Source: Desulfobulbaceae bacterium
Lineage (GTDB): Bacteria; Desulfobacterota; Desulfobulbia; Desulfobulbales; Desulfocapsaceae
NCBI GenBank assembly: GCA_008933635.1
Contig: WBUQ01000031.1
Span: 1 to 36,549 of the forward strand
DNA: 36,549 nucleotides
Direction: 5' to 3'
The translations under genes were made by a program, and so were the position numbers. Shown piece by piece: positions 1-36,549 of the stretch; positions within the stretch are counted from its first letter, which is position 1, and every line of letters begins with the position of its first letter. The notes beneath the pieces are model-generated. The model had not been told where the DNA came from, did not search any database, and worked only from the letters and a program-made list of their open reading frames with translations.

Positions 1-841
1 ACCTTGTCCTCGATCGACGGGCAGTAGCGGGCGCCGATGCCCTCGATGATGCCGGCGTACATCGGCGACTGGCCGATGCCCTGCGGATGATCGCATGGGT
101 CTGCTCGTTGGTGTAGGTGATATGACAGGGCAGCTGCGGCAGGGTATAGCGGCCCCTGGAGGCAAACGAGAAGTGGGCCGGCGGGTCGTCGCTGTACTGG
201 GCCTCGAGCTGTGAATAGTCGATGGAATGGGCGGCCAGGCGCGGCACGGTGCCGGTCTTCATCCGGCCGACGTTGAAAGCCTGTTCCTTGAACCACTGGG
301 CCAGCCGGGTCGACGGGGCGTCGCCCATCCGGCCGGCGGGGAAGTTCTTCAGGCCGATATGGACCAGCCCGTTGAGGAAGGTGCCGGTGGCGACCACCAC
401 CGCCTTAACACGGATTTCCTGGTCGATCGAGGTCCTCAGGCCGACGATCCGGCCGTTCTCGACGATCAGGCTGTCGACCATGGCCTGGCAGATGGTCAGG
501 TTGTGCTGGTTCTCCAGCACCGATTTCATCCGCAGGCGATAGAGCAGGCGATCGGCCTGGGCCCGCGAAGAGCGGACGGCCGGGCCTTTGCTGGTGTTGA
601 GCCGGCGGAACTGGATGGAGGTGGCGTCGATGTTTTTCGCCATCTCGCCGCCCAGGGCGTCTATTTCCCGGACCAGATGGCCCTTGGCAAGGCCGCCGAT
701 GGCGGGATTGCAGGACATGGCGCCGATGGTGTCGGCGTTGATGATGGCGACAAAGGTCCGGCAGCCCATCCTGGCCGCTGCCAGCGCTGCCTCGCAGCCG
801 GCGTGTCCGGCGCCGATCACGGCGATATCATATTCGTTCAT
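1..841 (-). CDS. mnmG: tRNA uridine-5-carboxymethylaminomethyl(34) synthesis enzyme MnmG (GidA), N-terminal part, apparent frameshift
   Basis: FAD-dependent subunit that with MnmE modifies the wobble uridine (U34) of certain tRNAs in the cytoplasm. The protein starts [20 protein letters not shown], which holds the GxGxxG FAD-binding motif. The family signatures [27 protein letters not shown] and [11 protein letters not shown] follow. The gene runs off the left edge, so only about 280 residues are present. Near position 81 the reading frame slips: upstream it reads THAIIR, but the expected continuation [10 protein letters not shown]...YCPSIEDK is in another frame. One base appears to be missing in the codon after IIR. 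The protein is needed in most bacteria, so a sequencing or assembly error is as likely as a real mutation. The start lies 12 bp after trkH, as the last visible gene of a minus-strand operon. Confidence 0.93.
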
Positions 842-853
842 TGGTATTGCGGT

Positions 854-2371
854 TCAATGGTGTTGAGCGGGAATGGATCCCGATTGCTTTTTTGGACGGA
901 CGAAGGAGCGGAAAACGGGTTTTCTCGCGGTGCGCCAGAACACCGGGGTCAGCAGCACGACGATGGTGTAGAGTTCGAGCCGGCCGGCGACCATGCAGAT
1001 GGTCAGCACGACCTTGGCCAGCGGCGACAGGGAACTAAAATTCTGAGTCGGTCCGACCAGGTTGAAGCCCGGTCCGACATTGCTGAGGGTGGTGATGACC
1101 GCGCTGGTGCCGGTGACGATGTCAACACCGGTGGCGGTGACGACCATGCTGGCGAGGAAGAAGATGATCAGGTAGAGCATGAAAAAACCGAGGACGGAGA
1201 TCAGCACGTCCTGGGGAACCCGGGTCGATCCGAGTTTGATGGTCTGCACCTGATGGGGGTGGACCAGGCGGCGGAGTTGGAGTACGGCGTATTTGAAGAG
1301 CAGGAGTATCCGGACATCCTTGATGCCGCCGGAGGTGGAACCGGCGCAGCCGCCGATGAACATCAGGATGATGATGACGATGGTGCAGACCGGCGGCCAC
1401 AGTTCGTAGTCCGCGGTACCGAAACCGGTGGTGGTGATGATCGAGGAGACGATGAATATGGTGTCCCGGAAATTTCTGGCAAGGTTGTCGGCCGGGTCGG
1501 CGAGGGTGGTGGCGACGGTGATGATCAGGGTTGCACAGAAAACGACACAGAGATAGAAGCGCAGCTCCTCGTTGTGGAAGACCGTCCGGAAATGGCCGTT
1601 CATCGCGTGAAAGTGCAGGGTGAAATTCATGCCGGCGAGCAGCATGAAGACCACGATCACCCCTTCGATATAGGCCGAGTCGAAGTAGGCGATGCTTGCC
1701 GTGTGGGTCGAGAAGCCGCCGGTGGCCAGGGTGGCGAAGGAGTGGCAGACGGCGTCAAAGAAGTCCATGCCGCCGGCCATCAGCAGCAGGGTCTCGATCA
1801 GGGTCAGCGTGACGTAGACGGTCCAGAGGATCCTGGCCGTTCCCTGGATGCGCGGCGCCAGCCGGTCCTTGGTCGGGCCTGGCATCTCGGCGTGGAAGAG
1901 CTGGGTGCCGCCGATTTTCAAAATCGGCATGATGGCGATGGTCAGGACGATGATTCCCATGCCGCCCAGCCAGTGGGTGAGCGATCGCCAGAACAGCAGG
2001 CTCCTTGGCAGGATCTCGACGGTGACCAGGATGGTCGAGCCGGTGGTGGTGAAGCCGGACATCGCCTCGAAGTAGCAGTCGATGAACGATGGTATCTTCC
2101 CTGAGATGTAGAAGGGCAGGGCGCCCAGGAAGGCCATGGTCAGCCAGCTCAGGGTGACGATGGCAAAACCTTCGCGGTAGCCGAGGTCTTCCTCCGGCGG
2201 AAAGAGGGCGAGCAGCAGGCCGCCGCAGCCAGCCCCGATCAGCGACGAGAGCAGGAAGGGCCAGGTCATCCCGTCGTGATAGAACAGCGAGAAGGGTATC
2301 GGCAGCAGAAGGGGCAGGGACAGCAGCATCAGCAGCTTGCCCAGCAGGTTCAGAACACCGCTCGTCCGCAT
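854..2371 (-). CDS. trkH: Trk-type potassium uptake membrane protein TrkH
   Basis: Inner-membrane, K+-translocating subunit of the Trk system, 505 aa, which is the normal family length. The sequence is a run of hydrophobic helices with the repeated pore loops of the TrkH/KtrB family: MSGFTTTGSTIL near residues 100-115, HSFATLATGGFST near 210, SSIITTTGFGTADYELWP near 310, and a fourth loop TLSNVGPGF near 445. Each carries the conserved glycine of the selectivity filter. SGGIKDVR near 345 is another family mark. It starts 3 bp after the trkA stop, so the two are almost certainly co-transcribed and act as one complex, with TrkA as the nucleotide-gated regulator. Confidence 0.95.
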   Translation of the reverse strand: MRTSGVLNLLGKLLMLLSLPLLLPIPFSLFYHDGMTWPFLLSSLIGAGCGGLLLALFPPEEDLGYREGFAIVTLSWLTMAFLGALPFYISGKIPSFIDCYFEAMSGFTTTGSTILVTVEILPRSLLFWRSLTHWLGGMGIIVLTIAIMPILKIGGTQLFHAEMPGPTKDRLAPRIQGTARILWTVYVTLTLIETLLLMAGGMDFFDAVCHSFATLATGGFSTHTASIAYFDSAYIEGVIVVFMLLAGMNFTLHFHAMNGHFRTVFHNEELRFYLCVVFCATLIITVATTLADPADNLARNFRDTIFIVSSIITTTGFGTADYELWPPVCTIVIIILMFIGGCAGSTSGGIKDVRILLLFKYAVLQLRRLVHPHQVQTIKLGSTRVPQDVLISVLGFFMLYLIIFFLASMVVTATGVDIVTGTSAVITTLSNVGPGFNLVGPTQNFSSLSPLAKVVLTICMVAGRLELYTIVVLLTPVFWRTARKPVFRSFVRPKKQSGSIPAQHH

Positions 2372-2374
2372 GGG

Positions 2375-3727
2375 TCAGTCGTCCTGGCCGAAGTATTGTT
2401 CAAGCATTTCGGTGGCGTTGCGGGTGAAGAAGACGACGAGATTGTCGCCCGCCTGGACCCGGGTGTTTCCCGAGGGGATGAGGACTTTCCGCCCCTTGAC
2501 GATGGCGCCGATGATCGCTCCCTTGGGAAAGTTGAGATCCTTGAGGGCGACATTGTCGAACTGCCGGTTGATCGGCACCTTGATTTCCATGGCCTCGGCG
2601 TCACTGTTCATGATGGTGGCGACGGTGCCCACCGCTCCCCGGCGGATGAAGCGCAGGATCATGCTGGCCGCGACCTGGCGGGACGAGAGGGCGATGTCGA
2701 TGCCCAGGGGGCCGAGCAGCGGCACGAAATCGTGGCGGGTGATCTTGGTGATGCAGCGCTTCGCACCATGATGCTTGGCCAGCAGGCTCGACAGGATGTT
2801 GTTCGAGTCGTTGCTGGTCAGCGAGATGACCAGGTCGGCCTGGTCGATGCCCTCGTCGAGCATGTCGTGGGCATCGAGGCCGTCGATATTGAGGACGACC
2901 GTCCGGCCCAGATTTTCCGAGAGGAACTCGCAGCGCTGGCGGTTGCTCTCGACCAGGAAGACTTCGATGTTGAGATCCTCCAGGGCGCGGGCGACGGCAT
3001 AGCCGATCCTGCCGCCGCCGATGATGAAGACCTTGTGCGGCGTCCTGCTGCTGAGGTGGAAAAATTTCTCGACCCGGAAGATGTCCTCGCGCCGGACCAT
3101 GATATAGATCTTGTCGCCGGCCTGGATGGCGTCGTTGCCGCGGGGGATGATGGTCTCCCGGCCGCGGATGATGGCGGTCATGATGAAGTGGTGGGAGCCG
3201 TGGGCCTGCTGCAGCTTGTCGAGGGTCATGCCGACGCGGGGATTGCCTTCCCTGATCAGGTAGCCGAGCAGCATCAGGCGGCCATCGGCGAACTTGGCCA
3301 TGTCGAAGGCGGCGGATATGTGGCAGAGGCTGACGATCTCGTCGGTCATCGCCTGGTCCGGGCTGATGATCAGATCGATGTCCAACGCTTTGGAGTCAGG
3401 GAGCATTCCCTCTTCGAGGAAGTCCTGGTTGCGGACCCTGGCGATCCTGGTCTTGACGTCGTACTGGCTCGACATGATGCAGGAGATCAGGTTGACCTCG
3501 TCGCTGTCGGTTACGGCGATGAAGAGGTCGGTCTTGGCGATCCCGGCCTCGGCCAGGATGCGGGCGGAGGCGCCGCTGCCGTGGATGGTCATGATGTTGA
3601 GGTCGCGTTCGATCCGCTTGAGCTTCTTGTCGTCGGTGTCGATCAGGACGACATCCTGGCCCTCCATCGAGAAGCGTTCGCAGATATGGAAACCGACCTG
3701 TCCTGCCCCGACAATTATAATGCGCAT
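2375..3727 (-). CDS. trkA: Trk potassium transport regulatory subunit TrkA (two RCK modules)
   Basis: Cytoplasmic NAD(H)-binding gating subunit of the Trk K+ transporter, 450 aa. It has two tandem RCK_N/RCK_C modules. The first Rossmann fold opens with MRIIIVGAGQVGFHICERF. The second begins near residue 230 with HKVFIIGGGRIGYAVARALE. Each half has a C-terminal TrkA_C domain, the last ending around AGDNLVVFFTR. I chose the ATG at 3727 because the Rossmann strand begins there. The open frame extends to 3850, but the extra 41 residues are arginine/proline-rich and overlap the preceding gene. It lies 4 bp after the methyltransferase stop and 3 bp before trkH. Confidence 0.95.
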   Translation of the reverse strand: MRIIIVGAGQVGFHICERFSMEGQDVVLIDTDDKKLKRIERDLNIMTIHGSGASARILAEAGIAKTDLFIAVTDSDEVNLISCIMSSQYDVKTRIARVRNQDFLEEGMLPDSKALDIDLIISPDQAMTDEIVSLCHISAAFDMAKFADGRLMLLGYLIREGNPRVGMTLDKLQQAHGSHHFIMTAIIRGRETIIPRGNDAIQAGDKIYIMVRREDIFRVEKFFHLSSRTPHKVFIIGGGRIGYAVARALEDLNIEVFLVESNRQRCEFLSENLGRTVVLNIDGLDAHDMLDEGIDQADLVISLTSNDSNNILSSLLAKHHGAKRCITKITRHDFVPLLGPLGIDIALSSRQVAASMILRFIRRGAVGTVATIMNSDAEAMEIKVPINRQFDNVALKDLNFPKGAIIGAIVKGRKVLIPSGNTRVQAGDNLVVFFTRNATEMLEQYFGQDD

Positions 3728-3731
3728 GGGG

Positions 3732-4631
3732 TCAACCTCGCCTCGCAGTTTCCGGGGGCGTCGCCGGACGGGATGGGGCCTGGTCCGCCTTGCTCCACCA
3801 GATACAGGCCCATCGCGGGGTAAAGCCCCGCTCGACGACAATCCGGCCATCGTCTGCGGGGCGGCATTTTGTCTCGAGATACCGCCTGAGGGATGATTCC
3901 TCGCCGGCCGACATGTTTTTGATCATCCAGCGGTAGGAGCGCATGGCGTCATCGAGGTCGGCAAACCGTGTTTCCCGCTCGAGGCTGATGATCCTGACGT
4001 TGGCATGGATGCCCATGGCGTAGAGGGTATTGAGGACATAGATGTAGTCGGGGCCGCCGTCGAAGGCGCGGCCGACGGCGGCGAAGGCCTCGGGGTCGAA
4101 CGGTGTGGGGGATATCCGGTCGACGATGAAGACGAAGGACGACGCATAGCGGTCGAGTCGCTGCAGGGCGGCCCTGAGGTCGGACACCGCAAGAGAGCGG
4201 GAGGCGAGCGTGATGTCGTGCTGCCCGATGCCATGTGATTGCCAGTCATCCTCCCAGCTGGCCTGCACGGTCCTGATGTTCCGGATATCGGCCTGGTTGG
4301 CCAGCTCCGTCAGGGTCGAGAGCATGCCGGCGGAGTAATCGACGGCGGTGACCGACCTCACCCGGCTGGCGATCGGCATGGCCAGGGTGCCCGGGCCGCA
4401 GCCGATGTCGAGAACGGTTGACCCGGCTGTCAGGGGGACCAGGTCGAGAACCTGCGAAACGAAGGGCGAGGACTGGTTCCGGGAAGAAAACGAGGGTGCT
4501 TTTTCATCCCAGTCCTTGACGCCGCTGCTGGTCCATGTCTTGCTGGCCCGGGCGTTCCGCCAGAGTTCGTCCCAGTCGAGATCGGCAAAGGTGGCGGGGC
4601 GGTGGTCGGTCATATTGTCGATGGTGGGCAT
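3732..4631 (-). CDS. class I SAM-dependent methyltransferase
   Basis: Predicted cytoplasmic S-adenosylmethionine-dependent methyltransferase, 299 aa. Motif I is clear at about residues 73-85 (VLDIGCGPGTLAM), followed by the acidic motif II region VTAVDYSAGML and then DITLASRSLAVSDL. The N-terminal part (DWDELWRNA, WDEKAPSF) resembles the Methyltransf_11-type proteins common in anaerobes. The substrate cannot be read from the sequence. It is the first gene of the minus-strand operon that continues into trkA, but a functional link to potassium uptake is not obvious. An internal ATG at 4613 (MTDHRP) is an alternative start. Codon use and GC content match the neighbours. Confidence 0.8.
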   Translation of the reverse strand: MPTIDNMTDHRPATFADLDWDELWRNARASKTWTSSGVKDWDEKAPSFSSRNQSSPFVSQVLDLVPLTAGSTVLDIGCGPGTLAMPIASRVRSVTAVDYSAGMLSTLTELANQADIRNIRTVQASWEDDWQSHGIGQHDITLASRSLAVSDLRAALQRLDRYASSFVFIVDRISPTPFDPEAFAAVGRAFDGGPDYIYVLNTLYAMGIHANVRIISLERETRFADLDDAMRSYRWMIKNMSAGEESSLRRYLETKCRPADDGRIVVERGFTPRWACIWWSKADQAPSRPATPPETARRG

Positions 4632-4755
4632 CCGGGACGGAGGCAGGTGGCAGGGCAGGATGCGGATTTGTCGTCTTTCGGTGGCAATCTCCGGTCAACA
4701 GTAGCATACCGCAGAGGCTTGCGCAAGGTGAGGGCGCAGCGGCCGGTGAAATTAT

Positions 4756-4785
4756 TTGACAGTCCCCGGCTTCTATGGTTAGTAT
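4756..4785 (+). promoter_or_regulatory. Sigma-70-type promoter for the rpmH-rnpA-yidD-yidC operon
   Basis: The region 4632-4945 has no convincing gene. It contains a perfect -35 box TTGACA at 4756-4761 and a -10-like TAGTAT at 4780-4785, with an 18 bp spacer. This would start transcription about 155 nt before the rpmH ATG. The divergent methyltransferase operon must start in the same gap. The assignment rests on sequence pattern only. Confidence 0.55.
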
Positions 4786-4945
4786 AGTTCTTTTGTAATT
4801 TTTGGATTTCCTGTCCCATTGGTCTGGATGGGTATGGCAGCGGCAAGAGACCCTGCGGTCAGCAGAATACCTGCCGGAAAGACTGGCCGAGGTCCGGATG
4901 ACTTCAAAGCCCATGAATAGCATGGAAGTAAAAAGGAATTGAACA

Positions 4946-5083
4946 ATGAGCAAACGCACTTTTCAGCCCAGCAACTTGAAACGCAAACACACCCATGGCT
5001 TCCGCGAGAGGATGAAAACCCGCTCCGGCCGCGCCATTCTGAACGCCCGCCGGGCGAAGGGACGAAAACGTCTTTCCGCCTGA
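4946..5083 (+). CDS. rpmH: 50S ribosomal protein L34
   Basis: Small basic protein of the large ribosomal subunit, 45 aa, the usual length. It begins [19 protein letters not shown] and ends with the lysine/arginine-rich tail [11 protein letters not shown]. The L34 signature (RTFQPSN, KRxHxHGFRxRM, GRxIxxxRRxKGRxxL) is complete. The AAGGAAT stretch upstream at 4933-4939 serves as ribosome binding site. It is followed after 4 bp by rnpA, the near-universal bacterial arrangement. Confidence 0.98.
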
Positions 5084-5087
5084 TCCC

Positions 5088-5441
5088 TTGAAACGGCTTG
5101 GACTTTCAAAACAGTCCCTGGTCCGCAAGGGATGGGAGTTTGAAAGGGTGTACAGTCAGGGCAAACGACTGCACGGCAAGGGGTTTACCCTCATCTGTCG
5201 TGCAAATGGCGAAGGGCGCAGCAGAATCGGAATCAGCGTACATGGGAAAATCAGAGGGGCGGTGAAGAGAAACCGGATAAAGCGCATCATTCGGGAGTCT
5301 TTCCGCCTCCAGAGCGATCTGTATCCGCAGGCGGCGGACATCGTCTTTGCCGTCCGGCCCGATTTTACCCTCGCTTCACCGGCAGATATCGGTCGGTCTG
5401 TGGCGCGTCTTACCCACAGACCCACTGTTCAGGAGGTCTGA
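5088..5441 (+). CDS. rnpA: Ribonuclease P protein component
   Basis: Protein subunit that helps the RNase P RNA remove 5' leaders from pre-tRNA, 117 aa, typical length. The family signature is seen in AVKRNRIKRIIRESFR (about residues 55-70), where the RNR motif contacts the RNA; N-terminal RKGWEFERVYSQGKR also fits. The start is a TTG at 5088, 4 bp after the rpmH stop, and I see no better ATG. The stop at 5439-5441 touches the GTG of the next gene, so translational coupling is likely. Confidence 0.95.
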   Translation: MKRLGLSKQSLVRKGWEFERVYSQGKRLHGKGFTLICRANGEGRSRIGISVHGKIRGAVKRNRIKRIIRESFRLQSDLYPQAADIVFAVRPDFTLASPADIGRSVARLTHRPTVQEV

Positions 5442-5669
5442 GTGTTCATTTCTCAGATACCCAAACGATTTCTCCTGGTCCTCGTTCGAGGGTACCAGTA
5501 CCTCATCTCTCCGCTGTTCCCGCCCTGCTGCCGCTTTACCCCGACCTGTTCCGCCTACACCATCCAGGCAATTGAAAAGTATGGAGTTTTTCGGGGATTA
5601 TTCCTCTCTTTCCGCCGCATTCTTCGCTGCCATCCGTTTTCCGCGGGCGGCTACGACCCTGTCAGGTAA
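5442..5669 (+). CDS. yidD: Membrane protein insertion efficiency factor YidD
   Basis: Small membrane-associated protein, 75 aa, that assists YidC-dependent insertion. The conserved features are present: [39 protein letters not shown] with the paired cysteines, and the [11 protein letters not shown] ending. It starts with GTG directly after the rnpA stop. It precedes yidC by 74 bp, the standard order. Known members lie on the inner face of the membrane through an amphipathic N-terminus, which fits [10 protein letters not shown] here. Confidence 0.95.
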
Positions 5670-5743
5670 GTCGCTGCTCTTTCCGGCGTTCTGGGTGGCC
5701 GGCGTGCCGGTTTGCGGACGGATCAACATCAAACGGTACATGC

Positions 5744-7396
5744 ATGGACACCTACAGAGCCTTTCTGGCAATCATCATCTCTTTCGTTATCCTCCTCGGT
5801 TACCAATATTTTTTTGTCGGATTCGACAAGCCGCAGGCCCCGGTCGAACAGCCGGCGGAGCAGCAGGTTGCCGCCGTACCGGAAAAAACCGCCAGTGCCC
5901 CGGCTGAGATAACCGCTCCCCAGCCCGGTCAGAGAAGCGCCGCACCTGTCGAGTACGATCGGCCGGCCCGCGAGATCACCGTCGACACCGACCTCTATAC
6001 CGCCGTGATCACCGAGGCGGGGGGAGCGATCAAGAGCTTCGTCCTGAAGGAGCACACAGAGACGATCGCCAAGGATTCGCCCGGCAAGGAGCTGATCAAG
6101 ACTGATGCCCTGCAGGGCCTGCCGCTGAAATTTTCCTGGGGGGATGTCGTGCCCGCCGACCTTCTCTACGACAGTGCCGGCCAGGAAGTGGTTTTCGGCA
6201 AGGACGGCAAGGCGAAGCTGACGATGAAGGCGCAGGCCGGCAACGGTCTGGAGATCGAGCGCACTTTCACCTTCGACACCACGCACTACCTGATCGACCT
6301 CAGCGTCAAGGTCACCAATACCGCAGGTCAGCCGCTGCAGGGCATCCCCCAACTCCACCAGGTCAACGGTCCCTTCGAAGGGGCGAACGCCTCCAGCCAG
6401 TTCCTCTTCACCGGGCCGGCCGCCTATATCAGCGGCCAGCTGCATGAGATCAAGGCCAAGGAGTTCGCCGAAGGCCCGAAGACCATCCCCGGCAAGGTCG
6501 AGTGGGCCGGCTACATGGGCAACTACTTCCTCTGCGGCATCATCCCGCAGGGTGAGCATGGCGTCAATTTCACCATGCAGGGGACCGAGACCCTGACTTC
6601 GACGCTACTGGCCGGCAATCTCGACACCCTGCCGGCGGGCAGTGCGAAGGAGTACGCGTACCGCATCTTCTACGGCCCGAAGAAACTCAAGCTGCTGCAG
6701 GAGACTGGTTTCAACCTGGACAAGGCGGTCAATTTCGGTTGGTTCGACGTGATCGCCAAGCCGACGCTGTGGATGCTCAACTTCTTTTACAGTTTCTGCC
6801 GGAACTACGGTATCGCCATCATCCTGGTGACCGTCCTGTTCAAGGCCGTCTTCTGGCCGATTACCCAGAAGGGTATGAAGTCGATGAAGAACATGCAGAA
6901 GCTGCAGCCGAAGATGCTGAAGATAAAGGAGAAGTACAAGGACGATCCGGCCAAGATGAACCAGGAGGTGATGAACCTCTACCGGACCTACAAGGTCAAC
7001 CCCCTGGGCGGATGCATGCCGATGCTGCTGCAGATCCCGGTCTTCTTCGCGCTGTACAAGGTCCTGCTGCAGTGCATCGAGCTGCGCCACGCGCCGTTCA
7101 TGCTGTGGATCAACGACCTGGCGGCCCCCGACCGCCTGTGGATCGGTTTCGACATCCCGTACCTGGGCGGATTGCCCGTCCTCACCCTGCTGATGGGCGC
7201 CTCGATGTTTTTCCAGCAGAAACTGACGCCGACGACGGCCGACCCGACCCAGGCCAAGATCATGATGTTTCTCCCCGTCATTTTCACCTTCATGTTTCTC
7301 AATTTCGCCTCCGGCCTCGTGCTGTACTGGTTCGTCAACAACCTGCTGGCGATTTTGCAGCAGTATATGATCAACCGGAGCAGCAAGACCGCCTGA
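5744..7396 (+). CDS. yidC: Membrane protein insertase YidC
   Basis: Inner-membrane insertase of the YidC/Oxa1/Alb3 family, 550 aa, the Gram-negative long form. An N-terminal membrane helix (residues about 5-25, AFLAIIISFVILLGYQYFF) is followed by a proline/alanine-rich linker and a large periplasmic beta-domain (about 70-340). The C-terminal insertase core holds about five helices, from FYSFCRNYGIAIILVTVLF onward. The signature NPLGGCMPMLLQIPVFFALY is present near 420, and MFLNFASGLVLYWFVNN near the end. It lies between yidD and jag, so gene order agrees. Confidence 0.97.
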   Translation: MDTYRAFLAIIISFVILLGYQYFFVGFDKPQAPVEQPAEQQVAAVPEKTASAPAEITAPQPGQRSAAPVEYDRPAREITVDTDLYTAVITEAGGAIKSFVLKEHTETIAKDSPGKELIKTDALQGLPLKFSWGDVVPADLLYDSAGQEVVFGKDGKAKLTMKAQAGNGLEIERTFTFDTTHYLIDLSVKVTNTAGQPLQGIPQLHQVNGPFEGANASSQFLFTGPAAYISGQLHEIKAKEFAEGPKTIPGKVEWAGYMGNYFLCGIIPQGEHGVNFTMQGTETLTSTLLAGNLDTLPAGSAKEYAYRIFYGPKKLKLLQETGFNLDKAVNFGWFDVIAKPTLWMLNFFYSFCRNYGIAIILVTVLFKAVFWPITQKGMKSMKNMQKLQPKMLKIKEKYKDDPAKMNQEVMNLYRTYKVNPLGGCMPMLLQIPVFFALYKVLLQCIELRHAPFMLWINDLAAPDRLWIGFDIPYLGGLPVLTLLMGASMFFQQKLTPTTADPTQAKIMMFLPVIFTFMFLNFASGLVLYWFVNNLLAILQQYMINRSSKTA

Positions 7397-7461
7397 AACA
7401 TGCCGATGCCGCCCGCCGGAAGGCCATGACGCTGAACTGAGAACAATCTGGAGCATATTCG

Positions 7462-8400
7462 ATGTCTGTGAAGAAGAAAGACTATTATGGCAAGGAAGTC
7501 ACCGATGCGATCAGGCAGGCCTGCGCCGAACTGAACGTCCCCCAGGAACAGCTTGATATCGAGGTTGTCGAGACCGGTTCGACCGGCATATTCGGCCTCA
7601 GGCGCAAGAAGGCCCATATCCGTGCCGCGGTGAAGGTCGAAGTGGCGGCAAAGGCCGTGGAAGCCGCCGAGCCGGCTGAAACCCCGCAGCCGCCGCCGGC
7701 ACCCAGAAAGAAAGAGGAGAAGAAAGCGGCTGGCCGCCGGTCGGAGGACGTGGCCAGGGAAAAACCGGATCTCCCGGCGCCGCTCGTTGACGAGGGCATT
7801 GCGGAAGACCTCGCCGATGAAGCGGCACCCGAGGAGGAAGAGGCGGGAGAGGCCAGCCCTGAAGCACTGGCCATCGTCCAGGCCGAGCTGGCAACCCTGC
7901 TCGAGCTGATGAAAATGCCGTCCCGCCTGGAGACGGAGGCCCACGGACTGTCCGTTGTCTGCACCATCCATGGCGAGCACGAGGAGGAGCTGACCGGCCA
8001 GGAAGGGAAGATCCTCGACAGCCTGCAGTACATCCTGCGCAAGATCATCGCCCGCAAGACCGCAGAGCGCCTGAGGATATCGATCGATGTCGGCGAATAT
8101 AGGCAGAAGCGGATCGAGGAGCTCCGGGAGAAGGCGCTGGAGCTGGCCGCGCTGGTCAAGGCGGACGGCAAGACCCAGACCATCCCGGCCTTGAACCCCT
8201 CCGAGCGCCGCGAGGTGCACATGGTCCTGCAGGAGGACAAGGAAATCCGCAGCCGTTCGGTCGGCGACGGCCTGTTCAAGAAGATCCTCATCTACAAGCC
8301 GGGCAAGGGCGGGAAGCCGGCCGGACCCCGCAAAAAGCCGGCGCCGCGGGGCAGAAAACCCCGAACGGGCGGATCGTCATCGGAAGAGAACGAAGGCTGA
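7462..8400 (+). CDS. jag: RNA-binding protein KhpB/Jag (SpoIIIJ-associated)
   Basis: Cytoplasmic RNA-binding protein, 312 aa. The Jag_N domain occupies residues 1-55 (KDYYGKEVTDAIRQACAEL, ETGSTGIFGLRRKKA). A long linker rich in Ala, Pro, Glu and Lys follows (about 60-135). A KH-like domain covers about 140-205, with TGQEGKILDSLQYILRKI as its core helix. The R3H domain lies at about 215-280, with NPSERREVHMVLQED holding the conserved Arg-x3-His. The basic C-terminal tail (GPRKKPAPRGRKPR) probably also binds RNA. The gene follows yidC as in most bacteria. The linker is longer than in many homologues, but such linkers vary widely. Confidence 0.93.
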   Translation: MSVKKKDYYGKEVTDAIRQACAELNVPQEQLDIEVVETGSTGIFGLRRKKAHIRAAVKVEVAAKAVEAAEPAETPQPPPAPRKKEEKKAAGRRSEDVAREKPDLPAPLVDEGIAEDLADEAAPEEEEAGEASPEALAIVQAELATLLELMKMPSRLETEAHGLSVVCTIHGEHEEELTGQEGKILDSLQYILRKIIARKTAERLRISIDVGEYRQKRIEELREKALELAALVKADGKTQTIPALNPSERREVHMVLQEDKEIRSRSVGDGLFKKILIYKPGKGGKPAGPRKKPAPRGRKPRTGGSSSEENEG

Positions 8401-8434
8401 TTGAGGCAGGGTCGCTCCCTGCCGGGATGGGAAT

Positions 8435-9826
8435 GTGATGCCTGCAGACACTTCCGAACAAACCATTGCCGCGATATCCACCCCGCCGGGATCCGGCGGC
8501 ATCGGCATCATCAGGATCAGCGGTGGACAGGCGCTGCCCGCTCTGCAGAGGGTCTTCCGGCCTCACGATCCCGCCTGCCAGTTCCGCAGTCACCAGCTCT
8601 ACTACGGCCGGATCGTCGATCCGGGCAGCGATCGCATCCTCGACGAGGTCCTGGCCGTCTTCATGCGGGCGCCCCGCACCTACACCCGCGAGGATGTCGT
8701 CGAGATCCACTGTCACGGCAGCTATCTCCTCCTCAGCCGCATCCTCGAGGTGATCCTCGCAGAAGGTGTCCGCCTGGCCGAGCCCGGCGAGTTCACCAAG
8801 CGCGCCTTTCTCAACGGCCGCATCGACCTGACCCGGGCCGAGGCGGTGATCGACATCCTGTCGGCGAAGACCCGCAGGGGCATCGACCAGGCCCAGGCTC
8901 AGCTGGCCGGCGCCCTCTACCAGCGCATCGAAGGCATCCGGCAGGGTCTGCTGCAGATGAAGGCCTACATCGAGGTCGCCATCGACTTCCCTGACGAGGA
9001 TGTGGAAATCGCCGATCATGCCCATCTCGGCCGGATCCTGGAAGAACAGGTGGCGGGGCCGCTGCAGCGCCTGCTCGACTCGGCCGAACAGGGCCGCATC
9101 GTCCGCGAAGGGATTTCGGTGGTCATCGCCGGGGTGCCCAATGTCGGCAAGTCGAGCCTGCTCAACGCGCTGCTGCAGGAGGAGCGGGCCCTGGTCACCG
9201 CCATCCCCGGCACCACCCGGGACAGCATCGAGGAATATCTCGATATCGAGGGCATGCCGGTCAGGATCGTCGATACCGCCGGCATTCGCGAACATGCCGA
9301 AGAAGTCGAGGAACTGGGCATCCAGCGGGCGAAGCAGCTGATGCAGCAGGCCGACCTGGTGCTCTTCCTGCTCGACGGCAGCCGGGATCCCGGCGAGGCC
9401 GATCTCCGGCTCTACCGGATGCTGGCGGCAAAGCCCATGATCGTGGTGATGAACAAGATCGATCTGTGCCGGGAGGCGGTGCGGGATTTCGCCGGCCATG
9501 GCATCGCCGGGCCGGTGGTGCAGATTTCAGCCCGGCACCAGACTGGCATCGACGAATTGAAGAAGGCCATCTTTGCCACCGTGGTCGGTGGCCGCGAACA
9601 GTGGCAGGAAGATGCCTGCGCCCCGAACCTGCGGCACCGCCAGGCCCTGTTGCGGGCGCATGAGGCCAGTTGCCGCATTGCCGCCTCGATGGCCGAAGGC
9701 AGCAGCTGCGACCTGATCGCCGTCGACATCCAGGAGTGCCTCGATCAGCTGGCGGAAATCGTCGGCCTCACCACCGCCGACGACGTCCTCGACCTCATCT
9801 TCACCCAGTTCTGTCTCGGCAAGTAG
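8435..9826 (+). CDS. mnmE: tRNA modification GTPase MnmE
   Basis: GTPase that works with MnmG to modify wobble uridine in tRNA, 463 aa, normal length. The N-terminal folate-binding domain starts with IAAISTPPGSGGIGIIRISG and contains CHGSYLLL and the EPGEFTKRAFLNGRIDLTRA signature. The inserted G domain has G1 GVPNVGKSSLLNAL, G2 GTTRD, G3 DTAGIRE and G4 NKID. The C-terminus ends FCLGK, the conserved C-x-G-K with the essential cysteine. It is the last plus-strand gene of the rpmH block and converges with elbB, with only 15 bp between the stops. I see no hairpin terminator there. Confidence 0.97.
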   Translation: MMPADTSEQTIAAISTPPGSGGIGIIRISGGQALPALQRVFRPHDPACQFRSHQLYYGRIVDPGSDRILDEVLAVFMRAPRTYTREDVVEIHCHGSYLLLSRILEVILAEGVRLAEPGEFTKRAFLNGRIDLTRAEAVIDILSAKTRRGIDQAQAQLAGALYQRIEGIRQGLLQMKAYIEVAIDFPDEDVEIADHAHLGRILEEQVAGPLQRLLDSAEQGRIVREGISVVIAGVPNVGKSSLLNALLQEERALVTAIPGTTRDSIEEYLDIEGMPVRIVDTAGIREHAEEVEELGIQRAKQLMQQADLVLFLLDGSRDPGEADLRLYRMLAAKPMIVVMNKIDLCREAVRDFAGHGIAGPVVQISARHQTGIDELKKAIFATVVGGREQWQEDACAPNLRHRQALLRAHEASCRIAASMAEGSSCDLIAVDIQECLDQLAEIVGLTTADDVLDLIFTQFCLGK

Positions 9827-9841
9827 TCTGCCCTTCCCCTC

Positions 9842-10501
9842 TTACTTCAGCATCTTCAGCAGGGCGTCGACCAGCCTGTCGGCCCCCTCGCCGATCTGGT
9901 CGACCCGGGCGTCCAGCATGTAGCAGGGGGTGGTGACGATCCTGTTGGCGGTATCGACCGCGATCTCGCCATGGGTCGTCTGCTGGTGCCGGCCCCCCAT
10001 CTGCTGGATATTGCCTGCCGTCTGGGGATCCTGGCCGGTAGTGACGACGATGTCCGGGATGAGGCGGGCGAGGATGACCGGGGCGATGCAGAGCGCGCCG
10101 ATCGGCTTCTTCGCCTGGTACATCGCCTTCACCGCCCTGGCGACGGTCTCGTCGACCGTGCAGTCCGGGCCGTCGAAGGCGTAGGTGCAGAGGTTCTTCG
10201 CCGCCCCGAAGCCCCCCGGGATGATCAGGATGTCATGCTCCTTCTCGTCGAACCGGGCGAGACTCCTGATATTGCCGCGGGCGATCCTCGCCGCCTCGAT
10301 CAGCACGTTCCGCTCTTCCGCCATCTCCTCGCCGGTGATGTGGTTCAGGACATGATGCTGCTTCCTGTCTGGGGCATAGCACTGGTAGTTGGCGCCATGA
10401 CGATGGATGGCCCAGAGGGTCAGGGTCGATTCGTGGATCTCGGCGCCGTCCTTGTTGCCGCATCCGGCAAGGATCACGGCGATCGATGGTGTTTTTCCCA
10501 T
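9842..10501 (-). CDS. elbB: Isoprenoid biosynthesis glyoxalase ElbB (ES1/DJ-1-PfpI superfamily)
   Basis: Class I glutamine amidotransferase-like protein of the ElbB/ES1 family, 219 aa, the family's usual size. Visible marks are IAVILAGCGNKDGAEIHES at the start, IIPGGFGAAKNLC, and GALCIAPVILARL with the nucleophile-elbow cysteine. A glyoxalase activity is reported for the family; the physiological role is uncertain. GGGAGGAA-type bases just upstream of the ATG at 10501 form a good ribosome binding site. It lies 51 bp downstream of the PrsT gene on the same strand and may be co-transcribed with it. Confidence 0.92.
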   Translation of the reverse strand: MGKTPSIAVILAGCGNKDGAEIHESTLTLWAIHRHGANYQCYAPDRKQHHVLNHITGEEMAEERNVLIEAARIARGNIRSLARFDEKEHDILIIPGGFGAAKNLCTYAFDGPDCTVDETVARAVKAMYQAKKPIGALCIAPVILARLIPDIVVTTGQDPQTAGNIQQMGGRHQQTTHGEIAVDTANRIVTTPCYMLDARVDQIGEGADRLVDALLKMLK

Positions 10502-10552
10502 GGTGTTCCTCCCTGTGCAAGATTCCTGGTATGCCGGCAGTCCGGTCTGGTA

Positions 10553-12832
10553 TTACTGGCTCTGCCAGCTTTTGAGCATGGCCTCCGCCTCGGCCCGTTC
10601 CTTGAACTCCTGTTTCGATTCCAGCGCCTTCTGCAGGGTGGCGACGGCCTCGGCCTTGTCGCCCTTGCCCCACTGGGCCTGGGCGAGATGGAAGGTGATG
10701 ATTGGGTCGTCCGGCCGGTTGTCGAGGGCCTGCTGGAACTGGGACAGGGCAAGGGGAAAGGACCCGCGCTTGAGGTGGACGAAGCCGAGGGTGTCGGCGA
10801 TATGCGGTTCATCAGGCATGGCCTGCTTGGCGAGCATCGCCAGGCGCAATGCCTCGCCCAGGTCGCCATCCTTGTCCGAGGCGATGAGCCAGGCGAGGTT
10901 GTTGGCCGCAGCCGGGGAATTGGGCTGGATGCTGAGCACCTTCTGATATTTCTCCCTGGCCTCCTGGTATTTGCCCTGGGTCTCGTAGAGGGTGGCCAGG
11001 CCCATGTTGGCCGGCAGGGAGTCGGGCTGCTTGGCCAGGAGCTCGGACAGTTCGGCGATGGCCTGGTCCGATTTGCCCTGTGCCGCCATCAGCCGGGCGA
11101 TGACGATATAGGGCTGGGGATTGTCGGGTGCCAGCTCCTGCGCCTTCTCGAAGGCGGCCTGGGCCTCGGCATACTTTTTCTGCCTGGCCTGCAGGTCGCC
11201 GAGGAGCATGTAGTGGCCGGCGGCCTTGGGCGCTTTCTTGATCTGTTCCTCGACGCGCTGCACTGCCTTTGTCAGGTCCTTGTCGGTGGTCAGGGCCGTC
11301 AGCAGGGCCAGGGCCTTGGAATTATCCGGAGCCGCCTCGAGCAGGCGGGCAAATGCCTCCTCGGCTTTCTGCCTGTCCTTCAGGCCAAGATAGGCGATCC
11401 CGAGGTTGCCCATCAGGTCGACATCGTTGGGCACCTGTTTCTGGATGGTCTCGATCAGCGAGACGGCCTCGGTGAATTTCTTGTCCTGGATCAGTGCTTT
11501 CACCAGTAATTTTGCCGCATTGAAGTTGCGGGGTTCGAGCTTCAGGGCGATCGAGGCCTCCCTGCCGGCGGTCTGACTGTCGCCCTTGATCAGGGCCAGC
11601 TGTGAGGCGAGGGTGTGGTACTGGCTGATGCCGGGGCCGTACTGCAGGGCCGAGTCGATGGCCTTCTGGGCCAGTTCGCCCTCGCCGAGCTCGAGATGGG
11701 CGACGGCCAGGAAGAAATAGGGCTCGGCCCACTTCGGATAGTTGGTGGTCAGCGGGGTGAGGGTGTCGACGGCCTCACGCTTCTTGCCGTCTTTCAGCTG
11801 GAACCTGGCCTTGAGCAGCTTGGCCTCGCCATGGTCCGGGTTCTTAGCCAGCATGCCGTCCATCAGGGTCTTCGCCTCGTCGTACTGCCGCATGTCGAAC
11901 AGCAGCTTGGCCAACGCGGCCTGAAATTCGATGGCATCCGGCTTGTCCTTCAGGGCGGCGCGGAGAATCTCAATCGCGGCCTCGGGCTTGTTCTGGGATT
12001 TGTAGAAATCGACCAGCAGCAGCTTGTACCTGGCATTGTCGGACTCGAGGGCGATGGCCTTCTTCAGTTCCGCTTCCGCCTTGTCCGACTCCTTCTTCAT
12101 CTGGTGCATGGAGGCCATCATCAGGTGCAGCTGGGCGTTGTCGGGGAATTTCTGCTGCATCGTGGCGAGGAGTTTCTCGGCATCCGCGGTCATCTTCTGC
12201 TGCTCGAAGAGGGCCAGCAGGGTGCGGTAGTTGGCAAAATTGTCCGGTCCGGCCTCGATCGCCTTCTCGAACATGGACCGTGCTTCCGGCCATTTCTCCT
12301 GGGCAGCGTAGATGCGGCCCCTGATGTTGTAGAAGCGGTCGGTTTCCTGCTCCTTTTTGCCGACCTTGGCCACGGCATCCTCGGCCTCTTTGAAATTGCC
12401 GGCGATAAGCTCGATATTGGCCAGCAGGGCCAGGGCGTCGGTATGGTCCGGCTTCTGTCCCAGCACCTGGTCGACGTATTTCCGGCTCTCGTCCTTCTTG
12501 TTAGCCAGCAGCAGGAATTCGGCCACCTTCACCCCGGCGTCGAGGTTGGCCGGATCGAGGCTGGCGGTCCGCTGCAGTTCGGCAAAGGCGTTCTTCGGGT
12601 CATTCTGCTCCAAATAGAGCAGGCCGAGCTGATAGCGGGCGTTGGCGAATTTCGGGTCGATCTGGATGGCGTTGCGCAGTTCGATCACCGCCGCGCTGTT
12701 TTCCTTCTGCTTGATGTATTCGAGCGCCTTCTGATAGTGTTTTTCCTTCTTCTTTTCAGGGTTGGAGCAGGCGGCAACGGACAGCAGCAGCAGGGGAATC
12801 AGAAGGAAGACGAGTATCCGGTTGAATTTCAT
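10553..12832 (-). CDS. prsT: PEP-CTERM/exosortase system TPR-repeat lipoprotein PrsT
   Basis: Predicted outer-membrane lipoprotein, 759 aa. The signal peptide ends in a lipobox with Cys22 (LLSVAAC) and Ser follows the cysteine, which favours outer-membrane targeting. The rest is built of about twenty TPR-type helix pairs, such as ANARYQLGLLYLEQND and AEPYFFLAVAHLELGE, up to the C-terminal end LKSWQSQ. Length and architecture match the TPR lipoprotein that accompanies exosortase/exopolysaccharide loci (TIGR02917 type). It is thought to act as a periplasmic scaffold for polymer synthesis or export. The polysaccharide export gene lies divergently 434 bp away, in agreement. The name is assigned from architecture plus context; a generic TPR lipoprotein is the alternative. 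Confidence 0.85.
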   Translation of the reverse strand: MKFNRILVFLLIPLLLLSVAACSNPEKKKEKHYQKALEYIKQKENSAAVIELRNAIQIDPKFANARYQLGLLYLEQNDPKNAFAELQRTASLDPANLDAGVKVAEFLLLANKKDESRKYVDQVLGQKPDHTDALALLANIELIAGNFKEAEDAVAKVGKKEQETDRFYNIRGRIYAAQEKWPEARSMFEKAIEAGPDNFANYRTLLALFEQQKMTADAEKLLATMQQKFPDNAQLHLMMASMHQMKKESDKAEAELKKAIALESDNARYKLLLVDFYKSQNKPEAAIEILRAALKDKPDAIEFQAALAKLLFDMRQYDEAKTLMDGMLAKNPDHGEAKLLKARFQLKDGKKREAVDTLTPLTTNYPKWAEPYFFLAVAHLELGEGELAQKAIDSALQYGPGISQYHTLASQLALIKGDSQTAGREASIALKLEPRNFNAAKLLVKALIQDKKFTEAVSLIETIQKQVPNDVDLMGNLGIAYLGLKDRQKAEEAFARLLEAAPDNSKALALLTALTTDKDLTKAVQRVEEQIKKAPKAAGHYMLLGDLQARQKKYAEAQAAFEKAQELAPDNPQPYIVIARLMAAQGKSDQAIAELSELLAKQPDSLPANMGLATLYETQGKYQEAREKYQKVLSIQPNSPAAANNLAWLIASDKDGDLGEALRLAMLAKQAMPDEPHIADTLGFVHLKRGSFPLALSQFQQALDNRPDDPIITFHLAQAQWGKGDKAEAVATLQKALESKQEFKERAEAEAMLKSWQSQ

Positions 12833-12910
12833 GTTCAGGCCTCTTGGCTGGCGTGGTTTTTGGATATGCTGTTGTTGGAGTTTGGGGAAATCTTGAATAA
12901 CCCGGGTCCC

Positions 12911-12936
12911 ATCACTCCCGCGTAAACGGGAGTCCA
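12911..12936. repeat. Short palindromic repeat, copy 1 (degenerate)
   Basis: Reads ATCACTCCCGCG-TAAA-CGGGAGTCCA, an imperfect inverted repeat of CTCCCG/CGGGAG. It differs from copy 2 only in the loop and the first base. A single half-unit without the inverted partner seen at copies 3 and 4. Confidence 0.75.
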
Positions 12937-12970
12937 GTTGACAGTACGACCGTGGCCGTCCGCCACCGGC

Positions 12971-12996
12971 GTCACTCCCGCGCAGGCGGGAGTCCA
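12971..12996. repeat. Short palindromic repeat, copy 2
   Basis: Reads GTCACTCCCGCG-CAGG-CGGGAGTCCA, with CTCCCGC and GCGGGAG as arms. Same family as the elements at 12911, 14060 and 15703. It lies 35 bp from copy 1 in the same orientation. Confidence 0.8.
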
Positions 12997-13266
12997 GTAA
13001 AATGAACGCATTGGAAGCTTACTTTGGTGGTCATGACGTTATTTTCAAAGTTCCCTCGAATGCTTTTCAGTTTCTCGCCCGACATTATGCATGCAGTGTA
13101 TAAAAAAAGCTCACGGTTTGACAGAAAAAAGATTATTCTTTCCGGGTTTGGGGCCAAAGCAACCGGAATCAATTCCGGGAAGACGGAAAACACCCTTTGC
13201 CACCTGCAAGGCTGGATTCGTCGATACGTTATTGCCATTGCGCACATCTCAAATAGGGGGAGACAT

Positions 13267-13989
13267 ATGAAGAAGATGCCCGCGGCGCTCGTGCTGACCT
13301 GCCTGTTTTTCGTTCTACTGCCTTCTTTTGTCCTTGGTGCGCAGTCGACGCAGGATGTTCCGGCCACCGAGGAACTGAAGCAGAAGGTCAGAAAGGATAT
13401 CCTGGCCAAGGCCGGAAAGACCGGCGATGCCGGGGCCGATTACATGATCGGGATCGGCGACATCCTCGGCATCAGCGTCTACGGCGAAGGAGACATGGCC
13501 GTCGCGCCGGTGCAGGGAACCCCCAGAGGTGAGGGGGAACAGGCGACCCAGCCCCCCGGCAGCGGTGTCGTGGTGCGGATCGACGGCAAGATATCCCTCA
13601 AGCATATAGGCGATATCGAGGTCGCAGGTCTCACCCTGACCCAACTCGCCGACTACCTGAAGGTCATCTATGCCTCGGTGTTTGACGACCCGGTGGTGAC
13701 CACCGTGCTGGTGCAGAGCAACAGCCGACGCTATACGGTCATGGGCAAGGTGGCGCAGCCCGGCGTCTTCCACCTCGACTACCCGATCAACATCGTCCAG
13801 GCCGTGGCCCGCAGCGGCGGGTTCAACGAGTGGGCCAACTCCTCGATCACCCTGGTCCGCAAGGATGGCAAAAATGACAGCCTTTTCGAGGAAAACACCC
13901 TCGAATTCGACTACGACGACTTTCTGAAGGGGAAAGAACTGGAGCGCAACATCCTTCTCGAGGCCGGTGATATCCTGATCGTCCACTGA
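13267..13989 (+). CDS. Polysaccharide export protein (Wza/EpsA-like, periplasmic/outer membrane)
   Basis: Outer-membrane-associated polysaccharide export protein, 240 aa. A signal peptide spans residues 1-25 (MKKMPAALVLTCLFFVLLPS, cleavage near VLG|AQ), with no clear lipobox. The Poly_export domain begins YMIGIGDILGISVYGEGDM (about 59-77) and contains VVVRIDGKISLKHIGDIEV. An SLBB-type domain follows: RYTVMGKVAQPGVFHLDYP and IVQAVARSGGFNEWA, ending LEAGDILIVH. The ATG at 13267 is preceded by a GGGGGAGA ribosome binding site. Together with PrsT and the beta-barrel gene next door it marks the export end of an exopolysaccharide system. The expected neighbours for chain-length control and tyrosine kinase are not present in the window. 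Confidence 0.92.
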   Translation: MKKMPAALVLTCLFFVLLPSFVLGAQSTQDVPATEELKQKVRKDILAKAGKTGDAGADYMIGIGDILGISVYGEGDMAVAPVQGTPRGEGEQATQPPGSGVVVRIDGKISLKHIGDIEVAGLTLTQLADYLKVIYASVFDDPVVTTVLVQSNSRRYTVMGKVAQPGVFHLDYPINIVQAVARSGGFNEWANSSITLVRKDGKNDSLFEENTLEFDYDDFLKGKELERNILLEAGDILIVH

Positions 13990-14039
13990 TGGCGGTGGTG
14001 CGTATCAACAGTGCAGGCAACAGGGAACATTGGGATGCC

Positions 14040-14128
14040 GTCACTCCCGCTTCAACTCCGTCACTCCCGCGCAGGCGGGAGTCCACAAAAAAGGGCTTCC
14101 CTGGCTGCCCGCCTTCGCGGGCATGACG
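14040..14128. repeat. Palindromic repeat, copy 3 (paired unit)
   Basis: A partial unit GTCACTCCCGC at 14040-14050 is followed by a full unit GTCACTCCCGCGCAGGCGGG... at 14060-14085. About 20 bp later comes an inverted unit CTGCCCGCCTTCGCGGGCAT at 14105-14124, continuing GACG to 14128. The whole can fold into two hairpins or one long cruciform, like a REP doublet. It lies between the export gene and the beta-barrel gene, 50 bp after one stop and 37 bp before the next start. Confidence 0.75.
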
Positions 14129-14164
14129 AGAATATTCAAAGTTCCTGTAAGAAGAGGAGGACGA

Positions 14165-15661
14165 ATGAAACGCTACTGCCTGCCGGCTCTTCTGGCGCTT
14201 TTAATTGTCAATCATTCCATTCCGGCTGATGCCGCCGAAGTCACCGTCAGAGGTGGTCTGACGACGGGAGTTGATCTCTACGATCGCAATTACACAAGTG
14301 AAACAGACAACACCGGGGTAAGCCCAGAATTCGTCAGCATACTTCCGGATGACGACCAGGACGACTACCAGCGGGTCATCGTCCAGCCCCTCATCGCCGT
14401 GGACAGGGTCACGGAACGAAGCGCCTTCAGCCTCTCCTACCAGCCCGGTTTCTACTACGATTTCGAGAGCGAGGATGACGATATCCAGCAGCAGGCGACC
14501 CTTGACTATAGTAGGGGGATGTCTAAAAACTGGAAGCTGTCGCTAAACGATAGATTCCTGCAGGCAGATGATGCCAACAGCATACAGGTGGCTGATCCGG
14601 CAACCGGAAGGGCCGCATCGCAGCAACTGGCCGGCAGCGAAACGGCTGCCCAGGCAGAAAGCACCGGCAATTCCGACGACCAGGGGCGGAGGAAATACAC
14701 CACCAACACCCTGCGGCTGCTCTCTGACTGGACGTACCGCCAGGACAGCCTGTTTTCGCTCGGTTATGGCTATGGCATCCTGAGAAACGATGAGGACGAA
14801 GCCAGGCAGCAGGATGAGGATTACGACAGGCACGATATCAGCGCCCAACTCGGCCACCGGTTGTCGCAGAAATGGAAGATGAATCTGTCCGGCCAGTATG
14901 TCCGCGGTCTGTACGATGAACCCGAAGCAAATGATCAGGCAACCGATGCGGACGGAGAGACCGGATCGGCAGAAAACATTTCAGACGATGTCAGCGAGTA
15001 CCATACCGCAGCCGGCGCCGAATACAACGGCATCGTCCGCCACCCGCTCAGTATGGACTATCGCTACAGCCTCTACGACTATGAGGATGAAACTGAGGGT
15101 GACACCCAGGTCCACGGCCTGACCTTCGGCTGGACATGGTTGCATTCGCCGCATTTAACTTTCAGCTTGGCTGCTGGCCCCTCCTATGCCGAGACAGACG
15201 GCCAGGACGATACCTGGGGCGGGAATGGCGAGGCCGGTATCGACTATGTCATGGAGAAGGCGCACTTCAACTTCACCCTGGCAAAGGGCCTCGAGCGACA
15301 GAATTTCACAGGCGAAACCGACGACAACGGTCTGATCGATTACTGGGATGCTCGAGCAAATTATTCCCGGCAATTGCTGGAGTCAACAACCTTCTCGCTG
15401 TTTGCCGGATACCGGTATGAAGATCAGGATGAACTGACCGAGACATCCCGCGGCACATCGAATCTGGGCGATCAGTTCGAGACAATCAACACGCAGAACC
15501 TCTACGCCGGCTGCGGTCTGCAGTATTCCTTCTGGAAGTGGTACACCGTCGAACTCAGCTACCGCTACGGCGACCAGACCTCCGACAACCCCGAAGACGA
15601 ATACGACGAACATACCGTGATGCTCAGGCTCTCCTTCATGAAGGATTTCTGGCGCTGGTAG
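14165..15661 (+). CDS. Outer-membrane beta-barrel protein of an exopolysaccharide/PEP-CTERM locus
   Basis: Predicted outer-membrane beta-barrel, 498 aa. The signal peptide covers residues 1-24 (MKRYCLPALLALLIVNHSIP, cleavage after ADA). The mature chain is made of alternating polar/aromatic strands with acidic loops, for example FSLSYQPGFYYDFESEDDD and FSLFAGYRYEDQDELTE. The final residue is Trp after KDFWRW, the aromatic C-terminus expected for BAM-assembled barrels. I chose ATG 14165 because the signal peptide starts there and GAGGACG precedes it; an open frame upstream to 14030 runs through the palindromic repeat. The exact role is unknown. By position it may be the outer-membrane pore for the polymer. 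Confidence 0.82.
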   Translation: MKRYCLPALLALLIVNHSIPADAAEVTVRGGLTTGVDLYDRNYTSETDNTGVSPEFVSILPDDDQDDYQRVIVQPLIAVDRVTERSAFSLSYQPGFYYDFESEDDDIQQQATLDYSRGMSKNWKLSLNDRFLQADDANSIQVADPATGRAASQQLAGSETAAQAESTGNSDDQGRRKYTTNTLRLLSDWTYRQDSLFSLGYGYGILRNDEDEARQQDEDYDRHDISAQLGHRLSQKWKMNLSGQYVRGLYDEPEANDQATDADGETGSAENISDDVSEYHTAAGAEYNGIVRHPLSMDYRYSLYDYEDETEGDTQVHGLTFGWTWLHSPHLTFSLAAGPSYAETDGQDDTWGGNGEAGIDYVMEKAHFNFTLAKGLERQNFTGETDDNGLIDYWDARANYSRQLLESTTFSLFAGYRYEDQDELTETSRGTSNLGDQFETINTQNLYAGCGLQYSFWKWYTVELSYRYGDQTSDNPEDEYDEHTVMLRLSFMKDFWRW

Positions 15662-16096
15662 AAAGATGAAATGATTACATAAGACGATCAGTCAATTGAT
15701 CCGTCACTCCAGCGCAGGCGGGAGTCCACAGCCGGGCTGTCCTGGATACCCGCCTGCGCGGGCATAACGGCAGTATGTGCGAATTGCCTGCATGACTTGA
15801 AAACATTTGGCGGTTCAAGCTGATTTGGGTCCGAATCGTCGATTGGCTGAATTTTGAAGGTGATACGTTATTTTTAGAGAGATCGTGGATGTTCTCTTCA
15901 AGAAGAACCCGATATCGTGGCCATCCTGCTCCACTCCAGCATTAGAATTGAACCTGGCGGATATCCGTTCATGGATTCCTGGAAGATGCTCTCATTCTCT
16001 CAGATTGCGTTAGCACTCTGAGAGTCCGGACGCCTGTTTAATTCAGGTCTGAGGGTTGAATAAAGCTGCTTTTATGAGATTTTTATCTAAGTCAGT
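15662..16096. other. Intergenic region with one palindromic repeat, no gene seen
   Basis: 435 bp between the beta-barrel gene and the exosortase remnant. It holds repeat copy 4 (15703-15770). The rest has stops in all frames and no recognisable coding pattern. Base composition moves here from the GC-rich left half to the AT-richer right half of the window. Confidence 0.6.
15703..15770. repeat. Palindromic repeat, copy 4 (paired unit)
   Basis: A unit GTCACTCCAGCGCAGGCGGG followed by AGTCCA (15703-15728), then 14 bp later an inverted unit TGGATACCCGCCTGCGCGGG followed by CATAACGG (15743-15770). The arms GCGCAGGCGGG and CCCGCCTGCGC are near-perfect complements, so a strong hairpin can form. Lies 40 bp after the beta-barrel stop and could also act as a transcript-end stabiliser. 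Confidence 0.8.
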
Positions 16097-16556
16097 ATGA
16101 ATATAGTAAAAAAAACGTATCCTTGGAATCCTGGTCGGGTGCCTCTTCATTGCCGCCTAATACCCGGTTTTCGATATTCTTGTAAAGAAATGGTCAGAAT
16201 CCGAGGATTACACCCATGCATTCTTTACTGTGCCAATCATCCTCTACATAGGCTGGAGTCGGAGACAGAGTTTCATTGATGGGAGGGGCTGGCCGATAAC
16301 CGGACTGATCGTGCTGACCCTTGCGACTGTTTTCTACATTCTTTCGTTACAGTTGCAGATCCCGTCCTTTATTGCATTGTCGATGGGGTTAACAGTCTTT
16401 GGTGCCATCCTATATATGTCGGGAGCCAGTGTCGTAATTGAGATGGTCATCCCACTGTTGCTGTTGCTTTTTGTCATCGCTCTCGTGGTTGTGTTTGCCT
16501 TGCAGAGGGTGCTCGAACATTGGGAAACACCAAAAGTTGTCCTGAACAATCTGTAG
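16097..16556 (+). pseudogene. Exosortase N-terminal remnant (frameshift, in-frame stop, no catalytic core)
   Basis: Remains of an exosortase gene. From 16161 to 16556 one frame reads YPVFDILVKKWSESEDYTHA then FFTVPIILYIGWSRRQ. This matches the first loop of exosortases (compare EWLSHSDNSHGFIVPLVAGY in the intact gene at 25775). Hydrophobic helices follow, up to IEMVIPLLLLLFVI, equivalent to IMAFPILFLLFMI in the intact copy. After that it diverges and stops, before the region where the active-site Cys and Arg should be. Upstream, ILGILVGCLFIAA lies in the same frame but is cut off by TAA at 16158-16160. The only start (ATG 16097) is out of frame by one base, across a run of eight A at 16108-16115. 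Confidence 0.75.
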
Positions 16557-16606
16557 AGTGTTATTCTTATTGGTTACACACCTTATTCTGTTACGGAAGA
16601 TCGTTC

Positions 16607-18583
16607 CTATAATGGTGTGATGGCAATATACCCAACTGCCTCAGCCGCGTGATTGGTTTCTACGTCTTTCGATTGTTCTTCTTCAATCTTCATCCTGACG
16701 GTCGATAAAGAAAGATTCAGCGTACGGACCGTGGCGGTATCAGCTTCTGCATATGTTTGCATTTCGGCAAAGAAGTACGGCTTTGAATCGAACTGGGTCT
16801 GGAAAGCCAGGTCAGACCAGTAATTAGTATTATTCTGCGGGGTGTGCTGTGCCTCGAATTTCATTCCGGAGTACTCTCCAATGCCGGGCTCCCATGCGAT
16901 ATAACCTACAGTTTCAGGCTTGTGGTTCGCCCTGTTTTTTTCCCGTTCCTGCATCTTGTATTCGACCGAAGTTGTTGTGGCATTCTTGAGTCGACCGCTG
17001 ACTACGGTTGCTTCGTTGGTAGTCATTATCTGGGTGACGACAACAGGCTTTTTATTGTACGCCTGTTGGAATGCCAGGTTCTGGAATGTAGCCGTGCCGC
17101 TGAATGTTCCTGCTTCGAGTTTCAGGCCGTTCTCAAGACTGTATACGCCTTTTTCCACAATAAGGATGCTGAAGGTTTCGAGAGAATGAGGGCTCCTGAT
17201 ATCATACCATTCCTCGACGCGTACTTCGCAGTCGGTGGGGGTGACGTTTCGGACGCGCACCGCGGCGGCTGCACTGTCGACATATCCCATCGGACCGGCA
17301 ACTATGACCGGGTCGGTGAACGGCTGGCTGAAGACTACTTTCTTCCAGGTGGTGTCGGCCTGAATCTCCTGTACCTCAAGTTTTATCGCTTCGGGAGCTT
17401 GAACGCTGACCACTTGCGTTTTCACTGATGAGTCTCCCTTGTCGTCGACAACCTCAAGAGCGACTGTGTAGTCACCCGCCTCGGTGAAGATGTGCTGGGC
17501 GGTCACGCCGTTGGCGGTCGAGCCGTCTCCAAAGCTCCAGATATAGCTGGAGATCGTGCCGTCGGCATCGGTCGAGCCACTGCCGCTGAACGTTACGTTG
17601 AGAGGTGCGTTGCCAGATATCGGCGAGGCAGTTAAAGAGGCGACCGGCAGTTCGTTCTCGATGACAGTTGGGGCGGATACAAGCACCGGAGTGCTGGTCT
17701 GTGCGGACAGGCCAGCGCTGTCGGTGACCGTCAGGGTTGTATGGTAAGTTCCAGCCGTGGCAAATGTGTGGGAGACTAAAGCGCCCTCTGCAGTTGCGCC
17801 GTCGCCAAAGGCCCAAATATAGGACATGATTGGGGGCTGTGCGCTGCTTGATCCACTGCCGTCGAAGTTGACGCTGAGCGGAGCTTCACCGATGGTGGCT
17901 GATGACGAGATGACAGGGATCGGTGCTGATTGAGTTGGAGGCGGAGTCGTGGCAGGAGCGATTACGGTGATCACAACGCTGCTTTGCTGTGTCAGCCCGT
18001 CTGTATCTGCGATCGTGAGTGTTGCTGTGTAACTTCCCTCGGATTGGTAAACATGTGTAACGGTGGCCCCAGTTGAAGTTTGACCGTCGCCGAAAGACCA
18101 TGCATAGCTGCTGATGGAACCAGTGGATTGAGAACCGTCAAATGTCAGATTGAAAGGAGCTTCTCCGGTCTGACTGGCTGTGACGATGACTGCGTTCAGA
18201 GGTGTGGATGTGGTCGGCTCAGGCACAGAAACGATATCGGAATAACCGCTTTCCTCCGAGCCATTGTAGGCTGTCAGGGCAAAATGGTAGGTTGTGTTTT
18301 CGTTAAGACCAGTGATGGTGAAAGTTGTCACCTTGCCGACATCGATTGGCGATGAACCCTGCGTTGCCCCAGTACCGTCAAAGGGGGGGGTCGGGTCCCC
18401 ACCGATTTTGTAGTATAATTTATATCCCTCAACGGGTTCGGGATTGGCGGACCAGGAAAACGAATAGTCCTTTGCAAAGGCAACGGTCGTCGTGAGAAAG
18501 GAGATGACTCCGACGCACACAAAGATGATCGCCTGGAGAGAATGAGCGGGCCAATGAGGTCGTGTGTTATTTGAAGTTTTCAT
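16607..18583 (-). CDS. Secreted protein with FN3-like domain, three PKD domains and a triple lectin-like C-terminal repeat
   Basis: Predicted exported surface protein, 658 aa. A signal sequence lies near residues 15-37 (IIFVCVGVISFLTTTVAFA). Next is a fibronectin III-like domain (about 40-122). Three PKD domains follow at about 133-210, 223-305 and 314-396, each with the SFGDG or AFGDG core (SSYAWSFGDG, MSYIWAFGDG, SSYIWSFGDG). From about 415 to the end there are three related units of about 75-80 residues, beginning WKKVVFSQPFTDPVIV, FQNLAFQQAYNKKPVVV and WSDLAFQTQFDSKPYFF; the last two end with VGYIA. These resemble H-type lectin folds. There is no PEP-CTERM anchor. A run of eight C in the coding strand (18383-18390) lies in the FN3 region. 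Carbohydrate binding is an inference. Confidence 0.8.
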   Translation of the reverse strand: MKTSNNTRPHWPAHSLQAIIFVCVGVISFLTTTVAFAKDYSFSWSANPEPVEGYKLYYKIGGDPTPPFDGTGATQGSSPIDVGKVTTFTITGLNENTTYHFALTAYNGSEESGYSDIVSVPEPTTSTPLNAVIVTASQTGEAPFNLTFDGSQSTGSISSYAWSFGDGQTSTGATVTHVYQSEGSYTATLTIADTDGLTQQSSVVITVIAPATTPPPTQSAPIPVISSSATIGEAPLSVNFDGSGSSSAQPPIMSYIWAFGDGATAEGALVSHTFATAGTYHTTLTVTDSAGLSAQTSTPVLVSAPTVIENELPVASLTASPISGNAPLNVTFSGSGSTDADGTISSYIWSFGDGSTANGVTAQHIFTEAGDYTVALEVVDDKGDSSVKTQVVSVQAPEAIKLEVQEIQADTTWKKVVFSQPFTDPVIVAGPMGYVDSAAAAVRVRNVTPTDCEVRVEEWYDIRSPHSLETFSILIVEKGVYSLENGLKLEAGTFSGTATFQNLAFQQAYNKKPVVVTQIMTTNEATVVSGRLKNATTTSVEYKMQEREKNRANHKPETVGYIAWEPGIGEYSGMKFEAQHTPQNNTNYWSDLAFQTQFDSKPYFFAEMQTYAEADTATVRTLNLSLSTVRMKIEEEQSKDVETNHAAEAVGYIAITPL

Positions 18584-18734
18584 GCCACTTACTTAGCAAT
18601 TTTCATTCCAGAATAAATATCGTTATAATTATAGATACATGCGGTGCATGAATAGAAGGAGCTGACGTTAATACGCTGCGATGAATTACTGAATGGTAAT
18701 CAATGTTTCTTTTGCCCGGCCTTGGTTTTGACCT
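18584..18734 (-). promoter_or_regulatory. Probable promoter region of the PKD protein gene
   Basis: AT-rich 150 bp between the PKD gene start and the IS21-like end at 18735. On the minus strand a TATAAT box lies at 18628-18633, about 45 bp before the start codon. The matching -35 position (around 18651-18656) is a poor match, so an activator or another sigma factor may be needed. No open frame seen. Confidence 0.35.
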
Positions 18735-18896
18735 TGTAGTGTCAATCAGCGTCGAAAAATGCCCCCTCTATTTAAGAACAAATCATCCTCTCTTCTTGAG
18801 TCGATAAGACTCGTTTCCTGTTTTAATGATGTCGCAATGATGGGTCATCCGATCCAGCAAGGCAGTCGTCATCTTCGCATCACCAAAGGGATCCTT
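18735..18896 (-). mobile_element. istB: IS21-family remnant: right end and istB 3' fragment
   Basis: Minus-strand codons from about 18895 to 18783 read [20 protein letters not shown] and continue [17 protein letters not shown]-stop. This is the C-terminus of IstB, the AAA+ helper ATPase of IS21 transposons. Just outside it, 18735-18766 carries a terminal sequence starting TGTAGTGTCAATCAGCGTCG, matched in inverted orientation at 21062. The N-terminal four-fifths of istB is missing; the reading frame is cut at the boundary of the IS5-family element. Confidence 0.75.
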
Positions 18897-20209
18897 GAAT
18901 ATTCATCCATTTAACCTGCAAGGATGAAAAATCCTGAAATGCATCTCAAATAAGCTGTTTTGAAACATATCCATACTCATATCTTTCGTTCATATCAGGT
19001 CTTTTCACCTGGTAAGAAACGATATTTGGCCATAGGGTGCACTTCATCCTTGCAATGTGACAAGAAGAGAATATCGACTCAGGTTGTAGGCCATGTTTCG
19101 CAGGCCAACTGCTGCCGTTGCCCTCACGAAGCCGATGCATCGCAAAATCGTATTGCCTGCTCGCTGAGCCTGGAAACCAAAGATATACTCAATTCTGGAA
19201 CGAATCTTTGCGCCAATCCGATTTCCTCTCTTTTCCCAATCGTTGAGCTTCTTGTAAGGAGACCCTTTCCGTTGAATGTGCTCTCGATAGCCCATCTTCT
19301 CCAACCAGTCGATCTTCTCTTCAGAGCGATAGGCAGAATCAGCCCAAACATCTCCACTGGTGTTCTCAGGATCAAGCAGTTCTTCAAAGACATTGCTGTC
19401 GTGCACTTCCGCACTGCTCACCGAGTAACTACGGATCAGTTTGTGCTTCACATCAGGCGAGATATGGTTCTTGTAGCCAAAGAAATTCCTTCCATTCTTT
19501 TTGGTCCAGCGGGCATCGGTGTCTTTCTGGCTGCGCTTGTGATTGCTCCAGTTTTCTGGTTTGTCCCCAGCCTTGGTCTGCTGATTCTCTTCACGGCTGT
19601 TGCGTTGGATAGGTATCCTGACAATGTTGGCATCAACTATTTGTCCCTTTTGCGCCTTGAAACCTTTTTCCAACAAAAAGGCGTTGAACTGGGAGAACAG
19701 CGTTCCCACAACTCCGGCATTGGCGAGATCGTTGCGGAATCGCCAGATGGTTGTACAGTCGGGAATCTTGCTGGCGGCGTGCAGACCAAGAAACCGCGAA
19801 AACGAGTAGCGGTCGAGAATCTGGTATTCCAGCCCCTCGCCAGACAGATTGTACAGCGATTGCAGAACGAGAATCTTGAACATCAAGATAGCGTCAAAAC
19901 CGATGGGACCGGCATTCGACTTCTTCGCTTTCTTCCTGGCCTTTTCGATGGTTGGTCGAAAGATCTCCCAATCAATCTTTTCGTCGAGAGTTGCCAGTGG
20001 GTCGCCAGCAATGTCAATGCGCTGAAGACGCATATCAAAATCGAGAATTCCAAGCTGTTTCATGTTTTCTCCGGCTATGCAAGCTACTTTGAATATCACT
20101 GTTTTCATCGAATCGATAGTTCTCTATCGCCTTGATATCACAAAACTCGACTCAACCTGAAATCGGTAAAAATGCAATTATTCAAAGTAGCCTGCAGCAT
20201 GAATACTCA
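18896..20209 (-). mobile_element. IS5-family insertion sequence
   Basis: Complete-looking element of about 1314 bp with one transposase gene. The proposed imperfect terminal inverted repeats are TGAATATTCAT at 18896-18906 and ATGAATACTCA at 20199-20209, differing by one base. I could not identify a convincing target-site duplication, so the exact ends may be off by a few bases. It has inserted into or beside the istB fragment and separates the riboswitch at 20.5 kb from the PKD protein gene. Confidence 0.65.
19044..20063 (-). CDS. IS5-family transposase (DDE)
   Basis: DDE transposase of an IS5-family element, 339 aa from the ATG at 20063, which has GGAGA just upstream; an in-frame ATG at 20108 would add 15 residues. 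The N-terminal DUF772-type domain reads GFDAILMFKILVLQSLYNLS and PDCTTIWRFRNDL. The catalytic triad is visible as D in GQIVDANIVRIP, D in GDVWADSAYRSEEK, and E in AKIRSRIEYIFGF. The frame is intact, so the copy may still be active. Its GC content is lower than the left half of the window. Confidence 0.9.
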   Translation of the reverse strand: MKQLGILDFDMRLQRIDIAGDPLATLDEKIDWEIFRPTIEKARKKAKKSNAGPIGFDAILMFKILVLQSLYNLSGEGLEYQILDRYSFSRFLGLHAASKIPDCTTIWRFRNDLANAGVVGTLFSQFNAFLLEKGFKAQKGQIVDANIVRIPIQRNSREENQQTKAGDKPENWSNHKRSQKDTDARWTKKNGRNFFGYKNHISPDVKHKLIRSYSVSSAEVHDSNVFEELLDPENTSGDVWADSAYRSEEKIDWLEKMGYREHIQRKGSPYKKLNDWEKRGNRIGAKIRSRIEYIFGFQAQRAGNTILRCIGFVRATAAVGLRNMAYNLSRYSLLVTLQG

Positions 20210-20474
20210 GTTATTCCTCGATAATTTACACTTAGAGTGCTGTTATTAAAATGAATAAATTGATAATTCAGTGAATTTTTCTACTGGATTATTCAAGGAA
20301 CTCTTAAATGAAAACAGCATTATATAATTTCTTCATGTTACGCTATCAAAAATTTAAGTTACTTAAGGAATATTGTACGATACAAAAATTTAATTCTGCT
20401 TTTCTTTGCTATAAAAAATGTTAGCATTCATACATAATAATTTGTCGATTAATTAACACTTTTATCCTAGAAAT
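20210..20474. other. AT-rich stretch downstream of the riboswitch, no gene seen
   Basis: About 265 bp, very AT-rich, lying directly behind the riboswitch terminator in the minus direction and ending at the IS5-family element. On the minus strand only tiny frames occur (for example one of ten codons starting MKKLYNAVF). The gene that the riboswitch originally controlled is not here. Confidence 0.6.
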
Positions 20475-20513
20475 GAAAAAGCCGGGCTACCAATTTAAAT
20501 TGGTAACCCGGCT
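20475..20513 (-). terminator. Intrinsic terminator of the riboswitch expression platform
   Basis: On the minus strand the right arm and left arm AGCCGGGTTACCAATTTAAA and TTGGTAGCCCGGCT pair over about 17 bp with one mismatch. A TTTTT run follows at 20476-20480. The left arm overlaps the 3' part of the aptamer (the GCCGGGTTACC segment), the usual arrangement for a ligand-controlled terminator. Confidence 0.8.
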
Positions 20514-20571
20514 AGCTTATAAGCTCCGTGGCTTTCCGTCCCTGCCTTGCGGCAGGTTTGGCTTTTTCACA
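20498..20571 (-). ncRNA. GEMM-I riboswitch (cyclic di-GMP-I class aptamer)
   Basis: The minus strand shows the GEMM core. First comes AAAGCCAAACC, then a hairpin CCTGCC-GCAA-GGCAGG with a GNRA tetraloop. Next is GGGACGGAAAGCCACGG, and finally GCTAGCCGGGTTACC. The usual joining sequence is GACGCAAAGCC; here the C is G. The paired position in GGCAAACC is changed in step (GCCAAACC), so the ligand-pocket base pair is kept as C-G. The base equivalent to G20 of the Vc2 aptamer is G, which favours cyclic di-GMP over cyclic GMP-AMP. A terminator hairpin follows. No intact gene lies within 400 bp downstream; the next on this strand are the IS transposase and, at 18583, the PKD protein. Confidence 0.85.
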
Positions 20572-20856
20572 TTTTATATATGATCAATTATTGTTTTGAG
20601 ATCATATTTCTCAGAACTTGTCAATGGAATATTTATGAGTAGAGATAAAACTCTGTAGCTAAATTCAAACATTTGAATAGCTTGGGTAGAGTAAGCAATA
20701 GAGTACCCCCTACTATCAGTCACTACACTATTGCGGCATTGTGGTCATTTTTTGCTGCATCATATCACTAGTGTCCCAACGAGTCTGTAGAAAAAGCCGT
20801 TTTTAGAAGGTCATTTCGCAAGCTGAATTTGAAATGATTCCCCAAGTCGACTGTTG
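20572..20856. other. Region upstream of the riboswitch, with a possible IS-end fragment
   Basis: AT-rich to about 20770; the riboswitch promoter should lie here on the minus strand. At 20770-20840 the minus strand contains TTTTTCTACAGACTCGTTGG, which resembles the right end of common IS elements (IS1182-like in my memory). I can see no transposase reading frame attached to it. Confidence 0.3.
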
Positions 20857-21062
20857 TCAACAATTGTTGTTTTCTTTCATGTCCGGCAATTTGGTTTCGT
20901 TATTATAGGAGATACTTCGGCGGCGTATCTTCGCTATCGTCTCCACTATCAGCATCCTCCATTCCTCCATGGCCAATTCTTGGCCATAGAGGAATACCAT
21001 GGGGGTCAATTTTCGACGCTGATTCCTTTGCTCAAGGGGTCATTATTGCATGCTGAACTACA
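20857..21062 (-). mobile_element. istA: IS21-family remnant: left end and istA 5' fragment
   Basis: On the minus strand a terminal sequence starts TGTAGTTCAGCATGC at 21062. It has two repeats of the type TCAGC...TGACCCC (TCAGCATGCAATAATGACCC and TCAGCGTCGAAAATTGACCC), as in IS21 multi-repeat ends. Then follows an ATG (20955) with MLIVETIAKIRRR, the N-terminus of the IstA transposase. After about 13 codons the match stops and the frame ends at 20857. It faces the istB 3' fragment at 18735, in the orientation expected if both came from one IS21 element, but nearly all of the interior has been replaced. Confidence 0.65.
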
Positions 21063-21076
21063 TTGTAGCTGCAAAA

Positions 21077-21889
21077 CTACTTCGTGGCGACCGTATTCGA
21101 CGTTTTCCCGCCAGAGGCCTTGCTGATTACCCAGATCAACCACTCCTGTTGCTTTTGGGAGAAGTCGGAATTTTTCTTTGAGAGGAATCCTTCCAGGGCA
21201 TCTGTATCCTTGAAGGATATGGAGTAATAGCCCTGGGCGAAGGCCCCGCGCCCAAGCAGGTTGACAGCGCCCTGAGTGTCTATTCCGACCATCAGGTCAT
21301 GGTTTTTGAATATTGTTGAACCTTCGGTTGTCGAAATTGTCCCATATCTGGCGTTGTTGATATAGCGGTACGAAAAGGAGCCGATGATCGCGATGAGGAT
21401 GAGGCAGAAGGTGATAGCCAGTCGCGTGCTGGTTTGCGGGGAGAATATGTCACCCAGGGAGAAGGGGATGCATTGCCTGATGGTTGATGCGATATCCGAG
21501 TGTCGGGCCAAACGAGGCTCCACAACATTCCCGGTGAATTGCTCGAGGTCGCTGATTGCACCGTGATCAGAGGGATCTGACATGGCGACCTCGAGGATGT
21601 TGTTGTTTTTCAGTCTAAGCGGAATGGCATCATATTTCCGGCAGAGGTGCCGGGGCAGTTTCTTGCGCACTTCCGGTGAAAAGCTCTTTTTGACATCAGT
21701 AATTTCGATTTCTAATTGTTTGGCCAGGATTTCAGCGAGTTGATCCTCACTCAAGGCCCCCATCCGCACCAGTATGTTGCCAAGTCGGCGGTAACCGGTG
21801 ACTTGTACTCTTAGGGCTTCGTTGAGGGTTTCCTGATTTACAAGATTTTGCTGTATCAATAGTTCGCCGAGAAGCATTTTGGCAGCCAT
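21077..21889 (-). CDS. Membrane-anchored MshEN-domain protein (probable cyclic di-GMP receptor)
   Basis: 270 aa. The N-terminus carries a MshEN/GspE-N domain with both 24-residue cyclic di-GMP-binding motifs (consensus RLGxxLVxxG, x6, LxxxLxxQ). Motif 1 is residues 6-29 (Leu7, Gly8, Leu11, Leu22, Leu26, Gln29; Arg replaced by Leu6 and the second Gly by Asn15). Motif 2 is residues 35-58 and complete (RLGNILVRMG, then Leu51, Leu55, Gln58). The two are separated by five residues, the standard spacing. The domain continues to about 140 (VAMSDPSDHGAISDLEQFTG). There is no ATPase domain. Instead, one membrane helix (about 156-175) leads to a C-terminal domain of about 95 residues that I do not recognise. 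The stop is 15 bp from the IS21-like end. Confidence 0.75.
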   Translation of the reverse strand: MAAKMLLGELLIQQNLVNQETLNEALRVQVTGYRRLGNILVRMGALSEDQLAEILAKQLEIEITDVKKSFSPEVRKKLPRHLCRKYDAIPLRLKNNNILEVAMSDPSDHGAISDLEQFTGNVVEPRLARHSDIASTIRQCIPFSLGDIFSPQTSTRLAITFCLILIAIIGSFSYRYINNARYGTISTTEGSTIFKNHDLMVGIDTQGAVNLLGRGAFAQGYYSISFKDTDALEGFLSKKNSDFSQKQQEWLIWVISKASGGKTSNTVATK

Positions 21890-21930
21890 GTCATCACCCT
21901 CATAGGAGTTTTGATTGTGTATATATATAC

Positions 21931-21959
21931 ATTATATGTCATCTTATAAGGATTGAAAA
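21931..21959 (-). promoter_or_regulatory. Probable promoter of the MshEN-domain gene
   Basis: Minus-strand -10 box TATAAT at 21931-21936 and -35-like TTTTCA at 21954-21959, spacer 17 bp, about 42 bp upstream of the ATG at 21889. The -10 is perfect and the -35 weak. The surroundings (21900-22000) are AT-rich. Confidence 0.4.
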
Positions 21960-22148
21960 GTTCAATATATGATTCAACAATATCAGCTCAATACATCAGA
22001 TGAGGATTTTTCGAAGAGGAAATGTTTGAAAATCAGGGGAATTAAAATGAGAGCCAGGCAAACTGGGAGGCGGCTGATATTCTGTGTTGATGCTCTCCAG
22101 CAACTCTAATGAACTACATGATATTTCGTTGATGAGCAGTAAGGTAGG

Positions 22149-22373
22149 TTGAAAGAGAATGCCGTTAAATCGCAAATCTGGATCGCTGTTTCGGTCTATC
22201 TGCTCGTTGCCATCATGAAGAAACGGCTCAAGATTGAAGCCAGTCTCTACACAATTCTACAGGTTTTAAGCGTGACAATATTTGAACGTCTGCCAATATT
22301 ACTAGCACTTACGAGTGTTGATTGCATATCCGAGCAAGTTGGCGACTCTAAGCAGTTGTTATTGTTCAGCTAA
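22149..22373 (+). pseudogene. C-terminal fragment of an IS4-type transposase
   Basis: 75 codons reading KENAVKSQIWIAVSVYLLVA, IMKKRLKIEASLYTILQVLS, VTIFERLPILLALTS and ending QLLLFS. This is the well-known C-terminus of IS4-type transposases found with a DUF4372 N-terminal domain (ENAVKTQIWIA, SLYTILQILSVT, LF ending). The N-terminal four-fifths is absent and an in-frame stop sits just upstream, so it cannot be active. The preceding 250 bp (21890-22148) hold the MshEN promoter and otherwise nothing recognisable. Confidence 0.75.
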
Positions 22374-22376
22374 ACG

Positions 22377-22608
22377 TTGGGTGCTAGTGTCTCTGCTTAA
22401 AACTTGACCTCGGTCGGTCTTTCATCTATGCTTTCAGCGAATCCAAACAACGAAAGAAAGTCCTATTAATATCTTCCAAACCCTTTGATTCAGGGTTGAA
22501 TTTAGCGATGCCAAGTTCAATTAAAAAATTGAGACACGCTGTCACAAATCTGGATGAGCATATTATTAGCACTGATACATGCCGATTATGTAGAGGCTGA
22601 GTTGGAAA
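22377..22608. other. Leader region of the exosortase/EPS operon, no gene seen
   Basis: 232 bp between the IS4-type fragment and the deacetylase gene. It must contain the promoter of the operon or its leader, but I cannot identify clear boxes. A 63-codon minus-strand frame (22426-22617) has no family pattern and overlaps the deacetylase start. Confidence 0.4.
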
Positions 22609-23478
22609 ATGACACAAATAATCACTAATTGTCTCACCATAGATGTGGAAGACTATTTTCAGGTTAACGCCTTCTCAGGTCATGTGCATCGCGACCAGTG
22701 GGGATCCTTTCCGCTCAGGGTCGAGAAGAATACTCAACGAATTTTGGATATTCTGGATAGTTACAATATCAAGGCAACATTCTTTGTGCTCGGTTGGGTT
22801 GCCGAGCGGGTGCCATCACTGGTTCCGGAAATTCGCCAGCGCGGGCATGAAATCGCCTGCCATGGATATTCCCATGAACTTGTTTACAAAATCGGCCCAG
22901 ATCGATTTCGGAGTGATATCCGCAGATCAAAGAAACTCCTTGAAAGCCAGATTGGCGAGCGAGTCAACGGTTACAGAGCGCCGAGTTATTCCATAACCAA
23001 CAACTCAATATGGGCATTGAATATCCTTGTCGAGGAAGGATTTGAATATGATTCCAGCATCTTTCCGATCCTGCACGACACCTATGGCATTCCAGATGCC
23101 CAGCGCTTTCCGCATATAATTAAGACTGATGCCGGCCCGTTGACAGAGTTTCCGTTGACAACGCTTTCCATGAGTCTATTTTCGAGAAAATTCCATCTGC
23201 CGATTGCCGGGGGGGGGTACTTGAGACTCTTGCCGGCGAGCATTATCCAGAGAGGCATTTCTTCGATCAATAATCGAGAACAACAGCCAGCTGTGCTCTA
23301 TTTTCATCCCTGGGAGATAGATCCGGGCCAACCTCGGATAAAAGCCAGTATGAAATCACGATTTCGACATTACCTGAATCTGAGTCGGACGGAAACAAAG
23401 CTTAAATATTTGTTTAATACCTTCAAATTCTGCCCAATGAAAGAAGTGGTGTTACAACATGGTTATGTCCTTGGATGA
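22609..23478 (+). CDS. XrtA/PEP-CTERM system-associated polysaccharide deacetylase (NodB fold, DUF3473)
   Basis: Carbohydrate esterase family 4-type deacetylase, 289 aa, expected to remove acetyl groups from the growing polysaccharide. The catalytic motif LTIDVEDYFQV (Asp-Glu-Asp) is near residue 9 and the metal-binding motif CHGYSH near 85. GYRAPSYSI follows near 125, then the DUF3473-type C-terminal half with AGGGYLRLLP and VLYFHPWEIDPGQPR. This architecture is typical of the deacetylase in exosortase A loci (TIGR03006 type). A run of nine G at 23209-23217 encodes the conserved GGG. It overlaps the FemAB gene by 20 bp. Confidence 0.92.
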   Translation: MTQIITNCLTIDVEDYFQVNAFSGHVHRDQWGSFPLRVEKNTQRILDILDSYNIKATFFVLGWVAERVPSLVPEIRQRGHEIACHGYSHELVYKIGPDRFRSDIRRSKKLLESQIGERVNGYRAPSYSITNNSIWALNILVEEGFEYDSSIFPILHDTYGIPDAQRFPHIIKTDAGPLTEFPLTTLSMSLFSRKFHLPIAGGGYLRLLPASIIQRGISSINNREQQPAVLYFHPWEIDPGQPRIKASMKSRFRHYLNLSRTETKLKYLFNTFKFCPMKEVVLQHGYVLG

Positions 23479-24532
23479 TTCGCAACACATTGCTGATACT
23501 GCAATTACCATAGAACAAAATTTTTCAGATCGAGAATTGTGGGATTCATATGTGCACTCCCATCATTGCTCAAGCAATTACCATCTCTTTGGCTGGCGTG
23601 ATGTTATCGAGCGCAGTTTTGGACACCGCTGTTTTTATTTAGCTGCTCAAGATGCAACCGGAAAAATAGTGGGAGTATTACCGCTCGTTTTCATGCAAAG
23701 CCGGATCTTCGGTCGATTTCTGGTGTCGCTTCCTTTTTTCAACTATGGAGGCCTGCTGTGTGATCGGCAAGAAATCGGTGAAGCGCTCCTGAGCGGAGCG
23801 GCAAACTTACAAAAAGATCTGCATTCTCAATCCTGCGAATTACGACACGTTAAACAATGGGTTGGAGATATGCCGACAAAACAGCATAAAGTCGTCATGG
23901 TGCTTGATCTGGCAGACAATGCAGAGGCACAGTGGCAGGGATTTAATGCCAAACTCCGCAATCAGGTCCGTAAAGCAGAGAAAAGTGGCTTGACGGCAGA
24001 AGTGGGCGGTAAAGAATTCCTTGATTCTTTTTATGCTGTTTTCGTTCGCAATATGAGAGATCTCGGAACTCCTGTTTATGGTCGGAAGTTCTTTAAGGAA
24101 GTGCTGCGGGCTTTTTCGGATTATTCTCGCATAATCGTGGTACATCTTGAAGGAAAACCGATTGCCGCCGGTTTGATTGTCTGGTTCCGTGATACTGTGG
24201 AAATTCCATGGGCGTCCTCAATTCGTGACTACAACCGGTTTTGTCCGAACAATCTTCTCTATTGGACGGCCCTGCAATATGCCCTGTCAAACGGCTTTAA
24301 AAAATTTGACTTCGGTCGTTCAACACCCGGTGAAGGTACATACAAATTCAAAGAGCAGTGGGGGGCGCAACCGATCCAACTCAATTGGCAATATATTTTA
24401 CCAAAGGGAGCATTATTGCCGGAATTGAACACGAAGAATCCCAAGTTCAATTTGGCGATCAAGGCGTGGCAGAAATTGCCACTATCTGTATCCAGGTTTT
24501 TTGGGCCTCATATTGTGAAGAATATCCCATGA
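23459..24532 (+). CDS. FemAB-family protein associated with exosortase/PEP-CTERM systems
   Basis: GNAT-fold protein of the FemAB type, 357 aa, likely cytoplasmic. Visible marks: YHLFGWRDVIERSFGH near residue 41, then the acyltransferase core LRNQVRKAEKSGL and PIAAGLIVWFRDTVEIPWAS. NLLYWTALQYALSNGFKKFD and GRSTPGEGTYKFKEQWGA lie towards the end. These fit the FemAB protein of exosortase loci (TIGR03019 type), probably an aminoacyl- or acyl-transfer step on the polysaccharide. The start at 23459 overlaps the deacetylase; ATG 23465 is an alternative. The stop overlaps the next start as ATGA. Confidence 0.9.
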   Translation: MVMSLDDSQHIADTAITIEQNFSDRELWDSYVHSHHCSSNYHLFGWRDVIERSFGHRCFYLAAQDATGKIVGVLPLVFMQSRIFGRFLVSLPFFNYGGLLCDRQEIGEALLSGAANLQKDLHSQSCELRHVKQWVGDMPTKQHKVVMVLDLADNAEAQWQGFNAKLRNQVRKAEKSGLTAEVGGKEFLDSFYAVFVRNMRDLGTPVYGRKFFKEVLRAFSDYSRIIVVHLEGKPIAAGLIVWFRDTVEIPWASSIRDYNRFCPNNLLYWTALQYALSNGFKKFDFGRSTPGEGTYKFKEQWGAQPIQLNWQYILPKGALLPELNTKNPKFNLAIKAWQKLPLSVSRFFGPHIVKNIP

Positions 24533-25767
24533 GCATTCGCATTGGCAGGACCCTTCCGCCGGCAGTTGCCCCTATCGGCCTTGGTAACGTCGTACATGGT
24601 CTCTTTGCAATATTACAAGGGAATAAGGCTCAGCAGAGTTTTTCTGATCAACTGAAAGAGTATTTCAAGGTGAAGCACTGCTTTTTACTTTCCTCCGGCA
24701 AGGCTTCACTCGCTCTTATTCTGCAGTCAATCAAAGAACAGCATCCGGAAAAGGATGAAGTCCTGATCCCGGCCTTTACCTGCTACTCAGTCCCCGCCGC
24801 CATTATTCGAGCAGGTTTGAAAATTAGAATCTGTGACATCGAACCCGAAACATTGGACTTTGATTATGATGAGCTTACAAAGCATTTGTCTGCTCCCAAT
24901 TTGTTATGTGTTATTCCAACTCACTTGTTTGGCGTTACAGCGGATGTTCCTAGAGTCCGTGAAATTTTAGGCAATCGCGATATTACTCTCGTCGAGGACG
25001 CTGCGCAGGCGATGGGAGGAGAATATCTAGGACACAGAGTTGGAACTCTCGGCGATGTCGGATTTTTCAGCCTGGAGCGTGGTAAGCCTTTTTCAACCGT
25101 TGAAGGTGGGGTAATTATAACCAATTCTGACGAGTTGGCGGTTGTTATAAAAAGCCATATCGATGAGCTTCCATCATATACTTTCTTTGAACAGCTGCTA
25201 TTGGCATCATATGCAATCGTGATATCTGTCTTTTCCCATCCGGAACTCTTTTGGTTTCCACGATCTCTGCCATTCCTGGGGCTTGGCGAAACACATTATG
25301 CCCCAAATTTCTCGATAAAACGTATGTCAGCCTTTCAGGCCGGGCTAGCGAGAGGTTGGAAAGACCGGCTCAATCAATTCATTCAGGCCAGGAGGAGGAA
25401 TGCTGATCGCTTCTATAGATCTGGGATTATCTCGGCCGGGGGGGGCCTACCACATACGAATGATTTAATCCGATACCCAATAATGGTTTCCAGCAAAGGT
25501 GAAAAACAGTCAATCTTGCTTGAAAGTAATTGTTTTGGCTTAGGGTTGGCGGATGTCTACCCTGATACTGTTGATTGTATAGAAGGTCTGAGGGGGAGGG
25601 ATATCATTGGAGATGCCACAAAAGCTCGATCAATTATCGAGAGGATGATTACATTGCCCATACACCCCTATGTTACAGAATCAGATATGGAAAGAATAAT
25701 ACCTCTTGTTCGAAAGGCAGGAGACTTTGTGGTTGGCAGGAATCTGGAAAAATCAAAAGAAGCGTGA
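24529..25767 (+). CDS. DegT/DnrJ/EryC1/StrS-family sugar aminotransferase
   Basis: PLP-dependent aminotransferase that would make an amino sugar precursor, 412 aa. SSGKASLALILQSI is the substrate-anchoring region, EVLIPAFTCYSVPAAIIRAG and EDAAQAMGGEYLGHRVGTLG are typical DegT segments. The PLP lysine is probably K in FFSLERGKPFSTVEGGVI. The GEGG-like VEGG is kept, while the usual HPTK is replaced by ERGK, so it belongs to a side branch. The start at 24529 overlaps the FemAB stop (ATGA); the open frame continues to 24358 but only inside femAB. A run of eight G lies at 25438-25445. Confidence 0.88.
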   Translation: MSIRIGRTLPPAVAPIGLGNVVHGLFAILQGNKAQQSFSDQLKEYFKVKHCFLLSSGKASLALILQSIKEQHPEKDEVLIPAFTCYSVPAAIIRAGLKIRICDIEPETLDFDYDELTKHLSAPNLLCVIPTHLFGVTADVPRVREILGNRDITLVEDAAQAMGGEYLGHRVGTLGDVGFFSLERGKPFSTVEGGVIITNSDELAVVIKSHIDELPSYTFFEQLLLASYAIVISVFSHPELFWFPRSLPFLGLGETHYAPNFSIKRMSAFQAGLARGWKDRLNQFIQARRRNADRFYRSGIISAGGGLPHTNDLIRYPIMVSSKGEKQSILLESNCFGLGLADVYPDTVDCIEGLRGRDIIGDATKARSIIERMITLPIHPYVTESDMERIIPLVRKAGDFVVGRNLEKSKEA

Positions 25768-25774
25768 GGGCTAA

Positions 25775-26626
25775 TTGATTAAGTATAGGGACATGTCGAG
25801 TAGAGAAAAGCTCAAGTTGTTTGTGATTACTCTGCTCTGGTTTGCGATATTTGCACCAATTTATCCGGAAATGGTTCGAGAATGGCTATCTCATTCAGAC
25901 AACTCCCATGGTTTTATTGTTCCCCTGGTTGCTGGATATTTCGCCTGGGAGAGAATGAAGCGCCTTGGTTCCGTTAACATCAGTGGTTCCTGGTTGGGAT
26001 GTGCCACATTCTTGCTGGCTCTTGCCATGTATGTGGTCAGCTTTGCAGGGGGGCTGGCTTTTCCGGCAAGAATTGCGATGGTGCTGTCACTGTTTGGCTT
26101 GGTTTGGTGTGTGTTGGGTAATGAGGCGATCAGAATTATGGCTTTTCCTATTCTGTTTCTCCTGTTTATGATTCCACTGCCATATTCGCTCATTAATTAT
26201 GTATCTGGCCCGCTGCAGTTAATGGCCACGATAATCTCAGCCAACCTCATAGGATTTTGTTCAATACCGGTTTTTCGAGAAGGGAACATGCTCTATTTTG
26301 TTGGTACGCAGCTCGAAGTTGCAGAGGCCTGCAGCGGTATCAGGTCAATAATGGCATTGTCGATGCTGGCTTTTGCTTTTGCCAATCTTTCAAGAACGGG
26401 ATGGAAAGGCAAGGTAATACTTGTGATTTCAGCAATACCGATTGCCTTGGCTGCCAACATTGTTCGCGTTACCGGTACTGGGATATTGGCTCATTTTTTC
26501 GGTGATAAGGTCGCAAGAGGATTTCTTCATGAATTCTCAGGATTAGCCATATTTCTCCTCGGGTTTCTGGTTCTTTTTGGAGTATTTTCAATGATGAACA
26601 AAAAGAAAAATCTAAATGTCAAATAA
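25775..26626 (+). CDS. Exosortase (transpeptidase-like sorting enzyme, multi-pass membrane)
   Basis: Inner-membrane cysteine enzyme of the exosortase family, which cuts PEP-CTERM-type C-terminal signals. 283 aa with about eight hydrophobic helices. EWLSHSDNSHGFIVPLVAGY is the conserved first loop. The catalytic cysteine is in EVAEACSGIRS (about residue 188), the conserved Arg in ANIVRVTGTGILAHFFG (about 228), and the conserved His in FLHEFSGLAIFL (about 250). The proposed start is TTG 25775 with GAGGG six bases upstream; ATG 25793 (MSSREKLKLF) is possible. The subtype is unclear: the partner downstream is EpsI, while the upstream genes are XrtA-type. No substrate with a PEP-CTERM tail is seen in the window. 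Confidence 0.92.
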   Translation: MIKYRDMSSREKLKLFVITLLWFAIFAPIYPEMVREWLSHSDNSHGFIVPLVAGYFAWERMKRLGSVNISGSWLGCATFLLALAMYVVSFAGGLAFPARIAMVLSLFGLVWCVLGNEAIRIMAFPILFLLFMIPLPYSLINYVSGPLQLMATIISANLIGFCSIPVFREGNMLYFVGTQLEVAEACSGIRSIMALSMLAFAFANLSRTGWKGKVILVISAIPIALAANIVRVTGTGILAHFFGDKVARGFLHEFSGLAIFLLGFLVLFGVFSMMNKKKNLNVK

Positions 26627-27266
26627 ATTCTATATAATATGTCTTGTCGCAATGATCCTTGTTGCAGGAGCCGTTGCTGGGATTTTTTCCAGACACATAC
26701 CTGTTGTGGTTAAAACAAACCTTGAAAATCTGCCGATGGTAATTTCTGGCTATTCTGCTGTCGACGATTCTTTCTCAGAGGCTGTATACAAGGAATTAAA
26801 TGCCGATAAACACCTTTATCGCCATTATAAGCCACCAACCGGAAGTCGTGTGGATTTGTATATCGGCTATTATGGAACTGCAAAGGGGGGAAGGACTGGA
26901 CATAATCCTTATGCTTGTCTGCCTGGCGGTGGTTCAGTAATTGTTGATACAAAGGTGGTTAATCTCAGGCAATCAGCAACTGGAAAGAGTGTTCCCATAA
27001 ATTATGTACTAGCCAAGAAAGGTGGGGAAAACATAATTCTCCTCCACTGGTATCAAACAGCAGGGGATACGGTTGTTTCTTCAGGATTTCAACAGAATAT
27101 TCAAAGATTCTCAGGAAGGATTCTGCACAATCGCAATGATGGAGCTTATGTTCAGATTACAGGTGTTTCATCAGATAACGATGTTGACAAGACAAGAGAC
27201 ACGATGGTGCATTTTGCCGAGGAGATTCTAAATCTGTTGCCTGCTTATTGGCCTGAAGAAAAGTGA
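26616..27266 (+). CDS. epsI: EpsI family exosortase-associated protein (DUF3485)
   Basis: Exosortase-associated protein, 216 aa. An N-terminal membrane helix (residues about 5-23, FYIICLVAMILVAGAVAGIF) precedes a periplasmic domain. The family signature is seen as YIGYYGTAKGGRTGHNPYAC followed by LPGGG (about residues 86-105), then NYVLAKKGGENIILLHWYQ. In many species this domain is fused to the C-terminus of an exosortase. Here it is separate but overlaps the exosortase gene by 11 bp, so the two are coupled. The biochemical role in the family is not settled. Confidence 0.9.
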   Translation: MSNKFYIICLVAMILVAGAVAGIFSRHIPVVVKTNLENLPMVISGYSAVDDSFSEAVYKELNADKHLYRHYKPPTGSRVDLYIGYYGTAKGGRTGHNPYACLPGGGSVIVDTKVVNLRQSATGKSVPINYVLAKKGGENIILLHWYQTAGDTVVSSGFQQNIQRFSGRILHNRNDGAYVQITGVSSDNDVDKTRDTMVHFAEEILNLLPAYWPEEK

Positions 27267-27638
27267 ACCCTGATAGTTTGCCTGAAAATAGTGCAAAGTA
27301 GGCGGCGGCAAGAAAGTAAATAATTATCGTTACTCAATTTTTAATCTGTTGGGATAATGCACAAAACCTTGAGCACCAGAATGTGATTTTGTGGAAGCTG
27401 ATTTGAATATCCCGAAGGAGTATTCTCAATATTCTTACCTTCTTTTTTCCGACCTATGAGATATTCCTCTTGTTGAAACGCTTTGTCCAAGACGCTTCAA
27501 CTTTGCTGAAAATAACTTGACCTGTGTGGCTGGGAGACGCAGAATTGCAGATTATGCTGTGAATATTCATCAACTGATCGAGGGCAAAATTGTGTTTTAT
27601 CGCTTGAATCTGCAGCAAGTTAGGGAGACAGAGTCGAG
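27267..27638. other. Gap between epsI and the O-ligase-like gene
   Basis: 372 bp that split the exosortase operon from the following glycan genes. Stops occur in all plus-strand frames. A 67-codon minus-strand frame (27454-27657) shows no family pattern. A separate promoter for the second half of the locus could lie here, but I see no clear boxes. It may hold a decayed gene. Confidence 0.45.
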
Positions 27639-28901
27639 ATGAACAAGCTGTACGCAATGAGGATAAGTGAGATATGGAACTATGTAGAAAAGCAGGATTT
27701 ATTGTTCTGGCTGATCAACCTGTATCTATTCTTCGAATATGTGCGGCCTCAAACGCTCTACCGAGCGCTGGATATCCTACCCTACGCGCAGATCATCATA
27801 TTGTTGACGCTGGCGCTGGCCACAATACGTGGAACTCTCGGCAAGGTGAGCAATCCTCTAAATAAGCTGATAGTGCTCTATTTCCTAGTTATACTCGCCT
27901 CTTCCGTCCAGGCACTTTCCCCTGAAACATCCTATTCCAAGCTTTCTGAATTTATATCATGGATGATTATTTATTTCCTCATTGTCAATATTATAAATAC
28001 TGAGAGTCGTTTTCTCATCTTCATCCTGGCGTTTATGATCTACAGTTTCAAAATGTCTCAATTTTCTTTCAGAAATTGGATTGCCTCAGGGTTCGGATTC
28101 GTGGGAATTGGTACCGGTGGAGGCCCGGGCTGGTTTCACAATTCCGGGGAATTCGGTATTCAGATGGTCATCTTCTTTTCTTTTGGGGCGTGTTTTTTCT
28201 GGGCTCTTAAGAAGCACTGGCCTCGTTGGAAACAGGCGGTCTTTTTTCTGTTCCCCCTGACCGCCCTGACCGGCACTGTCTCTTCTTCATCACGAGGCGC
28301 TGTGCTGGGAGTTGCCGGAGTCATAGCGTTTTGGATGCTGAAAAGCAGGTACAAGATCAGAGGTATCCTTTTGGCAGGTGTACTAGCAATTATTGTATTT
28401 GCTATAATTCCCCCGGAGCAGAAAGCTCGCTTTGAAGCAATGGGCAATGACGACACCTCCACCAGCCGGATAGAATATTGGAAAAGAGGGCTTGAATTGA
28501 TAGAGCGTTATCCGGTTTTAGGAGTTGGGCATGAAAATTGGCTGGTTGCCCAGGAAAAGGTTTTTGGCATAGAAAATTCAGAGATAAGTCACAATATATT
28601 CATCCAGTGTGCAGCTGATCTTGGCTATACTGGCTTTTCAGTGTTACTGCTATTAATCTTTTTTACATTCAGGAATAATTATAATGTGAGAAGAATAATA
28701 CGCGATTCCCGGAGGGATAATGACTTTCTGTTTTTCATGTCACATGCTCTGGATGGTGCCTTGGTCGGCTATATGGTAAGCGGCTTTTTTGTGACCGTTT
28801 TGTATTATCCCTATTTCTGGATCAATCTCGCCATGACAGCGTCCCTGCGTGAAGCAACCCGAGTGTGGGCTTCAAGCAATTCGACAATTCAAGCCTCTTA
28901 A
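27639..28901 (+). CDS. O-antigen ligase/polymerase-like membrane protein of an exosortase locus
   Basis: Multi-pass inner-membrane protein, 420 aa, with about ten to twelve hydrophobic helices and a large periplasmic loop. The Wzy_C-type region is at about 185-260, with TGTVSSSSRGAVLGVAGVIA as the signature serine/arginine segment. The loop contains SRIEYWKRGLELIERYPVLG, then VGHENW and SEISHNIFIQCAADLGYTG, typical for O-ligase-like proteins (compare TIGR03097). It would polymerise or transfer the polysaccharide. An ATG at 27657 (MRISEIW) is an alternative start. The tail may overlap the next gene, depending on that gene's start. Confidence 0.85.
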   Translation: MNKLYAMRISEIWNYVEKQDLLFWLINLYLFFEYVRPQTLYRALDILPYAQIIILLTLALATIRGTLGKVSNPLNKLIVLYFLVILASSVQALSPETSYSKLSEFISWMIIYFLIVNIINTESRFLIFILAFMIYSFKMSQFSFRNWIASGFGFVGIGTGGGPGWFHNSGEFGIQMVIFFSFGACFFWALKKHWPRWKQAVFFLFPLTALTGTVSSSSRGAVLGVAGVIAFWMLKSRYKIRGILLAGVLAIIVFAIIPPEQKARFEAMGNDDTSTSRIEYWKRGLELIERYPVLGVGHENWLVAQEKVFGIENSEISHNIFIQCAADLGYTGFSVLLLLIFFTFRNNYNVRRIIRDSRRDNDFLFFMSHALDGALVGYMVSGFFVTVLYYPYFWINLAMTASLREATRVWASSNSTIQAS

Positions 28902-28929
28902 TTATCTTTTCTCTCAGAATCACTTGTAT

Positions 28930-30099
28930 ATGAAAGCAGCTCCAGATTCTTCGCGCGGCGGTGTCTTGCTGGTGGCAAATTATGATTCAAATGTAGGCTT
29001 TGCTTGGTGGCTGATGGAAAGTTTCTGGGTGAAGTTGGCGGAGCACTATGCCGAACGCAATGTTTTCCTGGCATTTCCCCAAATCAGTAGGGTTTCAGAG
29101 AGCATACAATCGTCTTCCATAAACGTTGTAGAAATTGATTTCAGCAAAACTGTCATAGGAAATATTGCCGCTCAACTTGGTTTCCTGCGGCGCCACCGGA
29201 TACGACTCATCTATTTCTCGGATATGTCTACCTGGCACTGGCGTTTCGTTCTCTATCGCCTGTTTGGGGTGAGGCTTATTGTTGTTCATGATCATACGCC
29301 AGGTGTCCGGACACCGGCGAGAAATTGGAAGGCGTTTGTAAAACGAATTTTACATAAGATGCCGATGTTTACAGTAGATGGAGCTATCGGTGCAACCGAA
29401 TATATCCGACAACGTCTTGTCCAGGTGTCTTGCGTCCCCGCAGACCGCTGCTATGCTGCGCCAAATGGTTTGCCTAACAATGAAATCCCACCGAGGAAAG
29501 TTCAATTGCGTCAATTACTCGAGATCCCAGAGGGGAAAAAAGTTATCGTGATGACCGGGAGGGCACATCGCTACAAAGGCATTGGTTTTATGCTGGAGGT
29601 GATCAACTTGTTACCCGTGGTCTATAAGGAAAAGATGCACTTTGTGTTTATCGGTTCTGGGCCGGATCTGGAATATTTTCAGGATATGGCCCGCTCTCTT
29701 CAATTGCAAAATATTTGCACGTTTGCCGGCTATCGGAGCAACATCGTATCTCTTCTTGCAGGTGCTGATATTGCTGTTCACCCATCCCGTGGTGAAGTTG
29801 GCTATTCCCTCTCGATTTTGGAGTATATGCGCGCCGGTTTGCCTGTTATCGTGCCGGACAATCCCTCAGTATGCGGGGCAACCATTGATGGTGTTACTGG
29901 TATTATATACCCGGAAGGTGACGTGCCTGTTGCCTGTGAAGCGCTACTTACCTTGTTGAGCAATGAGCAATTGCGTTGGCAGATGGGCAAGGCGGCGCGG
30001 TTGGAATCGCTGCGGTATTCTTTGGAAGAAACGCATCGCAAGCTGATCCAGGCTTTTTCAGAGATTGAGGGGAAAATGAGTCCGGGGATGTGGAATTAG
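28930..30099 (+). CDS. Glycosyltransferase family 4 protein
   Basis: GT-B fold glycosyltransferase, 389 aa. The N-terminal domain starts GVLLVANYDSNVGFAWWLME. The C-terminal GT4 domain runs from KKVIVMTGRAHRYKGIGFML (the linker and K/R that binds the sugar nucleotide) to HPSRGEVGYSLSILEYMRAG, which holds an EX7E-type motif (E of GEV, E of LEY), then LPVIVPDN. ATG 28930 gives a start just before the first strand. A GTG at 28849 would add 27 residues and overlap the O-ligase gene. The sugar donor is not predictable. It is 6 bp before the flippase gene. Confidence 0.88.
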   Translation: MKAAPDSSRGGVLLVANYDSNVGFAWWLMESFWVKLAEHYAERNVFLAFPQISRVSESIQSSSINVVEIDFSKTVIGNIAAQLGFLRRHRIRLIYFSDMSTWHWRFVLYRLFGVRLIVVHDHTPGVRTPARNWKAFVKRILHKMPMFTVDGAIGATEYIRQRLVQVSCVPADRCYAAPNGLPNNEIPPRKVQLRQLLEIPEGKKVIVMTGRAHRYKGIGFMLEVINLLPVVYKEKMHFVFIGSGPDLEYFQDMARSLQLQNICTFAGYRSNIVSLLAGADIAVHPSRGEVGYSLSILEYMRAGLPVIVPDNPSVCGATIDGVTGIIYPEGDVPVACEALLTLLSNEQLRWQMGKAARLESLRYSLEETHRKLIQAFSEIEGKMSPGMWN

Positions 30100-30105
30100 G
30101 CCTAA

Positions 30106-31593
30106 ATGACAACTCCAGCTAAAACTTCAGGTCTCCGCCAGATGGTGGGGCATGCCAGTATTTATGCAGCGGGTAATATCATGCGCCAGCTTGTCGGCTT
30201 CTTGATGTTGCCAATCTATACCCGCTATCTCACTCCTGCCGACTATGGCGTAATCGGCTTGATGACATTTGCAATCAGTCTGATCGAACCATTGTTTGGG
30301 GCTCGTCTCGGGATGGCTATCCCGAAATATTACGCCGACGCGGAAGCCCAGTGCAAAAAGGCCCTGGTTGTATCGACAGCCCTTTTGACAACTGGTTCGG
30401 TGAGCGTTTTGACGACGCTGGTTTTGATTTACTGTCGTCAGCCTGCAGCGGAAAGCCTCTTTGGTTCGGCAGAGTATGCAACCATAGTTGGCTTGTTCGC
30501 CGTTCTGATTACCACCCAGGCCCTCGAGTACGATACGCTGATTTTCATTCGGTTGCAGCAGCGTCCATGGCTATTTGTTGGTGTGAATTTAGTAAAACTG
30601 ATAGTCCAGCTCTCGCTGAATATCTGGCTTGTAGTCTTTAAACAGTTAGGGGTTTATGGAATAGCGATCAGCGCAATGTCGTCTTCTGTTTTTTTTGCAG
30701 TTATATTGATTTGTTATACGTTTTATCATGTGGGTTTCCATTTTGATAAAATAGTAGCGCAGAAGATGATCATATTTTGCTGGCCATTATGGCTTGCGGG
30801 CCTGGTAGGGCTCTATATTGGTTCATCAAATCGATATTTTCTCAAAATCTTCTCATCGCTTGGTGATATTGGTCTGTTTGAGCTGGCAGTGAAATTCAGT
30901 GCAATAATCTCTATGCTTATTTGGGAGCCGTTCCAGCAATATTGGCAGATTGAGCGGTTCAGAAATCATAAAGAGGAAAATGCAAAAGAGATTTTTCAGA
31001 ATGTTTTCTATGCCGTCAGTAACATATTGGCCATTGTTTCTCTTGGTGTAATAATTTTCTCCGGCCCTGTTATTGATATTATGGCATCGGCTGATTTCTA
31101 TAAGGCATCCTATGCGGTGCCATTCCTTACGGCTGGGACTTTTTTCTCTTGCCTGTCGACATATTTTAATTTTAGTTTTTTTGTTACAGAAAACACAAAA
31201 TGGATGAGCAGAATAAATTATCTGGTCGCCATTGTAATTACCTTTTTCTATTTTATTTTCATTCCCTTGTGGGGATTTGTCGGTGCTGCTTTAGCTGTAG
31301 CAATTGCCCAGGCCGTGCAGTTTGTGGTTGTCTATCGTTTGAGCAGCCGATTTTATGACATGGAAATCTCGTTAAAATCATTAGGGCACATTTTGTTGAT
31401 CGCAGGCGTGGCTTGTGGCTGCACAAGTGCACTGCTGCTGGCAGAATTTGATTTTTGGGGAGATGTGTTCACGAGAACAGTTGTGTATGCTTTGGCGGTC
31501 ATCTTCATTATATATCCAATATGGTTGAATCCGAGCACGCGTGCGGTGATCCATGACATCGCTCTGATTCTGCGCCGCAAGAGGTCGTATTGA
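30106..31593 (+). CDS. Polysaccharide flippase (Wzx/PST family, MOP superfamily)
   Basis: Multi-pass inner-membrane protein, 495 aa, with about twelve to fourteen helices. It begins with the hallmark of this family: YAAGNIMRQLVGFLMLPIYT then RYLTPADYGVIGLM. PKYYADAEAQCKKAL, GLYIGSSNRYFLKIFSSLGD and GLFELAVKFSAIISMLIWEP also fit. It should flip lipid-linked repeat units from the cytoplasmic to the periplasmic face. It lies 6 bp after the glycosyltransferase and 101 bp before the sulfotransferase. Confidence 0.92.
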   Translation: MTTPAKTSGLRQMVGHASIYAAGNIMRQLVGFLMLPIYTRYLTPADYGVIGLMTFAISLIEPLFGARLGMAIPKYYADAEAQCKKALVVSTALLTTGSVSVLTTLVLIYCRQPAAESLFGSAEYATIVGLFAVLITTQALEYDTLIFIRLQQRPWLFVGVNLVKLIVQLSLNIWLVVFKQLGVYGIAISAMSSSVFFAVILICYTFYHVGFHFDKIVAQKMIIFCWPLWLAGLVGLYIGSSNRYFLKIFSSLGDIGLFELAVKFSAIISMLIWEPFQQYWQIERFRNHKEENAKEIFQNVFYAVSNILAIVSLGVIIFSGPVIDIMASADFYKASYAVPFLTAGTFFSCLSTYFNFSFFVTENTKWMSRINYLVAIVITFFYFIFIPLWGFVGAALAVAIAQAVQFVVVYRLSSRFYDMEISLKSLGHILLIAGVACGCTSALLLAEFDFWGDVFTRTVVYALAVIFIIYPIWLNPSTRAVIHDIALILRRKRSY

Positions 31594-31694
31594 GTGCAGG
31601 CATGCACGGGGTTGGGTGGTCAGAATTCCTTGGCTGGGCAAGGGAAAAGGTCAATAAGAATCAAGCGCCATTATGTCGCAAAGAGTGAAAAATA

Positions 31695-32537
31695 ATGCTG
31701 TTAGACAATAAAGATGGTTTGTTGCAGAAAGCTCATGTCTTTGTGAATGCAAAGATATCAGCAGTTGCCAAAAAAACAATTGGAATGGAGCAGAGCCATA
31801 TTGTCATCTGCGGCTTCCCGCGGAGTGGGACCTCCCTCTTGTATAATATGGTCAGCGCGACTGTCTGTAATTATAAAGCGACCGAATTTGAAAAGTATGC
31901 CATCCACTACCTTCATAAAATCGGCAATTATATTACTAAAGCTCCCATGGATGTTCTACATGTCAAGCACTTTGACGCCCTCAATACCAATCATAAAAAA
32001 TTGGTCGTGTTGCTTGTTGTCAGAGACATCAGGGATATTCTCACCTCTCGTCATCCCATTCACCCTGAAGAGTATTTTATAGGCTATGATCATAGCTGGT
32101 GGCCCCAGGATAACGAGTTTCGGATTTGGGGCTATGATGCTCCAGGCGTCGTGGATGTGCATGAGGCAATGTCGGAGGCCCTTAGGCGAGCCGATGTCAT
32201 GTTGATCCGCTACGAGCATCTGGTGCAGCAGCCTGATAGTGTCCAGGAGGGAATCAAGGATAGATTTTCTCTTGAATTCAAGGGAAAATTTCATGAATAC
32301 CATCAAAAACGCGAAAAACACGCCTATCGTTATGAAGGACAATTTGCCGCCAAAGAGCAGGGGCTTGTGATGGAGGGAAAAAAGGTTTCGTCTGCACGTA
32401 TTGCCAGATGGAAAAAGGATGCACGGCAAGTCCAAAGGGTTCGTCGGCAGTTCGAAGAATGTCCCAGACTCTTCGAGATCTTGGAATTCTATGGATATGA
32501 GAGAGATCGCAGCTGGTTTCGGGAGATTGCCTCATGA
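31695..32537 (+). CDS. Sulfotransferase family protein (PAPS-dependent)
   Basis: Predicted cytoplasmic sulfotransferase, 280 aa. The 5'-phosphosulfate-binding loop GFPRSGTSLLYNM is at about residues 40-52. The 3'-phosphate-binding region is VLLVVRDIRDILTSRHP (about 104-120), with Arg and Ser as in the Sulfotransfer_1/3 families. RADVMLIRYEHLVQQPDSVQ (about 165-184) is the usual following segment. It would transfer sulfate from PAPS to a sugar of the polymer. The stop overlaps the acyltransferase start (ATGA). Its presence suggests a sulfated exopolysaccharide, an inference from position in the cluster. Confidence 0.88.
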   Translation: MLLDNKDGLLQKAHVFVNAKISAVAKKTIGMEQSHIVICGFPRSGTSLLYNMVSATVCNYKATEFEKYAIHYLHKIGNYITKAPMDVLHVKHFDALNTNHKKLVVLLVVRDIRDILTSRHPIHPEEYFIGYDHSWWPQDNEFRIWGYDAPGVVDVHEAMSEALRRADVMLIRYEHLVQQPDSVQEGIKDRFSLEFKGKFHEYHQKREKHAYRYEGQFAAKEQGLVMEGKKVSSARIARWKKDARQVQRVRRQFEECPRLFEILEFYGYERDRSWFREIAS

Positions 32538-33046
32538 AAGAATCCTTTTTTCTAACTCTTGCCAACTTGTTTCCCTATTCGCGGACCCTTGATAACTACC
32601 GTTGTTTTTTGTTGAAAATGGCAGGGGTTGGAGTTGGCGGCGACTGTATAGTCTGGGGAGGCCTTAGAGTACGACCTCATGGTGGAGCAAAGAATATAAC
32701 GATTGGTAGCAATGTCTTTATTAACACCGACGTGCGTTTTGGGGCTGCCGGTAAAGTGACAATTGGTGATGATGTCCTTGTTGGGCCACGCGTGATGTTT
32801 GAAACCGTTAATCATGCTTTGGAATATAGCCCAGGGAACACGAGGAAAGCGATGCCACGTCCAATCACTGTTGAACGTGGCGTTTGGATAGGTGCTGGAG
32901 CGATTATACTGCCCGGCGTGATTATCGGTGAAGGTGCTGTCGTAGCGGCAGGCTCGGTAGTCACACATCATGTGGCATCTGCAACTCTAATTGGTGGTGT
33001 TCCGGCAAAATTTATCAAGAAAATTGGTGGTGAGCAGGAGCTTTAA
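32534..33046 (+). CDS. Acyltransferase with left-handed beta-helix (hexapeptide repeats)
   Basis: O-acetyltransferase-like protein, 170 aa, of the LbH/WbbJ type. The hexapeptide pattern is seen in ITIGSNVFINTDVRFGAAGK then VTIGDDVLVGPRVMFETVNH, where the His of VNH is the probable catalytic residue. It continues as VWIGAGAIILPGVIIGEGAV then VAAGSVVTHHV and IGGVPAKFIKKIG. It would put an acetyl or similar group on the glycan. It overlaps the sulfotransferase gene by 4 bp and is followed by a 58 bp gap. Confidence 0.9.
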   Translation: MKESFFLTLANLFPYSRTLDNYRCFLLKMAGVGVGGDCIVWGGLRVRPHGGAKNITIGSNVFINTDVRFGAAGKVTIGDDVLVGPRVMFETVNHALEYSPGNTRKAMPRPITVERGVWIGAGAIILPGVIIGEGAVVAAGSVVTHHVASATLIGGVPAKFIKKIGGEQEL

Positions 33047-33104
33047 GCCAAAAAAAATGACTGGCCCTTTGTGATGGCTTGTATACCAATATAGAAGAGC
33101 GTCG

Positions 33105-34412
33105 ATGAATACCACTCGACACTATGGACGGGAGGCAGTTGAATTGGGGTATCGGGCAATAAAAGTGTTGGTGTTGGCGCCAAGTTTTCCTGCGATCAAC
33201 CAGCCGTGGATAGATACATATCTGGAACAGTTGCTCAGGCAGGGGTTCGAGCCATTGATATTTACCTGCAATTCATCACCAGGAAAATATTCGGAAAAAG
33301 TCGATAGATTGAATTTGCGTCAGCATATAGTGGACATTGATCTTCGCGGACCTGCATTCGTTAGAGCATTCGTAAAATCCATTGTTACGTGTCCCTGGAA
33401 GTGTATCGAGTCCATTGCCAAGTCCTTTCGTGTTACCCGTTTGCTTGCAGGGAAATATAGCGTATCGTTTTTACCTACCTTTTTGAAAACACTCAGATTT
33501 GGTTTTTCTTGTCCAGAATTTGAGCAGGTTGACATCATTCACTCTCATGACGAGGTATTGGCCTTTGAATTTCTCTTGTGCGGCCTTATGCTAGGGAAGC
33601 CATTGGTCTATACGTTTCATGGTCTCCAGCCTAAAGGAGTTCCACCTCTTGCAGATGCAAAGCGCAGAGCGCTCTACGGTGAAGTGAGCACTGTTCTGGT
33701 CAATACCGAATTTTCGAAACAACAGGTCCAGCATATTGGCTGTCCTCCTGGAAAGGCTCATGTGTTACCTCAGGGGCTGCCTCTTGAGGACTTCCCCTTT
33801 GTCCCGCGCCCTGCGCCAGGAAAAAATGAATCAGTATCCCTTCTGACTGTTGGCCGCTATCATGCTGATAAAGGCCAGCGTTATGCCCTGCTTGCCTTGC
33901 GTAGGCTCCGGGATCGAGGTGTTGATGCGTATTGGCATTTTGTTGGTGTGGGGCCTGATATGGGCAATTTGGTGGCGTTTGCTGAGAGATATGGCGTGGG
34001 GCAACACTCAATTTTTCATAGTAGTTTGAATTTAGTGGAAATTTTGAACTTGTATCAAAGATGTGATCTCTTTATTTTACCGAGCCTGAGCAGTCGTATC
34101 GATAACCGACATGTTGAAACTCAAGGAGTTGTGTTACAAGAAGCCCAAGCAAGCGGTTGTATCCCTATTGCGACGAAGGTTGGTGGTATTCCTGAATGTC
34201 TGCATGATAAGGAAGATGCCATTCTCGTGAAAGATAGATCCTCGAGGGCAATCGCTGACGCAGTGTGTTATCTGCTGTATCGCCCGGACGAGTGGGCGTG
34301 CTACCAGGAAAAAGGTCGGCATAATGTGGAACGGAATTTCTCCGCTGATGTGATAGGGCGAAGTATGGCGAAGATATTAACCGGTGTGGTCCAAGAAAAG
34401 CGGTCTGTCTGA
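33105..34412 (+). CDS. Glycosyltransferase family 4 protein
   Basis: GT-B fold glycosyltransferase, 435 aa. The N-terminal domain includes VLVLAPSFPAINQPWIDTYL and the segment DIIHSHDEVLAFEFLLCGLM. The C-terminal GT4 domain has LLTVGRYHADKGQRYALLAL, IFHSSLNLVEILNLYQRCDL, and then the EX7E motif in VETQGVVLQEAQASGCIPIA. The long insert of hydroxylated/basic residues between 90 and 130 is unremarkable. Probably linked to the deacetylase that follows, one base after its stop. Confidence 0.9.
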   Translation: MNTTRHYGREAVELGYRAIKVLVLAPSFPAINQPWIDTYLEQLLRQGFEPLIFTCNSSPGKYSEKVDRLNLRQHIVDIDLRGPAFVRAFVKSIVTCPWKCIESIAKSFRVTRLLAGKYSVSFLPTFLKTLRFGFSCPEFEQVDIIHSHDEVLAFEFLLCGLMLGKPLVYTFHGLQPKGVPPLADAKRRALYGEVSTVLVNTEFSKQQVQHIGCPPGKAHVLPQGLPLEDFPFVPRPAPGKNESVSLLTVGRYHADKGQRYALLALRRLRDRGVDAYWHFVGVGPDMGNLVAFAERYGVGQHSIFHSSLNLVEILNLYQRCDLFILPSLSSRIDNRHVETQGVVLQEAQASGCIPIATKVGGIPECLHDKEDAILVKDRSSRAIADAVCYLLYRPDEWACYQEKGRHNVERNFSADVIGRSMAKILTGVVQEKRSV

Positions 34413-34413
34413 C

Positions 34414-35415
34414 GTGCGTGACATTCTGAAAAATTGTATTGCCACAGTGCTGTTCAAAACAGGTGTTCTGTTTTTAGTCCATCGTCTGCTATATAGACAG
34501 CGCGCTGTAATCCTGATGTATCATCGTGTGCTCCCTTCTTTACCGACAGGGTTGGATTACGTTCAGCCTGGAATGTTTGTGACAGTAGAAACCTTTCGCC
34601 GACACGCGAATCTGTTGAAAAAACGGTTTGAAGTAGTCTCGTTGGCAGAAATTTTCTCTCGATTGCATACAGGAAAGAGTGTTGCAGGCTGTTGCGCCAT
34701 CACTTTTGATGATGGCTGGCTTGATAACTTCAGCCATGCCTTTGGGGTGCTTGAGGAATCGAATCTGCCCGCGACAGTGTTCCTGGCTTCGGGATTCATT
34801 GGCAGTAATAATTGCTTTTGGCCAGAACAGCTTTCCTTCCATCTGCGTCAGTCCGGAATAAATAAGGAGGGGATGCAAGGAGGAATATACGAAAAACTTT
34901 CAAATGAAGTGCCTCCGACTGCAGATGAAGCAGTCTACCTGGATAATGCAATCATGGCATTAAAGAACTGGTCGCCGAAAGAGCGAGATGAATTGCTTGC
35001 CAGTTTTCATGCTTCTGCCAAAAGTCCTGCTCCTCCGCGCTTGCTTATGAATTGGGATGAGGTGCTGACAATGCACCAGAGTGGTTTGGTGGATTTTGGC
35101 TCCCATACAGCCAACCATATCATTCTTGACCAGGTACCGCTTGATATGGCCCGAGAAGAGATAGTTCATTCTCGTGACGAGATCGAAGCGCATCTTGGCG
35201 TTCCTGTTACATTATTTGCCTATCCAAATGGCAATTATAACGCGTCGTTGCGGAAAATTGTAACGGATTCCGGTTATATCGGGGCCGTCACCACGAAGTC
35301 CGGATGGATATCTCGAAATAAGAATTTATTTTCTTTGCCGCGTATTGGTCTGCATGAAGATGTATGCAACACCCGGGCACGCTTTTACGCTCGACTGATT
35401 TTGCAGAAGTTTTGA
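34414..35415 (+). CDS. Polysaccharide deacetylase (NodB/CE4 domain)
   Basis: CE4-type deacetylase, 333 aa from GTG 34414, or 343 aa from GTG 34384 (which overlaps the previous gene). I prefer 34414 because it sits one base after the glycosyltransferase stop; neither has a strong ribosome binding site. Motifs: RAVILMYHRVLP (start of domain), CAITFDDGWLDNF (catalytic Asp, metal Asp), SHTANHIILDQ (His-x3-His) and TLFAYPNGNYN. An N-terminal hydrophobic segment (ATVLFKTGVLFLVHRLLY) may bind membrane. This is the second deacetylase in the locus; unlike the first it lacks the DUF3473-like tail. Confidence 0.88.
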   Translation: MRDILKNCIATVLFKTGVLFLVHRLLYRQRAVILMYHRVLPSLPTGLDYVQPGMFVTVETFRRHANLLKKRFEVVSLAEIFSRLHTGKSVAGCCAITFDDGWLDNFSHAFGVLEESNLPATVFLASGFIGSNNCFWPEQLSFHLRQSGINKEGMQGGIYEKLSNEVPPTADEAVYLDNAIMALKNWSPKERDELLASFHASAKSPAPPRLLMNWDEVLTMHQSGLVDFGSHTANHIILDQVPLDMAREEIVHSRDEIEAHLGVPVTLFAYPNGNYNASLRKIVTDSGYIGAVTTKSGWISRNKNLFSLPRIGLHEDVCNTRARFYARLILQKF

Positions 35416-35422
35416 TAAGGTT

Positions 35423-36549
35423 ATGAAAATACTTGTAACAGATGGGGACGCCAGATCATCTCTTGCTGCCGTCCGTTCTCTCGGGAAACGAGGATATACT
35501 GTTCTGGTGTGTGGTACTTCTGCTCATTCTCTCGCGTCATCTTCCCGATTCTGTCAGCAGGGCATTGCTGTACCTGATCCGCTGGAAAACAGTGGTGCCT
35601 ATTCTGCGGCAATTTGTGATCTTGTGTCTCGTGAAGGAATTGATGTAATCTTTCCCATGACTGAGCAGTCGATCTACCTGTTGAATCCTGTCAGGGGCAA
35701 TTTCCCTAAGAGGACAATACTTGCTTGTCCTAAGACGGAGCAGATGCAGGCACTTGGCGATAAGCTGAATCTCTTTCGCCTGGCCAAGCGTCTTGGCATT
35801 GCCATACCGAATACTTTTTTCCTAAATGATAATAGTGAGCTGCCCTCACTCATCCATGACATTGCCGACTATCCTGTGGTCATTAAACCCGCTCTGTCCC
35901 GCATCGCCGTCAAGGATGGGTTTATATCTGCCAGTGTGACATATGCCGTAGACAGAGCAGATCTTGAGGCGCAATATGCAACAAGTCCCGCACTGCGATT
36001 CCCTTCAATGATTCAGGAAAAAATTATTGGGCCGGGAACCGGATTGTTTACGCTCTATGATAATGATCATCACCTTGCGCTTTTTGCCCACCGTCGCCTG
36101 AGGGAGAAACCGCCCTCCGGTGGAGTGAGTGTCGTCTCGGAGAGTGTGCCCTTGGATGATGAAATGGTGAAGGCTGCGGATCGGTTGTTGTCGGCCGTGG
36201 GGTGGCGGGGGGTGGCCATGGTGGAGTTTAAGCGGGACGAACGGGACGGCAGGGCAAAATTGATGGAAATAAATGGTCGTTTCTGGGGGACATTGCAGCT
36301 TTCTATTACCTGTGGGGTTGATTTTCCCGACCTGTTGCTTGATTACCTGCAAGGCAAGGAACTGACCCATCAGATTGGCGAGTATCGTCTCGGGCATACA
36401 ATGAAATGGTTCTTTGGTACGCTTGATCACCTGCTTATTCGTCTGAAGAATAGTGATGCGACCTTATATCTCCCACCGGGATCGCCATCCAAATGGGGGG
36501 CTGTCAAGGACTTTGCAAAGATCTGGTCAAATAATACCTCCTTTGATGT
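35423..36549 (+). CDS. ATP-grasp domain protein, partial (runs off the right edge)
   Basis: Carboxylate-amine ligase-like ATP-grasp enzyme; 375 codons are visible with no stop. The start at 35423 lies 7 bp after the deacetylase stop, with AAGG upstream. An N-terminal preATP-grasp domain reads MKILVTDGDARSSLAAVRSL. The ATP-grasp fold follows: KTEQMQALGDKLNLFRLAKR, YPVVIKPALSRIAVKDG (the P-loop-like lysine), MIQEKIIGPGTGLF, and the metal-binding end MVEFKRD...LMEINGRFWGTLQLS with the conserved Glu and Asn. It probably joins an amino acid or other carboxylate to an amino group. By context this could be on the glycan or its precursor, but the substrate is not visible. Confidence 0.87.
   Translation, partial: MKILVTDGDARSSLAAVRSLGKRGYTVLVCGTSAHSLASSSRFCQQGIAVPDPLENSGAYSAAICDLVSREGIDVIFPMTEQSIYLLNPVRGNFPKRTILACPKTEQMQALGDKLNLFRLAKRLGIAIPNTFFLNDNSELPSLIHDIADYPVVIKPALSRIAVKDGFISASVTYAVDRADLEAQYATSPALRFPSMIQEKIIGPGTGLFTLYDNDHHLALFAHRRLREKPPSGGVSVVSESVPLDDEMVKAADRLLSAVGWRGVAMVEFKRDERDGRAKLMEINGRFWGTLQLSITCGVDFPDLLLDYLQGKELTHQIGEYRLGHTMKWFFGTLDHLLIRLKNSDATLYLPPGSPSKWGAVKDFAKIWSNNTSFD

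Follow-up and report, generated by a model that had tools for sequence, protein, structure and literature searches.

What does an MshEN domain control when it is followed not by an ATPase but by a membrane helix and a further domain? This question is posed by a gene in the 36,549-nucleotide stretch of Desulfobulbaceae DNA analyzed here (contig WBUQ01000031.1, in the following called the window). The original prediction described its product as a single-pass membrane protein with exactly spaced cyclic di-GMP (c-di-GMP) motifs and an unrecognized C-terminal part, and proposed that it passes a c-di-GMP signal to the polysaccharide or exosortase machinery. The description of the protein is borne out by our analysis, while comparison of the gene neighborhoods of its homologues points to a different output.

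Architecture of the MshEN protein and its family

The gene and the parts of its product are located as follows:

21077..21889, (-) strand: gene for a 270-aa protein consisting of MshEN domain, membrane helix and novel C-terminal domain (intact open reading frame, profile matches, 61 homologues)
21716..21874, (-) strand: MshEN_N c-di-GMP motif region, residues 6-58 (NF053729, 57.2 bits; conservation over 58 homologues)
21470..21694, (-) strand: MshEN_C subdomain, residues about 66-140 (PF05157 stretch 72-140; AlphaFold2 model)
21362..21433, (-) strand: single membrane helix, residues about 153-176 (Kyte-Doolittle; AlphaFold2 model)
21116..21343, (-) strand: novel C-terminal domain, residues 183-258, beta5-alpha2 (AlphaFold2; invariant G, F, S and W)

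The MshEN domain of the window protein comprises residues 6-140. It was matched above the respective cut-offs by the Pfam profile PF05157 (MshEN; 57 bits, cut-off 23.1) and by the NCBIfam model of the c-di-GMP motif, NF053729 (57.2 bits, cut-off 38, residues 7-58). MshEN domains contain two 24-residue motifs joined by a 5-residue linker (Wang et al. 2016; PMC5013675), and precisely this spacing is present, with motif I at residues 6-29, the linker at 30-34 and motif II at 35-58. When an AlphaFold2 model of the protein was compared with solved structures using Foldseek, MshE with c-di-GMP was the top match (5htl, E 2.7e-9, TM 0.71 when normalized by target), and the nearest solved folds to the MshEN part were the N-terminal domains of MshE, PilF, PilB and XpsE. 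The window protein shares with MshE, PilF and PilB (PF05157) the two motifs, the linker, the fold and, apart from two positions in motif I (see below), the conserved ligand residues, but a single membrane helix followed by a new C-terminal domain takes the place of their ATPase: PF00437, the ATPase domain, gave no Pfam match at E up to 1, in agreement with the original description, and neither did HAMP, GGDEF or EAL, nor was any cytoplasmic output domain other than MshEN found with Pfam. Two further NCBIfam models, NF012033 (78 bits, cut-off 537) and NF008411 (53 bits, cut-off 1170), matched only with their C-terminal MshEN-like parts and far below their cut-offs.

Motif II of the window copy is canonical. 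In motif I, Leu6 replaces the canonical Arg and Asn15 the canonical Gly, the other key residues being present. In the 58 of the 61 homologues that were aligned, to which all residue counts refer, the ligand residues are mostly canonical, unlike those of the window motif I: Gly8, Gln29, Arg35, Gly37, Leu51, Leu55 and Gln58 are kept in 56-58 sequences, Arg is found at position 6 in 40, and position 44 holds Gly in only 40. The residues originally named for point changes (Arg35, Gly37, Gly44 and Leu51) are without exception from motif II and leave motif I unrepresented; three of them belong to the strictly kept set, but Gly44 does not. In the homologue from locus L105, motif I is scrambled, possibly through a frameshift. 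Exchanges of Arg9, Asp12 and Gln32 in MshE have at most a fivefold effect (PMC5013675), and the GSPII-B domain of PilF, in which the first motif positions are taken by Lys and Leu, binds c-di-GMP with a KD of 6 nM (PMC11731258); its K167L mutant, crystallized with c-di-GMP (8pe0), is among the structural matches found by Foldseek. As the changes in MshE are mild and PilF GSPII-B binds the ligand, Leu6 does not argue against binding and would probably be tolerated; the Gly-to-Asn exchange at position 15 is a separate, putative weak point. Motif and fold thus make the protein a candidate c-di-GMP receptor, and 17 GGDEF domains are encoded in its genome.

The hydropathy profile has one prominent peak: the Kyte-Doolittle maximum begins at residue 153 in the window protein and at residues 153-161 in the homologues, with a median of 2.1 for the top stretch versus 0.8 for the next best, and a helix spanning residues 151-182 is seen in the AlphaFold2 model. 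The charge bias around the helix (positive-inside rule) does not discriminate topology; a single helix that follows a domain with a cytoplasmic ligand suggests that the C-terminal domain is periplasmic. This domain of about 75 residues, modeled alone with AlphaFold2 from 57 sequences, is compact and consists of five strands and two helices (pLDDT 92.0, pTM 0.82), and its residues Gly183, Gly213, Gly220, Phe235, Ser244 and Trp250 are invariant in 58/58 homologues. Searches with 14 members retrieved no Pfam family, and a profile of 57 sequences found no sequence relative in the PDB. No solved fold was a convincing match (Foldseek, best E 0.18; VIA-align, best Z 5.7 with an rmsd of 4.1 over 58 residues). 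The polo-box and the N-domain of KhtT gave no more than middling matches and are not put forward as relatives.

The C-terminal domain has 61 homologues, distributed over 59 of 258 genomes of a single order, that of the host, and a sample of the phylum (395 genomes) yielded none outside this order. All members with enough sequence combine MshEN with one helix and the C-terminal domain, and the full-length homologues, which come from many genera, are 39-54% identical. In locus L044, the C-terminal domain is present a second time just upstream of the intact gene, in the form of two fragments, one of which contains a stop; this is a decaying duplicate (G016:C1:5433430-5433668). As MshEN normally precedes an ATPase, the gene could in principle be a truncated secretion ATPase with random sequence at its end, the case that the original prediction had named as its own refutation. 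Intact homologues with a common architecture, invariant C-terminal residues, a confident fold and the lack of any PF00437 match rule this out, and we attach practically no probability to it. Fusions of MshEN to domains of unknown function have been noted in general (PMC5013675). In the literature searched we found no description of the family, its C-terminal domain or its partner (see below), and no link between MshEN and Desulfobulb-; the protein presents a known receptor domain in a new architecture, and the family is undescribed as far as our search reached.

A secreted fn3/PKD protein encoded next to the candidate receptor gene

The gene that recurs beside the candidate receptor gene is also present in the window:

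16607..18583, (-) strand: partner gene, encoding a secreted 658-aa protein with fn3, three PKD domains and a lectin-like C-terminal part (domain matches; recurrent linkage to the receptor)

Among the 58 loci with enough sequence for this analysis, a gene for a secreted fn3-type protein is the next co-directional gene to the receptor gene in 42, a linkage that spans 18/24 genera and 7/9 families, and in nine loci the gap between the two genes is below 50 nt. Other genes follow the receptor gene in about a quarter of the loci. The window partner contains fn3 and three PKD domains, and its lectin match is weak and stays below the Pfam cut-off; of 41 partners scanned, PKD was found in 39 and an H-type-lectin match in 21 (lectin at E 0.001). 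An N-terminal hydrophobic stretch is present in 35/42 partners, and a C-terminal hydrophobic anchor in none of 36 complete copies, which is why the partners do not look like exosortase substrates. The lectin-like half of the partner and the receptor co-occur in 33 of 258 genomes (Fisher p 1.5e-8, a value not corrected for phylogeny); the lectin-like half is present without the receptor in 34 genomes and the receptor without the lectin-like half in 26, so the association is not obligate. The conserved partner is described as a secreted fn3/PKD protein that is probably sugar-binding. The pairing itself is well supported genetically, and suggests a joint function by a mechanism for which a model is given below. 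In about 15 loci (L097, L098, L099, L101, L102, L118, L120, L124 and others), a conserved set lies a few genes upstream, mostly on the opposite strand; read by eye, it suggests a sensor kinase together with a response regulator and a lipoprotein, similar to QseE/QseF/QseG.

Riboswitches between candidate receptor and partner genes

Three further elements lie between the two genes in the window:

20498..20571, (-) strand: c-di-GMP-I-GGC variant riboswitch aptamer (RF03167 match)
20480..20513, (-) strand: intrinsic terminator of 15 pairs followed by a T run (fold z -6.2)
18744..21062, no strand: insertion-sequence debris around the riboswitch (IS ends, transposase)

The riboswitch noted originally at about 0.5 kb from the MshEN gene is real (71.7 bits with RF03167, gathering cut-off 59) and the distance is right, but it lies downstream of that gene and reads away from it towards the partner gene, and would hence act on the downstream gene and not on the MshEN gene. 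It is the only match of the c-di-GMP-I type found in its genome, and RF03167 describes a curated variant rather than the canonical type of the c-di-GMP-I aptamer: at the places where canonical aptamers have GGCAAACC and GACGCAAAG, that of the window has GCCAAACC and GACGGAAAG. It has C and G in place of a canonical G-C pair near the ligand site, a change that is shared by eight other high-scoring RF03167 matches of related genomes. Its ligand specificity may differ from that of canonical c-di-GMP-I aptamers. The 5' arm of the terminator overlaps the 3' end of the aptamer, an anatomy which predicts that ligand binding would prevent termination. The riboswitch is cut off from the partner gene by nested remains of insertion sequences, which have displaced its likely target: IS21-like ends are found at 18744 and at about 21062, an IS5-type transposase occupies 19044-20108(-), and a further IS end lies near 20775-20827. 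Two other contigs of the genome also contain the 142-bp IS21-like end, at 97%.

All loci were searched with Rfam and with a covariance model of our own over 62 sources, and most were found to be without a riboswitch. Canonical c-di-GMP-I aptamers are located between receptor and partner genes in three other genomes (G186, G221 and G042), 24-81 nt before the partner open reading frame, in leaders holding sequences able to pair with the ribosome-binding site (pairing read by eye). Including the window variant, this amounts to four riboswitches at receptor-partner stretches in 61 loci versus 0.018 expected; with an eightfold higher expectation that allows for intergenic bias, P is about 2e-5 for four and 5e-4 for three, the window being left out in the latter case. 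The adjacency is nevertheless rare, with these four of 61 loci and one degenerate copy, a c-di-GMP-I aptamer (E 0.15) likewise placed between receptor and partner genes (L111:7223-7278). Whether the window riboswitch is an ortholog of those in the three other genomes is doubtful because subtype and expression platform differ (terminator versus apparent Shine-Dalgarno pairing). Away from the receptor, riboswitches lie directly 5' of related fn3-type secreted proteins in G165 (twice), G081, G246 and G245 (loci L141, L142, L143 and L144, with one duplicated in G165). The adjacency both at and away from receptor loci therefore indicates that riboswitch control of this class of fn3-type proteins is recurrent. 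The earlier idea that two sensors of c-di-GMP meet at one locus can be retained in this general form, given a canonical riboswitch beside a homologous receptor gene in three other genomes; the tie to exosortase and polysaccharide machinery is not supported.

It is known that c-di-GMP-I riboswitches precede adhesin genes such as gbpA of Vibrio cholerae. The riboswitches described here similarly occupy the leader of a gene for a secreted, probably carbohydrate-binding protein, with the difference that the receptor locus also encodes a putative membrane receptor for c-di-GMP and that the window copy is a GGC variant. A link between a c-di-GMP riboswitch and a PKD domain was not found in our literature search.

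A model for the receptor and its alternatives

We consider it somewhat probable that the protein acts in the inner membrane as a receptor for c-di-GMP, together with the neighboring secreted fn3/PKD protein, often lectin-like, and sends its signal outward. Cytoplasmic c-di-GMP would bind to the MshEN domain, as motif and fold suggest, and rearrange the receptor, which is probably a dimer; the change would travel via the single helix to the putative periplasmic domain, and this domain could then control how the partner is exported, anchored or retained, acting on it directly or by way of a periplasmic factor. In some species, the riboswitch positioned in the partner leader may provide a second layer, such that c-di-GMP would both permit synthesis of the surface protein and license its display. 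With less confidence, and as a tentative proposal that we hold a little below even, these parts may amount to a new class of inside-out receptors, in which MshEN, helix and an undescribed periplasmic domain control the display of a PKD/lectin-like protein and form, together with the riboswitch, a two-level circuit convergent with LapD and DvhD. The likeness to these two (PMC3032545, PMC13090378) concerns only the proposed logic of a cytoplasmic c-di-GMP receptor, passage through the membrane and a periplasmic output governing a large surface protein. The parts are unrelated: the window receptor has no GGDEF/EAL, HAMP, PAS, HD-GYP or dCache and only one membrane helix. NfrB of Escherichia coli (PMC8669469) is likewise an inner-membrane protein with MshEN and without an ATPase, and NfrB-type glycosyltransferase models score best against the MshEN part of the window protein; unlike NfrB, however, the latter lacks a glycosyltransferase, carries MshEN at its N-terminus and has an fn3/PKD protein as partner instead of the outer-membrane protein NfrA.

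Three other readings need to be weighed. The exosortase-related output first envisaged, in which MshEN would regulate in trans a complex for polysaccharide synthesis or export, much as that of NfrB does in cis, draws on an EPS/XrtA locus that is real and lies directly upstream in the window (TIGR03006 deacetylase, TIGR03019 FemAB, exosortase and EpsI), on the best NCBIfam profile for the MshEN part, NF012033, being that of a glycosyltransferase with a C-terminal MshEN-like part, and on a few loci (L118, L119, L121, L100 and L044) whose next gene encodes PrsT, a sugar transferase or a deacetylase. Over all 61 loci, an exosortase is nevertheless present in only 5 and any of five XrtA/EPS components in 15, as opposed to the fn3/PKD gene that comes next in most loci; we regard this output as unlikely and the exosortase partnership as weak. 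Equally unlikely in our judgment is signaling from outside to inside, with the C-terminal domain sensing the envelope or the surface protein and altering c-di-GMP binding or buffering in the cytoplasm, so that MshEN would be the output. The architecture leaves the direction of the signal free and linkage to a secreted protein fits either one, but wherever the function of an MshEN domain is known, the domain serves as a receptor and controls an activity attached to or associated with it (PMC5013675, PMC8669469), and Pfam detected no other cytoplasmic output domain in the window protein.

Slightly less credible still is a secretion adaptor whose MshEN domain docks onto the platform of a type II secretion system or pilus and selects the fn3/PKD protein for export at high c-di-GMP. 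Its MshEN resembles the N-terminal domain of GspE/PilB, as the nearest solved folds listed above illustrate, and the N-terminus of the partner is signal-like while its C-terminus lacks a membrane anchor; no secretion-system cluster, however, recurs beside the receptor in the loci compared. This explanation overlaps with the inside-out receptor. Taken as a whole, a receptor that acts inside-out on a surface or matrix protein appears to be the most economical reading of the analysis.

Most MshEN proteins without an ATPase are uncharacterized, and a family with a paired surface protein offers a concrete output. If the model is true, the receptor would represent another, unrelated solution for moving a c-di-GMP signal across the inner membrane, and sensing of one messenger by riboswitch and by protein would be joined at one surface protein. 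For the order of the host, which probably includes sulfate reducers, this suggests a new way of switching cell-surface adhesion on and off.
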